DNA of 64,000 nucleotides from positions 124,001 through 188,000 of the forward strand of contig NZ_JAKZKX010000005.1 in the NCBI RefSeq assembly GCF_022808715.1, given 5' to 3'. A program made the translations under genes and the position numbers. The notes beneath the pieces were generated by a model. That model was not told the origin of the DNA. It did not search any database and worked only from the letters and a program-made list of their open reading frames with translations. Of this stretch, positions 1-64,000 are shown in pieces. Position 1 is the first letter of the stretch, and each line of letters begins with the position of its first letter. The stretch comes from Fundidesulfovibrio agrisoli. GTDB lineage: Bacteria > Desulfobacterota > Desulfovibrionia > Desulfovibrionales > Desulfovibrionaceae.

Positions 1-86
1 GGCGGCGATCAGGCGTGCTATCGTACCCGCAGAGGACGCCCGCCGGGAAGGAAATGGTTCCGCTCCGGCGCGCGCGGGAGATATCC

Positions 87-443
87 ATGCGAATGAGCAC
101 GGCAGCATTGGCGGCGTTGGCCCTGTGCCTGGCTTCGACAGCCACGGCGCAGGCCCGCAAGGTCTACGTCTACGAACCTCCGGCGGTGATCGTCACCCCA
201 GGCTACCCCCCGCCGCCTCCGCCGCCCCCGCCTCCGGTCCGGGTGTACCGGGTGCCGGTGGTCAACTACTGGTACTACCCGGCCTGGAACGTCTACTGGG
301 ACCCGGTCGCCGGGATGTACTGGTCGCGCCAGGGCAGGCACTGGGTGCTGGGCGGCCTGCCGCCGCAGGTGCATCCTCACCGTCTGGGCCGCTACTACGT
401 GGTGCCCGCCGAGGAAGGCAGGCCCTGGAAACGGATGAAGTAG
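87..443 (+). CDS. Small exported Tyr/Pro-rich protein
   Basis: The 118-residue product has an N-terminal signal peptide (short basic start, Ala/Leu core, Ala-X-Ala end near residue 20). It continues with an unbroken run of about ten prolines and then a Tyr/Trp-rich stretch (NYWYYP, VYWDP, MYWSRQGRHW). I chose the ATG at 87 because a GGGAG Shine-Dalgarno lies six bases upstream and the signal peptide starts there; an upstream in-frame ATG at 15 would add a non-signal extension. It resembles short periplasmic or surface proteins of unknown function with aromatic YxxDP motifs. It is followed by a clean terminator, so it is probably transcribed alone or as the end of an operon entering from the left. 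No catalytic motif is visible. Confidence 0.7.
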   Translation: MRMSTAALAALALCLASTATAQARKVYVYEPPAVIVTPGYPPPPPPPPPPVRVYRVPVVNYWYYPAWNVYWDPVAGMYWSRQGRHWVLGGLPPQVHPHRLGRYYVVPAEEGRPWKRMK

Positions 444-460
444 CCGCTCCGAGAGAACTC

Positions 461-492
461 AAAGGCCCCTCCCTTGCGAGGGGCCTTTCTTG
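461..492 (+). terminator. Rho-independent terminator
   Basis: An 11-bp perfect stem (461-471 with 478-488), a six-base loop and a T-containing tail lie 17 bases after the stop of the Tyr/Pro-rich gene. Confidence 0.85.
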
Positions 493-720
493 TTTCAGGG
501 CTTCACGTCTGACCCGCAACACCCAACCCGGCCCTGGCCTGTCCCGTCCCGGCCCAGCGTCGCCGCCTTGCGCAACCAGACACGCCGTTTGTGCAGGCAT
601 CTGCACTTCGCGCTGCACAAGCCCCTTAACCTGTGTTGATATCATGGAACATTTCCGTGGCATCAACCATGCAGAGGCAGCCGCGCCCACAATGTGGGCG
701 CATGACAGGAGGATACGGTC

Positions 721-945
721 GTGTTGCACTTCGCTGTTTTGACGATCCCGATGGAATTGCTGCTGACGCTGCTTTGGGTCTCGACCTGGGCAGTGGCCAT
801 GATATGGCTCATTAACAGGAATGGAACGAAGGCCCGGGCCGCTGCGCGCTCGGGTGCGCCCGCCGGCGCCGGAAACAGGGCCGTTACGGGTTCGTCGGCT
901 TCGGGGGCCGCAAGGATCGGGCCCGGAACAGGGTTGCTGCGGTGA
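721..945 (+). CDS. Small single-pass membrane protein, unknown
   Basis: The GTG start at 721 sits eight bases after a perfect AGGAGG (707-712), which is the main evidence for translation. The 74-residue product has one hydrophobic segment (about residues 3-28), followed by a basic NRNGTKAR stretch and an Ala/Gly/Ser-rich tail. I recognise no family. The composition of the tail is compatible with random GC-rich sequence, so the true C-terminus or even the gene itself is uncertain. The region 493-706 upstream holds no convincing gene. Confidence 0.45.
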   Translation: MLHFAVLTIPMELLLTLLWVSTWAVAMIWLINRNGTKARAAARSGAPAGAGNRAVTGSSASGAARIGPGTGLLR

Positions 946-1033
946 TCGCGGCCCCGAAGGCTGTCCGGGCGCATTGTTCCGGTACGAAATGATCCGCTAT
1001 GGGAGGCGTTCTCCCAAAGGAGGAATACGAGGC

Positions 1034-1504
1034 ATGACGATGATATCCCAACACGTGAAAAAGGTCGTGGCGGTGTGCCTCGCCCTGTTGCTGGTGAGCT
1101 CCCTGGCCTTTGCGGGCATGGGCGGCGGTGGCGGAGGCGGTGGTGGATCCGGTGGAGGGGGCTCCGGCGGTGGCGGCGGAGGAGGCGGACACAGCTCCTC
1201 CGGCGGCATGGGCGGGGGCAACTCCGGCGGCGGCATGGGGGGCGGCATGGGCTCCGGCAGTTCCGGTTCAGGCATGGGCTCAGGATCGGGCATGGGGTCT
1301 GGCATGGACTCGGGCGCGGGCATGGGGTCTGGCTCCATGATGAACGGCTCTCCCGGCATGGGCACCCCCGGGCAGATGCAGCCCCAGGACATGCCCGGCC
1401 AGATGCAGCGGCAGGACGAACCCAGCCACCTGCAGCCCCGGAACATGCAAGGCCGTCCCCCGGCAAGCGGCGGCCAGCAGCCCGGCCAGCAGCCGGGCCA
1501 ATAG
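1034..1504 (+). CDS. Secreted glycine/serine-rich low-complexity protein
   Basis: The ATG at 1034 follows AGGAGG (1018-1023). A second in-frame ATG six bases on is possible. The 156-residue product starts with a clear signal peptide (KK, hydrophobic core, AFA-G cleavage near residue 25). It then has long Gly runs, Gly-Ser blocks and repeated GMG/GSGMGSG units to about residue 110, and ends in a Met/Pro/Gln-rich tail with PGQMQ and QQPGQQPGQ repeats. The low-complexity design suggests an extracellular or cell-surface structural protein rather than an enzyme. A bidirectional terminator follows. No homolog family can be named. Confidence 0.7.
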   Translation: MTMISQHVKKVVAVCLALLLVSSLAFAGMGGGGGGGGGSGGGGSGGGGGGGGHSSSGGMGGGNSGGGMGGGMGSGSSGSGMGSGSGMGSGMDSGAGMGSGSMMNGSPGMGTPGQMQPQDMPGQMQRQDEPSHLQPRNMQGRPPASGGQQPGQQPGQ

Positions 1505-1528
1505 TATCGCGCCGCCCGGCGCGGCATA

Positions 1529-1558
1529 AAAAAAGCCCGGCGCAAGCCGGGCTTTTTT
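1529..1558. terminator. Bidirectional rho-independent terminator
   Basis: A 7-bp GC stem (1535-1541 with 1546-1552) with a GCAA loop is flanked by an A-tract on the left and six T on the right. It therefore serves both the Gly-rich gene (plus) and ilvD (minus, stop at 1579). Confidence 0.9.
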
Positions 1559-1578
1559 CGTTTCAGGGCTGGCGCAGC

Positions 1579-3240
1579 CTATTTCATCGCGGCCCCGTAC
1601 GCGGCGGACTTCACCGAGCGGGCGTAGCGGCGCAGCATGCGCGAGGGCAGGGGCTTCTCCACGGGCTTGAAGGCCGCGCGGCGGGCCGCCATCTCCTCCT
1701 CGGAGACGAGCAGCTCCAGCTTGCGCGCCGGGATGTCGATCTGGATCTTGTCCCCGTCCTTGACCAGGCCGATGGGGCCGCCCTCGGCCGCCTCGGGCGA
1801 GATGTGCCCGATGGCCGGGCCGCGCGTGCCGCCGGAGAAGCGCCCGTCCGTGAGCAGGGCCACGTCCGAGCCCAGGCCCATGCCCATGATGGCCGCCGTG
1901 GGGGAGAGCATCTCCCGCATGCCGGGGCCGCCCTGGGGGCCTTCGTAGCGGATGACGATGGCCATGTCGGGCTTGATCTCCCCGGCCAGGATGGCCGCGT
2001 AGGCGGTCTCTTCCGAGTCGAAGCAGCGTGCGGTGAGGGTGCGCTGCATCATCTCCGGGGCCACGGCGGACTGCTTGACAACCGCGCCTTCCGGGGCCAA
2101 GGAGCCGCGCAGCACGGCGATGCCGCCCTTCTCGGAGTAGGGGGCCTTGTCGCGGATCACGTCCTCGTCGGCGATGACGGGCTTGATCTCGGCCAGGTTC
2201 TCGCCAACGGTCTTGCCGGTGACGGTCATGAGCGAGGTGTCGATGAGCCCGCGCTTGGCCAGGGCCTGCATCACGGCGGGGATGCCGCCGGCGCGGTGCA
2301 GGTCCTCGATGTGGTGGTGGCCTGCGGGCGAGAGCTTGCAGACGTTGGGGGTGCGCGCGCTGACCTCGTCGAAGATGTCCAGGGTCAGGTCCAGGTCGGC
2401 CTCGGCGAAGATGGCGGGCAGGTGCAGCACCGTGTTGGTGGAGCAGCCCAGGGCCATGTCCATGGTCACGGCGTTGGCCACGGAGGCCTTGGTCACGATG
2501 TCGCGGGGCTTGATGTCGCGGGCCAGCAGCTCCATGACCTTCATGCCCGCGTACTTGGCCAGGCGCACGCGCGCGGCCGTCACCGCCGGGATGGTGCCGT
2601 TGCCGGGCAGGGCCAGGCCGATGGATTCCGACAGGCAGTTCATGGAGTTGGCCGTGAACATGCCCGAGCAGGAGCCGCAGCCCGGGCAGGCCTTCATCTC
2701 CAGGTCGCAGAGCTGCTCCTCGTCCATCTCGCCGCGCTTCACGCGGCCCACGGCCTCGAACACGCTGATGAGGTCCACCGGGCCGCCCGCGGAGGAGCCC
2801 GCCAGCATGGGGCCACCCGAAATCAGGATGGAGGGGATGTTCAGCCGCAGCATGGCCATGAGCATGGCGGGCACGGTCTTGTCGCAGTTGGGGATCATCA
2901 CCAGGGCGTCGAAAGGGTGCGCCGTGGCCATGATTTCGATGGAGTCCGCGATGATTTCGCGGCTGGGCAGCGAGTAGCGCATGCCCGCGTGGTTCATGGC
3001 CAGGCCGTCGCACACGCCGATCACGGGGAATTCCATGGGCGTGCCGCCGGCCATGCGCACGCCGGCCTTGGCCGCGTTGGCGATGGTGTCGAGGTGCAGG
3101 TGGCCGGGGACCACCTCGTTGGCGGAGTTGACTATGCCGACCAGGGGGCGGTCGATTTCCTCTCGGGTCAGGCCGAGAGCGTGGAGCAGGGAGCGGTGGG
3201 GGGCTTTCTCCAGCCCGCCGGTCATGAGTTTGCTGCGCAT
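1579..3240 (-). CDS. ilvD: Dihydroxy-acid dehydratase
   Basis: IlvD dehydrates 2,3-dihydroxy-isovalerate and 2,3-dihydroxy-3-methylvalerate to the keto acids of valine and isoleucine in the cytoplasm. The 553-residue product has the family's normal length and the three cysteine sites that hold the Fe-S cluster: a VCDG motif near residue 77, PNCDKT near 119, and the [11 protein letters not shown] motif near 190. The start at 3240 (MRSKLMTGG) has an AGGAG site just upstream and matches the usual IlvD N-terminus; longer readings have no such support. The gene stands alone, with a plus-strand terminator at its end. No ilvC or ilvB lies nearby. Confidence 0.97.
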
Positions 3241-3488
3241 GGCGGCTCCTGGGAGTGGGATGAGCCGTGGATAGCCCCAAAGCGGCGCGAAGTCACCCCC
3301 CAGGGCATGAGGAAGGAAATAAGGGCTGATGGCAGGAAGGAGCAATTCTTAAAAAGCCTTAACAAACAGGAAAAAAAAGCCGGAGCTCTTTCACTACGCC
3401 TCGGTTTGGGATACGTTCGAAATAATCGCGCCAGAGATTGCCCCGCATCGCAATGCAGTGTGACCTGCTCGCTCAAGAGGTTGTGTTC

Positions 3489-5467
<1,979 letters not shown>

Positions 5468-5471
<4 letters not shown>

Positions 5472-6646
5472 GCGAATACGCCGAGCACGACCTGGACGCC
5501 GCGGGCGTGGGCCTGGTGGAGAAGCGCCTCTTCACCTTCGCCCAGGATGAGCCCATGCCCCTGGAGAGCGGCGCCGTCATCGGCCCCGTGACCCTGGCCT
5601 ACGAGACCTACGGCGCTCTGAACCCCGACGGCTCCAACGCCGTGCTGGTCTGCCACGCCCTCACCGGCGACAGCCACGCCGCAGGTGTCTACAGCGGCTC
5701 CGACCCCAAGCCGGGCTGGTGGGAGGTGATGATCGGGCCGGGCAAGGGCATCGACACCAACCAGTATTTCGTCATCTGTTCCAACGTGCTGGGCGGCTGC
5801 ATGGGCTCCACCGGCCCGGCCAGCGTCGACCCGGCCACGGGCCAGCCCTACGGGCCGGACTTCCCGGTGCTCACCATCGGGGACATGGTCAGGGCGCAGA
5901 AGGCCCTGCTGGACCACCTGGGCGTCAAGCGCCTGCTGGCCGCCGTGGGCGGCTCCATGGGCGGGATGCAGGTGCTGGAGTGGGCCGCGCGCTACCCCGA
6001 CAGGCTCGTCTCCGCCATCGCCCTGGCCACCGCGCCCCGGCATTCGGCCCTGCAGATCGCCTTCCACGAGGTGGCCCGCCAGGCCATCGTGGCCGACCCG
6101 GACTGGAACGGCGGCCGCTACTACAGCTGCTGCAAGCCCGCCCACGGCCTGGCCGTGGCCCGCATGATCGGGCACATCACCTACCTCTCGGACGAGGCCA
6201 TGCGCCACAAGTTCGGCCGGGGCCTGCAGGACAGGGCCGACTTCTCCTTCAGTTTCGACGCCGACTTCCAGGTGGAGTCCTACCTGCGCTACCAGGGCCG
6301 CAAGTTCGTGGAGCGCTTCGACGCCAACTCCTTCCTCTACATCACCCGCGCCGCCGACTACTTCGACCTGGGCGCCACCCACGGCAGCGGCTCGCTCACC
6401 AAGGCGTTCTCGCGCGGCAAGGCCCGCTTCCTGGTGGTCTCCTTCAGCTCGGACTGGCTCTACCCCACCTACCAGTCCCGCGAGCTGGTGCAGGCCCTCA
6501 AGCGCGCCGGAAAGGACGTGAGCTTCTGCGAGATCGAGGCCCACTGGGGGCACGACGCCTTCCTGCTGGACAGCCCCCGCCTGGCCGGGCTCATCTCCGG
6601 CCACCTGGAGCGCACCAGCCGCGACCTGGCCAGGGGGATTCTCTAG
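5468..6646 (+). CDS. metX: Homoserine O-acetyltransferase
   Basis: MetX acylates homoserine with acetyl-CoA in the first committed step of methionine synthesis. The 392-residue alpha/beta-hydrolase has the nucleophile elbow GGSMGGMQ (Ser near residue 163), the NVLGGCMGSTGPAS loop, and Asp/His partners in SSDWLYP and HWGHDAFL. The GTG start at 5468 shares four bases (GTGA) with the kinase stop, so translation is coupled. Acyl specificity (acetyl versus succinyl) cannot be read with certainty from sequence alone. metW follows without a gap. Confidence 0.93.
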
Positions 6647-7243
6647 ATGCGTTACGATCTCGACCTCATCGCCTCCTGGATCGCACCGGGATCGCGCGTG
6701 CTGGACCTGGGCTGCGGCCAGGGCGAGCTGCTGGAATACCTGCACCAGGCCAAGAACGTGCAAGGCTACGGCGTGGAGCAGGACGAAGCCAAGGCCGCCG
6801 AGGGCATCGCGCGGGGCGTCTCCATCCTCCAGGGCGACATCACCCTCGAGGTCATGGACTACCCCGACCACTTCTTCGACTTCGTGGTGCTCTCCCAGAC
6901 CTTGCAGCAGGTGGCCGAGCCCCTGGAGCTCATCCGCCAGATGCTGCGCGTGGGCCGCAGGGCCGTGGTCAGCTTCCCCAACTTCGCCCACTGGCGCGGC
7001 CGCTGCCAGATGTTCTTCCAGGGCCGCGCCCCCGTGACCCCGGAGCTGCCCTACGAGTGGAACGACACCCCCAACATCCGCGTCATCACCCTGGTGGACT
7101 TCAAGCGCTTCTGCGTGCGCCACTCCATCCCGGTCATCGAGGCCGTGGCGGTGAAGACCGAGCCCTCGGCGCGTACGGGCCTGATCCTGAACTGGCTGCC
7201 CAACCTGCGGGCGACCAACGGAATATTCCTGCTGGGAAGATAG
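6647..7243 (+). CDS. metW: MetW, methionine biosynthesis methyltransferase-like protein
   Basis: The 198-residue protein has a class I SAM-methyltransferase fold signature (VLDLGCGQGELL near residue 21, then the LQGDI acidic segment and the FDFVVLSQTLQQV motif typical of MetW). The ATG lies directly after the metX stop, and metX-metW pairing is a known arrangement. MetW is known to stimulate MetX activity in other bacteria. A direct methyl transfer role is not established. The operon ends here; a palindromic repeat follows. Confidence 0.92.
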   Translation: MRYDLDLIASWIAPGSRVLDLGCGQGELLEYLHQAKNVQGYGVEQDEAKAAEGIARGVSILQGDITLEVMDYPDHFFDFVVLSQTLQQVAEPLELIRQMLRVGRRAVVSFPNFAHWRGRCQMFFQGRAPVTPELPYEWNDTPNIRVITLVDFKRFCVRHSIPVIEAVAVKTEPSARTGLILNWLPNLRATNGIFLLGR

Positions 7244-7253
7244 GAGAGGGGGG

Positions 7254-7310
7254 ATGCCTCCGGCGGCCGAAGGGAGTTCCTCCCTTTGGAATCCGTTTTA
7301 GCTTCGCGTT
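7254..7310 (+). repeat. Intergenic palindromic repeat, copy A
   Basis: It begins with CCTCCGGCGGCC, then a short hairpin (GAAGGGAG, TTC loop, CTCCCTTT), then GGAATCC and a GCTTCGCG box. Nearly the same unit recurs at 22806-22860, and divergent relatives lie at 24551-24628 and 24741-24843. It sits just after the metW stop and may act as a transcription or RNA-stability boundary. Confidence 0.7.
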
Positions 7311-7331
7311 TTACCCGCGCCGCCCCCTTCA

Positions 7332-7360
7332 TTGACATCCCCCCTCCGACCGGATAGCGC
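7332..7360 (+). promoter_or_regulatory. Possible sigma-70 promoter before the B12 riboswitch
   Basis: A perfect TTGACA (7332-7337) lies 17 bases before TAGCGC (7355-7360), a poor -10 box. The predicted start near 7367 coincides with the riboswitch 5' end, which is the main support. Confidence 0.35.
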
Positions 7361-7364
7361 AGGC

Positions 7365-7520
7365 CCCACAGGTGCCCAGCAATGGGAGAATAGGGAATCC
7401 CGTGCAAATCGGGAGCGGTCCCGCCGCCGTAAGTTCCATGCGTGTCCGCCCCTTCGCGCGCCACTGGGGTATCCCCCGGGAAGGCCGGGGCGGACGGAAC
7501 GAGCCGGAAGACCTGCCTGT
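7365..7520 (+). promoter_or_regulatory. Cobalamin riboswitch
   Basis: The conserved aptamer core is present: GGTGCC near 7371, then the AATAGGGAATCCCGTGCAAA block (7391-7407 region), the B12-box-like AGCGGTCCCGCCGCCGT (7414-7430), a CCACTGGG loop (7471), and the closing GCCGGAAGACCTGCC (7503-7517). The ends ACAGGT and ACCTG pair as P1. The expression platform (7521-7671) runs to cbiK. Riboswitches of this class bind adenosylcobalamin or related cobalamins and turn downstream genes off. Short readings of open frames through this region are spurious. Confidence 0.93.
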
Positions 7521-7587
7521 GCCTCACACCATGCTTCCAGCAGGGCAACGGGCTATTGCCGTGCATGGATCCCAGAAGGGCGAATGC

Positions 7588-7632
7588 GGGCCGCTTCTTC
7601 ATCCGGAACCGGGTGGAGGGCGGCCTTTTCTT
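7588..7632 (+). terminator. Possible riboswitch expression-platform terminator
   Basis: GGCCGC (7589-7594) can pair with GCGGCC (7620-7625) across a 25-base loop, followed by TTTTCTTCT. It is placed between the aptamer and the cbiK ribosome site, so it could be the OFF-state hairpin. The long loop makes this tentative. Confidence 0.3.
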
Positions 7633-7671
7633 CTCCCTTCCAACTAGCCGCAAAGCGATGGAGTATCCGTT

Positions 7672-8574
7672 ATGACCCTCGTGAATGCGCATGCCTTCCG
7701 CAGATGTGCGACGCTCATCCTCGCCCTGGCGATCCTGGCCGCGGGGTGCGGCCTCGCGGCCGCCCACGGCGAAGGCAAAAAGGCCGACAAGAAGGGCGTT
7801 CTGCTGGTGGCCTTCGGCACCAGCGTCGAAGGCGCCGACGGCGTCTACGCGAACATCGAGAAAAAGGTCCGCGAGGCTCTGCCCGGCGTTGAAGTGCGCT
7901 GGGCCTATTCCTCCAAGATGATCCGCCACAAGCTCGCCAAGGAGAAGAACGCCCGGCTGGATTCCCCGGCGGAGGCCCTGGCGAGGATGATGGACGACGA
8001 CTTCTCCCAGGTGGTGGTGCAATCCCTGCAGACCATCCCCGGCGAGGAGTTCCACGCCCTGCGCGAGACGGCCCAGGCCTTCTCGGGCATGCCCAAGGGC
8101 ATGAGGCAGGTGGTGGTCGGCTACCCGCTCCTCGCCACCACCGCCGACCTGGAGAAGGCGGCCGAGGCCCTGCTGGCCGGCGCGCCCGAGGCCCGCAAGC
8201 CCGGCGAGGCGGTGGTCTTCGTGGGCCACGGCACCAGCCACCCGGCCAACGTGTATTACGCCGGGCTGCAGTACCACCTCTGGAAAAAGGACCGCGCGGC
8301 CTTCGTGGGCACGGTCGAAGGCGCGCCCACCCGGGAGGACGTCATCCGGGAGCTGAAGCAGGCCGGCATCAGGAAGGCTTATCTGGTCCCGCTTCTGGCG
8401 GTGGCCGGGGACCACGCCCGCAACGACATCGGGGGCGACGAGCCCGGCTCCTGGAAGTCGGTCCTCACGGCGCAGGGCGTGGCCTGCGAGCCCGTGCTCA
8501 AGGGCACGGCCGAATACGGCGGCGTTGTGGACATCTGGGTGGAGCACGTGAAGCAGGCCTTCGAGCGCCTGTAA
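7672..8574 (+). CDS. cbiK: Exported sirohydrochlorin cobaltochelatase (CbiK-P type)
   Basis: CbiK inserts Co2+ into sirohydrochlorin, the entry step of anaerobic cobalamin synthesis. The 300-residue protein has the CbiK pattern: VLLVAFGTS near residue 43, the VVVQSLQTIPGEEFH segment, a metal/tetrapyrrole His in FVGHGTSHP, and a second in AGDHARNDIGGDEP. An N-terminal hydrophobic segment ending LAAGC (lipobox-like) or AAA-H (signal peptidase I) shows export; a periplasmic CbiK form is known from Desulfovibrio. An exported chelatase is odd because its substrate is made in the cytoplasm; heme or metal transport roles have been discussed. The ATG at 7672 follows GGAG. It is the first gene under the riboswitch. 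Confidence 0.93.
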   Translation: MTLVNAHAFRRCATLILALAILAAGCGLAAAHGEGKKADKKGVLLVAFGTSVEGADGVYANIEKKVREALPGVEVRWAYSSKMIRHKLAKEKNARLDSPAEALARMMDDDFSQVVVQSLQTIPGEEFHALRETAQAFSGMPKGMRQVVVGYPLLATTADLEKAAEALLAGAPEARKPGEAVVFVGHGTSHPANVYYAGLQYHLWKKDRAAFVGTVEGAPTREDVIRELKQAGIRKAYLVPLLAVAGDHARNDIGGDEPGSWKSVLTAQGVACEPVLKGTAEYGGVVDIWVEHVKQAFERL

Positions 8575-8610
8575 GAGCCCATGCCCCGGAAGGGGAGGGC
8601 GGGGAACCGC

Positions 8611-9627
8611 ATGAGGGGAGTCGAACCGCTCCTGGCGCTGTGCGTGGCGCTCACCGCCCTGGCGGCCGCAGCCGCCGGGGCCGTGCCCGTGCCCGCCGCC
8701 GACGCGGCGCGGGTGCTGGCGGGCAAGCTCCTGGGGCAGGAGGGCTGGCTGGCCGGGGTGCCCGCCATGAGCGTGGCCCTGGTCTGGGACGTGCGCCTGC
8801 CGCGCATCGCCTGCGCCCTGGCCGTGGGCGGCTCCCTGGGCCTCTCCGGGGCGCTGTTGCAGGGCGTGCTGCGCAACCCCCTTGCGGATTCCTACACTTT
8901 GGGGGTCTCGGCGGGCGGAGCCTTGGGGGCCTGCCTGTGCCTGCTGGCCGGGTTCACGGGCCTGGGAGCGTTGTCCGTACCGGCATGGGCCTTGGCCGGT
9001 TCGCTCGGCGCGCTGGCGGTGGTGCTGCTCATGGCCCGAGCCGGGGGCGGCTTCGACGCCGTGACCCTGGTGCTGGCCGGGGTGATGGTGGCCGCCACTC
9101 TCCAGGCGGGCATCGGGTTCGTGAAGTTTCTGGCCGGTGAGAACGTGGCCGGGCTGGTGTTCTGGCTCATGGGCGGCTTCTCCGCCAAGACCTGGGCCGA
9201 GACGGCGATCGCCTGGGCCGGATTGGGGCTGGCCCTGCCGGTTGCCCTGGCCTTCGCCCGCGACCTGGACGCCCTCTGCCTGGGCGACGAGCAGGCCGCG
9301 GCCCTTGGAGTTGCGGTGGAGCCCGTGCGTCTGGCCCTGCTGGCGTCCGCCGCCCTGATGACGGCCTGCTCCGTGGCGGTCTCCGGCATCATCGGCTTCG
9401 TGGGCCTGATCGTGCCGCACATGGCCCGCATGGGCGTGGGGCCTGGGCATTTGCGGCTGCTGCCCGCCTCCATGCTGGGGGGGATGCTGCTCCTCTTGGG
9501 GGCGGACACCCTCTCCCGCGCGGCCCTGGCCCACGAGGTGCCCGTGGGCGTGCTCACGGCGCTGCTCGGCGGCCCGTATTTCTGCCTGCTGTTCCTGCGC
9601 GGGCGGGGAGGGCGCGCCAATGGTTGA
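8611..9627 (+). CDS. ABC transporter permease, BtuC/FecCD family
   Basis: This is a polytopic inner-membrane protein of about 338 residues with roughly ten hydrophobic helices. It carries family signatures such as RLPRIACALAVGGSLGLSGALLQG, RNPLADSYTLGVSAGG and GFVGLIVPHMAR. It is expected to dimerise with the following ATPase to import cobalamin/corrinoids or a metal chelate. The start is uncertain: ATG 8611 (MRGVEPLL, with GGAGG and GGGGA upstream) or ATG 8581, ten residues longer with a weaker ribosome site. It is 6-36 bases from cbiK and overlaps the ATPase by eight bases. Riboswitch control favours a B12-related substrate. Confidence 0.92.
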   Translation: MRGVEPLLALCVALTALAAAAAGAVPVPAADAARVLAGKLLGQEGWLAGVPAMSVALVWDVRLPRIACALAVGGSLGLSGALLQGVLRNPLADSYTLGVSAGGALGACLCLLAGFTGLGALSVPAWALAGSLGALAVVLLMARAGGGFDAVTLVLAGVMVAATLQAGIGFVKFLAGENVAGLVFWLMGGFSAKTWAETAIAWAGLGLALPVALAFARDLDALCLGDEQAAALGVAVEPVRLALLASAALMTACSVAVSGIIGFVGLIVPHMARMGVGPGHLRLLPASMLGGMLLLLGADTLSRAALAHEVPVGVLTALLGGPYFCLLFLRGRGGRANG

Positions 9628-10402
9628 GGGGGGGGCTGAGCGCGCGCTGCTGGAGGCCAGGGGCCTCACCGTGGAGCGCGGCGGCCGCGCCGTGCTGCGC
9701 GGGCTGGACGTGGCCCTGGCTTCGGGCGAGGTGCTGGGCGTCATCGGCCCCAACGGGGCGGGCAAGACGACCCTGCTGCGCTGCCTGGCCGGCCTGCAGG
9801 CCCCGGCTTCGGGCGAGGTGCTGCTGGAGGGCCGGTCCATCCAGATGGTCCCCCGCAGGGAGCTGGCCCGCACCGTGGCCTATTCGCCGCAGGAGACAGA
9901 GGACCGCTTCGGCTTCACCGTGCGCCAGGCCGTGCTCATGGGCCGCCATCCCTGGCTGCCGCGCTTCGGCCCCACGCCGGACGAGGAGTGGGAGGGGGTG
10001 GGGGCGGCCCTGGCCGCGCTCGACCTGGAAGGCCTGGCCGAAAGGCGGGTCACGGAGCTTTCCGGGGGCGAGAAACGCCGCGTGGCCCTGGCCCGCACCC
10101 TGGCCCAGGGCGGGCGCGCCGTGCTGCTGGACGAACCCGCAGCCGGGCTGGACATCCGCCACGCCATCCTGGCCCTGCGCGTCTTTGCGCGGCGGGCCTC
10201 GCGCGACGGAGCGGGGGTGGCGGTGGTGCTGCACGACCTCAACCTGGCGGCCATGTTCTGCGGGCGGCTGCTCCTGCTCCAGGAGGGCGGGGCGGCGGCC
10301 TGCGGCCCGGTGGCCGAGGTACTGACCGAGGAGAACATAGCCCGCGTGTTCGGGGTCCGCTCCAGGATGGACGGGGGGCACGTGCGGTTTCTGGAGGCTT
10401 GA
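9620..10402 (+). CDS. ABC transporter ATP-binding protein, BtuD/FecE type
   Basis: The 260-residue ATPase has Walker A (GPNGAGKTTLLR near residue 47), a Q-loop (YSPQETED), the signature LSGGEKRRV, Walker B with switch (AVLLDEPAAGLD) and the H-loop (VVLHDLN). It powers the adjacent permease. Overlapping junctions on both sides (eight bases upstream, one base downstream) show a single translationally coupled importer unit. Confidence 0.94.
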   Translation: MVEGGAERALLEARGLTVERGGRAVLRGLDVALASGEVLGVIGPNGAGKTTLLRCLAGLQAPASGEVLLEGRSIQMVPRRELARTVAYSPQETEDRFGFTVRQAVLMGRHPWLPRFGPTPDEEWEGVGAALAALDLEGLAERRVTELSGGEKRRVALARTLAQGGRAVLLDEPAAGLDIRHAILALRVFARRASRDGAGVAVVLHDLNLAAMFCGRLLLLQEGGAAACGPVAEVLTEENIARVFGVRSRMDGGHVRFLEA

Positions 10403-11268
10403 TGCGTTTTGTGCTGGCTTGCGCCATCGCCTTGTTTTGCATATTGCCGGGCCCGGCCCGCGCCGGGGATTCCCCGCGCGTGGTCAGCCTTTACGCGGCG
10501 CACGCAGAGAACCTGGCGCTCATGGGTGCGGCGGGCGTGCTGGTGGGCGTGAACGAACCCATGGGCAACCTGCCCGTGCTCTCCGCCCGGGACGGGGCCG
10601 AGGCCATCGCGGCCCTCAAGCCCGACCTGGTGCTGGCCCGGCCCATGCACCGCACCATGCAGCCCGGCTTAATCGAGCAGCTGGAGCGCCTGGGCGTCAA
10701 GGTGGCCTGCCTGCAGCCCGCCTCGCCCTCGGAGCTGGAGCCCTACTGGCTGGAGCTGGGCAGGCTCACCGGGCACGAGGCCCAGGCCCGTGGGATGGCC
10801 GAAGCCTTCCGCCGCGAGCTGGCGGCGCTGGAGGCCGTGGTCGCCAAGGTGCCGGAGGGGGAGCGCAAACGCGTGTATTTCGAGTCCATCCACCGCCAGA
10901 TGAAGACGGTGAGCCCGGGCTCCATGGCGGCCTTCGTGCTGGAGCGCGCCGGGGGGATCAACGCCGCCCCGGACGCCGAGCCCGTCTCCGGCAGCAACAT
11001 CGCCCTGTTCGGGCTGGAGCGGCTGGTGGCCGAAGGGGACCGGGTGGACGTGTATTTGGCCCAGAAAGGCCCCATGAACCCGGTGAGCGTGGAGGAGATC
11101 GCGGCCACGCCGGGCCTCTCCGGGCTCAAGGCCGTGCGGGAGGGCCGGGTGTATCTGGTGGACGAGGCATTGACCAGCAGGCCCACGCCGCGCCTGGCCC
11201 AGGGGGCGCGGCAGGTGGCCATGCTTTTGTACCCGCAATTGTTCGGAACAGACGGAGTGGCGAAGTGA
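10402..11268 (+). CDS. Periplasmic substrate-binding protein, BtuF-like
   Basis: The 288-residue protein has a cleavable signal peptide (ending ARA-G near residue 22) and the class III binding-protein fold pattern (RVVSLYAAHAENLALMGA, KPDLVLARPM, LERLGVKVACLQP, and a C-terminal REGRVYLVDEAL). It would capture the corrinoid or metallophore for the BtuCD-like pair. The ATG at 10402 overlaps the ATPase TGA by one base. Within a riboswitch operon containing cbiK and cbiL, a vitamin B12 or cobinamide substrate is the best guess; a heme or siderophore substrate is not excluded. Confidence 0.9.
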   Translation: MRFVLACAIALFCILPGPARAGDSPRVVSLYAAHAENLALMGAAGVLVGVNEPMGNLPVLSARDGAEAIAALKPDLVLARPMHRTMQPGLIEQLERLGVKVACLQPASPSELEPYWLELGRLTGHEAQARGMAEAFRRELAALEAVVAKVPEGERKRVYFESIHRQMKTVSPGSMAAFVLERAGGINAAPDAEPVSGSNIALFGLERLVAEGDRVDVYLAQKGPMNPVSVEEIAATPGLSGLKAVREGRVYLVDEALTSRPTPRLAQGARQVAMLLYPQLFGTDGVAK

Positions 11269-11969
11269 GTTCGACCGGAACCTTGCATGCCGTGGGCGTT
11301 GGCCCCGGCGACCCTGACCTGCTGACCATCCGGGCCGTGAAGGCCCTTGGGGCCTGCGCCGTGGTGTTCGCGGCGGCCTCCACCAAGAACGACCACTCCC
11401 TGGCCCTGGCCATCGCCTCCCCGCACATGCGCCCGGACACCCCGGTGGTGTCCCTGGGTTTCCCCATGACGCGCGACCAGGCCGTGCTGGAGGCCGCCTG
11501 GGAGGCCAACGCCCGGGCCGTGCTGGACGTGCTGGACCAGGGGCGCGACGCGGCCTTCATCACCCTGGGCGACCCCATGACCTATTCCACGTTCCTCTAC
11601 CTCTGGCGCACCATCAAGGCCATGCGCCCGGACGCGCGCGTGGAGGTGGTGCCGGGCGTCAGCTCCATCCAGGCCGCGGCGGCGGCCGCCGGGGTGGGGC
11701 TGGCCGAATCCGGCGAGAACCTGGCCGTGCTCTCCGGCGTGGACGACCCCGTGCGCCTGCGCCGCGCCCTGGAGGCCTGCGACAGCGCGGTGATCCTCAA
11801 GGCCTACCGCAGCTTCCCCATGCTGCGCGAGCTGCTGGGCTCCATGGGTCTGGCGGACAAGGCCGTGCTGGTCAGCCGTTGCGGCCTGCCAGGCGAGGCC
11901 ATCGTGCGCGGGCTTGCGGAGGCGGGCGAGAGGCCGCCGTATTTCTCGCTGATTCTGGTGAAAAAATAA
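11265..11969 (+). CDS. cbiL: Precorrin-2/cobalt-factor II C20-methyltransferase
   Basis: The 234-residue product has the tetrapyrrole methylase fold: the N-terminal VGVGPGDPDLLTIRAVKAL motif, a central ITLGDPMTYSTF motif and VVPGVSSIQAAAA. The C20 methylase adds the methyl at C20 using SAM; with a cobalt-inserting CbiK in the operon, the cobalt-early (CbiL) role is likely. The GTG start at 11265 overlaps the binding-protein stop (GTGA). It is the last gene of the riboswitch operon, followed by a strong terminator. The rest of the corrin pathway is not in the window. Confidence 0.93.
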   Translation: MSSTGTLHAVGVGPGDPDLLTIRAVKALGACAVVFAAASTKNDHSLALAIASPHMRPDTPVVSLGFPMTRDQAVLEAAWEANARAVLDVLDQGRDAAFITLGDPMTYSTFLYLWRTIKAMRPDARVEVVPGVSSIQAAAAAAGVGLAESGENLAVLSGVDDPVRLRRALEACDSAVILKAYRSFPMLRELLGSMGLADKAVLVSRCGLPGEAIVRGLAEAGERPPYFSLILVKK

Positions 11970-12002
11970 TCAGACAATAAAGCAAGTTAATGCGGCATGT
12001 TA

Positions 12003-12045
12003 CGGGCCGGGCGGGGTGCAGACCCCGCCCGGCCCGCCGTTTTTT
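12003..12045 (+). terminator. Rho-independent terminator of the B12 operon
   Basis: A perfect 15-bp stem (12003-12017 with 12022-12036), a four-base loop and a six-T run follow cbiL by about 30 bases. Confidence 0.93.
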
Positions 12046-12058
12046 CGGCGAGAGGCCC

Positions 12059-12086
12059 TAAAGAAAAGGCCTGTCGCGTTCGATAA
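12059..12086 (+). promoter_or_regulatory. Sigma-28 (FliA) promoter, flagellin gene 1
   Basis: TAAA (12059-12062), a 16-base spacer and TTCGATAA (12079-12086) match the flagellar consensus TAAA-N15-GCCGATAA at 6 of 8 -10 positions, with one extra spacer base. It is the weakest of the three flagellin promoters. Confidence 0.65.
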
Positions 12087-12148
12087 GCGCTTCAGAAAGG
12101 GTGCACTAGAGCGCGACGCCCTTCCGGGGGGAGGGGAGAAGTCGTGCA

Positions 12149-12177
12149 GGCAAGGATGCCACCACTATTCAAGGAGG
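12149..12177 (+). promoter_or_regulatory. Probable two-site CsrA operator, flagellin 1 leader
   Basis: GGCAAGGATGCC (12149-12160) forms a 4-bp stem with AGGA in the loop. A second CANGGANG match, CAAGGAGG (12170-12177), is the Shine-Dalgarno itself. The same pair occurs in the other two flagellin leaders. This matches the known two-site CsrA control of the Bacillus hag leader; CsrA binding here is inferred. Confidence 0.5.
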
Positions 12178-12184
12178 AATCGCG

Positions 12185-13075
12185 ATGTCACTGGTAATCA
12201 ACCACAACATGATGGCGGCGAACGCCACTCGCAACCTGTCCAACTCTTACGGCAAGCTGGCGGTTTCGACCAGGCGCCTCTCTTCGGGCCTGCGCGTGGG
12301 CACGTCCTCGGACGACGCGGCCGGCCTGGCCGTGCGCGAGCTGATGCGCGCCAACATCGCCTCGCTCAACCAGGGCGTGCGCAACGCCAACGACGCCGTC
12401 TCCATGATCCAGACGGCCGACGGCGCGCTGGGCGTCATCGACGAGAAGCTGATCCGCATGAAGGAGCTGGCGACCCAGGCCGCCACCGGCACCTACACCT
12501 CGGACCAGCGCCTCATCATCGACTCCGAGTACCAGGCCATGTCCTCGGAGATCACCCGTATCGCCAAGTCCACGGACTTCAACGGCATCTACCTGCTCAA
12601 CGGCAACCTCTCCGGCACCACGCACTCCGGCACCGGCCTGGTTCCCACCGGCAAGCTCAAGGTGCACTTCGGCAACAACAACTACTCCGCCTCCGACTAC
12701 TACTACGTGCAGATCAACTCGGCCACGGCCTCGTCCCTGGGCGTGGGCCAGGGCGCGGGCGCGGGCAAGGCCGGGCGCTCCATCTCCACGCAGGATCTGG
12801 CCCAGAAGGCGCTCTCCGCCCTGAACAAGGCCATCGTCTCCAAGGACAAGATCCGCGCCAACCTGGGCGCCCTGCAGAACCGCCTGTCCAACACGGTGCA
12901 GAACCTGCAGATCCAGGCCGAGAACCTGCAGTCCGCAGAGTCGCAGATCTCCGACGTGGACGTGGCCACCGAAATGACGGAATTCACCCGTCAGCAGATC
13001 CTCACCCAGTCCGCCGTGGCCATGCTCGGCCAGGCCAACAACCTGCCCAAGATGGCCCAGCAGCTTTTGGGATAA
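12185..13075 (+). CDS. Flagellin, copy 1
   Basis: The 296-residue flagellin has the conserved D0/D1 ends: N-terminal LVINHNMMAANATRNLS, RLSSGLRV and DDAAGLAVRE; C-terminal DVATEMTEFTRQQILTQSA and QANNLPKMAQQLLG. The central variable part is short, so the outer D2/D3 domains are small or absent. It is the structural subunit of the flagellar filament, exported by the flagellar type III apparatus. It diverges most from copies 2 and 3 near its start (MSLVINHNMMAANATRN) and in the region around residues 185-212, but shares a 239-nt identical 3' block with both. It has its own sigma-28 promoter and terminator. Confidence 0.97.
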   Translation: MSLVINHNMMAANATRNLSNSYGKLAVSTRRLSSGLRVGTSSDDAAGLAVRELMRANIASLNQGVRNANDAVSMIQTADGALGVIDEKLIRMKELATQAATGTYTSDQRLIIDSEYQAMSSEITRIAKSTDFNGIYLLNGNLSGTTHSGTGLVPTGKLKVHFGNNNYSASDYYYVQINSATASSLGVGQGAGAGKAGRSISTQDLAQKALSALNKAIVSKDKIRANLGALQNRLSNTVQNLQIQAENLQSAESQISDVDVATEMTEFTRQQILTQSAVAMLGQANNLPKMAQQLLG

Positions 13076-13107
13076 AAGAGGGAACGAGAGCCTCCCTCTC
13101 CTCCGTT

Positions 13108-13141
13108 GGCCGGGGTGTTACGAGCGCCCCGGCCTTTTTTT
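13108..13141 (+). terminator. Rho-independent terminator, flagellin 1
   Basis: An 8-bp GC stem (13108-13115 with 13127-13134), an 11-base loop and seven T follow the stop by about 30 bases. Confidence 0.88.
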
Positions 13142-13164
13142 ATGTTTTCTGACCCCGTGAGGGC

Positions 13165-13191
13165 TAAAGCTTTTCGGGATTCCGCCGATTA
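13165..13191 (+). promoter_or_regulatory. Sigma-28 (FliA) promoter, flagellin gene 2
   Basis: TAAA (13165-13168), exactly 15 bases, then GCCGATTA (13184-13191): 7 of 8 matches to the FliA -10 consensus with ideal spacing. Confidence 0.85.
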
Positions 13192-13265
13192 GAGGCGCGG
13201 ATCATCCCCCTGAAACCCGGTCCGGTTGTTCGGCGCCGGGGGATTGGCCGGGGGGATGGAAACAA

Positions 13266-13295
13266 GGCAAGGACGCCGCTTACCATTCACGGAGG
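13266..13295 (+). promoter_or_regulatory. Probable two-site CsrA operator, flagellin 2 leader
   Basis: GGCAAGGACGCC (13266-13277) puts GGA in the loop of a GGC/GCC stem. CACGGAGG (13288-13295) is the ribosome site and a second CANGGANG match, 20 bases downstream. Confidence 0.5.
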
Positions 13296-13302
13296 AATCA
13301 CC

Positions 13303-14193
13303 ATGGCTCTCGTAATCAACCACAACATGATGGCGATGAACGCGTCCCGCAACTTGTCGAGCTCGTACGGCAAGTTGGCTGTCTCCACCCGCCGCCTGTC
13401 CTCAGGCCTGCGCGTGGGCACCGCTTCTGACGACGCGGCCGGTCTGGCTGTCCGCGAGCTGATGCGCGCGAACATTTCTTCGCTCAACCAGGGCGTCCGC
13501 AACGCCAACGACGCCATCTCCATGATCCAGACCGCCGACGGCGCGCTCGGGGTCGTGGACGAAAAGCTCATCCGCATGAAGGAACTGGCGACTCAGGCCG
13601 CTACGGGCACCTACACCTCTGACCAGCGCCTCATCATCGACTCCGAGTACCAGGCCATGGCCTCGGAAATCACCCGTATCGCCAACGCCACGGACTTCAA
13701 CGGCATCTACCTGCTCAATGGCAACCTCTCCGGCTCCACCCACTCCGGCACCGGCCTGGTTTCCACCGGCAAGATGAAGATCCACTTCGGCACCAACAAC
13801 TACTCCGCCTCCGACTACTACTACGTGCAGATCAACAGCTCCACGGCTTCGTCCCTGGGCGTCGGCGCGGCCGCCGGCGCGGGCAAGGCCGGGCGCTCCA
13901 TCTCCACGCAGGATCTGGCCCAGAAGTCCCTGGACGCCCTGAACAAGGCCATCGTCTCCAAGGACAAGATCCGCGCCAACCTGGGCGCCCTGCAGAACCG
14001 CCTGTCCAACACGGTGCAGAACCTGCAGATCCAGGCCGAGAACCTGCAGTCCGCAGAGTCGCAGATCTCCGACGTGGACGTGGCCACCGAAATGACGGAA
14101 TTCACCCGTCAGCAGATCCTCACCCAGTCCGCCGTGGCCATGCTCGGCCAGGCCAACAACCTGCCCAAGATGGCTCAGCAGCTGCTCGGCTAG
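13303..14193 (+). CDS. Flagellin, copy 2
   Basis: This 296-residue flagellin is nearly identical to copies 1 and 3, with the same conserved N-terminal SSGLRVG and DDAAGLAVRELMR and C-terminal coiled-coil region. It differs from copy 3 at only a few residues (for example SSSYGKLAV versus SNSYGKLSV near residue 20, and a Ser/Ala change near residue 147). Its 5' leader, including TTCACGGAGGAATCACC, is shared with copy 3. It is transcribed from its own sigma-28 promoter and ends at its own terminator, so copy dosage and composition can be set independently. Confidence 0.97.
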   Translation: MALVINHNMMAMNASRNLSSSYGKLAVSTRRLSSGLRVGTASDDAAGLAVRELMRANISSLNQGVRNANDAISMIQTADGALGVVDEKLIRMKELATQAATGTYTSDQRLIIDSEYQAMASEITRIANATDFNGIYLLNGNLSGSTHSGTGLVSTGKMKIHFGTNNYSASDYYYVQINSSTASSLGVGAAAGAGKAGRSISTQDLAQKSLDALNKAIVSKDKIRANLGALQNRLSNTVQNLQIQAENLQSAESQISDVDVATEMTEFTRQQILTQSAVAMLGQANNLPKMAQQLLG

Positions 14194-14220
14194 TACTGGC
14201 GAGCTTCCAGGCATCCGGCA

Positions 14221-14253
14221 AAGCCGGGCCGCTCAGCGGCCCGGCTTTTTTTT
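14221..14253 (+). terminator. Rho-independent terminator, flagellin 2
   Basis: A perfect 10-bp stem (14223-14232 with 14236-14245) with a three-base loop is followed by eight T. Confidence 0.93.
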
Positions 14254-14343
14254 CGCCGAATCCCGGGGCCTGTCGGAGGTTTTGGACATCAAATCAAGCA
14301 ATGCCGGATAGTAAGGGGGCGAAACAAGGCGCGGGGCCGGGCC

Positions 14344-14370
14344 TAAAGGATTTCCGGAACCGGACGATAG
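14344..14370 (+). promoter_or_regulatory. Sigma-28 (FliA) promoter, flagellin gene 3
   Basis: TAAA (14344-14347), exactly 15 bases, then GACGATAG (14363-14370): 6 of 8 -10 matches with ideal spacing. The leader to the start codon is about 100 bases. Confidence 0.78.
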
Positions 14371-14442
14371 GAGTGTCACAGCGGCGCCGCCACCCACAAA
14401 CCACAAACCGGGGAGCGGGAAAAGGTCTCGCGGCGGACCGCA

Positions 14443-14471
14443 GGCAAGGAAGCCAACAAAATTCACGGAGG
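14443..14471 (+). promoter_or_regulatory. Probable two-site CsrA operator, flagellin 3 leader
   Basis: GGCAAGGAAGCC (14443-14454) with GGA in a GGC/GCC hairpin loop, and CACGGAGG (14464-14471) at the ribosome site, repeat the arrangement of the other two flagellin leaders. Confidence 0.5.
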
Positions 14472-14478
14472 AATCACC

Positions 14479-15369
14479 ATGGCTCTCGTAATCAACCACA
14501 ACATGATGGCGATGAACGCGTCCCGCAACTTGTCGAACTCGTACGGCAAGCTGAGCGTCTCCACTCGCCGCCTCTCGTCCGGCCTTCGCGTGGGCACCGC
14601 TTCTGACGACGCCGCCGGCCTGGCCGTTCGCGAACTGATGCGTTCCAACATCTCTTCGCTCAACCAGGGCGTCCGTAACGCCAACGACGCCATCTCCATG
14701 ATCCAGACCGCCGACGGCGCCCTGGGCGTGGTGGACGAAAAGCTGATCCGCATGAAGGAGCTGGCGACCCAGGCCGCCACCGGCACCTACACCTCGGACC
14801 AGCGCCTCATCATCGACTCCGAGTACCAGGCCATGGCCTCGGAAATCACCCGTATCGCCAACGCCACGGACTTCAACGGCATCTACCTGCTGAACGGCAA
14901 CCTCTCCGGCGCCACCCACTCCGGCACCGGCCTGGTTTCCACCGGCAAGATGAAGATCCACTTCGGCACCAACAACTACTCCGCCTCCGACTACTACTAC
15001 GTGCAGATCAACAGCTCCACGGCTTCGGCCCTGGGCGTCGGCGCGGCCGCCGGCGCGGGCAAGGCCGGGCGCTCCATCTCCACGCAGGACCTGGCCCAGA
15101 AGTCCCTGGACGCCCTGAACAAGGCCATCGTCTCCAAGGACAAGATCCGCGCCAACCTGGGCGCCCTGCAGAACCGCCTGTCCAACACGGTGCAGAACCT
15201 GCAGATCCAGGCCGAGAACCTGCAGTCCGCAGAGTCGCAGATCTCCGACGTGGACGTGGCCACCGAAATGACGGAATTCACCCGTCAGCAGATCCTCACC
15301 CAGTCCGCCGTGGCCATGCTCGGCCAGGCCAACAACCTGCCCAAGATGGCCCAGCAGCTGCTCGGCTAA
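14479..15369 (+). CDS. Flagellin, copy 3
   Basis: The third 296-residue flagellin has the same D0/D1 ends and a short centre. At DNA level it is a mosaic: its start and leader match copy 2, the segment around 14763-14830 matches copy 1 at silent sites where copy 2 differs, and the last 239 nt before 15351 are identical in all three. This pattern points to ongoing gene conversion. A long GC hairpin without a T-run follows, so some transcripts may read on towards fliD. Confidence 0.97.
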   Translation: MALVINHNMMAMNASRNLSNSYGKLSVSTRRLSSGLRVGTASDDAAGLAVRELMRSNISSLNQGVRNANDAISMIQTADGALGVVDEKLIRMKELATQAATGTYTSDQRLIIDSEYQAMASEITRIANATDFNGIYLLNGNLSGATHSGTGLVSTGKMKIHFGTNNYSASDYYYVQINSSTASALGVGAAAGAGKAGRSISTQDLAQKSLDALNKAIVSKDKIRANLGALQNRLSNTVQNLQIQAENLQSAESQISDVDVATEMTEFTRQQILTQSAVAMLGQANNLPKMAQQLLG

Positions 15370-15391
15370 TCCGGGAAATAGAACCGATTCC

Positions 15392-15425
15392 AGCCGGCCG
15401 GCCCGCCCAGGCGGACCGGCCGGCT
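15392..15425 (+). terminator. Strong hairpin without T-run after flagellin 3
   Basis: AGCCGGCCGG (15392-15401) pairs with CCGGCCGGCT (15416-15425), with a further CCGCC/GGCGG inner stem. No U-tract follows, so it may stabilise the mRNA end or give only partial termination. Confidence 0.5.
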
Positions 15426-15433
15426 GAACGGTT

Positions 15434-15449
15434 CGGCGCGGGGTTTGCT
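15434..15449 (+). promoter_or_regulatory. Sigma-54 promoter of fliD-fliS
   Basis: CGGCGCGGGGTTTGCT matches the -24/-12 consensus TGGCACG-N4-TTGCW at all but two positions, with the required GG-N10-GC spacing (GG 15435-15436, GC 15447-15448). It lies about 50 bases before the fliD start. Middle-class flagellar genes are commonly sigma-54 dependent. Confidence 0.78.
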
Positions 15450-15501
15450 ATCTTCCGGTCAAGGCGAACTGCCCCGGCAATTATTTCCCAGGGGGACGGT
15501 C

Positions 15502-17184
15502 ATGGCGATCGGAGACGTAACAGGCGGAACCACCACATCCGGCCAAGTAACATTCACCGGGCTCGGCAACGGCACCGACTTCAACAGCCTCATCCAGAAG
15601 CTGGTGCAGGTCGAGCAGTCCCGCGTGAACATCTACCAGACCTGGAAACAATCCTGGCTGGACAAGAACGTCGCGTTCAAGGCCCTGAACACGGAGATGC
15701 TCACCCTGCGCTCCAGCCTGCAGAGCATGGACACCATCGGTGAGTTCCTGAAGAAGACCGCAGCCTCCACCAATTCCGACGCACTCACCGCCACGGCGGG
15801 CGGCGACGCCGAAACCGGCACCACCAGCTACACCGTGGCCCAGCTGGCCAAGAACAAGACCATGGTCACGGGCACGGGCTACGCCTCCCTGACCCAGAAC
15901 ATCAACACCCTGGGCACGGCCGCCAAGTTCACCTACACCTACAAGGGCGTCACAGTCAGCAACGCCATCCCGGCCAACTGCACTTTGACCGACCTGGCCG
16001 CCATCATCAACGTCAACTCGGCCAACAAGGGCGTGCGCGCCTCCACGGTCTTCGACGGCACCAACTACTACCTGCAGCTCAAGGGGCTGGACACCGGCGC
16101 GGCCGCGTCGCTGGTGGTCTCCGGGGCCTCGACCCTGCCGAATTTCAAGGCGGCCAACTTCAGCGTCACCCAGAACAACCAGGACGCCAAGCTCAAGATC
16201 AACGGCTGGCCGCTCTCCAACGCCTACATCACCCGGCCCACCAACACCATTTCGGACGTGGTGGCGGGTCTGACCCTGTCGCTCAAGTCCTCGGGCTCGG
16301 GGCTCATCACCGTGAACACCGACATCGACTCCGTGGTGGAGAACGTCAAAACGTTCGTCACCCAGGTCAACAAGGTGCGCTCCATGATCCGGGACCTGAC
16401 CAAGGTGGACTCCACCACCAAGCAGGCCTCGATCCTGACGGGCAACTACGGCCTGCAGATCTGCGACTCCATCATGAAGAACATCACGGCGGCCGACGGC
16501 GTGGGCTTCAGCCATAGCACGGACAAATACACCTCGCTGTCACCCCTGGGCCTCTCAACCGACGCGGTGGAGGGCTCCACCACGGAGGGCCTCATCACGC
16601 TGGACGAGGCCATGCTGCGCAGCCAGCTCGCCTCCAACGCCAACGCGGTGGGCCTGATCTTCGCGGGCACCTACGTGGGCGATACGGACAGCTCCGACAT
16701 CAGCTACTCCTCCTACATCAGCGGGCTGACCAAGGCGGGCAACTACAAGGTCAGCTACACCGTGACCGCCGGCAAGGTCAGCGCGGCCACCATCGGCGGC
16801 CAGCCCGCCACCTTCGACCCGGTCAAGAACACCATCACGGGCAAGGCGGGCACGCCCGCGGCCGGTATGGTCGTGCAGGTGAACAACAACACCGACGGCA
16901 GCTACACCCACACGGTGAACCTGCGCCTGGGCAAGGCGCCGGAGCTGGTCGACGAACTGGCGGACCTGACCAACGCGGACACAGGCCCCCTGAACATCCT
17001 GCAGAAGAACTACGTGACCATCTCCGACAACATCCAGAAGAAGATCGACTACGAAAACAAGCGCATCTCAGCCTATGCGCAGAGCCTCAAGAACAAGTTC
17101 TCCAAGCTGGACGCGCTGCTTGGCACCTACAACCAGCAGCAGACCAGCCTTGCCTCCCAGATCACGCAGATGAGCAAGTCTTAG
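15502..17184 (+). CDS. fliD: Flagellar filament cap protein FliD (HAP2)
   Basis: FliD forms the pentameric cap that folds and inserts flagellin at the filament tip. The 560-residue product has the N-terminal FliD pattern (FTGLGNGTDFNSLIQKLVQVEQ, residues about 15-37), a Thr/Ser/Asn-rich central region, and a C-terminal helical segment (NILQKNYVTISDNIQKKIDYENKRISAYAQSLKNKFSKLD, quoted here only as a landmark near residues 500-540) ending in the usual LDALLGTYNQQQTSLASQI. The ATG at 15502 follows GGGGGA; the upstream reading has no signal. fliS follows 21 bases later. Confidence 0.95.
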   Translation: MAIGDVTGGTTTSGQVTFTGLGNGTDFNSLIQKLVQVEQSRVNIYQTWKQSWLDKNVAFKALNTEMLTLRSSLQSMDTIGEFLKKTAASTNSDALTATAGGDAETGTTSYTVAQLAKNKTMVTGTGYASLTQNINTLGTAAKFTYTYKGVTVSNAIPANCTLTDLAAIINVNSANKGVRASTVFDGTNYYLQLKGLDTGAAASLVVSGASTLPNFKAANFSVTQNNQDAKLKINGWPLSNAYITRPTNTISDVVAGLTLSLKSSGSGLITVNTDIDSVVENVKTFVTQVNKVRSMIRDLTKVDSTTKQASILTGNYGLQICDSIMKNITAADGVGFSHSTDKYTSLSPLGLSTDAVEGSTTEGLITLDEAMLRSQLASNANAVGLIFAGTYVGDTDSSDISYSSYISGLTKAGNYKVSYTVTAGKVSAATIGGQPATFDPVKNTITGKAGTPAAGMVVQVNNNTDGSYTHTVNLRLGKAPELVDELADLTNADTGPLNILQKNYVTISDNIQKKIDYENKRISAYAQSLKNKFSKLDALLGTYNQQQTSLASQITQMSKS

Positions 17185-17205
17185 GGCTCCAAGGAGTAAT
17201 TCACC

Positions 17206-17709
17206 ATGCAAAAGGCGGCGCAAGCATACATCCAGACCCAGGTGAACACCGTCACCCAGGGCGACCTGGTGATCATGCTCTTCGACGGCTGCATAAAGTT
17301 CCTGCGCCAGGCCAAGGAGGCCATGTCCGACAAGGACTACGCGCGCAAGGGCGTCCTCATCTCCAAGGCCCTGGACGTCATCGCCGAACTGCAGAGCAGC
17401 CTGAACCTGCAGAAGGGCGGGGAGGTGGCAGAGAACCTCTCCAAGCTCTACCTGCTGTGCTCCACCAAGCTGCTCATGGCCAACATGAACATGGACCAGG
17501 GCATCGTGGACCAGGTCGTGAACATGCTCTCCGGCGTGCGCGACGCCTTCGCCCAGATCAACACCCCCGAGTTCGTGCCCCAGGCTCCCGTCGCCACGCA
17601 GCAGGCCCGCAGCACCGGCCCCGGCCTGGCCACCGCGGGCATGGCCGCCCCGTCGGCGGGCGCGCCCGTGCACAAGGCCTTCGCGGCCTACTCCCAGGCC
17701 AAGAAGTAG
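17206..17709 (+). CDS. fliS: Flagellin export chaperone FliS
   Basis: FliS binds the C-terminus of flagellin in the cytoplasm and prevents premature polymerisation. The 167-residue product has the family opening (AAQAYIQTQVNTVTQGDLVIMLFDGCIKFLRQA) and helical body to about residue 125. The last 40 residues are Ala/Pro-rich and look disordered, which is longer than typical FliS. AAGGAG stands upstream of the ATG. It is co-transcribed with fliD. Confidence 0.95.
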   Translation: MQKAAQAYIQTQVNTVTQGDLVIMLFDGCIKFLRQAKEAMSDKDYARKGVLISKALDVIAELQSSLNLQKGGEVAENLSKLYLLCSTKLLMANMNMDQGIVDQVVNMLSGVRDAFAQINTPEFVPQAPVATQQARSTGPGLATAGMAAPSAGAPVHKAFAAYSQAKK

Positions 17710-17778
17710 GGGGCCGGCGACCGGGCGGGCAGGGCCGCGCGCTCTGGACGCTGGGCGCGCTTTGGGCAATAGTGCCGC

Positions 17779-18840
17779 ATGCGCCATGAACCGCCTGTCC
17801 GCGTGCTGCACGTGGTCAAGTCCCTCGGCCTCGGGGGCACCGAAAAGGCCATGCAGCTCCTGGCCGCCAACCTCGACCGCTCCGTTTTCGCCCCCTTCGT
17901 GCTCAGCGCCGGGGACGGCCCCCGCCGCGCCAGGCTCAAGGCCGCGGGCATCCCGGTGATCCTCGGCGGCGACCTCTACGAAACCCTCCTGCAACTCAAG
18001 CCGGACGTGGTGCACCTGCACCGCGCGGGCTGGCCCGAACCCGAACTCACCACCCCGCTCAAGCGTTTCCGGCCCCGCCTCGTGGTGGAGACCAACGTCT
18101 TCGGCCGCCTGGACGCCAGCACCGGCGGGACCGTGGTGGACATGCACCTGCTGGTCTCGCCGTTCTGTCTGCGCCGCCTGCTGGCCCACCACGGCCCCCA
18201 GGTGGACCCGGCGAAATACGGCGTGCTGCCCAACCCCATCGACACGGACCTCTTCGCGGCCTGCTGCCCCGGGCCGGATCTTTCCCGAAGGACGGCCGTG
18301 CGCGTCTCCCGCCCGGACCCGGGCAAATGGTCGCGCCTGAGCTTCGAGATGCTGCCCATCCTGGCGCGCTTGGCCCCGGATTTCGTGTTCCGGGTGCTTG
18401 GGGCCACCCCCGAATTCGAGGATTTCATCCGCACCCAGGGCCTTGCGGCCAACGTGGAGCTGCTGCCCCAGGTGGAGAGCGACGAGGAACTGGCGGGGCT
18501 GTTCTCCCGCTGCGCCGCATTCGCCCACGGCTGCGACACGGGCGAATCCTTCGGCATGGCCATCGCCGAGGCCATGGCCTGCGGGCTGCCCGTGGTCACG
18601 CATCCGGCCCAGGGGGATCGCGACAACGCCCACCTGGACCTTGTGGAGCACGGCGTCACCGGGCTGGTGGCGGACACGGCCGAAGACTACGCGGGCGCGC
18701 TACGCTGGCTCTGGGACAATCCGGACGAGGCCCGGCGCATGGGCCAGGCAGGGAAGGCCAAGGTTGCGGCCAACTACCGGGCGCAGCTGGTGGCCGAGAA
18801 CCTGGGCAGCCTCTACCTGGACCTGCTGGGGCGGCGCTGA
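17779..18840 (+). CDS. Glycosyltransferase, family GT4-like
   Basis: The 353-residue protein has a GT-B fold pattern: N-terminal VLHVVKSLGLGGTEKAMQLLA, VVHLHRAGWPE, NPIDTDLF, and the C-terminal donor-site motif ESFGMAIAEAMACGLPVV followed by GVTGLVADTAED. It likely transfers a sugar from a nucleotide donor. Its position right after fliS and the direct overlap with the next gene (ATGA) suggest flagellin or surface-protein glycosylation, but the acceptor cannot be read from sequence. It belongs to the group with GGTEK starts rather than processive enzymes. Confidence 0.88.
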   Translation: MRHEPPVRVLHVVKSLGLGGTEKAMQLLAANLDRSVFAPFVLSAGDGPRRARLKAAGIPVILGGDLYETLLQLKPDVVHLHRAGWPEPELTTPLKRFRPRLVVETNVFGRLDASTGGTVVDMHLLVSPFCLRRLLAHHGPQVDPAKYGVLPNPIDTDLFAACCPGPDLSRRTAVRVSRPDPGKWSRLSFEMLPILARLAPDFVFRVLGATPEFEDFIRTQGLAANVELLPQVESDEELAGLFSRCAAFAHGCDTGESFGMAIAEAMACGLPVVTHPAQGDRDNAHLDLVEHGVTGLVADTAEDYAGALRWLWDNPDEARRMGQAGKAKVAANYRAQLVAENLGSLYLDLLGRR

Positions 18841-20006
18841 TGGACCCCTTCGCCCCCTACACCGCCCAGGCGCTCTCCTTCCGGCTGGCTGGCCAGCCCG
18901 AGGACTACCCCGTGGGGCCGTACCGTCCCGGCGCGCTGGACGCTGGCCTTCGCCAGGCCGTCCGGGCCGGGCACTGCGTGCTGCTGGGCGCGGGCTCGGG
19001 CGCGGCATTGGCGGACATCCGCGCCCGCCTGCCCGAGGGCGTGGGCCTGAGCGTGTGCGAGCTCTACCCGGACAGGGCCGCGGCCATGGCGCGAATCGGG
19101 GCGCAGGCCGGGGCAGGGGAGGCCTGGCTGCTGGCCGACACCTCCGAGACGGCCCTGGCCTGGATGCTCTTTTCCGCAGGCCTGGTCCCGGGGCGGGCCG
19201 CGTGCCTGCTCAACCCCGAGGTGGCCGACCCGGCCGCCAAGGCCCGCTTCAAGACGGTGCAGCGCCTGCACGCCGCCTATTCCCCCCTGGAAATTCCTTC
19301 CGCCCCGGCCGACTGCCCCTCGCTCTGCGTGGCGGCCATCCTCCACCCCGGCGAGCCGGACCTGGAGGGCTTTTTCGCGGCCCTGCCCCGTGCCGCGAGC
19401 GAGGCCGTGGCCCTCTGGGACGCCCCGGAGCCACCCGCGCATTCCCCGGCTTCGCCCATCCCGGTGCGCCATCTGGCCCACCCCCTGGGCGCGGACTTCG
19501 CGGCCCAGCGCAACCGGCTGCTGGCCGCCTGCCGAACGGACTGGGTGCTCATGCTCGACGCGGACGAGCGCCTGGACCCGGCCCTCGCGGCCATGCTGCC
19601 CGGGTTGACCGCACAGGATCGATGCGCGGCCTTCGCCTTCCCCCGGCGGGCCGTGGGGCCAGGGGGCGTGAAGGTGGGCTTCGGTCTCTGGCCGGACCTG
19701 CAGTTGCGTCTGTTCCGGCGGCTGCCCGGGCTGCGCTTCGTGCGGCCCGTGCACGAACGGCTGGAGGGGCTCTCCGGGCCTACAGGGCTGTGCGTGGGGG
19801 CTGGCATCCGCCACCTGTGCGACAGCCTCAAGCAGGCCGGGGCCATCGACGGCAAGCTGGCCCTGTTCGACAAGGCCGCCGGGCGGGCGGGACTGCACCG
19901 GCGCAGCGGGGAATACCCCGCCGTGCCCGAGGCGTACCTGGCGGGCCTGCCGGGAGCGGCGCTGGTGGGGCAATGGCCCGAGTCGGTCAGCTTCCTTCCC
20001 CTTTGA
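18840..20006 (+). CDS. Two-part protein: Rossmann-like N-half plus GT2-type glycosyltransferase
   Basis: The first half of this 388-residue protein has a Rossmann-like VLLGAGSGAALADIRARLP segment near residue 44 and reads like the N-terminal domain of large glycosylation or methyltransferase-like proteins. The second half carries GT2 signatures: FAAQRNRLLAACRTDWVLMLDADERLDP (near residue 225) with the metal-binding DAD, and the WPDLQLRLFRRLPGLRF and VHERLEG region seen in SPO-type GT2 enzymes. It overlaps the preceding GT by one base. The joint context with flagellin genes makes flagellin glycosylation a reasonable guess. Confidence 0.8.
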   Translation: MDPFAPYTAQALSFRLAGQPEDYPVGPYRPGALDAGLRQAVRAGHCVLLGAGSGAALADIRARLPEGVGLSVCELYPDRAAAMARIGAQAGAGEAWLLADTSETALAWMLFSAGLVPGRAACLLNPEVADPAAKARFKTVQRLHAAYSPLEIPSAPADCPSLCVAAILHPGEPDLEGFFAALPRAASEAVALWDAPEPPAHSPASPIPVRHLAHPLGADFAAQRNRLLAACRTDWVLMLDADERLDPALAAMLPGLTAQDRCAAFAFPRRAVGPGGVKVGFGLWPDLQLRLFRRLPGLRFVRPVHERLEGLSGPTGLCVGAGIRHLCDSLKQAGAIDGKLALFDKAAGRAGLHRRSGEYPAVPEAYLAGLPGAALVGQWPESVSFLPL

Positions 20007-20069
20007 CGTTGATTTGCGCGCCGAGGCGGGCTAATGCCAGATGAGGCCCATCGCCATGAAAGGTTACTG

Positions 20070-21641
20070 ATGCGCATCGTCTGCCCACAATGCGGGTACA
20101 GCAGGGACATCCCCGAGGATAAGATCCCGGCCCGCTCGAGCATCGCAAGCTGTCCCAAGTGCTCCTTCCGCTTCCGCTTCCGGGGCTTTCAGGCCCAGCC
20201 GGAGCGGCAGGACGACTTGGCGGAGCCCGTCTACCCGCCCAGGCCCTCGCGCCCGGCGCGGGAGCCCGAACCTGCGTCCAGGCCCCCGTTCGAAGCGCGC
20301 TCCCAGCGGCTCTACACCGGCGAGGATGAACAGCCTCCCTACACCCAGGCCCCACCCAGGCCCCAGGCCCGCTGGCTGCCCGACCCCGAGCCCGAACCGG
20401 CCGCCCCAGCCTCTCGGGACTTGCCCCCCCGCGATCCGGCGCCCGGAACCTACGAGCCCCAGGACGGCCCCTACCGCCAGCCCCCCTCCGACCGCTACGG
20501 AGCGAACCTCCCCGGCGCCGAAGAGGACGGGACGGCCGCGCCGCGCCGCGCTTACAGGGCGCAGGCCGCGCCCGCGCAGCCTTTCGAGCCCGAGGCGGTG
20601 GTGTCCTACCCGCCGCCGCGCCCCTCTGCGGAGCCCGAGCCCGTGGCGGAAAGTCCGGCCACGGAGACCCGCCCGCAGATCCATTTCCCCGAGCCTCCCC
20701 CGGCCGAGCCTCTGGCCCCCGCGCCGGTCCCGGCTCCTGAACCCGAGCCGGAGCCGGAATCCACGGAGCACCGCGAGTGGAACCTGCCGCCCACGTCACC
20801 CAGGCCCGACCCCGCGCCCAAGGCGGCCCGTGAGGATTCGGAAGCCCCGGCGGGGCAGCAGCAGGCCCAGGCCCAGGCCGGCGACGACTCCGTGCGCGAC
20901 ATCTGGGCCCGCTTGCAGGCCATGGGCGCCAAGCCCGCCGCGACCCAGGCCCCCGGCGCGACGCGCCAGAGCCAGCAGGGCCAGTCCGGCGAACCCAGGC
21001 CTTCCGCGCAATCCGGGCCGGAGACCCTGGCCCCCTGGGAACAGCTTGAGCATTTCGGGGTGATCCCGGCCTTCACGCTCACGGCCAAGAACATCCTGGC
21101 CAACCCCGGCGACTTCTTCGACCAGCTGCCCTCGGGCACGGGCAAGGTCCGGCCCCTGATCTTCGCGGTGGCCGTGTGCATGGTCACCGTGCTCTTCGGG
21201 CTGGTCTGGAACTTCTTCGGCATGGGTCCCAACCTCTCGGAGCTGGGGCGCACCGAGTGGTTCCAGGGCCTGGGCGCGGGGGCGCTGGGCAGGCTGGCCT
21301 GGGTCGGCCTGGCCCCCATCCTGGTCACGGCCTTCGTGTTCCTGGATTCGGCCCTGGCCCACCTGCTGCTGGGGCTGTTGCGCGCGGCCGCCAAACCCTA
21401 CGAGGACACCTTCCGCACCGTCTGCTACGCCGGAGGCCCCTGGCTCCTGGCGGCCTTGCCTGTGCCGTATTCGTATCTTATACCTGTGGTGCTCATCTGG
21501 CACATGACCCTCCAGGCCATCGGCCTGAAGAAGCTGCACAGCGCGGGCTACCCCCAGGTGCTGGCGGCCGTGCTGGTGAAGTGGTCCATGTATTTCATGG
21601 CCTCGTTCGCCATACTGCACCTGCTGCTGACGCGCAGGTAG
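20070..21641 (+). CDS. Zinc-ribbon, proline-rich, Yip1-like membrane protein
   Basis: The 523-residue protein starts with a zinc-ribbon of the MJ0042 type (CPQCGYSRDIPEDKI, then CPKCSFRFRF; residues 4-40). About 270 residues follow, rich in Pro, Glu, Ala and Arg and probably disordered. The C-terminal 190 residues form a Yip1-type domain with about five hydrophobic helices (ILANPGDFFDQLP lead-in, then KVRPLIFAVAVCMV onward). The start at 20070 follows AAAGG; an in-frame ATG at 20034 would add a tail before the zinc ribbon. Zinc ribbons of this kind are common at the N-terminus of delta-proteobacterial membrane proteins; function is unknown. Confidence 0.85.
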   Translation: MRIVCPQCGYSRDIPEDKIPARSSIASCPKCSFRFRFRGFQAQPERQDDLAEPVYPPRPSRPAREPEPASRPPFEARSQRLYTGEDEQPPYTQAPPRPQARWLPDPEPEPAAPASRDLPPRDPAPGTYEPQDGPYRQPPSDRYGANLPGAEEDGTAAPRRAYRAQAAPAQPFEPEAVVSYPPPRPSAEPEPVAESPATETRPQIHFPEPPPAEPLAPAPVPAPEPEPEPESTEHREWNLPPTSPRPDPAPKAAREDSEAPAGQQQAQAQAGDDSVRDIWARLQAMGAKPAATQAPGATRQSQQGQSGEPRPSAQSGPETLAPWEQLEHFGVIPAFTLTAKNILANPGDFFDQLPSGTGKVRPLIFAVAVCMVTVLFGLVWNFFGMGPNLSELGRTEWFQGLGAGALGRLAWVGLAPILVTAFVFLDSALAHLLLGLLRAAAKPYEDTFRTVCYAGGPWLLAALPVPYSYLIPVVLIWHMTLQAIGLKKLHSAGYPQVLAAVLVKWSMYFMASFAILHLLLTRR

Positions 21642-21660
21642 CGCGGGGAGGTTCGGGCCC

Positions 21661-21996
21661 ATGGTCGCCTGGCTCAAACGCATGCTTTCAAGCCTGGTGT
21701 CGCGCAGACGCATAGCCCGCGACACGGGGCCTGTCGCGTTCCAGACCCTCTCCAAGGAGATGCGCGAGCTGGCCGAGATCGCCAGCCGCGTCTGGCCGGA
21801 CGAGCCCTCCTTCCAGTCCCGGATCAAGAGCATCCAGGAAGAGATGGACCAGCTCGACGAACTCACGGCCAAGCCCGAATTCCGCCTGCTCCCCCTGCAG
21901 AAGAGGGTGGAGCTGCGCGAAAGCCTGCTGCACTCCAAGACGCAGCTCATGGACACCGTGTCCACAGCGCCGCCCCCGACCACCCGGCCCCAATAG
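21661..21996 (+). CDS. Small basic-start coiled-coil protein, unknown
   Basis: The 111-residue protein has a short hydrophobic/basic start (MVAWLKRMLSSLVSRRR) that could bind the membrane surface. It then has heptad-like helices rich in Glu, Leu and Lys (LSKEMRELAEIASRVW, IQEEMDQLDELTAK, LQKRVELRESLLHSK) and ends in a Thr/Pro tail. GGGGAGG stands nine bases before the ATG. It is 19 bases from the Yip1-like gene and is probably co-transcribed with it. Confidence 0.75.
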   Translation: MVAWLKRMLSSLVSRRRIARDTGPVAFQTLSKEMRELAEIASRVWPDEPSFQSRIKSIQEEMDQLDELTAKPEFRLLPLQKRVELRESLLHSKTQLMDTVSTAPPPTTRPQ

Positions 21997-22053
21997 GCCC
22001 CCAGGCGCGATTCTTGCTTCGAATCAGAAAATCACCTCCCGCGAGGACGGATT

Positions 22054-22782
22054 ATGAAACGCTTGCTCCTTGCCGCGGCCCTTGCCGCCTTGACCGCCTC
22101 TTGCGCGCTTGATCCCAAGATCGCCGAGCAGTCCACGCTCTACGTGGACGTGCACGTCAAGCGCAACAACCCCTCCGTGTACGTGCAGCCCATGAACGCG
22201 CCCACCCGGCCCTTCAAGGCCGTGGTGCTGCCCTTCGCCGTGCAGCAGGACATCACCAACGCCCGCCACCTCTCCAAGCAGCTCACCGAGGTGTTCGCCA
22301 ACACCTGGATGCAGGATCAGGTGTTCCCGGCCATCTTCTACGAACCCTCGCAGGAGGGCCTCTCCAACGAGCAGGCCATCCTCGTCGGGCGCGACCGCGG
22401 CGCGGACTGCGTGGTGGTGGGCCGCCTGGCCTACATCCTGGCGGGCGGCACCCGCTCGGATTCGGCCGTGTCCCTCTCCTTCGAGATCATCGACGTCAAC
22501 TCCGGCCAGCGCATCTGGTCCATGGCCCAGGCCGGGCGCATGGACCCGGACCGCAGCGCGGACTTCGTGCTCTTCAAGCGCGAGAGCCGCATGCCGCAGG
22601 ACCCCCTGTGGTCCATCATGACCGCCCTGGGCCACGACACCGGCGGGGCCATCAAGAAGTGGAACACCGGCATGCAGTACCAGAGCCCGGGAGCCACCAG
22701 CGCGCCCGTCTCCATCCCCAAGGACCACGCCCCGCCCCCGCCGCCCAAGGCCCCGCTCCAGAGCTCCAAGCTGGAGAACTAG
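22054..22782 (+). CDS. Outer-membrane-type lipoprotein, unknown
   Basis: The 242-residue protein has a type II signal peptide (basic start, hydrophobic core, LTASC lipobox with Cys near residue 17). The body has an alpha/beta pattern with KAVVLPFAVQQDITNARHLSKQLTEVFANTWMQ (landmark near residues 58-90) and DCVVVGRLAYILAGGTRSDSAVSLSFEIIDVNSGQRIWSM, a layout shared by FlgO/CsgG-like or GNA1162-like lipoproteins that assemble from repeated sheets. A Pro-rich C-terminal tail follows. GAGGA is upstream. A clean terminator ends the unit. Confidence 0.8.
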   Translation: MKRLLLAAALAALTASCALDPKIAEQSTLYVDVHVKRNNPSVYVQPMNAPTRPFKAVVLPFAVQQDITNARHLSKQLTEVFANTWMQDQVFPAIFYEPSQEGLSNEQAILVGRDRGADCVVVGRLAYILAGGTRSDSAVSLSFEIIDVNSGQRIWSMAQAGRMDPDRSADFVLFKRESRMPQDPLWSIMTALGHDTGGAIKKWNTGMQYQSPGATSAPVSIPKDHAPPPPPKAPLQSSKLEN

Positions 22783-22805
22783 GGGAGGGAAGGGCAGGAG
22801 GGAAG

Positions 22806-22860
22806 AGGCCTCCGGCGGCCAAAGGGAGTTCCTCCCTTTGGAATCCTTTATAGCTTCGCG
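22806..22860 (+). repeat. Intergenic palindromic repeat, copy B
   Basis: This unit is nearly identical to copy A at 7254-7310: CCTCCGGCGGCC, AAAGGGAG/CTCCCTTT hairpin with a TTC loop, GGAATCC, then GCTTCGCG. It directly precedes the terminator of the lipoprotein gene. Confidence 0.75.
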
Positions 22861-22867
22861 TCGATCT

Positions 22868-22898
22868 CGGGCAGCGCCATCCGCGCTGCCCGTTTTTT
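22868..22898 (+). terminator. Rho-independent terminator, lipoprotein gene
   Basis: CGGGCAGCGC (22868-22877) pairs perfectly with GCGCTGCCCG (22883-22892) around a five-base loop; six T follow. Confidence 0.93.
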
Positions 22899-22965
22899 GT
22901 TGGCGGCCCAATGGTTCGCCAGAACGGGAATGGCGTTTTTCCTGTCGCAACCCGACCGCGCTTGC

Positions 22966-23089
22966 ATGTTCCCCCTGGCCGTTGCGCCGCGCCACCAGGA
23001 CGATCATCGCGCTGGCGCTTGCGCCAGAGGGCCGCAGGCCCGGCAGCTTGATCGTCCTGGTGGCGCGGGGCGGCGGCCAGGGGGAACAT
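22966..23089. repeat. Long inverted repeat with nested hairpins
   Basis: Two 41-base arms (22966-23006 and 23049-23089) are near-perfect reverse complements, beginning ATGTTCCCCCTGGCC and ending GGCCAGGGGGAACAT. The 42-base centre contains CTGGCGC/GCGCCAG and GGGCC/GGCCC hairpins. No coding sequence with a ribosome site is present between 22783 and 23362. The whole could extrude as a cruciform or form a branched RNA. Confidence 0.8.
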
Positions 23090-23172
23090 CGAACCGGAGT
23101 TTGCGCCGAGGGGCCGCAGGCCCGGCAGCTTGATCGGCCGGGTGGCGCGCAGCGGCTCCAGGGGGTACACCC
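23019..23172 (+). repeat. Imperfect 82-bp tandem duplication overlapping the inverted repeat
   Basis: Bases 23019-23090 recur at 23101-23172 with an 82-base period; 26 consecutive bases (23029-23054 and 23111-23136) are identical. The second copy lacks a left inverted arm, so it looks like a partial duplication of the right half of the palindrome. Confidence 0.75.
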
Positions 23173-23308
23173 AGACGAAATTCGCGCCAGACGCGGCCAC
23201 TCCAGAACCCGGCGTCTTCCCATCCGGCCAGGAATGACTACTATCCTCCATGCTTTCCGGCGCTTGTAATCCCGGCCGCCGAAAATGTGATCCAAGTCCT
23301 TTCGGACC

Positions 23309-23332
23309 GGGGGGAAAAATGCTAGTCCCCCC
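23309..23332 (+). promoter_or_regulatory. Leader hairpin upstream of ahbC
   Basis: GGGGGGA (23309-23315) can pair with TCCCCCC (23326-23332) 31 bases before the ahbC start. There is no T-run, so it is not a standard terminator. It may be a 5' mRNA structure; a regulatory role is only a possibility. GAGG at 23352-23355 is the ribosome site. Confidence 0.3.
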
Positions 23333-23362
23333 TTCCACACAAGTTTCAATCGAGGTCATAGC

Positions 23363-24544
23363 ATGATTGGCATCTCCAAGCTTTACTGCGGTACCGTGGA
23401 ATCCTCCGACGCCCTGCGCTACGGACGCCACTCCGGCAAGCTGCCCTCCCACCTGCTTCAGTTCTCCAAGGACAAGAAGCCCGTGGTGGTCTGGAACATG
23501 ACCAAGCGCTGCAACCTGAAGTGCGTCCACTGCTACGCCAAGGCCATCGACGAGACCGGGAAGGACCCCATCTCCACCGAACAGGGCAAGGCCCTGATCG
23601 ACGATCTCGCCTCCTACGGCGCGCCGGTCATGCTGTTCTCCGGCGGCGAGCCCCTGGTCCGGCAGGATCTGGTGGAGCTGGCCCACCACGCCGTGGGGCG
23701 CGGGATGCGCGCGGTCATCTCCACCAACGGCACGCTCATCACCAAGCAGAAGGCCAAGGAACTCAAGGAAGTGGGCCTCTCCTACGTGGGCATCTCGCTC
23801 GACGGCATGGAGGAGATCCACGACAAGTTCCGCGCCGTGCCCGGCAGCTTCAAGAAGGCCCTGCAGGGCATCGAGAACTGCCAGGCCGAGGGCCTCAAGG
23901 TGGGCCTGCGCTTCACCATCAACAAGCGCAACTGGACCGAGGTGCCCCACCTGTTCGACCTCATCCGCGACCTGGAAGTGCCCCGCATCTGCTTCTACCA
24001 CCTGGTCTACTCCGGGCGCGGCTCCGAGCTCATCAAGGAAGACCTGGACCACGCCGAGACCCGTCAGGTGGTCGACCTCATCATGGACCGCACCCGTCAG
24101 CTTTTCGACGCCGGGCACGAGAAGGAAGTCCTCACCGTGGACAACCACGCCGATGGCCCGCACGTGTACTACCGCCTGCTCAAGGAAGACCCCAAGCGCG
24201 CCGAGGAGGTCATGGAGCTGCTCCAGTTCAACGAGGGCAACAACTCCGGGCGCGGCATCGGCTGCATCTCCTGGGACGGCCAGGTCCACGCCGACCAGTT
24301 CTGGCGCAACCACACCTTCGGCAACGTGCTGGAGCGGCCCTTCTCCGAGATCTGGGACGACCCCAACATCGAACTGCTGGCCAAGCTCAAGAACAAGAAG
24401 GAGCACGTGGGCGGCCGCTGCAAGGACTGCCGCTTCCTGAACATCTGCGGCGGCAACTTCCGCGCCCGCGCCGAGGCCTACTACGGCGACGTCTGGGCGC
24501 AGGACCCCGCCTGCTACCTGACGGAAGAAGAGATCAAGAAGTAG
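23363..24544 (+). CDS. ahbC: Radical SAM protein AhbC (12,18-didecarboxysiroheme deacetylase)
   Basis: AhbC removes the acetate side chains of 12,18-didecarboxysiroheme to give Fe-coproporphyrin III in the siroheme-dependent heme pathway of sulfate reducers and archaea. The 393-residue protein has the radical SAM cluster motif CNLKCVHC (Cys50, 54, 57), the GGEPL motif, STNGTLI, and a C-terminal auxiliary Cys set (GCISWDG, CKDCRFLNICGG, DPACY) typical of SPASM-like extensions. The assignment as AhbC rests on position immediately upstream of hemB and ahbD, an arrangement I know from Desulfovibrio, and on the YGRHSGKLPSHLLQFSKDKKPVVVWN lead-in. Confidence 0.9.
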   Translation: MIGISKLYCGTVESSDALRYGRHSGKLPSHLLQFSKDKKPVVVWNMTKRCNLKCVHCYAKAIDETGKDPISTEQGKALIDDLASYGAPVMLFSGGEPLVRQDLVELAHHAVGRGMRAVISTNGTLITKQKAKELKEVGLSYVGISLDGMEEIHDKFRAVPGSFKKALQGIENCQAEGLKVGLRFTINKRNWTEVPHLFDLIRDLEVPRICFYHLVYSGRGSELIKEDLDHAETRQVVDLIMDRTRQLFDAGHEKEVLTVDNHADGPHVYYRLLKEDPKRAEEVMELLQFNEGNNSGRGIGCISWDGQVHADQFWRNHTFGNVLERPFSEIWDDPNIELLAKLKNKKEHVGGRCKDCRFLNICGGNFRARAEAYYGDVWAQDPACYLTEEEIKK

Positions 24545-24550
24545 GGAAGA

Positions 24551-24628
24551 CAAGGGGCGCCGCCCCTTGACCCCGCCAGAGGGACGGAGTTCCTCTGGAC
24601 TCCCTTCCGGCTTCGCGGGATTCGCGAG
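24551..24628 (+). repeat. Intergenic palindromic repeat, divergent copy C
   Basis: It contains CAAGGGGC/GCCCCTTG and CCAGAGG/CCTCTGG hairpins with an AGTTCC loop, then GGACTCCC and a GGCTTCGCGGGATTCGCG end box. The internal order (stem, GGAnTCC, CTTCGCG) is that of copies A and B. It lies seven bases after the ahbC stop. Confidence 0.6.
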
Positions 24629-24641
24629 TCGATGCTGGGGG

Positions 24642-24719
24642 TTCGGCGCGAAACGCGCCGAAGGATAGTGCACTCATGACCCGCCGGGACGAGCGCCGCT
24701 TCGGGCGCGGTCCCGGCGG
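24642..24719. repeat. Two strong hairpins between ahbC and hemB
   Basis: TTCGGCGCG (24642-24650) pairs with CGCGCCGAA (24654-24662). CCGCCGGGA (24681-24689) pairs with TCCCGGCGG (24711-24719), with an inner GCGCC/GGCGC stem. No T-run follows either. Confidence 0.6.
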
Positions 24720-24740
24720 TTTATCTCGGGCCGTACCCGC

Positions 24741-24843
24741 CCACGAATCCCGCGAAGCGGTCGCGGGGTCCAGGGGGATCATCCCCCTGGCGGGAGAGTC
24801 CGGAGAGGGCAGCGCCCTCTCTGGCCGCCGGAGGCATCCCCTT
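24741..24843 (-). repeat. Intergenic palindromic repeat, divergent copy D (inverted)
   Basis: Read on the minus strand it starts GGGGATGCCTCCGGCGGCC, then has AGAGGG/CCCTCT and CCAGGGGGAT/ATCCCCCTGG stems, GGACCCC, and the GCTTCGCGGGATTCG end box shared with copy C. Copies C and D face each other across the ahbC-hemB gap. Apart from these elements the 24545-24871 interval holds nothing I can identify. Confidence 0.6.
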
Positions 24844-24871
24844 GCCCCCGGCAACCTTCAGGAGGACGCCA

Positions 24872-25846
24872 ATGTTCGACTTCCATCGCGGCCGCCGCCT
24901 GCGCCGCACCCCGGCCATGCGCGACCTGGTGCGCGAGACCGCGCTTTCCCGCAACGACCTCATCATGCCCTATTTCGTGGCCGAGACCGGCCCGGCGGAC
25001 ATGGTCAAACCCATCGGAGCCATGCCGGGCCAGAACCAACTCGGCATGAAAGCCCTGGTGGAGCGCGTGGCCAAGGCCGTGGACAAGGGCCTGCAGTCCG
25101 TCATCCTGTTCGGCATACCCAACGTCAAGGACCCGGTTGGCAGCCAGGGCTACGCCGAGGACGGCGTGGTGCAGCGCGCCGTGCGGGAGCTCAAGGCGAA
25201 GTTCCCCAAGCTGGTGGTGGTCACGGACGTGTGCCTCTGCGAATACACCTCCCACGGCCACTGCGGCGTGCTGGACGGGGAGGGCAGGGTGCTGAACGAC
25301 CCCACCCTGGAGCTGCTGGCCCGCACCGCGCTCTCCCATGCCCAGGCCGGGGCGGACATCGTGGCCCCCTCTGACATGATGGACGGCCGCGTGGCCGCCA
25401 TCCGGGCCGTGCTGGACGGAAACGGGTACGAAGAGATACCGGTTATGTCATACGCGGTGAAGTACGCCTCCGCGTTTTACGGGCCGTTCCGCGAGGCGGC
25501 GGAGTCCGCGCCCAAGAGCGGGGACCGCAAGTCCTACCAGATGGACCCGGCCAACTGGCGCGAGGCCCTGCGCGAGGCCGCGGCGGACGTGGCCGAGGGC
25601 GCTGACTTCCTGATGGTCAAGCCGGCCGGCCCGTACCTGGATATCATCAGGCTCGTGCGCGACAACTTCGACCTGCCTTTGGCCGCCTACCAGGTCAGCG
25701 GCGAGTACTCCATGATAAAGGCCGCGGCCCAACTGGGCTGGATCGACGAGAAGGCGGTCATGCTGGAGTCGCTGCTGTCCATCAAGCGCGCCGGGGCGGA
25801 TTTGATCCTGACGTATTTCACCGAAGACATGCTGGACAGGCTGTAG
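24872..25846 (+). CDS. hemB: Delta-aminolevulinic acid dehydratase (porphobilinogen synthase)
   Basis: HemB condenses two 5-aminolevulinate molecules to porphobilinogen, feeding siroheme, heme and corrin synthesis. The 324-residue product shows the metal-binding cysteines in [14 protein letters not shown] (near residue 118-131), the substrate lysines in [18 protein letters not shown] and [10 protein letters not shown], and the conserved YQVSGEY. AGGAGG stands six bases before the ATG at 24872. The stop is 10 bases from the ahbD start and overlaps its ribosome site. Confidence 0.97.
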
Positions 25847-25856
25847 GAGGGCGGAC

Positions 25857-27086
25857 GTGCATCCTCATTCCAAAGGACATCCCGGCCCGCAGCTTGCCGG
25901 TTCTCCCGGCGCGGGACATGCCGGGGGCGGCCACCCCGGCGGTCATCCTCTCGGCCATCCGGGCGCCATGCCCAAGACCCTGCCCAACGGCGCGCCCCCG
26001 GTGCGCCTGGTGGCCTGGGAGATCACCCGGCGCTGCAACCTGGCCTGCAAGCACTGCCGCGCCGAGGCCCACTTCGAGCCCTACCCGGGCGAGCTGAGCA
26101 ACGCCCAGGCCAAGGCGCTCATCGACACCTTCCCCGAGGTCGGCAACCCCATCATCATCTTCACCGGCGGGGAGCCCCTCATGCGCCCCGACTGGGACGA
26201 TCTGGTGGCCTACGCCAACGCCAAGGGCCTGCGCTGCGTCATGGCCCCCAACGGCACGCTCATCACGGCGGAGAACGCCCGGCGCATGAAGGAGGTGGGC
26301 ATCCAGCGCTGCTCCATCTCCATCGACGGCCCCGATCCCGAGACCCACGACGAGTTCCGTGGCGAGAAGGGGGCCTTCGCGGGCGCGCTGCGCGGCATCC
26401 AGCACCTGAAGGACGCCGGGATCGAGTTCCAGATCAACACCACGGTCACCAAGTCCAACCTGCACAACTTCAAGAAGATCTTCGAGCTGTGCGAGTCGCT
26501 CGGGGCCAGCGCATGGCACATCTTCCTGCTGGTGCCCACGGGCCGCGCCACGGAGATCGCCGCCCAGGTGATCACGGCCGAGGAGTACGAGACCGTGCTC
26601 AACTGGTTCCACGACTTCCGCAAGACCACCTCCATGCAGCTCAAGGCCACCTGCGCGCCGCATTATTACCGGATCATGCGCCAGCGCGCCAAGGAGGACG
26701 GCGTGCCCGTGACGCCCGACAACTTCGGGCTGGACGCGCTCACGCGCGGCTGCCTGGGCGGCATCGGGTTCTGCTTCATCTCGCACTCGGGCACGGTGCA
26801 GCCCTGCGGCTACCTGGAGCTGGACTGCGGCAACGTGCTGGAGACGCCGTTCCCCGAGATATGGGAGAAGACGGAGTGGTTCAGGAAGTTCCGGGACCAG
26901 AAGCAGTACGAGGGCAAGTGCGGCCCCTGCGAGTACCACAAGGTCTGCGGCGGATGCCGGGCCAGGGCCTTCACCATGAAGGGCGACCCCATGGCCCCCG
27001 AGCCGCTGTGTACCTACCAGCCCAAGCGGGGCGGGGAGAAACCCGAAGGCCACGGGGGTTTTGCCTCCGGCGGGCAAGTGGAGTAG
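25857..27086 (+). CDS. ahbD: Radical SAM heme synthase AhbD with His-rich N-terminal extension
   Basis: AhbD oxidatively decarboxylates the two propionates of Fe-coproporphyrin III to the vinyls of heme b. The 409-residue protein has CNLACKHC (Cys60, 64, 67), GGEPL, and C-terminal auxiliary cluster cysteines (RGCLGGIGF, QPCGYLELDCG, CGPCEYHKVCGGC). The GTG start at 25857 has AGGAGG six bases upstream; the internal ATG at 25968 (residue 38) has none. The 37-residue extension is Gly/Pro/His-rich with His at 2, 4, 8, 21, 26, 30 and 34, and could bind metal or heme. Confidence 0.9.
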   Translation: MHPHSKGHPGPQLAGSPGAGHAGGGHPGGHPLGHPGAMPKTLPNGAPPVRLVAWEITRRCNLACKHCRAEAHFEPYPGELSNAQAKALIDTFPEVGNPIIIFTGGEPLMRPDWDDLVAYANAKGLRCVMAPNGTLITAENARRMKEVGIQRCSISIDGPDPETHDEFRGEKGAFAGALRGIQHLKDAGIEFQINTTVTKSNLHNFKKIFELCESLGASAWHIFLLVPTGRATEIAAQVITAEEYETVLNWFHDFRKTTSMQLKATCAPHYYRIMRQRAKEDGVPVTPDNFGLDALTRGCLGGIGFCFISHSGTVQPCGYLELDCGNVLETPFPEIWEKTEWFRKFRDQKQYEGKCGPCEYHKVCGGCRARAFTMKGDPMAPEPLCTYQPKRGGEKPEGHGGFASGGQVE

Positions 27087-27096
27087 AGTGGTCCGC

Positions 27097-27549
27097 ATGG
27101 ACGCATACGACCGCAAGATTCTCGACATCATCCAGTCCGGCTTCCCCATCGAGGAGCGGCCCTACGCCGCGGTGGGCGAACAGCTCGGCCTCACCGAGTC
27201 CGAGGTGCTGGCCCGCGTGAGGGCGCTTAGGGCCAAGGGCGTCATCCGGCGCATCGGGGCCAACTTCAGCTCGGGTTCCCTGGGCTGGCAGAGCACGCTG
27301 TGCGCCGCGCGCGTGCCGGAAGCGCAGATCGAGGCCTTCGTGGCCGAGGTCAACTCCCACCACGGGGTGACCCACAACTACCTGCGCGACCACTCCTTCA
27401 ATGTCTGGTTCACCATGATCGCGCCGGACATGGCCGCCGTGCGGGCCACCCTGGCCGAGATCACCCGCAAGACCGGCATCTCCGTGCTGAACCTGCCCGC
27501 CGAGGAGCTCTTCAAGATCAAGGTGGACTTCGCCATGGAGGGCGCATGA
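27097..27549 (+). CDS. Siroheme decarboxylase subunit, AhbA/AhbB type (Lrp/AsnC-like fold)
   Basis: The 150-residue protein has an N-terminal AsnC-type helix-turn-helix (YDRKILDIIQSGFPIEERPYAAVGEQLGLTESEVLARVRALRAKGVIRRIGANF, a landmark for residues 3-56) and a C-terminal RAM-like domain. Such proteins next to ahbC/hemB/ahbD act as siroheme decarboxylase subunits rather than regulators; AhbA and AhbB form the enzyme together. Only one of the pair is in this window, and I cannot tell which. The ATG at 27097 is 10 bases after ahbD; its stop overlaps the rpe start. Confidence 0.82.
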   Translation: MDAYDRKILDIIQSGFPIEERPYAAVGEQLGLTESEVLARVRALRAKGVIRRIGANFSSGSLGWQSTLCAARVPEAQIEAFVAEVNSHHGVTHNYLRDHSFNVWFTMIAPDMAAVRATLAEITRKTGISVLNLPAEELFKIKVDFAMEGA

Positions 27550-28205
27550 TCCTCTCCCCCTCGCTGCTCTCGTCCGATTTCGGCCGCCTGGCCGAGGAGC
27601 TGACAGCCCTGGAGGCCGCCGGCATCCCCTGGGTGCACTGGGACGTGATGGACGGGCTGTTCGTGCCCAACATCACGGTGGGGCCGCTGGTCATCAAGAG
27701 CCTGCGCCCGGTGTCCAAGCTGTTCTTCGACGTGCACCTGATGATCGAGCGCCCGGAGCGCTACCTGGCCGATTTCGTCTCCGCCGGGGCGGACCTGGTC
27801 TGCGTGCACGCCGAGAGCACGCACCACCTGGAGCGCGCCGTGGCCGAGATCGCCCGCCTGGGCGCGAAGCCCGCCGTGGCGCTCAACCCGGCCACACCCC
27901 TCTCCGCCGTGGAGTACCTGCTGCCGCAGCTCTCCATGGTGCTGGTGATGAGCGTGAACCCCGGATTCGGGGGGCAGTCCTTCATCGGGTTCTGCATGGA
28001 GAAGATCCGCTCCCTGCGGGCCATGATTAAGGCCCAGGGCGCTGAGACGCTCATTCAGGTGGACGGCGGCGTCACCCTGGAGAACTGCGCGGAGATCGTG
28101 CGGGCCGGGGCGGACGTGCTGGTGAGCGGCTCGGCCTTCTTCGGCTACCCGCCCTACGCCGAGCGCTTCGCGGCCTTCAACCGGGCCGTGGAAGCCGGTC
28201 GCTGA
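27546..28205 (+). CDS. rpe: Ribulose-phosphate 3-epimerase
   Basis: Rpe interconverts ribulose-5-phosphate and xylulose-5-phosphate. The 219-residue TIM-barrel protein shows ILSPSLLSSDFGRL, HWDVMDGLFVPNITVGP (metal/catalytic His and Asp), DVHLMIERPE, MSVNPGFGGQSFI and VDGGVT with the phosphate-binding VSGSAFF near the end. The ATG overlaps the preceding stop (ATGA). It sits at the end of the heme operon, coupled to it. Confidence 0.95.
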   Translation: MILSPSLLSSDFGRLAEELTALEAAGIPWVHWDVMDGLFVPNITVGPLVIKSLRPVSKLFFDVHLMIERPERYLADFVSAGADLVCVHAESTHHLERAVAEIARLGAKPAVALNPATPLSAVEYLLPQLSMVLVMSVNPGFGGQSFIGFCMEKIRSLRAMIKAQGAETLIQVDGGVTLENCAEIVRAGADVLVSGSAFFGYPPYAERFAAFNRAVEAGR

Positions 28206-28210
28206 CCGCC

Positions 28211-28546
28211 ATGACGCGCACCCGGGACGACCTGGCCGAGGCCATCAGGGACCACTTCATCTGCGTCCTCGGGCTGGGCGAGAGCGCGGCCCGCTCCCTG
28301 GTGGGCACCAGCCGGGACGCCCTCAGGCGCTCCATGGCCTCCCTGGGCGAAGCCATGCGCCAGGGCGACCGCGAGCGCACGGCCTTCTGGGCGCACAACG
28401 TGAAGGGCAACCTGCTCAACACGGGGCTGAAGGAGCTGGCGGTGCTGGCCCTGGCCATCGAACGGGCGGCCGACGAGCCTGCCGCCCTGCTGCCGCTGGA
28501 AACCCTGAACAAGCTGGCCCGCGAACTCTCCCCTTTTCTGTCCTGA
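28211..28546 (+). CDS. Orphan HPt phosphotransfer protein
   Basis: This 111-residue protein consists of a single HPt four-helix domain. His62 in FWAHNVKGNLLNTG is the expected phosphorylation site. Flanking helices (DALRRSMASLGEAMRQGD, LKELAVLALAIERAA) fit the fold. It starts five bases after rpe. The window also encodes hybrid kinases ending in receivers without HPt (58150-59847, 61364-64000), so it could shuttle phosphate from one of them; partners are unknown. Confidence 0.8.
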   Translation: MTRTRDDLAEAIRDHFICVLGLGESAARSLVGTSRDALRRSMASLGEAMRQGDRERTAFWAHNVKGNLLNTGLKELAVLALAIERAADEPAALLPLETLNKLARELSPFLS

Positions 28547-28639
28547 GCCGGTTTCCCGGGCCTTGTGGGCCACTAGCCATCCAGGCCGCGCCGTGCTAAG
28601 GGGCGTCGGTCTTTCAATCCCCTCTGCAACGGAAACAAT

Positions 28640-29578
28640 GTGAGCAACGAGCGAATTTTCGTGGCGGGCCACCGGGGGCTGGTGGGCTCGGCCGTGGTGC
28701 GGGTCCTGGAGGGCCGCCCCGGTTGTGAGGCCGTCACCCGCACCCGGGCGCAGCTCGACCTCACCGACCAGGCCGCCGTGCGCCGCTTCATGGCCGAGGT
28801 CAAGCCGCACAAGATCGTGCTGGCCGCGGCCAAGGTGGGCGGCATCCACGCCAACAACACCTACCCGGCCGAGTTCATCTGGCAGAACTCCATCATCCAG
28901 TGCAACGTCATCGACGCGGCCTACCGTGAGGGCGTGGAGAAGCTCGTGTTCCTGGGCTCCTCCTGCATCTACCCCAAGTTCGCGCCCCAGCCCATGACCG
29001 AGGACTGCCTGCTCACCAGCGCCCTGGAGCCCACCAACGAGTGGTACGCCGTGGCCAAGATCGCGGGCATCAAGATGTGCCAGGCCTACCGCCGCCAGTA
29101 CGGCTTCGACGCCGTGAGCCTGATGCCCACCAATCTGTACGGGCCGGGCGACAACTTCGATCTGCAGAACTCCCACGTGCTCCCGGCGCTGCTGCGCCGC
29201 TTCCACGAGGCCGCGCAGACCGGGGCCGAGAGCGTGACGGTGTGGGGCACGGGCAACGTCTGCCGCGAGTTCCTGCATGTGGACGACTGCGCCCGCGCCA
29301 TCGTCTACTGCATGGACAACTACTCCGACGAGCGCATCGTCAACGTGGGCACCGGCGAGGACGTGACCATCCGCGAACTGGCCGAGACTGTGGCGCGCGT
29401 TACGGGCTTCAAGGGCCGCATCGAATTCGACCCCACCAAGCCCGAGGGCACGCCGCGCAAGCTGCTGGACGTCTCGCGCCTGAAAGCCCTGGGCTGGAGC
29501 CCCGCCATCGGGCTGGAGCAGGGCATCGCGGGCACCTACCGCTGGTTCCTCGACAACATCCATACTCTGCGCGGCTAA
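28640..29578 (+). CDS. fcl: GDP-L-fucose synthase
   Basis: This NAD(P)-dependent epimerase/reductase converts GDP-4-keto-6-deoxymannose to GDP-L-fucose. The 312-residue SDR protein has [12 protein letters not shown] (nucleotide binding), [19 protein letters not shown], the GSSCIYPK Ser loop and Tyr-X3-Lys in [10 protein letters not shown], plus the typical [12 protein letters not shown]. The GTG at 28640 is the only start compatible with this N-terminus. The preceding GDP-mannose dehydratase (gmd) is not in the window. It heads the surface-glycan cluster. Confidence 0.9.
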
Positions 29579-29601
29579 GACTGCGCGGGAAAAGAGCGTC
29601 T

Positions 29602-30759
29602 ATGCGTTTCGAATCCATCGTGCTCGTCAGCCACGTCACGGACCTCTCCGGCCCATCCGAGGCAGTTGAGAACTACCTCAAGAGCCGCTCCAAGCGCCTG
29701 GGGGTGATCTACCACCCCTTCCACTACTGCGCGGACCGCCGCTCCCGCATGAAGGAGTACGACGGAGCGTTCCTGCGCCGCGAGGTCAAGGAGGGCGGCT
29801 GGGCCCTGCCCCCGCTGCTGACCTACGTCAAGGACGCGCTCTTCACCCTGTTCTACTTCCTGCGCCTGGGCGGGCGCTTCGAAGTGTACCTGGGCGCGGA
29901 CCCGCTCAACACCGTGGTGGGGGTGATCCTCAAGAAGCTCGGGCTCACGCGCTTCGTGATCTTCTACACCATCGACTGGATGCCCGAGCGCTTCGCCAAC
30001 AAGTGGTTGAACGCCATCTACCACTGGCTGGACCGCTTCTGCGTGCGCAACTGCGACGCGGCCTGGAACATCTCCCCGCGCATCGTGGACGTGCGCCGCT
30101 CCCAGGGGCTGCCCGACAGCCGCAACATCCTGGTGCCCGTGGGCGTGGACCTGGAGAAGATCGAGCTGCCGGACAAGTCCGCCACGGAGCCCGCCGCCCT
30201 GGTGCTCTTGGGCGCCTTGGCCCCCTCCAAGGGCGTGGACCTGGTGATCGACGCCTTCCCCAGCCTCAAGAAGCGCTTCCCGCAGCTGGCCCTGCACGTC
30301 ATCGGCAAGACGCCCCACGACGCCGTGGAGGACGGGGTGGTCTACCAGCCCTACGAGCCACGGCTCAAGGCCCTGGGCGAGGGCGTGGTGCTGCACGGGG
30401 CCAAGCCCCACGACGAGGTGCTGGCCATGCTGCCCGGCTACGACATCTCGCTGGCCCTCTACAAGCCTTCCCCCAACAACCTCTCCCAGTGGGCCGACCC
30501 CTCCCGCGTGAAGGACTATCTGGCCTGCGGCCTGCCCGTAATCATCACTCCCGTGCCCGAGATCCACAAGGATATCGCCGAACTGGAGGCGGGCATCGTG
30601 GTGGATTACGAGGTGGAGCCCCTGGCGGAGGCCATCGGCTCCCTGCTGGCCGACCCGCAGAAATGGCGCAGGATGCGCGAGAACGCCCTGGCCTACATGC
30701 AGTCCTACTCCTGGTCCGCCATTCTGGACGGGGTGTTCGAGAAGTCCTTCAAGGCCTAG
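29602..30759 (+). CDS. Glycosyltransferase, family GT4-like
   Basis: The 385-residue GT-B-type protein has SHVTDLSGPSEAVENYLKSRS at the start and a C-terminal half with LLGALAPSKGVDLVIDAF, ALHVIGKTPHD and the VKDYLACGLPVIITPVPEI donor-binding motif. The ATG at 29602 follows AAGAG. The unusual SGPSEA N-terminus differs from the GGxxR motif of many GT4 enzymes. It is expected to add a sugar to the cluster's glycan. Confidence 0.85.
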   Translation: MRFESIVLVSHVTDLSGPSEAVENYLKSRSKRLGVIYHPFHYCADRRSRMKEYDGAFLRREVKEGGWALPPLLTYVKDALFTLFYFLRLGGRFEVYLGADPLNTVVGVILKKLGLTRFVIFYTIDWMPERFANKWLNAIYHWLDRFCVRNCDAAWNISPRIVDVRRSQGLPDSRNILVPVGVDLEKIELPDKSATEPAALVLLGALAPSKGVDLVIDAFPSLKKRFPQLALHVIGKTPHDAVEDGVVYQPYEPRLKALGEGVVLHGAKPHDEVLAMLPGYDISLALYKPSPNNLSQWADPSRVKDYLACGLPVIITPVPEIHKDIAELEAGIVVDYEVEPLAEAIGSLLADPQKWRRMRENALAYMQSYSWSAILDGVFEKSFKA

Positions 30760-30762
30760 CGG

Positions 30763-33700
30763 ATGCGCGAACCGGTGAAGAAGCTCCTGGCCGTGGCCGT
30801 CGTGGCCGGGCTGGCCCTGATCTCCTTCGCCGGGGTCCTGGCCAGGCCGGGCATCGTGGGCCACACCTGGGACTGGGGCGTGCCCAACTTCCTGGAGCAG
30901 TACCGCTCCATGGCCGAGCACCACTTCTCCACCTGGGACGCCTACTTCGAGACGGGCCGCTACCACTACTTCAAGCTGGAGCTGCTCTACTGGCAGCTCA
31001 TCACCCCCCTGGCCCGCATGGGCGGGGAGTGGATGAGCAAGCTCCTGCCCCTGTGCTTCGTCACGGCCTCGGGGCTGGCCATGCTGCCCCTGGCCCGGCG
31101 CTTCGGACTGAACTGGTTCTACGCCACGCTGGCGGCGCTGTTCTACGCCCTGTCGCCCTACACCTACAGCCGCGTGGTGGCCGGGCACATGCCCATGCTG
31201 GCCGGGTTCGCCATCATTCCGCTGCTGCTGCTGGCCTACTTCACGCTGCTGGCCTCCATCCGGGAGCGCGGGCGCGTGGCCCCGCGCGCGGCCATCGTCT
31301 GCGGGCTCCTGCTGGGGCTGACCTCCCTGCACCCCAGCGTGGGCGTGAGCAGCGCGGCCATGCTCGGGCTGTTGGGCCTGCACGCCGTGGTCAAGGGGCC
31401 GGAGCGCTGGAGGGTGCTGGCCTCCACCGGGCTGGTCTTCGCCCTGGCGCTGATGATGAACATCCACTTCATGGCCCCCTTCCTGGGCGACTACCTGGGC
31501 AAGGGCGCCATCCGCCACGGCTGGGGGCTCTCGGCCTCGGCCAAGGGCGAAGTCACCGTGGACACGGAACTGCCCATGCGCGAGGGGTTCCACCAGTCCA
31601 CCAGCCAGCCCGTCGACGCCGTCATCCGCCTGGACCTGCGCCCCGGCATGGACACCGAATACGCCTTCCCGGCCCCGCCGGGCCTGCGCGCGCCCTGGGT
31701 GCTGGCCTCGCTTGTGCTGGCCGGGCTGGCCCTGTGCTCCTTCACGGCGCGGCGCATGCGCCGCGACCCCGACCAGGAGGACACCCTGCGCGCCCAGAAC
31801 GCGGGCATGTTCGTGGTGGCGCTCACGGGCGTGCTGCTGGTCTGCGGTTCGCGCACGCCGTTCGGGGTTGCCTTCTACCAGTGGGTGCTCAAGGGCTTCG
31901 TGCCCATCCTGTTCGCGGCCTTCTCCAACACCACGCGCTGGCTGCCGCTGATCGTCACGGCCTACGCCCTGCTGGCCTTCCAGCTCCCCCAGGCCTGGGA
32001 GGAGCGGGGCAGCGCCAGGCGGCCCTGGCTGGTCCGGGCGGCCCTGGCAGGGGTGCTGCTGGCGTTCGTCTCGCCCTACCTGGGGCAGAGCCTGCTCTCA
32101 CGCGCGCCCAAGGACGCCGTGCCCCAGCCCCTGGCCCTCAAGCACACGCCCATCCATCCCGAGGACGCCAAGGTCTACGCCTTCCTGCGCGACCAGCGCG
32201 CCTGGGGCCGCGTGGCCTACCTGCCGCCGGTGGGCATCAGCTGGCCCGGGGATTCGCCCTACAGCTACGAGTGGAGTTCGGCCTACTCGCCCAAGCCCTT
32301 CTTCCTGGCCTTCTACAACAACCCCCTGGGCAGCGAGATCATCTCCAGCATGTACGCCGAGCAGCCCAGCCCCAACCTGGACCGCCTCTTCGGGCTGGCC
32401 TCGGTGCGCTACCTGATCTACCCGCACGACAATTTCTTCATCTCCTACCAGGATTTCCAGCCCGGCTACCTGGGCGAGCCCGTGGTGGACGGGTTCAAGA
32501 ACTACAAGCCCGTTCTGGACAAGGCCCTGGCCCTGCAACACGGCCTCGTGCTGGAGAAGCGCTTCGCCAGCGTGGACATCTACCGCAACCCGGACGCCGC
32601 GCCCGGCGTGTTCGCGGCCTCGCGCCTGCTGGCCGTGGCCGACGCCACGGGCCGGGGAGGCAACCTGACCGCGGCCGTGCTGCCCGACGTGGTGGGCATG
32701 CCCCTCTACGAGCCCGGGCAGGCCGTGATCCCTGCCGGGGAGTCCCCGGAGTTCCTGGCCCTGCTGGGCAGGATCATGGGAAGCGGGGAGGCCGGCGAGA
32801 ATGGCCAGAAGGGCCTGGAGCGGGCCTTCCTCACCGACCGGTCAGGCAAGCGCCAGGCCCTGCTCTACAGGGGCCAGGCCTACGACCTCCCCTCGGTGGA
32901 GTTCACCCGCCAGGGGCCGACCACCTGCCGGGTGCGCCTCACGGGAGTGAAGTCGGGCTTTCCGCTGCTCTTCCAGGAGACCTTCCACGAAGGCTGGAAG
33001 GCCTACCTGCTGCCCGCGGGCGAGCGCCCGGCCCAGGCGGCGGGGCAGGCTTCCGCCGTTGCTACCGCCGCAGCTTCCTCCGCTCCCGGCGGGGTCGCTG
33101 CCGCCGCCGCTTCCGGCCCGGCCGCCGGATCCCCGGCCCCGGGGGCTTGCAGGCCGCCGGACGACGGGGGGCAGGGCATCCCGGCGGAAACCGCGAAGCT
33201 CCTGGGCTCCTACCGCATCTTCCCGGACAACCAGGATTTGCAGGCCACGCCTGAAGAGCTGTGCCGGTACCTGGAGCGGGGCTGGGTGAGCACCCTGGGC
33301 GACGGCCGCACCCGGACCAGGGCGCTGCTGGAGTACGGCCCGGGCGGCAGGGTTGAGTCCGAACAGGCGCTGAGTTGGAACGTGGGCTTTGTTTCCAAGC
33401 GCTTCGTGAGCACCGTGCAGAACGACAACCTGCCTTCCACGCCGTTGGACGCCACCTGGCGCGAGGGCGCGATCGAACCCGCCGTGGCCGTGGGCCCCGG
33501 CTTCGACGCCCTGGCCCCGGCCTCCTGGAGGGTTTCCGGGGCCGCCGAAGGCAAGGCCATGCCCTGGCCGGAGATGCTGCATTGGCAGGCCAGCGGCTAC
33601 GGCAACGCCTGGTGGATCGATCCGGCGCTGCTGCCCGCGCTCGGCCCCGAGGCCGCGCGCTACGCCCGGCCCAACCCGGCGGGCGGAGTTGATATCGACC

Positions 33701-33837
33701 TGGTGATCGAATTCAGGCCCCAGCGCTACTACCTGCTGGGCCTTGCGGTATCCGCTTTGAGCGTGGCCCTGGCCCTGGCCGCCCTGGGCGCGATCACCGT
33801 GGCCCAGCGGCTGCGCGTGCGGAGGCTCAATGTCTAG
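30763..33837 (+). CDS. Large polytopic membrane protein, YfhO/GT-C-like
   Basis: The 1024-residue protein starts with a membrane helix, an acidic WDWGVPNFLEQYRSM lumen-type loop, and then about ten to twelve helices to residue 450, the layout of GT-C glycosyltransferases of the YfhO/arabinosyltransferase kind. A long non-membrane region (about residues 460-1000) follows and a single helix ends the chain (LGLAVSALSVALALAALGAI). Around residues 752-800 there is an Ala/Gly/Pro/Ser low-complexity insert. It overlaps the next gene by eight bases. It could transfer polyprenol-linked sugars outside the membrane; the family assignment is moderate. Confidence 0.75.
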   Translation: MREPVKKLLAVAVVAGLALISFAGVLARPGIVGHTWDWGVPNFLEQYRSMAEHHFSTWDAYFETGRYHYFKLELLYWQLITPLARMGGEWMSKLLPLCFVTASGLAMLPLARRFGLNWFYATLAALFYALSPYTYSRVVAGHMPMLAGFAIIPLLLLAYFTLLASIRERGRVAPRAAIVCGLLLGLTSLHPSVGVSSAAMLGLLGLHAVVKGPERWRVLASTGLVFALALMMNIHFMAPFLGDYLGKGAIRHGWGLSASAKGEVTVDTELPMREGFHQSTSQPVDAVIRLDLRPGMDTEYAFPAPPGLRAPWVLASLVLAGLALCSFTARRMRRDPDQEDTLRAQNAGMFVVALTGVLLVCGSRTPFGVAFYQWVLKGFVPILFAAFSNTTRWLPLIVTAYALLAFQLPQAWEERGSARRPWLVRAALAGVLLAFVSPYLGQSLLSRAPKDAVPQPLALKHTPIHPEDAKVYAFLRDQRAWGRVAYLPPVGISWPGDSPYSYEWSSAYSPKPFFLAFYNNPLGSEIISSMYAEQPSPNLDRLFGLASVRYLIYPHDNFFISYQDFQPGYLGEPVVDGFKNYKPVLDKALALQHGLVLEKRFASVDIYRNPDAAPGVFAASRLLAVADATGRGGNLTAAVLPDVVGMPLYEPGQAVIPAGESPEFLALLGRIMGSGEAGENGQKGLERAFLTDRSGKRQALLYRGQAYDLPSVEFTRQGPTTCRVRLTGVKSGFPLLFQETFHEGWKAYLLPAGERPAQAAGQASAVATAAASSAPGGVAAAAASGPAAGSPAPGACRPPDDGGQGIPAETAKLLGSYRIFPDNQDLQATPEELCRYLERGWVSTLGDGRTRTRALLEYGPGGRVESEQALSWNVGFVSKRFVSTVQNDNLPSTPLDATWREGAIEPAVAVGPGFDALAPASWRVSGAAEGKAMPWPEMLHWQASGYGNAWWIDPALLPALGPEAARYARPNPAGGVDIDLVIEFRPQRYYLLGLAVSALSVALALAALGAITVAQRLRVRRLNV

Positions 33838-35389
33838 GTACGGCATCCTGCCCGAGGACAAGCCCCGCTGGCCCTGGACCATGGGCCTCGTGCTCCTGGG
33901 CGCGCTCACGGCCCTGGCCTGCATGCGCTACCTCTCGCTGCGCTCCACCGTGTTCGACCTGGGGGTGTTCGTCTGCAACCTCACGGCCATGAGCCAGGGC
34001 GGGGAATGGTGGCGGGCGCTCAACGGCCACATCCAGCCCGTGCTCTGGCTCTACGCCTGGCTCATCCGCCCCCTGCCGGACTGGCTCACCCCCCTGGGAC
34101 TCATGGTGGCCCAGGCCTTCATGCTGGCTCTGCCCCTGCCGTTTTTGGGCAGGCGCTACGGGGTGTTCCCGGCCCTGGCCTACTTCGGCTACTTCGCGGT
34201 GTGGCACAACGGGCTGTTCGACTTCCACCCCGACCACCTGGCCATCCCCATCGGCTTCTGGTTCTTCTTCCGCGTCCAGGACGAGGACCCCTGGGGCGCG
34301 GCCCTGGCCGCGCTGTGCCTGTGCCTCGTGAAGGAGACCTTCGCCCTGCAGGCCGCCATATTCGGCGTGTACCTGGCCTTCACGCGCGGCGGCGGACCGG
34401 CCGGGGTGTTCGTGTTCGCGGCGGGGCTGGCCTGGTTCTGGCTGGCCACGGCCAAGCTGATCCCCTTCTTCACCATGGACACGGGCGTTGGCGTCACGGC
34501 CGGGGCTTTCGCCTGGATCGGGGGCTCCTCCGTGCTGGGCAAGGCCTGGTGGGTGCTCACCCACCCCTTCGGCACCCTGGGCCACATGCTGGGCGACCCG
34601 CGCAAGCTCAAGTACCTGGCCGCGCTGTTCGGCTCCCTGGCCTTCCTGCCGCTCTTGAGCCCGGGGCCGCTGTTCACCATCCTGCCCACCCTGGCGCTGT
34701 CGCTGCTCTCCACGCGGCCAGACTACTACTCCGTCACCAACCATTACACGGCCGGGCTGGTGGCCCCGCTCATCGTGGCCTTCGCCGGGGCCCTGCCCCT
34801 GGCCGCCGACGCCGTGAACGCCCGCAGCGGCAGGCTGGACCGCTGGGCCGGAACGCTTTTCATCGTCCTGCTGGCCGGGCACGTGCTCCTGGCGGCCTCG
34901 CCCCTCTCGGTGCCCTTCTGGCGCGGGGGAGGCTTCGGCGGCTTCTGGCCGGACGACCGCGACACGCGCATCATCCGGGCCATGGAGAAGACCCTGCCCG
35001 ACGACCCCGCAAAGGTGGTCATCACCCAGAACAGCCTGAACTGGGGCAAGGCCGTCACGCGCTACTTCGCCAACAGCTTCCCCCTGGCCGTGTTCGAGCC
35101 CCACCTGGCGCAGGATTCCAGCCAGGCCACCATGAGGGACTTCCGCCGCTTCATCCTCACCGGGGCCAAACCCGAATTCCCTGTGACGCGCAGCCTGGCC
35201 GACTACGTGGTGCTCGACCTCAAGCGCCCCTGGTTCGTGGTGGACCAGGGCTGCGAATGGAGGGACGGGGCCTGCCGCGACCAGGCCGTGGCCGACGCCT
35301 TCCGCGAGAACGTGGAGCGCGCCAGGAAGGAGTTCGACACCGTGCTGGAGGATGACGGCTTCCTGATCCTCAAGCGGAGGGAGCCATGA
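33830..35389 (+). CDS. DUF2079-type polytopic membrane protein
   Basis: The 519-residue protein has about ten hydrophobic helices in its first 375 residues. It has the DUF2079 markers YLSLRSTVFDLGVFVCNL and FDFHPDHLAIPIGFWFF, an internal KLIPFF, and SLLSTRPDYYSVTNHYTAGLVAP. A soluble tail of about 140 residues carries WPDDRDTRIIRAMEKTLPDD. The family is uncharacterised but looks like GT-C-type enzymes. It overlaps the genes on both sides, so all three large proteins are made together. Confidence 0.82.
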   Translation: MSRYGILPEDKPRWPWTMGLVLLGALTALACMRYLSLRSTVFDLGVFVCNLTAMSQGGEWWRALNGHIQPVLWLYAWLIRPLPDWLTPLGLMVAQAFMLALPLPFLGRRYGVFPALAYFGYFAVWHNGLFDFHPDHLAIPIGFWFFFRVQDEDPWGAALAALCLCLVKETFALQAAIFGVYLAFTRGGGPAGVFVFAAGLAWFWLATAKLIPFFTMDTGVGVTAGAFAWIGGSSVLGKAWWVLTHPFGTLGHMLGDPRKLKYLAALFGSLAFLPLLSPGPLFTILPTLALSLLSTRPDYYSVTNHYTAGLVAPLIVAFAGALPLAADAVNARSGRLDRWAGTLFIVLLAGHVLLAASPLSVPFWRGGGFGGFWPDDRDTRIIRAMEKTLPDDPAKVVITQNSLNWGKAVTRYFANSFPLAVFEPHLAQDSSQATMRDFRRFILTGAKPEFPVTRSLADYVVLDLKRPWFVVDQGCEWRDGACRDQAVADAFRENVERARKEFDTVLEDDGFLILKRREP

Positions 35390-38256
35390 GGCGCGCCCTG
35401 GCGCTGCTCGCGCTCCTGCTGGCGGGACTGGCTGCGGTCGCGCCGTGCCGTGCCGCCGCTCCGGCCGAGGGCAAGCCCCTGGCCCTGCCGCCCGCGCTGT
35501 TCGGGGCGCGGAACCCGGGGGAGGGCGCCGCCGTGGAAGGCGAGATGCTTGGGCGCGTGGCCATGCGCAAGGTGAAGTACTCGCGCGTGCTGGCCCAGCG
35601 GGAGCTGCCCCTGCCCAGGCGCGGCAACGCCCCCACGGGCGCTCTCGAAGTGCTGGCTCTGGCCGGTGCGGATTCCGGCCTGCGCCTGGGCGACAGCAAC
35701 GAGGCCCGCCTGGATTACCTCACCGGCGACCCCGACCATCCCGGCCGCCTGGCCTTCTGGGCCGAGTTGGCCACGCCCGGCGGCGTGCGCTTCTACGCGG
35801 GCGACCCCCTGGAGACCGTGGACCGGCTGACCCCGCGGTGGGCCGACGGGGCCGGGCGCGACGCCGTGGACGTGGCCGGGGCGCGCTGGCTCTCCAAGGG
35901 CCTGCGCTATCAGCTTTCGCGCCTGCTGGACCGCGAGCCCGACGAGGACTGGCGCACCTCCCAGGACGGCCTCTCTGCCTTCGTGCAGCGCCGCTTCCGC
36001 AAGGACGTCACGGACGTGGGCGCGCTGGACGTGGTGCTGCTGCGCGGCCAGGACGTGCAGGTGAACCTGGTGGTCTCCCTGAAGCCGGACGGCTCGGGCA
36101 AGACCGTTCTGGACTGGTACGCCATCCCCAAGCGCCTCTTCGACCTGGGCGACGGCCGCGCCGTGCTGCGCCTGTACCTGGGCCGCCACCTGCGGGAGCT
36201 GGCCCCGGGCGTCGGCAAGGTCACGCTCAAGGAGCTGGCCTTGATGTTCTACAAGCAGAACGTGGAGGAGGTGGCCCAGGCCCGCAACGTGGAGAAGATC
36301 CTCTTCGTGCCTTCCGGGCTGGACCCGGCCTGGACCGCGACCCACGGCCTGCCGCGCCTGCTGCCCTCGCGCGCTAGGGAGCTGTTCCAGGGCAGGGGGG
36401 AGCTGGCCGCCAACCTGGAGGCGCTCTCCGGGGCCGGAACGGATGCGTCGATCAAGGGGTTCGGCCTGATCCAGTCCGCCCAGGATTCATCCCAGCCCTT
36501 CTCGCTGACCCTGGAGGCCGCGCGGCTGGCCAAGGTCGCCCCCCGGCGGGACGTGCCCGCCATCCTGGCCGCCACCGAGGAGCGCTGCCGCAGCTTCGGG
36601 GCCGCCTGCGACCCGGATTCGCCCAGGGGCTACGCCTCGCAGAGCCCCCTCTGGAGTCTGGATTTCCAGGCCCTGGCCGGCGGCCCCGGCGCGCGGGACG
36701 ACACGGCCGTGCGCCCAGCCCTGGCCGAGAATCTCTTCAAGGCCACGGGCAGGCTGGGCTTCAGCGGCGCGCCGGACGGCCTGGGCGTGGAATGCGCCGG
36801 CGATTCCGTCACGCTGGAGACGGGGACGGCCTTCACGCCCTCGCCAGCAACCGCCTACAGCCTCTGGCTGGAGCTGGGCAGACACCGCGCCGGGCTGGCC
36901 GGTGTCGAGGCCGAGGCCTGGGGCGGCGGGCGCAGCGTGCGCGTGGCCGTGAAGCCGGGCTTCCCGGCGGTGTTCCCCGAGTTGCCGCCCAAGGTCGAGG
37001 GTGTGCGTCTGATCTTCACCGGCGCGGGTTCGCCCGGGGGGCAGGACTTCGGCTTCACCCTGCGTAGGGCGGCGCTGCACGCCCAGAACACGGCCGCCCC
37101 ACACGAGGGCCTGTTCGAGGCCCGCTACCTTTTCGACGAGGCCCTGGAGCCCGCCGTGGACGCGCAGCCGGACGGCTCCGTGCGCCTTGGGCTCACCGGC
37201 CCGGCGTTCGCCCCGCAGTGGCTGGTGCTGGACGTGACAGCCGCGCCCTGGACCGTGAACGATCCCGCGCCCAGGCTGGAGCTTGCCTTCGGCTCCAAGA
37301 AGGCCTCGGTGCCCCTGGCTTCGCCCAGCTCGCGCCTGGCGCTCTATCTGCCCGCGCTGCTGGGGCCGCAATCACCCGCCGCATTGGCCGCAGCATGGCC
37401 CGCCGTGAGCGTCACCTTGAGCGGCGGCGCTCCTCACGGAGCCGGGGGCGGCACTTGGAAGTGCACCCGCGCCGTGCTCTCCGGGCAGCGCCTGACCACC
37501 TGGCCCCAGGTGCTGGGCGGCGAACCCCTGCTGGACCTGGCCGGGGCCGCTCGCGGCCTGGAGGGTCTGGACGCCTCCGGCGCGGCGGACATGGCCGCCG
37601 CGGCCGTGTGGCTGCCCATGGGCAAGGCCGGGCTCTCCCCGGCTTCCGGGCCGCTGCGCTTCCTGCGCAACCCCTGGCTCGAGGTCGAGGCCCTGATGCT
37701 TGCCGACGCGTCCGGCCCCGAACTCTCCACCCTGGCCCGCGCCCCGGAATCCGGCGGCGGGGCGGGGTCCGGACGCAGCGCCAAGTGGCTCTACGCCCTG
37801 GCCCTGCTGCCTATGGCCGGGCTCGTCTGGCTGGCTGCCCGCAAGGGTCTGCTTGCCGCCGGGCTCGCTAGCGCGCGGCGCTGGCTCGACGGGCCTGCCC
37901 AGGGCAAGGCTTCGCTTCGCGCGTGGCTGCTGCTCGCCGGATTGTGCCTGGCCGCCGCCCTGGCGGGCGGGCCGAAGCTCGCGCAAGGCATCGGCATGCT
38001 GGGCTCCACCCTGGCGGTGCCGCTCTGGCGGGCCTGCCGCCCGGCCCTGGCCCGGCGCTGGCCGCGCCTTGCCAGCACCTCAGGGATTCATTATTGCTCC
38101 GGCTTCCTGGCCTTGTCGGCTCTTGCGGCGCTCATCCGCCTGACCGGGCTGGCCCCCGTGTCCGAGCTCTTTGGCCTGTGCGGCCTGTGGCTCTTCATCG
38201 CGGCCCTGCTCGGGCCGTCCACATCCAGTCCGTCACGCACCGGGGGAGCTTCGTGA
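35386..38256 (+). CDS. Very large exported protein with C-terminal membrane helices, unknown
   Basis: The 956-residue product has a signal peptide (hydrophobic core, ARA-type end near residue 24). About 780 residues of beta-rich, presumably periplasmic sequence follow, without recognisable catalytic motifs, and then four or so C-terminal helices (YALALLPMAGLVWLAARKG, AWLLLAGLCLAAALAGG, and GLWLFIAALLG near the end). Local beta segments such as VSLKPDGSGKTVLDWYAIP and TYSLWLELGRH-like stretches would fit carbohydrate-binding or jelly-roll domains, but this is a guess. ATGA overlaps tie it to the DUF2079 gene and to the flippase. Confidence 0.7.
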   Translation: MRRALALLALLLAGLAAVAPCRAAAPAEGKPLALPPALFGARNPGEGAAVEGEMLGRVAMRKVKYSRVLAQRELPLPRRGNAPTGALEVLALAGADSGLRLGDSNEARLDYLTGDPDHPGRLAFWAELATPGGVRFYAGDPLETVDRLTPRWADGAGRDAVDVAGARWLSKGLRYQLSRLLDREPDEDWRTSQDGLSAFVQRRFRKDVTDVGALDVVLLRGQDVQVNLVVSLKPDGSGKTVLDWYAIPKRLFDLGDGRAVLRLYLGRHLRELAPGVGKVTLKELALMFYKQNVEEVAQARNVEKILFVPSGLDPAWTATHGLPRLLPSRARELFQGRGELAANLEALSGAGTDASIKGFGLIQSAQDSSQPFSLTLEAARLAKVAPRRDVPAILAATEERCRSFGAACDPDSPRGYASQSPLWSLDFQALAGGPGARDDTAVRPALAENLFKATGRLGFSGAPDGLGVECAGDSVTLETGTAFTPSPATAYSLWLELGRHRAGLAGVEAEAWGGGRSVRVAVKPGFPAVFPELPPKVEGVRLIFTGAGSPGGQDFGFTLRRAALHAQNTAAPHEGLFEARYLFDEALEPAVDAQPDGSVRLGLTGPAFAPQWLVLDVTAAPWTVNDPAPRLELAFGSKKASVPLASPSSRLALYLPALLGPQSPAALAAAWPAVSVTLSGGAPHGAGGGTWKCTRAVLSGQRLTTWPQVLGGEPLLDLAGAARGLEGLDASGAADMAAAAVWLPMGKAGLSPASGPLRFLRNPWLEVEALMLADASGPELSTLARAPESGGGAGSGRSAKWLYALALLPMAGLVWLAARKGLLAAGLASARRWLDGPAQGKASLRAWLLLAGLCLAAALAGGPKLAQGIGMLGSTLAVPLWRACRPALARRWPRLASTSGIHYCSGFLALSALAALIRLTGLAPVSELFGLCGLWLFIAALLGPSTSSPSRTGGAS

Positions 38257-39497
38257 AACGTTTCCTGCAACAGAATTTCATCATCCTCGTGCTCATGAAC
38301 TCGGGCAACGTGTTCAACTACCTGTTCCAGCTCACCGCCGGACGGGCCATGACGCCCGACGAGTTCGGCAGCTTCAACGCGCTCAACTCCATGCTCTCCA
38401 TCATCGCCGCGCCCATGGCCATCGTGCCGCTCATCATGGCCCGCTTCACGGCCGGGTTCGCGCTGGAGGGAATGGGCCGGGTGCGCGGGCTGTTCAACCA
38501 GGCCGCGAAGTTCGCCCTGGCCGCCGCCGTGGTGGTGGGCGTGCTCGGGCTGCTGGCCGGGCCCCTGATGCGCGATTTCCTGCATTTCACCGAGATGGGG
38601 CCGATCTATGTCTCCGTGGGCATGCTGGTGGTGCTCCTGCTCATGCCCGTGCCCTGGGGCATGCTCCAGGGGATGCAGCGCTTCACGGGCTACGGCGTGT
38701 CCGGGGCCAGCAACGCCTGCCTGCGCTTCGTGGCCAGCCTGGGGCTGCTCACGGCGCTGGGCTGGGGCGTCTCCGGCGCGGTGCTCTGCGGCATCGTCGG
38801 CGCGGCCGCCCAGACGGCCCTGGCCATGTTCTTCCTCAAGGATCTGCTGCGCGTGCCCGCCACGCCGCTGCCCGCGGGCTTCCACCGCGAGGTGGGCCGC
38901 TACGCCCTGGGCATGATCGTCAGCTCGGTGGTTGGCATGTGCCTGAACAACCTGGACCTCATCCTGGTGCGCCACTTCTGCCCCGGCTCCGAGGCCGGGC
39001 TCTACGCCACGGCGGCCATCCTGGGGCGCATCGCCTTCTTCGGCCCCTCCGTGCTGGTGAGCGTGCTCTTCACCGAGGCCGCCTCGGCCAAGGCGCGCGG
39101 CCAGGAGGACAACAAGAGCCTCTGGACCTCCACGGGCATGACCCTGCTGCTGGGCGGCGGGTACGCCCTGGTCTGCTTCCTGGCTTCCAAGCTGGTGGTC
39201 ACGCTTCTCTTCGGAGCGCAGTACGAGGCCGCCGGGCCGCTGCTGGCCGTGATCGCCGTGGCCATGGCCATGCTGGCCACGGCCAACGTGTTCTTCGTCT
39301 ATTCCCAGGCCCGGGGCGAATTCGGCTTCATGTGGCTGCAGGGCGCCGGCGTGGCGATCTTCGCGGCGCTGGCCCTGCTCTACCACGAGAGCGCCATGCA
39401 GGTGGCCAGGATGCTCCTTATCTCCATGGCCTTCATCCTCGCCTCCACCCTGGTCTGGTTCGGGCTCAAGTCCCGCAAGCCGCGCCCGGCGCTTTAA
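38253..39497 (+). CDS. Oligosaccharide flippase, Wzx/MATE-type
   Basis: The 414-residue membrane protein has about twelve helices and typical MVF/PST flippase stretches (SGNVFNYLFQLTAGRAMTPDEFGSFNALNS at the start, NNLDLILVRHFCPGSEAGLYATAAILGR in the middle). It likely flips a lipid-linked sugar across the inner membrane. GTG at 38253 (with GGGGGAG six bases upstream) overlaps the previous stop. It closes the block of large membrane proteins. Confidence 0.85.
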   Translation: MKRFLQQNFIILVLMNSGNVFNYLFQLTAGRAMTPDEFGSFNALNSMLSIIAAPMAIVPLIMARFTAGFALEGMGRVRGLFNQAAKFALAAAVVVGVLGLLAGPLMRDFLHFTEMGPIYVSVGMLVVLLLMPVPWGMLQGMQRFTGYGVSGASNACLRFVASLGLLTALGWGVSGAVLCGIVGAAAQTALAMFFLKDLLRVPATPLPAGFHREVGRYALGMIVSSVVGMCLNNLDLILVRHFCPGSEAGLYATAAILGRIAFFGPSVLVSVLFTEAASAKARGQEDNKSLWTSTGMTLLLGGGYALVCFLASKLVVTLLFGAQYEAAGPLLAVIAVAMAMLATANVFFVYSQARGEFGFMWLQGAGVAIFAALALLYHESAMQVARMLLISMAFILASTLVWFGLKSRKPRPAL

Positions 39498-39507
39498 GGA
39501 GCATGCC

Positions 39508-40089
39508 ATGAAATCTTCCGCAGCCGCCTTCTACGAGTCCCTGCGCGCCCTCACCCGCGAGATCGTCTACACCGACGCCTCGGGCCGGACACTCACCCTG
39601 GAGGAGGGCATCGAGGCCGCCGCCGCCTGGATCGTGGAACGCACCGCGGCCGGGGGCAAGCTCATGTTCGTGGGCAACGGGGCCTCGGCGGCCATCTCCT
39701 CCCACATGGGCACCGACTTCTGGAAGGCCGGGGGCATGCGCGCCATGGCCTTCAACGACATCGCCGGGCTGACCTGCATCGGCAACGACTTCGGCTACCC
39801 CCACCTGTTCGAGAAGCCCGTGGAGATGTTCGCGGACCCCGGCGACATCCTGGTGTGCATCAGCTCAAGCGGCCGCTCCGAGAATGTGCTGCTGGGCGCG
39901 AAGGCCGCCAGGGCCAAAGGCGCGGGGGTGCTGACGCTCACCGGCTTCAAGGCCGACAACCCCCTGCGCGCCATGGGCGACGCCAACTTCTACGTGCCCG
40001 TGGAGGCGTATGGGCCTGTGGAGGTGCTGCACCACTCGGTGTGCCACTGCCTGCTGGATACCATCGTGGCGTCCAAGGGGCGGAGGTAG
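39508..40089 (+). CDS. SIS-domain sugar isomerase, GmhA-like
   Basis: The 193-residue protein is a single SIS domain: LMFVGNGASAAISSHMGTDFWKAGG near residue 52 (phosphate-binding Ser/Asn), GNDFGYPHLFEKPVEMF, SSSGRSENVLLGA, and a C-terminal VLHHSVCHCLLD helix. GmhA isomerises sedoheptulose-7-phosphate for heptose synthesis. The GASAAISSH motif differs from the GGSAADAQH of classical GmhA, so another phospho-sugar is possible. AGGAG lies upstream of the ATG. It fits the glycan cluster. Confidence 0.85.
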   Translation: MKSSAAAFYESLRALTREIVYTDASGRTLTLEEGIEAAAAWIVERTAAGGKLMFVGNGASAAISSHMGTDFWKAGGMRAMAFNDIAGLTCIGNDFGYPHLFEKPVEMFADPGDILVCISSSGRSENVLLGAKAARAKGAGVLTLTGFKADNPLRAMGDANFYVPVEAYGPVEVLHHSVCHCLLDTIVASKGRR

Positions 40090-40141
40090 GCGCGGGCGCA
40101 CCGGCCTCGCCGGGTGGTCTGAGAACTTCAGGGAGGCTGGC

Positions 40142-41461
40142 ATGAGCTATAGCGTGAAGGACATTTTGCGCCTGGAGGTGGCCCCCGCGCTGGGCTGCAC
40201 CGAGCCTGTGGCCGTGGCGCTCGCCGCCGCCGCGGCCGTCTCGCTGCTGCCCGGGAAAGCCTTCGACAGCCTGGACGTCTGGGTGGACCCCAATGTCTAC
40301 AAGAACGGCCTGGCCGTCTCCATCCCAGGCACGGGCGGCCTCTCCGGCCTGGATACCGCAGCCGCGCTGGGCGCTGCGGGGGGCGACCCGGCCCGCCGGC
40401 TCGAGGTTCTCGACACCCTGACGCCCCAGGCCCTGGACCAGGCCAAGGATCTGCTGGGCAGGGGCAAGGTGGGCCTGCACCTGCTTTCGGACAGGCGCGG
40501 CCTGCACGTGCGCGTGGAGGCCCGCAAAGGGAGTTCCGTGGCGGAGGCGGTCATCGAGCAGCACCACGACCATATCGTCTCGCTCTCCCTGGACGGCAAC
40601 CCCGTCGAGGACTCCCCCCTGCTCAGCGCCGGGCGCGGCGGGTCGGCAGGCGTGGCCGAACTCGAGGCCTGGCTCAAGGAGCTGCCCCTGGACCGGCTCA
40701 TCGACCTGGCGGATGAACTGGACGATGACGACATGGCCTTCCTGGAGGAAGGCGTGCGCCACAACATGGCCCTGGCCGATTACGGGCTCAAGCACGGACC
40801 CGGGCTGGGCGTTGGCAAGACCTTCGAGCGCCTGGTGCGCCAGAAGCTCATGCAGAAGGACATGTTCCTGGCCGCGCGCATGCTCACCTCCGCCGCTGCC
40901 GACGCCCGCATGGACGGCGTGAAGCTGCCCGCCATGAGCTCGGCCGGGAGCGGCAACCACGGGCTCACGGCGATCCTGCCCATCTGGGCCGTGAAGGACT
41001 ACGTGGAGTGCGACCACCACACCGTTCTCACAGCCATAGGCCTGAGCCATATCATCACCGCGTACGTGAAGTCCCACACGGGCAGGCTTTCGGCGGTCTG
41101 CGGCTGCTCCGTCGCGGCCGGGGCGGGGGCCACGGCCGGTGTGTCCTACCTGCTTGGGGGCGACGTGCACCACGTGGCCGGGGCCATCAAGAACCTCATG
41201 GAGGACCTGGCCGGGGTCGTCTGCGACGGGGCCAAGGCCGGGTGCGCCCTCAAACTGGCCACGGCGGCCGGGACCGCCGTGCAGGCGGCGCTTTTCTCGC
41301 TCCATGGGGTCAAGGTCAAGCCCACGGACGGCATCATCGACGCCTCCCCCGAGCAGACCATGCGCAACGTGGGGGCGCTCAGCACCGAAGGCATGATCGA
41401 GACCGACCGGACCATCCTCGACATCATGCTGGCGAAGCAAATCGCCGGCCTGGCCTACTAG
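40142..41461 (+). CDS. L-cysteine desulfidase family protein (UPF0597/CyuA-like)
   Basis: The 439-residue protein matches this family in length and shows the expected Fe-S ligands in GCTEPVAVALA (near residue 18), VCGCSVAAGAGATAG (near residue 320) and CDGAKAGCALK (near residue 360). Members break L-cysteine to pyruvate, ammonia and sulfide, and some act on serine or other substrates. GGGAGG lies just upstream of the ATG at 40142. It stands alone between the glycan cluster and a bidirectional terminator. Confidence 0.88.
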   Translation: MSYSVKDILRLEVAPALGCTEPVAVALAAAAAVSLLPGKAFDSLDVWVDPNVYKNGLAVSIPGTGGLSGLDTAAALGAAGGDPARRLEVLDTLTPQALDQAKDLLGRGKVGLHLLSDRRGLHVRVEARKGSSVAEAVIEQHHDHIVSLSLDGNPVEDSPLLSAGRGGSAGVAELEAWLKELPLDRLIDLADELDDDDMAFLEEGVRHNMALADYGLKHGPGLGVGKTFERLVRQKLMQKDMFLAARMLTSAAADARMDGVKLPAMSSAGSGNHGLTAILPIWAVKDYVECDHHTVLTAIGLSHIITAYVKSHTGRLSAVCGCSVAAGAGATAGVSYLLGGDVHHVAGAIKNLMEDLAGVVCDGAKAGCALKLATAAGTAVQAALFSLHGVKVKPTDGIIDASPEQTMRNVGALSTEGMIETDRTILDIMLAKQIAGLAY

Positions 41462-41520
41462 CGGGGCGGCCTCGAACAACACGCCTCACATAATGCGGAC
41501 GGCGTGCATGAACACAAACA

Positions 41521-41556
41521 AAGCCCCCCGGCGCGCGAGCGCCGGGGGGCTTTTCA
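41521..41556. terminator. Bidirectional rho-independent terminator
   Basis: A 14-bp stem (41521-41534 with 41539-41552), four-base loop and T4 tail, with A-rich sequence on the left, serve the desulfidase gene (plus) and the FMN dehydrogenase (minus). Confidence 0.9.
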
Positions 41557-41576
41557 GTCATTCAGGCTGAACAGGT

Positions 41577-42599
41577 TCAGCGGGCGGCGGTCAGGATGTC
41601 GCGGCTGACTTCGCGCACGTTGGCCGTGCCCGTGAGCAGCATGGCCGAGACCAGCTCCGAGCGCATTTTGTTCAAGAGCGCGGCCACGCCCTCGGCCCCG
41701 GCGCCGAACGCGCCCACGGCCATGGGCCTGCCTACCAGCGCCGCATCCGCGCCCAGGGCCAGCAGCTTCAGCACGTCGGAACCGGAGCGCACGCCGCCGT
41801 CCGCCAGGATCACGGCGCGGCCCTTGATCTTGTCCGCGATCGCCGGGAGCACCTCGGCCGCGCCGGGGGTGGAGTCCAGCACGCGCCCGCCGTGGTTGGA
41901 GACCACGATGGCGGCAGCGCCGGCGCCCACGGCCAGCTGGGCCTCGTCCGGGGTCATGACGCCCTTGACGATGAAGGGCAGGCTGGTGGCGGCCACGATC
42001 TCCTTGAGCTCCACGAAGGTCTTTGGGCCCACGGGCTGGCCCTTGAGGGCCATGGTGATGAGCCCCGCGCCGTCGATGTCCATGCCCACGGCCACGGCTC
42101 CGGCCTGCTCGGCCTGGCGGATGCGGGCGATGATCTCGCTCTGGGCCCTGGGCTTGATGAAGGGCACGCCCAGGCCGCCGTGCTTGGCGATGGCGGCCAC
42201 GCCGCCGTCGTACATGGCCGCGTCCGCGCCGTCGCCGGTCATGCCCATGGTCCCGGCGGCTTCGGTGCCCGCGATTATCATCTCGGAATAGACGTCCTCG
42301 GGGAGCTTGCCGCCCATGTTGTAGCTCACGCCGGTCATGGGCGCGGCCAGGATGGGCATGGAGAGCTTCCTGCCGAACAGGGTCAGGCTGGTGTCGGCCT
42401 CGCGCGCGCCGTGGATGGTGCGCATGTTCAGCCGCCAGTTCTTCAGGGCCTCCAGGTTGGCCATGAAGGCCGAACCCGTGCCCGAGCCGCCCATGCCGGG
42501 CACTTCCCCGGCGCAGGCCCTGCCGTCGCAGGCCGGGCAGACCCGGCAGTATCCCTTCATGTCCTCGCGCGCCTTTTTGCGCATGGCTGCCATATCCAT
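41577..42599 (-). CDS. FMN-dependent alpha-hydroxy acid dehydrogenase-like protein with N-terminal Cys cluster
   Basis: The 340-residue TIM-barrel flavoprotein has the FMN and catalytic segments ILAAPMTGVSYNMGG, PFIVKGVMTPDEAQLAVGAGAAAIVVSNHGGRVLDSTPG (catalytic His in SNHGGR, Arg) and ILADGGVRSGSDVLKLLALGADAALVGRPM. It lacks a membrane segment. The N-terminus has a Cys-rich YCRVCPACDGRACAG stretch near residue 17, not found in glycolate oxidase, that could bind a metal or Fe-S cluster. The ATG at 42599 follows GGAGG. It is 47 bases after the efflux gene and may share its transcript. Confidence 0.85.
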   Translation of the reverse strand: MDMAAMRKKAREDMKGYCRVCPACDGRACAGEVPGMGGSGTGSAFMANLEALKNWRLNMRTIHGAREADTSLTLFGRKLSMPILAAPMTGVSYNMGGKLPEDVYSEMIIAGTEAAGTMGMTGDGADAAMYDGGVAAIAKHGGLGVPFIKPRAQSEIIARIRQAEQAGAVAVGMDIDGAGLITMALKGQPVGPKTFVELKEIVAATSLPFIVKGVMTPDEAQLAVGAGAAAIVVSNHGGRVLDSTPGAAEVLPAIADKIKGRAVILADGGVRSGSDVLKLLALGADAALVGRPMAVGAFGAGAEGVAALLNKMRSELVSAMLLTGTANVREVSRDILTAAR

Positions 42600-42646
42600 A
42601 TGCGAAACCTCCGATGAGTCGTGGTTTGGGTGCGGAATCCGAATCC

Positions 42647-44218
42647 TCAGTGCATGGGCACGTTGCCGGCCGACTTGCGCCCGGCGCGCATGAGCGCCAC
42701 TCCGGGCAGGCAGCACAGGCATAGCACTCCAAGAAGCCTGAAGTTGTCAATATAGGCCATCATGCTGGCCTGCTGGGCGAGCATGGCCTGGAGCACGGCC
42801 AGGGCCTTCTGCTTGGCGGCGACGGGGTCGCCCAGCTGGCTCATGTAGGCCGAGATGTCGTGCAGGTAGCGCTGGAACAGGGGGCTTGTGGCGTTCAGGT
42901 TGCGGGCCAGCTCCGCCTGGTGGCTCTGGGCCCCGCGCGAGATCAGGGTGGTCACGGCGGAGATGCCGATGCTGCCCCCCAGGTTGCGCATCAGGTTGAA
43001 GATGCCCGAGGCGTTGCCCATCTGCTCGTTGTGCAGTCCGCCCATGGCCATGGTGGTCAAGGGCACGAAGATGATGCCCATGGCCAGGCCCATGGCCACG
43101 TTGGGCACGATGATGTCCGACATGGAGATGTCGAGGTTGATGCCCGCGAAGTGGAAGCAGACCAGGGCCAGGCCCGTGAAGCCGCAGCCGATGAACACCC
43201 GGCTGTCTATCTTGCCGATCATCTTGCCCACCAGCATCATGGCCATGACCGCGCCCACGCCGCGCGGGCTGATGGCCAGGCCGCTATCCAGGGCGGAGTA
43301 GCTCATCAGGCTCTGCAGGAACAGCGGCAGGAGCGACACGGAGCCGTAGAGCACCACGCCGAGTATGGTCATCATGAAGGTGCCGGCGGCGAAGTTGCGG
43401 TTCATGAGCACCCGAAGCTGCACGAGGGGCGACCTGGCCCGCAGCTCCCAGAGCACGAAGGCCAGCATGGAAAGGCCCGAGATCACGGAGAACCAGAGGA
43501 TCCAGGGGGTCTCGAACCAGTCCTCCTGCTGGCCCTTGTCCAGCACGATCTGGAGCGTGGCCAGCCACAGGGCCATGAGCGCGAAGCCCACGTAGTCCAC
43601 GCCGCCCGCCTTGGCCCGAGCCTTGGCCAGGTAGGGCGGATCCTCGATGAGGGAGTGGCACAACAGCATGGCCAGGGCCCCGAAGGGCAGGTTGACGTAG
43701 AAGATCCAGCGCCAGGAGTAGTTGTCCGTGATCCAGCCGCCCAGGGTCGGGCCGATGATGGGGGCCACCACCACGCCCAGGCCGAAGATGGCCATGCCCA
43801 CGCCGCGCTTCTCCGGCGGGAAGCTCTCCATGAGGATCGCCTGGGAGAGCGGCTGCAAGGCCCCACCCGCCGCGCCCTGCACCACGCGCCAGAACACCAG
43901 CGCGCCCATGCTGGTGGCCGCGCCGCAGACGGCCGAGGCCAGGGTGAACACGGCGACGCAGGCCAGCAGGAAGCGCTTGCGCCCGAAGCGCACCGCGAGC
44001 CAGCCCGTCATGGGCAGCACCACGGCGTTGGCCACCAGGTAGCTGGTGAGCACCCAGGTGGCCTCGTCCAGGGTGGAGGAGAGGTTGCCCGCCATGTAGG
44101 GCAGGGCCACGTTGGCCACCGAGGTGTCCAGCACCTCCAGGAACGTGGCCAGCATCACGGCCAGGGCGATGAGCCAGGGGCTGTGCTTGGGCCGCCAGGC
44201 GTCGGATTTGTGCGTCAT
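42647..44218 (-). CDS. MFS drug efflux transporter, DHA2/EmrB type
   Basis: The 523-residue protein has about 14 helices and the DHA2 signatures LATFLEVLDTSVANVALPYMAGNL (motif D1), LTGWLAVRFGRK (motif A), and GVVVAPIIGPTLGGWI (motif C). It pumps hydrophobic compounds by proton antiport. With the HlyD-type adaptor upstream it would form a tripartite efflux system; no outer-membrane TolC gene is in the window. It starts four bases after the adaptor stop. Confidence 0.93.
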   Translation of the reverse strand: MTHKSDAWRPKHSPWLIALAVMLATFLEVLDTSVANVALPYMAGNLSSTLDEATWVLTSYLVANAVVLPMTGWLAVRFGRKRFLLACVAVFTLASAVCGAATSMGALVFWRVVQGAAGGALQPLSQAILMESFPPEKRGVGMAIFGLGVVVAPIIGPTLGGWITDNYSWRWIFYVNLPFGALAMLLCHSLIEDPPYLAKARAKAGGVDYVGFALMALWLATLQIVLDKGQQEDWFETPWILWFSVISGLSMLAFVLWELRARSPLVQLRVLMNRNFAAGTFMMTILGVVLYGSVSLLPLFLQSLMSYSALDSGLAISPRGVGAVMAMMLVGKMIGKIDSRVFIGCGFTGLALVCFHFAGINLDISMSDIIVPNVAMGLAMGIIFVPLTTMAMGGLHNEQMGNASGIFNLMRNLGGSIGISAVTTLISRGAQSHQAELARNLNATSPLFQRYLHDISAYMSQLGDPVAAKQKALAVLQAMLAQQASMMAYIDNFRLLGVLCLCCLPGVALMRAGRKSAGNVPMH

Positions 44219-44222
44219 GGGC

Positions 44223-45320
44223 CTAGCGCACCTTGACGGTGGGCACCACGGACATGCCGGGCGCCAGATGCATCTGGGCCTCGACGGGCAAGGCGTCGAA
44301 CACGATCTTCACGGGCACGCGCTGCACCACCTTCACGTAGTTGCCCGAGGCGTTCTGGGGGGGCAGCAGGCTGAACACCGCGCCGGTGCCCGCCTGGAGG
44401 CTCTCCACGCGGCCGCTGACGGCCTGGTCCGGGTAGGCGTCGATGACGATGCTCACGGGCTGGCCGGGCTTCATCCCCTTGAGCTGGGTTTCCTTGAAGT
44501 TGGCCACGATCCAGAGGTCGTCCTGCACGAGGCTCATGACGGCCTGGCCCACCTGGACGTAGTCGCCGGGCTCCAGGGCCTTCTTGGTGACGCGGCCGGA
44601 AACCGGGGAGGCGATCTCGGTGTAGGAGAGGTCCAGCCGGGCCTGGTCCACCGCGGCCTGGGCCTTGTCCACACCGGCCTGCGCCGTCTGGATCTTGGTG
44701 GCGGCGAGGTCGGCCTGGGCCTGGGCCGAGAGCTGGCGTTTGCGCGCGGAGAGCAGCGCGGCCGCGTTGGTGCGCGAGAGGGTGTCCGCGTTGTCACGGG
44801 CCTGCTGCGACACCGCGCCGGACTGCACCAGCTGGTTGTAGCGGCTCAGGTCCGTGGCGGCGTTGGCGGCCTGGGCTTCGGCCGAGGCTGTGTCCGCCTT
44901 GGCCTGCTCCACCGAGGCCAGGGAGGACTGGTGCTGGGCCTGGGCCTCGGCCAGCTTCTGCTGGGCCTCGGCCAGGTCGGCCTCGCTTTGCTGCAGCTTG
45001 ACCTTGAAGGCGGCGGGGTCGATGCGGGCCAGGAGTTGGCCCTTCTCGACCTTCTGGTTGTCCTCCACCTTGACCTCCAGCACGCGCCCGGCCACCTGGG
45101 GGGCCAGGTTGGTGACGCGGCCGGTGACAAAGGCGTCGTCCGTGGTCTCGAAGGCCCGGGCGGCCCACCACCAGTGCCCGCCGTAGGCCAGACCCGCGGC
45201 GGCCACCATCAGGAGCAGGATTTTGGGGAGGTTGCGGCGCGGCTTCGCGGGCCGGGCCTGGTTGTGCTGGTCGGCGCCCCCGGCGGGGGCGGTTCCATGA
45301 CTCGTGGACGTCTCTTTCAT
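44223..45320 (-). CDS. Membrane fusion protein, HlyD/EmrA type
   Basis: The 365-residue periplasmic adaptor has one N-terminal membrane helix (KILLLMVAAAGLAYGGHWWW), lipoyl halves (VTNLAPQVAGRVLEVKVEDNQKVEKGQLLARIDP; SPVSGRVTKKALEPGDYVQVGQAV) around a long Ala/Gln-rich helical hairpin (residues about 95-205), and a C-terminal beta-barrel segment. It bridges the EmrB-like pump to an outer-membrane channel. The start at 45320 lies five bases after the marR stop. Confidence 0.93.
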   Translation of the reverse strand: MKETSTSHGTAPAGGADQHNQARPAKPRRNLPKILLLMVAAAGLAYGGHWWWAARAFETTDDAFVTGRVTNLAPQVAGRVLEVKVEDNQKVEKGQLLARIDPAAFKVKLQQSEADLAEAQQKLAEAQAQHQSSLASVEQAKADTASAEAQAANAATDLSRYNQLVQSGAVSQQARDNADTLSRTNAAALLSARKRQLSAQAQADLAATKIQTAQAGVDKAQAAVDQARLDLSYTEIASPVSGRVTKKALEPGDYVQVGQAVMSLVQDDLWIVANFKETQLKGMKPGQPVSIVIDAYPDQAVSGRVESLQAGTGAVFSLLPPQNASGNYVKVVQRVPVKIVFDALPVEAQMHLAPGMSVVPTVKVR

Positions 45321-45325
45321 AAAGC

Positions 45326-45835
45326 CTACTTCTCGCAAGCCCCAAGGTAATTTGTATCCAGCCGGACCTTGGAGAGCAGGCTCACCAGGGTCTTGAGCTC
45401 CTCCTTGCTGAGGTCGCCCATGACGTTGTTGTGGTTCTCGAAGAGCAGGGGCAGCACGTCGTCCAGGATCTTCTGGGCCGAAGGCAGCAGCTCGATGCGC
45501 ACCACGCGGCGGTCGGCCTGATCCTCCACGCGGCGCACCAGGCCGTCGCGAACCAGGCCGGAAAGCACCGCGGAAACCGTGGGCGTGGTCACGCCCGCCA
45601 ATTCGGCCAGCTTGCACACGGGCACTGGGCCTTCCTCTTTCGCAAGCAGCGCGAGCACCAGGAAGCGGCCGTAGGACAGGCCGAGCTTGGAAAGCCTGCG
45701 CTCCACGTTGTGATGCAGGATCGTGCCCGTGCGCAGCACGTGCAGATACGCTTCGGTGACCAGGACATCCAGGTTGGGGTAGCGCTTGGCTTTCTCGGTG
45801 AGCACCTGGTAGCTGGGCATTTCCTTCAAAATCAT
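45326..45835 (-). CDS. MarR-family repressor of the efflux operon
   Basis: The 169-residue protein has the MarR winged helix (LSYGRFLVLALLAKEEGPVPVCKLAELAGVTTPTVSAVLSGLVRDGLVRRVEDQADRRVVRIEL, landmark for residues 50-115). It heads the emrAB-like operon on the minus strand and probably represses it by binding the palindrome in its own promoter. GGAGG stands before the ATG at 45835. Effector is unknown, probably an aromatic compound as for other MarR proteins. Confidence 0.92.
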   Translation of the reverse strand: MILKEMPSYQVLTEKAKRYPNLDVLVTEAYLHVLRTGTILHHNVERRLSKLGLSYGRFLVLALLAKEEGPVPVCKLAELAGVTTPTVSAVLSGLVRDGLVRRVEDQADRRVVRIELLPSAQKILDDVLPLLFENHNNVMGDLSKEELKTLVSLLSKVRLDTNYLGACEK

Positions 45836-45857
45836 AACGTCCCTCCGGGCATCGTTT

Positions 45858-45891
45858 GCTGCCTAATAATTAGCTGCCTAATGTTTGTAAA
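45858..45891 (-). promoter_or_regulatory. marR-emrAB promoter with MarR-type operator
   Basis: On the minus strand TTTACA (45891-45886) lies 17 bases from TATTAG (45868-45863). The region holds CTAATAATTAG (palindrome, 45863-45873) and a direct repeat GCTGCCTAAT (45858-45867 and 45873-45882, period 15). Operator and -10 overlap, which fits autorepression. Confidence 0.6.
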
Positions 45892-46006
45892 GGGGAAAAA
45901 TGAGCACACCATTGTTGCGGGAGGCGAAGAGGCAGGTCGTAAGTAGGACGTTCGCGGTGCGGGAGCAGTTACAGCCGGAGCCCGGGGAGTGCGCGATGCG
46001 GACGCG

Positions 46007-46040
46007 CCCCTGGGCGGAAGGCTGGCCTTCCGCCCAGGGG
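46007..46040 (-). terminator. 15-bp hairpin downstream of the nitroreductase gene
   Basis: CCCCTGGGCGGAAGG (46007-46021) pairs with CCTTCCGCCCAGGGG (46026-46040). It lies 14 bases beyond the minus-strand stop at 46054. No T-run follows, so it may end transcription only with help or protect the 3' end. Confidence 0.5.
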
Positions 46041-46053
46041 GCGCGGGGCCGTA

Positions 46054-46836
46054 CTAGAGCCAGGCGACCCGCAGGGGCTTGCGGGGCGGGGCCAGGGTGT
46101 AGCGGAACTGGGGCCGCCCGAGCATGAGCCCGGCGTGGACCTCGTTGCCCTCGGGGATGCCCAGGGCCTTGGCCACGGGCGGATGATTCCTGGCCGCGAA
46201 CATGAGGATGCCAGCCCAGCAGGCGCCCAGGCCCATGGAGGCGGCGGCCAGCTCCATGTAGGTGGCCGCGATCACGCAGTCCACGCTGCCGATCAGGGCG
46301 TCCTTGGGGGCGTGGGCCACGGCCACGTGGGGCGCGCCGCGCAGCACCACTTCCTGGCCCTTGTCCCAGAGCTCGATGTAGAGCGGCATCACGTTGTTAG
46401 CCCGCATCCAGTCCACAACCAGCCCCGCCAGGTCGCGGCAGGCCTGCGGGCCGGAGAGCACGTTCCAGCAAACTTCCTGGGCGTTGACCCCGGTGGGGGC
46501 GTAGCGGGCGGTCTCCAGCAGGGTTTCCAGCACGGTGCGGTCCAGGGTGTCGGGCTTGTAGGCGCGCACCGAGCGGCGCGAGCGCATCAGCGCGGCCAGG
46601 GCCTCGGGGGCCACCGCGTCGATGCGCGCGGGCACGAAGCCGTCGGTGGCCAGGCGGGTGTGGCGCAGCGCGCCGTGAGGGCAGACGGCCTCGCAGTGGC
46701 CGCAGTCTATGCAGGCGCTCTCGGGGTCGGCCACTGGCCGCCCCTCGGCGTCGGGAACCAGGCACTGCTTGGGGCACACCCGCATGCAGATGCCATCCTT
46801 GCGGCACAATACCTCGTCGACTTGAATCAGGCTCAT
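46054..46836 (-). CDS. Ferredoxin-nitroreductase fusion protein
   Basis: The 260-residue cytoplasmic protein carries two 4Fe-4S sets at the N-terminus (CRKDGICMRVCPKQC and CIDCGHCEAVCPHG, residues about 9-55), then an FMN nitroreductase domain (RSRRSVRAYKPDTLDRTVLETLLE; PTGVNAQEVCWNVL; MELAAASMGLGACWAGI). It would pass electrons from Fe-S clusters to reduce a nitro compound, quinone or similar. The start at 46836 follows AGGAGG. The HxlR regulator is transcribed divergently and probably controls it. Confidence 0.9.
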   Translation of the reverse strand: MSLIQVDEVLCRKDGICMRVCPKQCLVPDAEGRPVADPESACIDCGHCEAVCPHGALRHTRLATDGFVPARIDAVAPEALAALMRSRRSVRAYKPDTLDRTVLETLLETARYAPTGVNAQEVCWNVLSGPQACRDLAGLVVDWMRANNVMPLYIELWDKGQEVVLRGAPHVAVAHAPKDALIGSVDCVIAATYMELAAASMGLGACWAGILMFAARNHPPVAKALGIPEGNEVHAGLMLGRPQFRYTLAPPRKPLRVAWL

Positions 46837-46926
46837 GGGGCCTCCTGTTTGCGGTGAGTGTGTCCGCATTGCATCCTTGCGGGCCGCCCGCGCAAGTAGG
46901 CACTTTTTCCTCCGTACCGGCCCCGC

Positions 46927-46973
46927 AGTATAGTGAGGGCGGTATTGACCCTTTACGGCACCCGCCGTATCCA
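46927..46973. promoter_or_regulatory. Divergent promoter region of hxlR and nitroreductase
   Basis: For the plus strand, TTGACC (46945-46950) is 17 bases from TATCCA (46968-46973). In the spacer TACGG-N6-CCGTA (46954-46969) forms an inverted repeat suited to a dimeric regulator. For the minus strand TATACT (46932-46927) is a good -10 without a clear -35. Confidence 0.5.
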
Positions 46974-47008
46974 ATTCCCTGCCTGAACCAGCAAGCAAGG
47001 AAGCAGCC

Positions 47009-47464
47009 ATGCCCTCCCAGACGCCTCCCTCCTCCTGTCAGGAGCGGCAATACGCCGGAAAACGCTACACCTGTTCCGTGGAGCTGGCCCTGCACGTGAT
47101 CGGGGGCAAGTGGAAGCCCCTGGTGCTCTGGAGGCTGGGAACGCTCGGCACCAGGCGCTTCGGGGAGCTGCGCCGCCTGCTGCCCGGAGCCTCGCAGAAA
47201 ATGCTCACCCAGCAGCTGCGGGAGATGGAGGCGGACGGCCTGATCCTGCGGCAAGCCCACGCCAGCGTGCCGCCCCGGGTTGAGTATTCCCTCACCGAGC
47301 GGGGGCGCAGCGTGATGCCCGTGCTGGAGATGCTCTGCGCTTGGGGCAAGGATTTCGAGCGCGATGTGGCCAAGGGCCTGATGGGGGCCGGGAGGACCGG
47401 GCAGGTTTTGGCGGAGGGGAAGGAAGGTGCGGCCGAGCCGGAAGAGGCGGCCTACTCGGAATAA
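47009..47464 (+). CDS. HxlR-family transcriptional regulator
   Basis: The 151-residue winged-helix protein has the HxlR core: CSVELALHVIGGKWKPLVLWRLG near residue 22, RFGELRRLLPGASQKMLTQQLREMEADGLI, and VEYSLTERGRSVMPVLEMLCAWG. Cys residues at about 10 and 22 precede the DNA-binding domain; some HxlR proteins sense thiol-reactive compounds this way. It is divergent from the nitroreductase. Its 3' end overlaps the convergent lipoprotein gene by 13 bases. Confidence 0.88.
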   Translation: MPSQTPPSSCQERQYAGKRYTCSVELALHVIGGKWKPLVLWRLGTLGTRRFGELRRLLPGASQKMLTQQLREMEADGLILRQAHASVPPRVEYSLTERGRSVMPVLEMLCAWGKDFERDVAKGLMGAGRTGQVLAEGKEGAAEPEEAAYSE

Positions 47465-47781
47465 AGCGTGCGGCAGGAGCGCTGGCACCAGGCGTGGCCG
47501 CCGCCGATGGAGCGCGAGCAGGACAGGGTGTGGCCGGACTCCAGCTTGCGCTTCACCTCGTCGCAGCCTTTCAGGCAGGTGGCCAGGTCCGGGTCGTGGC
47601 TGCTGACGCCGCGCAGGTAGGTCTCGCAGATGCCCACGCTGTCGCAGGCGTCGTTGCGGCCCCCGGCGGAGTGGCAGAAGCCCAGGAATTCCGTGCCCGT
47701 CATGGGGCCTCGGGCGCAGCCCAGGGCCAGGGCGGCCAGGGCCCCGGCGAGGCATACGAAGAGCAGAGCGCGACGGGTCAT
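47452..47781 (-). CDS. Small cysteine-rich lipoprotein
   Basis: The 109-residue protein has a type II signal peptide with an ALGC lipobox (Cys near residue 22). Eight further Cys are spaced through the mature part (for example GFCHSAGG, ACDSVGICETYL, ATCLKGCDEV, LSCSRS, AWCQRSCRTL), suggesting disulfides. I know no family. It overlaps the hxlR 3' end by 13 bases on the opposite strand. Confidence 0.7.
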   Translation of the reverse strand: MTRRALLFVCLAGALAALALGCARGPMTGTEFLGFCHSAGGRNDACDSVGICETYLRGVSSHDPDLATCLKGCDEVKRKLESGHTLSCSRSIGGGHAWCQRSCRTLYSE

Positions 47782-47800
47782 GGTGCGTAGTCCTCGCGGT

Positions 47801-48097
47801 TCAGCCGGGCAGGGTTTCGAGGTGGTTCTTCACGTCCTCGATGAGCCTGTCCAACCCGCTGACTGGCCCAAGGTCGTCCCCATAGGCCCGCAGCAGCGGC
47901 ATCAGATGCGTGTAGTTGCGGTGCAGGAAATAGTAGTCGTGCACGCGCAAGTCTATGTAATCCAAAAGAAAGTTTATGCAGACCAAGCCCGGCGAAGGGG
48001 ACTTGCGCCTCTTCCAGGTGACGAAATCCACCAGCCAGCGCAGGGTTTCGGCGTCGATGTTGGGGAGTTCGGTGCGTTTCGCAGTTTCGATGTCCAT
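47801..48097 (-). CDS. Conserved-looking small protein, unknown
   Basis: The 98-residue protein is mixed-charged and well-formed (TELPNIDAETLRWLVDFVTW, GLVCINFLLDYIDLRVHDYYFLHRNYTH), without a signal or membrane helix. It has no clear Shine-Dalgarno. It lies 19 bases upstream of the lipoprotein gene on the same strand. Composition is unlike an out-of-frame GC-rich shadow, since it has many Ile, Tyr, Phe and Asn, so I accept it at moderate confidence. Confidence 0.55.
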   Translation of the reverse strand: MDIETAKRTELPNIDAETLRWLVDFVTWKRRKSPSPGLVCINFLLDYIDLRVHDYYFLHRNYTHLMPLLRAYGDDLGPVSGLDRLIEDVKNHLETLPG

Positions 48098-48201
48098 GAT
48101 GCCGCGCAGCGGTTAGACGTTTTCCCCAACGGCTCCCGGGGCGGCCGCACGCTGCGGCAGGCCGCATCATAGACGGGGGGCGCTCCATTGCGCAAGCCCG
48201 T

Positions 48202-49542
48202 CTACGTCAAGATCTTCGAGAGAACCCACACGTACCCGGCCGAAGCCAGGAGCTGGCAGACCGTCACCGGCACGCCGTAGCGCAGGAAGCGCACGAAGGA
48301 GACGGGGCTGCCCTGCGACGCGCAGATGCCCCCGGCCACCAGGTTGGCGGAGGAGCCGATGAGCGTGGCGTTGCCGCCCAGGGTGCCGCCGAACATCATG
48401 GCCACGAATACGGGCAGGGTCTGGTCCGGCCAGTCGGTGAAGGCGATGCCCATGGCCTCCTCGGGCACGATCTGGGTGAGCACGAAGTAGCCCTTGGTCA
48501 GAAGCACCGCCGCCGCCACAACGGGGATATTGGCCAGGAAGCCCGAGACCAGGCCGATCCCGCCCATGAGCACGATGCCCACCAGCAGGAAATCCTGCCC
48601 GAACGCGCTCTGCATGCCCCGCGAGAGCCCGCCCAGGGCTCCGGTTTTGGTGACCTCCTCCACGTAGCACATCATGCTGAAGATGAAGATCAGCGTCTTC
48701 CAGTCAATGTCCCTGAAGACGTTCTCCAGGGGCTCCACCTTGTAGGAGTACATGGCCAGCAGCGCCAGGCTGGCCCCGATGATCGCCGCCGAGGGCGGAA
48801 CCACGGGCCTGGGCAGGTATTCGCCCACCAGGAAGAGCGCCACCATCAGGGCCATGGAGAACACGGCGAACAGGCAGAAGCCGGGGCGGGCGATGGGCCC
48901 CGGGGCCAGCCCCTCGGGCAGGGCGCGCCGGGCGCGCCACACGCCCCTGAAAAGCACGGGCATCAGCGGCACCACGACCAGGATGGCCAGCACGCCGCCC
49001 AGGCTCACCTTGCGCAGATACTCCACGAAGCCCAGCCCGGCGGCCTGGCCCACCAGGAAGGTGGCAGGGTCGCCCACCAGGGTCAGCAGCCCGGCCGCGT
49101 TGCTGAGCATGGCCACCATTATCAACGGGCCGACGAAGTCCACCTCGAGCTCGCGGCAGACGCGCACGACGATGGGCGCGATGAGGATTACGGCCGTGGC
49201 GTTGGGCAGTATGGCGCAGACCACCGAGGTCAGCACCGCGGTGTAGAGCAGGAATCGCTTGCCGCTGCCTTTGGTCAGGATCAGGAAGCGGGTGCCGACG
49301 TGTTCGAAGACGCCCGTTGGCGCCAGCACCCTGGCCACGACCATGCCGCCGAAGAGCAGTGCCAGCGCGCCCTGGGAAACCATGACCGCGCGCATGACGT
49401 CGCTGTTGGAGATGATGCCCAGCAGGGTCAGGGCGCACAGCCCCAGCATGCCCGCGAGGGCCATGTCCATCAGGTTGCAGGCGATGACCAGGATGACCGC
49501 CCCGAACACGGCGAAGATAATGTGGGCTTGATATTCCGGCAT
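48202..49542 (-). CDS. Ion/anion permease, SLC13/ArsB-NhaD superfamily
   Basis: The 446-residue protein has about ten to twelve helices and superfamily segments such as LPNATAVILIAPIVVRV, LTLVGDPATFLVGQAAG and GGTLGGNATLIGSSANLVAGGI. Substrate is unclear: arsenite, sodium/proton or a carboxylate have all been proposed for relatives. AAGGAAAG lies upstream. It begins 28 bases after the binding-protein gene and likely shares its mRNA. Confidence 0.85.
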   Translation of the reverse strand: MPEYQAHIIFAVFGAVILVIACNLMDMALAGMLGLCALTLLGIISNSDVMRAVMVSQGALALLFGGMVVARVLAPTGVFEHVGTRFLILTKGSGKRFLLYTAVLTSVVCAILPNATAVILIAPIVVRVCRELEVDFVGPLIMVAMLSNAAGLLTLVGDPATFLVGQAAGLGFVEYLRKVSLGGVLAILVVVPLMPVLFRGVWRARRALPEGLAPGPIARPGFCLFAVFSMALMVALFLVGEYLPRPVVPPSAAIIGASLALLAMYSYKVEPLENVFRDIDWKTLIFIFSMMCYVEEVTKTGALGGLSRGMQSAFGQDFLLVGIVLMGGIGLVSGFLANIPVVAAAVLLTKGYFVLTQIVPEEAMGIAFTDWPDQTLPVFVAMMFGGTLGGNATLIGSSANLVAGGICASQGSPVSFVRFLRYGVPVTVCQLLASAGYVWVLSKILT

Positions 49543-49570
49543 GGTGCGCTTTCCTTGGGCGAGGGCGTGT

Positions 49571-50599
49571 TCAGAAGGGGGGGGCGTACATCAGGCCGCC
49601 GTCGGACCAGAGGCGGTTGCGGCCCCTGTCGAGCCGCAGGGGGCTCGCGGAGCCCAGGTTGCTCTCGAACATCTCGCCGTAATTCCCCGACGCGGCCACG
49701 GCCCTGAGCATCCAGCCCGGCGCGAGGCCCAGGGCCTTGGCAATGGCGTCCGCGTCGCCCAGCGTGCGCCGGGCGGCCCCATCGCCGAGGCTTTGCCCGC
49801 CATCCGCGAGGGCCTTCGCAGCGCCGTCGCGGGTCAGCCCGCATTCCTCGGCGTGCACCAGGGCCGCCAGCACGCTGCGCACGGCCAGCAGCCACTCGGC
49901 GTCGTCCGAGCGCACCACGGGAGCGATTATCTCGTAGTTGTTCGCATCGCGCAGCACGGCGTATTCCGCCGCCCCGGGGCCAAGCGAGGAGAGGAACCCC
50001 GCCAGCACGACGCCGTCCGCGGTCAGGGCCTTGCACTGCCCTGCCAGGAAGACGTCCCGGGCCTGCTCCGCGCTGTTGCAGTACAGCGGCGTCATGCGGA
50101 TTCCGTTGGCCGCGGAGAAGTCCTCAAGATCCTGGGCGTGGGTGGTGCCCTTGACGATGCACAGGCTGGCCCCGTCGAGGCCCTTGGCGTCGCGGATGCC
50201 GTCGGCGGTGCGCACCATGAAGCGCTGGGCCGTGTACAGCAGTGGCCCGGCGAAGCTCACCTTCAGTTGGGCCTCGCGGCCGATCGTCCAACTGGTGTTC
50301 CGGCCCAGCAGGTCCACCTGCTTGGCCAGCAGGGCGGGGAAGCGGCCGGCGGTCTCCAGGGGAAGGAAGCTGACCTTGGCGGGGTCGCCCAGCACTGCGG
50401 CGGCCACGGCCCGGCTGAAGTCTATCTCCAGGCCGCGCCAGACCCCGTCGGCGCCCGGCTGGGAGAGGCCCGGCAGGGCGTTGCTCACGCCGCAGCGCAG
50501 TTCGCCCCGTTTCTTGATCATCTCGAAGGTGTCCCCCGCCGCGGCGGGGGCGGCGAGCAGCGTCAGGGCCGCAAGGGCCAGGGCGAGAACGCGCGTCAT
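49571..50599 (-). CDS. Amino-acid ABC transporter periplasmic binding protein, AapJ/BztA-like
   Basis: The 342-residue protein has a signal peptide (ALTLLAAPAAAG, cleavage near residue 22) and the SBP family 3 pattern: MIKKRGELRCGVSNALPGLSQPGADGVWRGLEIDFSRAVAAAVLG, VDLLGRNTSWTIGREAQL and LCIVKGTTHAQDLEDF. This is the general L-amino-acid binding type. No permease or ATPase gene for it is in the window; an ArsB-like permease follows instead. GGAGG stands before the ATG at 50599. Confidence 0.88.
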   Translation of the reverse strand: MTRVLALALAALTLLAAPAAAGDTFEMIKKRGELRCGVSNALPGLSQPGADGVWRGLEIDFSRAVAAAVLGDPAKVSFLPLETAGRFPALLAKQVDLLGRNTSWTIGREAQLKVSFAGPLLYTAQRFMVRTADGIRDAKGLDGASLCIVKGTTHAQDLEDFSAANGIRMTPLYCNSAEQARDVFLAGQCKALTADGVVLAGFLSSLGPGAAEYAVLRDANNYEIIAPVVRSDDAEWLLAVRSVLAALVHAEECGLTRDGAAKALADGGQSLGDGAARRTLGDADAIAKALGLAPGWMLRAVAASGNYGEMFESNLGSASPLRLDRGRNRLWSDGGLMYAPPF

Positions 50600-50727
50600 G
50601 GGCTGCCTCCGGTTGTGCGTGCTATCCGCCTTATCTATGATCCAATGGGAATCGATAGGCAAGCATGCGTAGCGCGAAGACCGAAGTTTTTCGGGTGGAT
50701 ATGTGAAGGCCGAGGGATGGCGCATCC

Positions 50728-50850
50728 CGGGCGGGGGGGGGGCCCCCGGGGCCCCCCCGCCCGGGGGGGGGCCGCGGGTGGTGGTTTGTGCCGGCGGTGG
50801 GGTGGCGCACGCGGGGGGGGGCCCCCTCGGGGGGGCCGCGCCCGGGGCGT
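50728..50850. repeat. Extreme G/C homopolymer tract
   Basis: Runs of 8-11 consecutive G alternate with C runs (for example 50732-50742, 50752-50758, 50763-50770, 50813-50821). The two strands could form long GC hairpins or G-quadruplexes. It separates the binding-protein gene from ttdB. The pattern is also typical of low-quality or misassembled sequence, so the exact bases should be treated with caution. Confidence 0.6.
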
Positions 50851-50859
50851 GGGGCAAGG

Positions 50860-51465
50860 CTATTTGATGAAGCGGACCTGGCGGTTGATCTCTTCGATGA
50901 TGGGGCCCTTGCTCTCGTTGTAGCGGGCCTTGTTCTCCTCGAAGAGGTTGTTGCCTTCGGTGTCGATGGAGATGATCAGGGGGCCGAACTCCTTCACGCG
51001 GCAAACCCAGAGGGCCTCGGGCATGCCCAGGTCCTCCCATTCCACGCGTTCGATCTCCTCCACCTCGGTGGCGGCCAGCACGGCGCAGCCGCCGGGGAAC
51101 ACGGCGTGCAGGGCCTTGTGCTTCTTGCAGGCCTCGGCGGTCCTGGGGCCCATGCCGCCCTTGCCCACGATGAGCTTGACCCCGGTGCGCTCGATGAACT
51201 CGTCCTCGAAGCGCTCCATGCGCATGCTGGTGGTGGGGCCGATGGAGATCATCTTCCAGCCGTCGCCGTCCTTCACCACGATGGGCCCGGCGTGGAAGAT
51301 GGCCAGGCCCTCGAGGTCCACGGGCAGCTCCCGGCCCAGCTCGATGAGGCGGCGGTGGCCCACGTCGCGGCAGGTGACTATGTGGCCGTTCAGGAAGACC
51401 ACGTCCCCCACGCGCAGCGAGGCGATGTCCTCGCTTACGATGGGCGTGTTGAGGATCTTTTTCAC
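50860..51465 (-). CDS. ttdB: L(+)-tartrate dehydratase beta subunit (class I fumarase type)
   Basis: The 201-residue subunit has [97 protein letters not shown] and a C-terminal [21 protein letters not shown]. The length and motif order are what I remember of E. coli TtdB. The same subunit type occurs in two-subunit class I fumarases, so fumarate hydratase is the alternative. GTG start at 51465 overlaps the alpha-subunit stop (GTGA); AAGGAGG is upstream. Confidence 0.85.
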
Positions 51466-52358
51466 AGCACGGCCTCCTTGTGCGAGAGGATTTCGTAGGA
51501 CAGGTCCGGGGCGATGCGGATGGTGCCCCGCCGGTGGGCCCAGCAGCCCACGGACACGCCCACGCCGATGGTGGAGGGGTGCCTGGCCGAATTCTCGATG
51601 TGCACGCCCAGCACCGAGGACTTGCCGGAGAGGCCCTGGGGGCCGAGGCCCACCTCGTTGAGGCCCTTTTCCAGCAGCAGCTCCATCTCGGCCGCCTGGG
51701 GGTTGGGGTTGCGGGTGCCGATGGGGCGCAGGATGGCCTTCTTGGAGAGCATGGCCGCCGTCTCCACGGAGGTGGAGACGCCCACGCCCACCAGCAGGGG
51801 CGGGCAGGCGTTCACCCCGTAGGAGGTGATGACGTCGAACACGAACTGCACCACGCCCTCGTACCCGGCCGAAGGCATGAGCACCTTGGCCGCGCCGGGC
51901 AGGCTGCAGCCGCCGCCCGCCATGTACACCTCGATGGTGACGCAATCGCCCGGGACGATGTCCCACTCGATCCAGGGCACGCGGGTGCCGGTGTTGTCGC
52001 CGGTGTTCTTCTCCACGAAGGTCTCCACCGCGTTGTGGCGCAGGGGGGCGTCCTTGGTGGCCCGGCGCACCGCCTCGCCCAGGATCTCCCGCAGCTCGCC
52101 CAGCAGGGGGAAGCCCGCCCCGGCGGTCACGAAGTACTCGATCACGCCGGTATCCTGGCAGCATGGGCGGTCGAGCTTGTCGGCGGCCTCCTGGTTCTCG
52201 AACATGGAGTCGTAGACCACGCGCGCCAGGGGGCTGTCCTCGCCTTCGCGCAGCTGCGCCAGCTTGTCCAGCACGTCCTGGGGCAGGCGCTTGCCCACGT
52301 ATCCCGTGAACTTGGCCATGATCTCCGTCAGGGACCGTTTGGCCTCTTGCTTGTCCAT
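51462..52358 (-). CDS. ttdA: L(+)-tartrate dehydratase alpha subunit (class I fumarase type)
   Basis: The 298-residue subunit holds the 4Fe-4S ligands in RPCCQDTG (near residue 69), [12 protein letters not shown] (near residue 190) and [10 protein letters not shown] (near residue 275). Stretches such as [30 protein letters not shown] and [22 protein letters not shown] closely follow E. coli TtdA from memory. It dehydrates L-tartrate to oxaloacetate; fumarate/malate hydration is the alternative. ATG 52358 (AGGAG seven bases upstream) is better than TTG 52364. Confidence 0.86.
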
Positions 52359-52414
52359 TCGCAAGCTCCTTGTGTCGTCTGTACGCCGTCGGCGGCGCGT
52401 TCAATGCCGCGGGC

Positions 52415-53347
52415 TCAGCAGGTGAGGCCGATGGTGGCCAGCTGAGCCTTGATCTTCTCCGCGCTGCGGGTCAGGGCCGCGCGCTCCTCATCGGTGAGCT
52501 CGATCTCCCTGATCTCCTCCACGCCGTTGGCCCCGAGCTTCACGGGCACGCCCACGAAGGCCCCGGAGATGCCGTACTCGCCGCTGAGGTAGGCCGTGCA
52601 GGGCAGTATCTTCTTCTTGTCCATGACCACGGCGGCCACCATCTGCGTCACGGCCGAGGCCGGGGCGTAGAAGGCGCTGGTGTGCATCAGCCTGATGATC
52701 TCGGCCCCGCCGTCGCGGGTGCGGGCCACCAGCTCCTCCAGCTTCTCGGCTGGCATGAGCTCCGGCAGGGGGATGCCCGCCACGGTGGAGTAGCGGGGCA
52801 CGGGGACCATGTCCTCCCCGTGCTCGCCCAGCACCATGGCCTGCACGTTCTCCACCGAGACGTTCATCTCCTTGGAGATGAAGTACTGGAAGCGGCTGGC
52901 GTCCAGGATGCCGGCCATGCCGGTGATGCGGGCGCGCGGTATCTGCCCGGCCTGCATGGCCACGTGGCACATCACGTTGAGCGGGTTGCTCACGATGATG
53001 TAGAAGGCGTAGGGGCTGTACATGGCCGCCTTGGTCACGCACTCGCGCACGATCTCCGCGTTGATCTTGAGCAGGTCGTCGCGGGTCATGCCCTCCTTGC
53101 GGGTGGCCCCGGCCGTGATGACCACGATGTCGGAGTTCCGGGTCTGCTCCAGATCCTCCCCTGAGACGCATACCGGCTCCAGCAGGTCCACGGGGCTGGC
53201 CTCCAGGATGTCCAGGGCGATGCCCTGGGCCTTGCCGGGGCTGCGGTCCACCAGCACGACCTTCTTGCAGAGCTTTCGCTCGATGAGCCTGCGGGTGACG
53301 GCTCCGCCCACGTTGCCCGCGCCGAACACGGTGATCTTTCCGTTCAT
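52415..53347 (-). CDS. mdh: Malate dehydrogenase
   Basis: This 310-residue LDH/MDH-family enzyme interconverts oxaloacetate and malate with NAD(H). It shows [11 protein letters not shown] (NAD binding), [22 protein letters not shown] with the substrate-binding arginines that favour malate over lactate, NPLNVM, and the catalytic His in [12 protein letters not shown]. It lies between the dehydratase genes and the antiporter, so it would reduce oxaloacetate made from tartrate. AGAGG lies before the ATG at 53347. Confidence 0.94.
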
Positions 53348-53377
53348 GTGTGTGGCCTCTGTTGGATGTTTCGCGGC

Positions 53378-54811
53378 CTAGTCCTTGAGCATGAGCATGT
53401 AGGGGAAGTCGATGCCCACCAGCGCCGCGATGAAGATGACGCCGAAGACGAAGCCTAGGGTCCAGAACTCCTTGCGGGTGATGTAGCCGCATCCGTAATA
53501 CACGGGGCTGGGGCCGGTGGCGTAGGGCGTGAGGATGCCCATGAGCCCGAGCGTCGCGCAGATCAGGATGGAGAAGGTCTTCATGGGAATGCCCGGGATG
53601 CCCATGGCCGTGGCCAGGATCACGGGCAGGAGCGCCGTGGTGTGCGCCGTGAGGCTGGCGAACATGTAGTGGATGAAGAAGAACAGCAGCACCAGGGCCA
53701 CCATCAGGGCGTTGACCGAGAAGCCGGACATGGCCCCCGCCGCCAGCGCCGCGAACCACTTCAGGAAGCCCACCTTGCCCAGGCCGTCGGCCAGGGCCAC
53801 CAGGGTGCCGAACCAGCAGAGCACGTTCCAGGCGGTCTTGTGGCTGGTGATGTCGTCCCAGGTGACCACCTTGGTCAGGATCATAAGCGACAGGGCCATC
53901 AGGGCCACCACGGTGGCGTCGAAGAGCTTGCCGCCGAATATCCACAGCAGCAGGGCGAACACGGCCAGGGATGCCATGGTCAGCTCCTTGGCGGTGATGG
54001 AGCCCATCTTGGCCAATTCCTCTCCGGCCCACTTGGGGGCGTCCTCGCTGCGTTTGATCTCGGGCGGATAGATCACGTAGATCAGGAAGGGCGTGGCCAC
54101 GAAGAGCAGGATGCAGGCCGGGGCCAGGTGCACGAACCATTCGGTCCAGCCGATGGTGAGCTTGGTGGTCTTCTCCAGGAGCGAGAGGGCCAGCAGGTTG
54201 GGCGCCAGGGCCGTGAGGAACATGGTGCTGGTGATGCAGGTGGTGGCCAGGGCCGTCCACATCAGGTAGCCGCCGATCTTGCGGGCCCCGCTCTCGGGCG
54301 TGGAGCCGTAGAGCGGCGGGATGTTCTTGATGATGGGGAAGATCACGCCGCCGCTGCGCGCGGTGTTGGAGGGCGTGAAGGGGGCCAGGGCCAGGTCCGC
54401 CAGGGCGACCGCATACCCGAGGCCCAGGGTGCTCTTGCCCAGGGTCTTGATGAGAAGCAGGGCGATGCGCTTGCCGAGCCCGGTTTTCTCGTAGCCCATG
54501 GCGAACATGAAAGCCACGAAGATGAGCCAGACCGTGCCGTTGGAGAACCCGGAGAGCGCCCAGCGCACGGCGTCGGCCGTGGTGGGGGCCTTGTCTGCCG
54601 TGGCGGGCACCAGGTTCAGCGCCGCGGCCAGGGTGACGCCCATGAGCCCCGCGGCGGCCGCCGGGATGGGCTCGATGACCAGCGCCGCGATCACCGCCAC
54701 GAACAGGGCGAAATAGTGCCAGGCGTAGGGCTGCAGGCCTTGGGGAGTGGGGACGAACCACAGGGCGAGCCCTATGGCCAGCGGGAGTACGGCCTTCCAG
54801 TCGAGTTTCAT
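53378..54811 (-). CDS. Dicarboxylate antiporter, DASS family (TtdT/CitT-like)
   Basis: The 477-residue protein has about 12 helices and the DASS substrate motifs [55 protein letters not shown] and [19 protein letters not shown]. These are close to the E. coli tartrate/succinate antiporter TtdT as I recall it. It would take up tartrate and release succinate. It is the first gene of the minus-strand operon, with a sigma-54 promoter 80 bases upstream. Confidence 0.9.
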
Positions 54812-54894
54812 GCGCTGCTCCTTTGCGTTTGGCCCCGCCGCGCACTCCGGCGCGGACGGGGACCGGTTCGTCGAACCATGACCGTGAGGGAAGG

Positions 54895-54910
54895 AGCAGA
54901 ATCCGTTCCA
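54895..54910 (-). promoter_or_regulatory. Sigma-54 promoter of the TtdT-mdh-ttdAB operon
   Basis: Read on the minus strand, TGGAACGGATTCTGCT matches TGGCACG-N4-TTGCW at 14 of 16 positions, with GG-N10-GC spacing. It faces the antiporter and is adjacent to a sigma-54 activator gene. Confidence 0.82.
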
Positions 54911-54959
54911 AAAATAACGTACAATTATCTCAACATGTTGCTGGCTTGCGTCGCAGGTG

Positions 54960-54987
54960 TGAAACGGCTATGTCTCAAATCGTTTCA
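54960..54987. promoter_or_regulatory. Upstream activator site (TGAAACG-N14-CGTTTCA)
   Basis: A perfect 7-bp inverted repeat, TGAAACG (54960-54966) and CGTTTCA (54981-54987), is centred about 90 bases upstream of the expected sigma-54 start site and just before the activator start codon. The spacing suits a Fis-type HTH dimer of the divergent activator. Confidence 0.68.
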
Positions 54988-55017
54988 ATCTGTCGCGTTC
55001 TGTCGCACGGGGGGCTC

Positions 55018-56919
<1,902 letters not shown>

Positions 56920-57084
56920 TCCCAAGTGCAGGGGATCATGACGGTTTACAAATTTGGCAGTGATGATCTTTACCAGACCGGAAAAGTGTGCAATTGCAGA
57001 TGTGGATAATCGGGCGTCAGTAGTCGCCAGCCGTCCGGGGGGCAAGCCGGATGGCGCTTTCGCCCGCCTGCACCTGGTCTCTGC

Positions 57085-58137
57085 ATGACGCCGCATCCAC
57101 TCCGGAACAATTGCGTCGGGAATGACGCGCGGGACAAGATCCTGCTGGTGGACGACAGGAGCGAAAACCTGACGGCCCTGGCCTGCGTTCTTTCCTCGCT
57201 GGACGTCGCCTGCGTGCAGGCTCTCGGCGGGGAGCAGGCCCTGCGCGCAGCGCTCAAGGACAGCTTCGCCCTGGCCATCGTGGACGTGCGCATGCCCGGC
57301 ATGGACGGCTACGAACTGGCGGGGCTGATGCGAGCCCAGCCCGAGCACCGGGCCCTGCCCATCATCTTCCTGACCGCCGCCGCCTACGACGAGGGCCACG
57401 TGTTCAAGGGCTACACCTCCGGCGCGGTGGACTTCCTGCACAAGCCCGTCAACCCCGACATTCTGCTGGGCAAGGTCGGGGTGTTCCTGGAACTGCACAG
57501 GCAGCGCAAGGAGCTGGGCGAGAAGGTGGCGGAGCTCACGCGCATCAAGGAGGAGCTGGAGCGGGCCAACTTTGCGCTCTTGCGCATGTCCATGGCCGAC
57601 GGCCTGACCGGGCTCAACAACCGCCGAAGCCTCGACGACGCCCTGGAGCGCGAATGGCGCAGGGCCGCCCGGGAGGGCAGGCCCGTGTCGCTGGTCATGG
57701 CGGATATCGACTGCTTCAAGCCCTACAACGATTTCTACGGCCACCTGGAAGGCGACAACTGCCTGCGCGAGGTGGCCAGGATGCTCTCGGGTGCTGCCAG
57801 GCGCCCGGCGGACTTCGTGGCTCGCTTCGGCGGCGAGGAGTTCGCCATGGTGCTGCCCGGCACGGACCACCCCGGCGCCATGGAGCTGGCCGAGGAGGTG
57901 CTGGCCAGGGTGCGCATGCTGGCCATACCCCATGCCGGTACGGAAGTGGACGGCGTGCGGCACGTGACCCTGAGCCTTGGCGTGGCCACGGCCTGCCCCA
58001 GCGAGGATTCCCAGCCCCAACACCTGCTGGACGCGGCCGACAAGGCCCTCTACGAGGCCAAACGGGGCGGCCGGGACAGAGCCTTCGGCGTGCGCTGCGT
58101 CATGGACGGCCCCGCCTGCCTTTGCGAGTGGGACTGA
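57085..58137 (+). CDS. Diguanylate cyclase response regulator (REC-GGDEF)
   Basis: The 350-residue protein has a receiver (ILLVDDRSENL; phospho-acceptor Asp in AIVDVRMPGMDG near residue 72), a coiled-coil linker (HRQRKELGEKVAELTRIKEELERANFALL landmark), and a GGDEF domain with active GGEEF and an RPAD inhibitory I-site five residues before it. It makes cyclic-di-GMP on phosphorylation, with product feedback. The start is uncertain: no clear ribosome site precedes ATG 57085. It converges on the minus-strand kinase operon. Confidence 0.9.
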   Translation: MTPHPLRNNCVGNDARDKILLVDDRSENLTALACVLSSLDVACVQALGGEQALRAALKDSFALAIVDVRMPGMDGYELAGLMRAQPEHRALPIIFLTAAAYDEGHVFKGYTSGAVDFLHKPVNPDILLGKVGVFLELHRQRKELGEKVAELTRIKEELERANFALLRMSMADGLTGLNNRRSLDDALEREWRRAAREGRPVSLVMADIDCFKPYNDFYGHLEGDNCLREVARMLSGAARRPADFVARFGGEEFAMVLPGTDHPGAMELAEEVLARVRMLAIPHAGTEVDGVRHVTLSLGVATACPSEDSQPQHLLDAADKALYEAKRGGRDRAFGVRCVMDGPACLCEWD

Positions 58138-58149
58138 GCGGCCAGCCGC

Positions 58150-59847
58150 TCAGCCTCGGCTCCCGGCCGGGACCAGATTCCCGGCGGTTCCGGGCAGAAG
58201 CCTGGAGAGCACCTCCCGCAGGGCTTGCATCTCCATGGGTTTGGTCAGGTATTCGTCCATCCCCGCCGCCAGGAACCTGTCCCTGTCGCCGGACATGGCG
58301 TGCGCCGTGAGCGCCACCACCGGCACGTCGCGGTTGATGGTGCCGCCGTTGCGCAGGCGTCTGGTGGCCTCCAGCCCGTCCATCTCCGGCATCTGGATAT
58401 CCATGAGCACCACGTCGAAGCGGCTTTGGGTCAGGATGTCCAGGGCCTGATGGCCGTCCGACACGCCCACGGGCTCGAAGCCCAGGTGTTGCAGGAAGCG
58501 CACGGCGGTCAGGCGGTTCATGCTCTCGTCCTCCACCACGAGCACCCTGTTGCCCGGCTTGTCGGCGGGGCAGCAGGCTCTGGCCGCGGGCTTGGCCGCG
58601 CGCCTGGGTTCGGGATTGGCGTACAGGGGCAGGGTGACGTGCATCTCGGTGCCGTGGCCCAGCTCTGTGGCTATGCTCAGGGTGCCGCCCATGAGCTCGA
58701 CCAACTGCCGCACGATGGCCAGACCCAGGCCCGTGCCTCCGAAGCGCCTGCTGTAGCTGCCCTCCACCTGGGTGAACATGCCGAAGATGTGGCCCACCTT
58801 GTCCTCGGGGATGCCGATGCCCGTATCCGTCACGCTGAAGTGCAGGTTCACGTGGTCCTGCCGGGGGCAGTGGGGCAGCGTGTACACGTCCAGCAGAACG
58901 TGGCCGGCGGTGGTGAACTTGATGGCGTTTCCGACGAGGTTGAACAGTATCTGGCGCAAACGGCTCGGGTCGCCCACCAAGCGGGCCGGAACGCCGGGCG
59001 CCACCCGGGCCTCGTAACGGATGCCCTTCCCGGCGGCCGCGTCGCAGAAGGAGGCCACGATGGGCCGGATGACCTCCTCCATGTCGAACTCCTCGTCCAC
59101 CAGCTCCAGCATCCCGGCCTCCACCTTGGAGATGTCCAGGATGTCCGAGAGGATGCGCAGCAGGCTCCGGCTGGAGGAGAGGGCGTTGTCCACGTAGTCC
59201 CTGAGTTCGGCCTCCATGGGCATGGACTGGGCCAGCTGGAGCATGCCCATGATGCCGTTCAGGGGCGTGCGGATCTCATGGCTCATGGTGGCCAGGAACT
59301 CGCTCTTGGCCCGGCTGAGCGTCTCGGCTTGGCTCTTGGCGGCCTGGAGCTGGGCCTCGATGGCGATGCGCCGGGCGATCTCCTTCTGAAGGGCCGTGTT
59401 GGTGCGCTGCTGCGCCGCCAGCAGGCCTTCGAGCTGCTCCTTGCTTTGTTTGAGGGCCGCGTTGCCCTTGTGGATCTCCAGGAAGACGTGGACCTTCTGC
59501 AGCAGGAACTCCGGGTTGAAGGGCTTGGTGATGAAGTCCACCGCGCCGGAGCGGTAGCCCAGGAACTGATGGTAGTCGTCGGAGTAGACCGCCGAGAGGA
59601 AGATGATGGGCGTGTTCCGGGAGGCCTCGTCCATGCGCAGCAGGCGGGCGATCTCGAAACCGTCCATCACGGGCATCTGCACGTCCAGGATGGCCAGGGC
59701 GAAGGTGTTTCGCAATGCCTGGCGCAGAGCCTCGTCGCCGGTGGTGGCCTTGACGATGTCCGCGCCCAGGGGGGCCAGCACGCTCTCCAGCGCGATCAGG
59801 TTCTCGGGCTTGTCGTCCACGATGAGGATTTTGGGCGTCGGCGTCAC
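58150..59847 (-). CDS. Response regulator-hybrid kinase (REC-HisKA-HATPase-REC)
   Basis: The 565-residue soluble protein has a receiver (Asp55 in LAILDVQMP), a coiled coil, HisKA with the intact H-box [16 protein letters not shown] (His190), HATPase ([28 protein letters not shown]) and a C-terminal receiver ([13 protein letters not shown]). It has no HPt, so phosphate would go to a separate HPt such as 28211-28546. Its start overlaps the CheB stop (ATGA). Confidence 0.92.
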
Positions 59848-60482
59848 GGGCGGCTCCTGTCGGGCGGTGTGGCCCCACTCTCGAGGTCAGGAAAAACAGG
59901 GTGGGGCTTCGGGGCCAGGTCGAGCAGCAATTGCGCTATGGCGTCCAGTCCGAGCACGCGCCAGGGGGAGGCGTGGGTCACGGCGGAGCGCGGCATGGTC
60001 GGATGCTCGGCGGTGTCCGGGTCCTGCACGACGGTCAACCCGCCGAGTTCGTTGATGCGCTTGATGCCGTTCGTGCCGTCGCTGCTGGCGCCCGTGAGCA
60101 GCACGCCCAGCAGCCCCGGGCCATAGACCGAGGCCGCGCTCTCGAACAGCACGTCGATGGATGGCCGGGAGTGGCAGACCTTGGGGTCCGCCGAGAGGGA
60201 GAGGGTTTTGTCCCACTCGATGAGCAGGTGGTAGTCCGGCGGGGCGAAGTGGGCGACGCCCGGCAGGAAGGGGTCCTTGTCCTGCGCGGGGCGCACCGGG
60301 ATGCGGCGCCCAGGGGCCATGTGCAGGGGGAAGTCCTCCCCTTGCCCGGGGTGCACGTGCAGCACGATGGCCACGGGCAGGGCATAATCGGCCGGGAGCG
60401 CCGTGAGGATGCGGGAAAAGGCGGCCCATCCCCCCGCCGAAGCCCCCATGACCACGGCCTGCATACTGCGCGCCGGGCTCAT
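59844..60482 (-). CDS. CheB-type methylesterase without receiver domain
   Basis: The 212-residue protein is only the catalytic domain of CheB. It has the active Ser in VVMGASAGG (Ser15), a catalytic His in LHVHPGQGED, and Asp in LLTGASSDGTNG. Canonical chemotaxis CheB has an N-terminal receiver, which is missing, so regulation must come by another route. Short overlaps with cheR upstream and the hybrid kinase downstream show co-translation. Confidence 0.9.
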   Translation of the reverse strand: MSPARSMQAVVMGASAGGWAAFSRILTALPADYALPVAIVLHVHPGQGEDFPLHMAPGRRIPVRPAQDKDPFLPGVAHFAPPDYHLLIEWDKTLSLSADPKVCHSRPSIDVLFESAASVYGPGLLGVLLTGASSDGTNGIKRINELGGLTVVQDPDTAEHPTMPRSAVTHASPWRVLGLDAIAQLLLDLAPKPHPVFPDLESGATPPDRSRP

Positions 60483-61339
60483 GTGGGCGCGCCCCAGTGC
60501 GCTGCAAGGTAGGTGGCTCCGGTTTTCCTGTAGATCCGCCACTTCTCGTCGAGCATGTCGTAGTAGTCCGCCAGTTCGGTGAAGCGCAGGGTCTCCTTGC
60601 TGCCCAGGGCCAGGATGCCGCCGTGCACGAGGCTGTCGTCGAAGAGCCCGGCCGCCCTGCATTGCAACTGGGCGTCGAAGTAGATGAGCACGTTGCGGCA
60701 CAGGATCAGGTGCATCTCCCCGAAGACGCCGTCCGTGGCGAGATTGTGCATGGCGAAGGTCACGTTCTTCTTCAGCGAGCCGTCCACGATGACGCTGTCG
60801 TACTCGGCGTGGAAATAGTCCGACAGGGCGGCCTTGCCGCCTCCGGCCAGGTAGTTCCCGGCGAATTTCTTCATGGTGTCCAGGGGATAGATGCCCGCCT
60901 TGGCCTTCTCCAGGGTGCCGGCGTTGAAGTCCGTGGCGAAGAAGGTGGTGCGGTCGTAGATGCCTTCCTCCTTGAAGAGGATGGCCAGGGAGTACACCTC
61001 CTCCCCGCTGGCGCACCCGGCGTGCCAGACTTTGATGAAGGGGTAGGTCTTGAGGTAGGGCACCACCTTCTCGCGCAGGGCCAGGAAGAAGGGCGGGTCC
61101 CGGAACATCTCGGTGACGTTGATGGAGAGGGCGTCCACCACGCGGATCAGGAAGCCCCTGTCCGAGAAGACCTTGGGCAGCATCTCGATGACGCTCGAGT
61201 GGCCCGTGGCGGCCATGAGCCCCCGCATGCGCCGCTGCAGCGAGGCCCTGGCGTAGTTGCGGAAGTCGTACCCGTAACGCCGGTAGACCCCCTCCAGAAA
61301 GAGGTCGATTTCGAGCTGTTCGAGTTCGTGCTGTTCCAT
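60479..61339 (-). CDS. CheR-type protein methyltransferase
   Basis: The 286-residue protein has the CheR N-terminal helical domain (YRRYGYDFRNYARASLQRRMRGL) and SAM-binding core (INVTEMFRDPPFF, VWHAGCASGEEVYSLAI, TDFNAGTLEKAKAGIYP, ILCRNVLIYFD). It methylates glutamates on a sensory protein. No methyl-accepting receptor is in the window; the neighbouring kinase with its long coiled coil may be the target. Its stop overlaps the cheB start. Confidence 0.92.
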   Translation of the reverse strand: MEQHELEQLEIDLFLEGVYRRYGYDFRNYARASLQRRMRGLMAATGHSSVIEMLPKVFSDRGFLIRVVDALSINVTEMFRDPPFFLALREKVVPYLKTYPFIKVWHAGCASGEEVYSLAILFKEEGIYDRTTFFATDFNAGTLEKAKAGIYPLDTMKKFAGNYLAGGGKAALSDYFHAEYDSVIVDGSLKKNVTFAMHNLATDGVFGEMHLILCRNVLIYFDAQLQCRAAGLFDDSLVHGGILALGSKETLRFTELADYYDMLDEKWRIYRKTGATYLAAHWGAPT

Positions 61340-61363
61340 GGCCGTCTCCGCCGGGCGCCCGGC

Positions 61364-64000
<2,637 letters not shown>

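Follow-up and report, generated by a model that had tools for sequence, protein, structure and literature searches.

A probable inducible tartrate-utilisation operon containing a malate dehydrogenase gene in Fundidesulfovibrio agrisoli

Four genes on the minus strand of a Fundidesulfovibrio agrisoli contig raise the question whether this organism carries a dedicated route for tartrate and what a malate dehydrogenase does within it. In the window, i.e. the whole stretch of 64,000 nucleotides that was analysed, they form a compact operon at positions 50860-54811, in the order DASS-family carrier (53378..54811, 477 aa), NAD-dependent malate dehydrogenase gene mdh (52415..53347, 310 aa), ttdA for the alpha subunit of a tartrate dehydratase of the [4Fe-4S] hydro-lyase type (51462..52358, 298 aa if begun at the ATG, though a TTG lying two codons before it is open as well) and ttdB for its beta subunit (50860..51465, 201 aa, GTG start). 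All four had been picked out by a sequence-only reading as a probable L-tartrate fermentation operon, and they are indeed present where it placed them. The intergenic gaps are 30 nt and 56 nt, and ttdA runs into ttdB by 4 nt; a scan for terminators found 3, where chance predicts 3.4. Genes for a binding protein (49571-50620) and a CitMHS/ArsB-type carrier (48202-49542) lie downstream of ttdB and were left out of the operon, because among the five other loci of the genus they are matched in place in one, that of the nearest relative (G003). A dsrA gene in the genome scores over its cut-off, as expected of a sulfate reducer.

The gene order is kept in six of seven genomes of the genus, our own included (the seventh is 66% complete), and thus in every one of the six that carry TtdA, a recurrence which argues that the arrangement is not due to chance. 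Beyond that, TtdA is rare, both in the family (8 of 288 genomes, own counted) and in the sample of the phylum (2 of 395, own counted).

That the two subunits are nearer to TtdA and TtdB of E. coli than to fumarase, as had been supposed, is borne out by family models, identities and trees. TtdA passes the NCBIfam tartrate dehydratase model NF006084 (520.1 bits, cut-off 365) and TtdB passes NF006082 (357.5 bits, cut-off 264), while both stay under the NCBI fumarase cut-offs, the two-subunit fumarase alpha model NF004885 giving 241.6 against a cut-off of 276 for TtdA; the alphas of the two other hydratases of the genome show the reverse pattern, over the fumarase models and under the tartrate ones. 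Identity to the E. coli proteins is 63% (TtdA) and 70% (TtdB), and to the genome's own two other hydratases 31-35%. The phylogeny proposed in the sequence-only reading, which asked whether the subunits would group with fumarases, placed both with the tartrate type: the alpha tree sets 24 tartrate-type rows, including E. coli TtdA and a Salmonella TtdA on separate branches, apart from 12 other rows (split support 100/100), of which E. coli FumA and FumB are the characterised ones, and the corresponding split of the beta tree has moderate support (86/85). An unannotated, long-branched Rhodococcus row, counted as non-tartrate, adjoins the tartrate clade in both trees, its join in the alpha tree being flagged as unsafe by the tree program. 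The trees omit short or broken alphas (L018, L021, L022), near-duplicates (L010, L015, L084), repeat loci and the remaining fumarases of the genus, and the beta tree further omits Klebsiella (split gene), Acetoanaerobium and Sulfurovum. A fumarase reading of the subunits was rejected on the models together with both trees.

Six alpha residues (C67, Q68, D69, G71, C185 and C272, i.e. three cysteines and a CQD-G motif) are invariant in 36 of 36 alignment rows, and we take C67, C185 and C272 to be the ligands of the [4Fe-4S] cluster. As diagnostic columns, E116 of alpha and H120 of beta stood up by eye against the solved fumarase 7xky, E116 not being exclusive since E also occurs in 2 of the 12 non-tartrate alpha rows. 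Alpha N109 was rejected as such a column: it separates N from S in the alignment (24/24 vs 12/12), yet 7xky has N. Names in this family mislead. The PDB matches of the window TtdA comprise seven distinct sequences, every one named fumarate hydratase; the entry 5dni is titled putative tartrate dehydratase, but its matched letters are identical to those of 7xky, titled fumarate hydratase. Similarly, DVU_3265 of D. vulgaris, which an excerpted source lists as a tartrate dehydratase (PMC10920352), is probably a fumarase beta subunit, judged by its place.

The first gene of the operon clearly encodes a DASS-family carrier (TIGR00785, 486.7 bits vs cut-off 198.6; PF00939, 536.4 bits). As to family this agrees with the antiporter resembling TtdT that had been proposed, but the likeness to TtdT in particular is weak, the carrier being about as far from E. 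coli TtdT (47% identity) as from CitT (48%). We propose tartrate uptake as its role, perhaps in exchange for succinate. A second locus of the genome combines a LysR gene, a similar DASS carrier (75%) and a tartrate dehydrogenase passing TIGR02089 (543.1 vs cut-off 470.4). Such an enzyme also follows mdh-ttdAB in G166, lies upstream of ttdAB in L011 and is found near ttdAB in Pantoea; under a second tartrate dehydrogenase model, NF006048, these enzymes stay below the cut-off of 501 (490, 467.4, 496.5 and 439.7).

The second gene product scores as a malate dehydrogenase (TIGR01763, 379.7 vs cut-off 351.85) and under the cut-off as an L-lactate dehydrogenase (237.5 vs 303.55). It is its own single match in the genome at E 0.001, a search for Ldh_2 found no match there, and thus no other NAD-malate dehydrogenase turned up in the genome. 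The "built-in" malate dehydrogenase is hence real as a member of the operon, but it is not the additional copy that the term implied, and it might serve malate metabolism in general. Nor do mdh and ttdAB travel as one unit, since a single clade of the eight operonic Mdh among 18 rows was rejected (p-AU 0.0002). The operonic Mdh of G269, a MAG with 5% contamination, is sister (100/99) to the Mdh of its genus mate G270, whose mdh has no adjoining ttd genes. Because of this pairing and the rejected clade, mdh looks like a resident gene whose partners have changed, in a tree without firm order at its deeper nodes.

Divergent from the operon and upstream of its carrier gene, on the plus strand at 55018..56919, lies a gene for a sigma-54 enhancer-binding activator with a PrpR_N sensor, a PAS, an AAA+ and a Fis-type HTH domain (PF06506, PF00989, PF00158, PF02954). 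The sequence-only reading does not include this gene. It is the divergent neighbour at all six TtdA-carrying loci of the genus, own included. With 379.6 it stays under the cut-off of the PrpR equivalog model (499.2) and is not filed as PrpR, but given its PrpR_N and sigma-54 domains it may work like PrpR, and we propose that it responds to tartrate. A putative -24/-12 promoter of the operon, TTGGAACGGATTCTGCT, lies on the minus strand at 54895..54911, and its pattern TGGAAC-N5-CTGCT is kept in six of six genus genomes, as read from the alignment. With up to one mismatch this pattern, picked after seeing the site, has two matches in the window (0.24 expected), the exact one at the site itself and the other inside the carrier gene, and a loose sigma-54 scan did no better than chance (23 found vs 31.7 expected), so that the promoter claim stands on conservation, which suggests that the operon is induced. 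Further upstream, at 54960..54987, the palindrome TGAAAC-N16-GTTTCA is proposed as the activator site; the pattern, likewise picked after seeing the site, occurs once in the window, against 0.03 expected, and in the alignment both half-sites are read in five of six genus genomes and GTTTCA in all six.

From the genes and their setting we consider it highly likely that this is an inducible tartrate-utilisation operon, leading from tartrate through oxaloacetate to malate. The activator, presumably sensing tartrate or a product of it, would act at the conserved promoter; the carrier would import tartrate, probably against succinate or another C4-dicarboxylate; TtdAB, predicted to be oxygen-sensitive, would form oxaloacetate by dehydrating tartrate, most likely its L(+) isomer; and Mdh would reduce the oxaloacetate with NADH to malate. 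Malate could then leave through fumarase and fumarate reductase (frd-fum locus) to succinate, which would amount to a fermentation, or through malic enzyme to pyruvate. In Salmonella, ttdBAU is reported to be induced by L-tartrate, and an excerpted account describes TtdAB as oxaloacetate-forming and partly feeding fumarate respiration (PMC11237755).

A malate or fumarate operon, with a class I fumarase and an Mdh oxidising malate, would have parallels: mdh adjoins a fumarase alpha gene on a Sulfurovum plasmid, a malate dehydrogenase gene of D. desulfuricans is reported near fumarate reductase and hydratase genes (PMC5701242), and the window genome itself holds a DASS-fumAB locus. We regard it as very improbable here, given the model scores, the fully supported separate alpha clade and the two fumarase-type hydratases already in the genome. 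The same operon might instead act on meso- or D-tartrate or another 2,3-dihydroxy acid. Family models are blind to stereochemistry; tartrate dehydrogenases of the neighbour type also accept meso-tartrate or D-malate; and in the Desulfobacteraceae locus L012 a member of the tartrate clade is adjoined by an aconitase-family large subunit, which hints at wider substrates. This seems unlikely, however, since the clade includes, on separate branches, the L-tartrate enzymes of E. coli and Salmonella, while D-tartrate is handled in E. coli by a fumarase. According to the excerpted source, FumA and FumB convert D- and not L- or meso-tartrate (PMC3565967), and as TtdAB falls outside the fumarases this favours the L isomer.

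The direction of flux is a separate matter. Tartrate might serve mainly as carbon and electron source, not for a fermentation to succinate: malate would pass via malic enzyme to pyruvate and on to acetate, and sulfate would accept the electrons. This agrees with the tartrate-utilisation operon as to the identity of the genes and differs in flux alone. A malic enzyme domain is present in the genome, and a separate oxaloacetate decarboxylase alpha was not seen there, the sole PYC_OADA match falling in a frame of 1237 aa, the size of a pyruvate carboxylase. Mdh would then offer one way on to pyruvate. On the other side, fumarate reductase and fumarase are also encoded, and the DASS family is described as including exchangers as well as cotransporters (PMC7553777), which would fit succinate as a product. 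We hold such oxidative use to be quite possible, although we lean against it. More doubtful still is the bolder proposal that the genus uses tartrate as a terminal electron sink, with sigma-54-switched import and reduction via malate and fumarate to succinate; because the only NAD-malate dehydrogenase sits in the tartrate operon, the reductive C4 branch would then be tied to tartrate sensing. If true, a sulfate reducer would here be respiring tartrate.

Tartrate use had been called no textbook trait of sulfate reducers, which may hold, but D. desulfuricans REO-01 is reported to metabolise tartrate, in an excerpt that gives no genes (PMC12298637), and a sulfate reducer without tartrate use is reported as well (PMC11206085). 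PrpR, mdh and fumarase go unmentioned in a study of the sigma-54 regulome of D. vulgaris (PMC4641369). The operon would supply a genetic basis for a trait of which we found one report in the excerpted literature. It leads one to expect that cultured strains of a single genus grow on tartrate, or with it, by genes missing from nearly all sampled relatives. New here are the finding of no NAD-malate dehydrogenase in the genome besides this Mdh, an example of a housekeeping-type enzyme inside a substrate-specific operon, the conserved sigma-54 promoter, and the second locus with DASS carrier and tartrate dehydrogenase.

Among known systems, the ttdR-ttdA-ttdB-ttdT cluster for L-tartrate fermentation in E. 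coli shares the two-subunit dehydratase (63%, 70%) and the DASS carrier (47%), but it lacks mdh and is described with a LysR-type regulator, TtdR (PMC11237755), whereas the window operon has a PrpR_N/sigma-54 activator, its carrier first and mdh second. The ttd genes of Salmonella and Klebsiella with oadGAB are alike in the succession of DASS/SLC13 carrier, ttdA and ttdB, with mdh just past two regulator genes; they differ in those two GntR regulators and the oxaloacetate decarboxylase, their mdh adjoins argR, lies outside the ttd genes and has a product 29% like the window Mdh, and the Salmonella carrier gives no match to ours at E 1e-5. In the proteobacterial clusters of Pantoea, Kosakonia, Azoarcus and Caballeronia the alpha subunit is nearer than that of E. 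coli (71-76% identical), but the annotated neighbours are an MFS carrier and a LysR gene (read by eye in Kosakonia), with a fumarylacetoacetate-hydrolase family gene in Pantoea, and these stretches have no match to the window Mdh or carrier. A Nitrospiraceae MAG (L013) has its carrier last, in ttdA-ttdB-DASS, and no match to Mdh in the stretch, but it resembles the window in the DASS carrier (58%), in ttdAB (71% and 76%) and in an upstream frame 33% identical to the activator over residues 174-624; in the Desulfobacteraceae ttdAB locus L012, too, a frame of activator type is 37% like the activator across residues 1-292, a span that takes in the sensor part. The enzymes of the operon are of known kind, and it is their combination in one gene set that is rare among relatives.

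All four genes of the putative tartrate operon lie on the minus strand (50860-54811), tightly packed and placed as in the sequence-only reading, in the order DASS carrier, malate dehydrogenase (mdh), ttdA and ttdB (the last two overlapping by 4 nt). Each product scores over the cut-off of its curated model (DASS carrier, malate dehydrogenase, and the alpha and beta subunits of tartrate dehydratase). Divergent from them, domain matches identify a PrpR_N-containing sigma-54 activator (55018-56919, ATG start) which stays below the cut-off of the PrpR equivalog model.

Three Fumerase (PF05681) genes are present in the genome, one with fumarate reductase genes on contig C50, one with a DASS carrier on contig C9, and that of the operon. 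Against the fumarase model (cut-off 276) the C50 and C9 alpha subunits score 396.9 and 290.4, against the tartrate model (cut-off 365) only 190.5 and 143.1; the operonic alpha shows the opposite pattern, over the tartrate and under the fumarase cut-off. The operonic subunits share 63% and 70% identity with TtdA and TtdB of E. coli, versus 31-35% with the genome's two other hydratases. In trees of rows hand-picked among the fetched sequences (short, broken and duplicate rows excluded), 24 tartrate-type alphas separate from 12 others, including E. coli FumA and FumB, with supports of 100/100, and 23 betas from 10 with 86/85; the grouping against fumarases, which the sequence-only reading had named as its test, places our rows in the tartrate clade in both. 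Both trees also place a long-branched Rhodococcus row, which has no annotation, next to this clade. In the alignments, alpha E116 is E in 24/24 tartrate-type rows versus ten R and two E elsewhere, while beta E84 and H120 are invariant in 23/23 tartrate-type rows and replaced by D and Y, respectively, in 10/10 others. Models, identities and both trees thus bear out the proposed closeness to TtdA/TtdB rather than fumarase.

The clade with our alpha also includes those of Salmonella serovar Senftenberg (L083) and E. coli, each on its own branch, and D-tartrate, not the L or meso form, is the substrate of E. coli FumA and FumB in the available text of PMC3565967. Because of this clade, shared with L-tartrate enzymes, and the restriction of FumA/FumB to the D form, L(+)-tartrate would be the likeliest substrate. 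According to the portion of PMC11237755 available, L-tartrate induces Salmonella ttdBAU, and TtdAB converts it to oxaloacetate, which goes partly to fumarate respiration and partly to a decarboxylase pump. One paper (PMC6536469, available part) explains the "d-tartrate" of the older Salmonella trait name as dextrorotatory l(+)-tartrate.

TtdA occurs in 6/7 genus genomes including our own (85-100% identity), the seventh being only 66% complete, and all six share the gene order with the divergent activator. Of the five other genus loci, only that of the nearest relative (G003) has matches at the corresponding place to the two genes behind ttdB (48202-50620), which encode a binding protein of amino-acid type and a carrier of CitMHS/ArsB type. 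Elsewhere in the family TtdA was found in 2/281 genomes at 1e-100 (G166 and G269), both with mdh immediately ahead of ttdA (the G269 contig starts within mdh). An even sample of the phylum gave 2/395 at 1e-90, own genome counted; the second (G311, 53% identity) carries ttdAB, with nothing matching our Mdh, carrier or activator in its 14-kb stretch. In a Desulfobacteraceae MAG (L012), ttdAB is accompanied by a frame of activator type that resembles our activator at 37% across residues 1-292, a stretch covering the sensor part. Its ttdAB also lies near a carrier that by eye is TctA-like and an aconitase-family large subunit, perhaps a different dicarboxylate pathway.

The operonic mdh is the genome's sole match of its kind at E 0.001, and no Ldh_2-type enzyme was found there. 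At 1e-30 all six TtdA-bearing genomes of the genus have a single Mdh match, the operonic copy; a different protein matches in the seventh (33%), and family-wide 56/285 genomes match. Seven close relatives from other genera (69-83%) show no ttd match within ∼1.5 kb on either side (less at contig ends), and the operonic Mdh proteins, eight in all, fail to group as a single clade. The simplest reading would be a resident mdh that joined ttdAB in co-transcription.

A predicted -24/-12 promoter, TGGAAC-N5-CTGCT, is present in 6/6 genus genomes in surroundings that by eye are poorly conserved; with one mismatch allowed, the window contains two matches to its longer form against 0.24 expected, one of them perfect. 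A palindrome, TGAAAC-N16-GTTTCA (0.03 expected in the window), sits some 50 nt further upstream and keeps both half-sites in 5/6 genomes; both patterns were picked after the sites had been seen. The activator would bind at this palindrome, presumably on sensing tartrate or a product of it, and induce the operon.

The carrier, previously read as a TtdT-like antiporter, shows no particular closeness to TtdT (47% identity, against 48% to CitT); exchange by the carrier and the direction of flux through the pathway are predictions. Two fumarate reductase subunits, the flavoprotein and the iron-sulfur protein, score above the cut-offs of their models (1069.4, cut-off 663; 408.1, cut-off 264), with the cytochrome b subunit under its own (150.5, cut-off 187). 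The genome also encodes a malic enzyme domain, a PYC_OADA match inside a 1237-aa frame of pyruvate carboxylase size, and dsrA.

The strongest context evidence is the link to tartrate dehydrogenase. A second locus of the genome (L051, G000:C25:32000-42690, 4700-8653), probably for tartrate or D-malate, comprises a LysR gene, a DASS carrier sharing 75% identity with ours, and a tartrate dehydrogenase; this last exceeds the cut-off of TIGR02089 (543.1, cut-off 470.4) and narrowly misses that of NF006048 (490, cut-off 501). In G166 such a gene directly follows mdh-ttdAB (TIGR02089 534.0, NF006048 467.4). Another locus (L052, G000:C9:72000-84704, 6431-10742), with a DASS carrier (63%), a fumarase-type two-subunit hydratase and, ahead of them, a frame 37% similar to our activator, is probably a malate/fumarate locus built along the same lines. 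Among fetched loci, the ttdA reading frame comes up short or is disrupted in three (L018, L021, L022; two from Symbiopectobacterium, one from Enterobacter), which suggests trait decay there. In Klebsiella aerogenes NCTC10006 (L094) the annotation splits both ttdB and the oxaloacetate decarboxylase alpha chain into two pieces. Tartrate use may be plasmid-borne in Acinetobacter schindleri, where a plasmid typed mobilizable (L086, 3523-9364) carries a LysR gene, MFS, ttdAB and NAD-malic enzyme. On a Liquorilactobacillus mali plasmid (L088) an unlisted stretch 3' of ttdB (8065-8823) resembles our DASS carrier (38% over 266 residues).

Tartrate is reportedly metabolised by Desulfovibrio desulfuricans REO-01 (PMC12298637, available part), and the trait, earlier called not a textbook one, is therefore not unheard of in the group; yet our literature search, within the text accessible to it, found no paper tying tartrate use to ttdAB-mdh genes in sulfate reducers. 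The enzyme family is a known one, and both host and operon are unusual for it.
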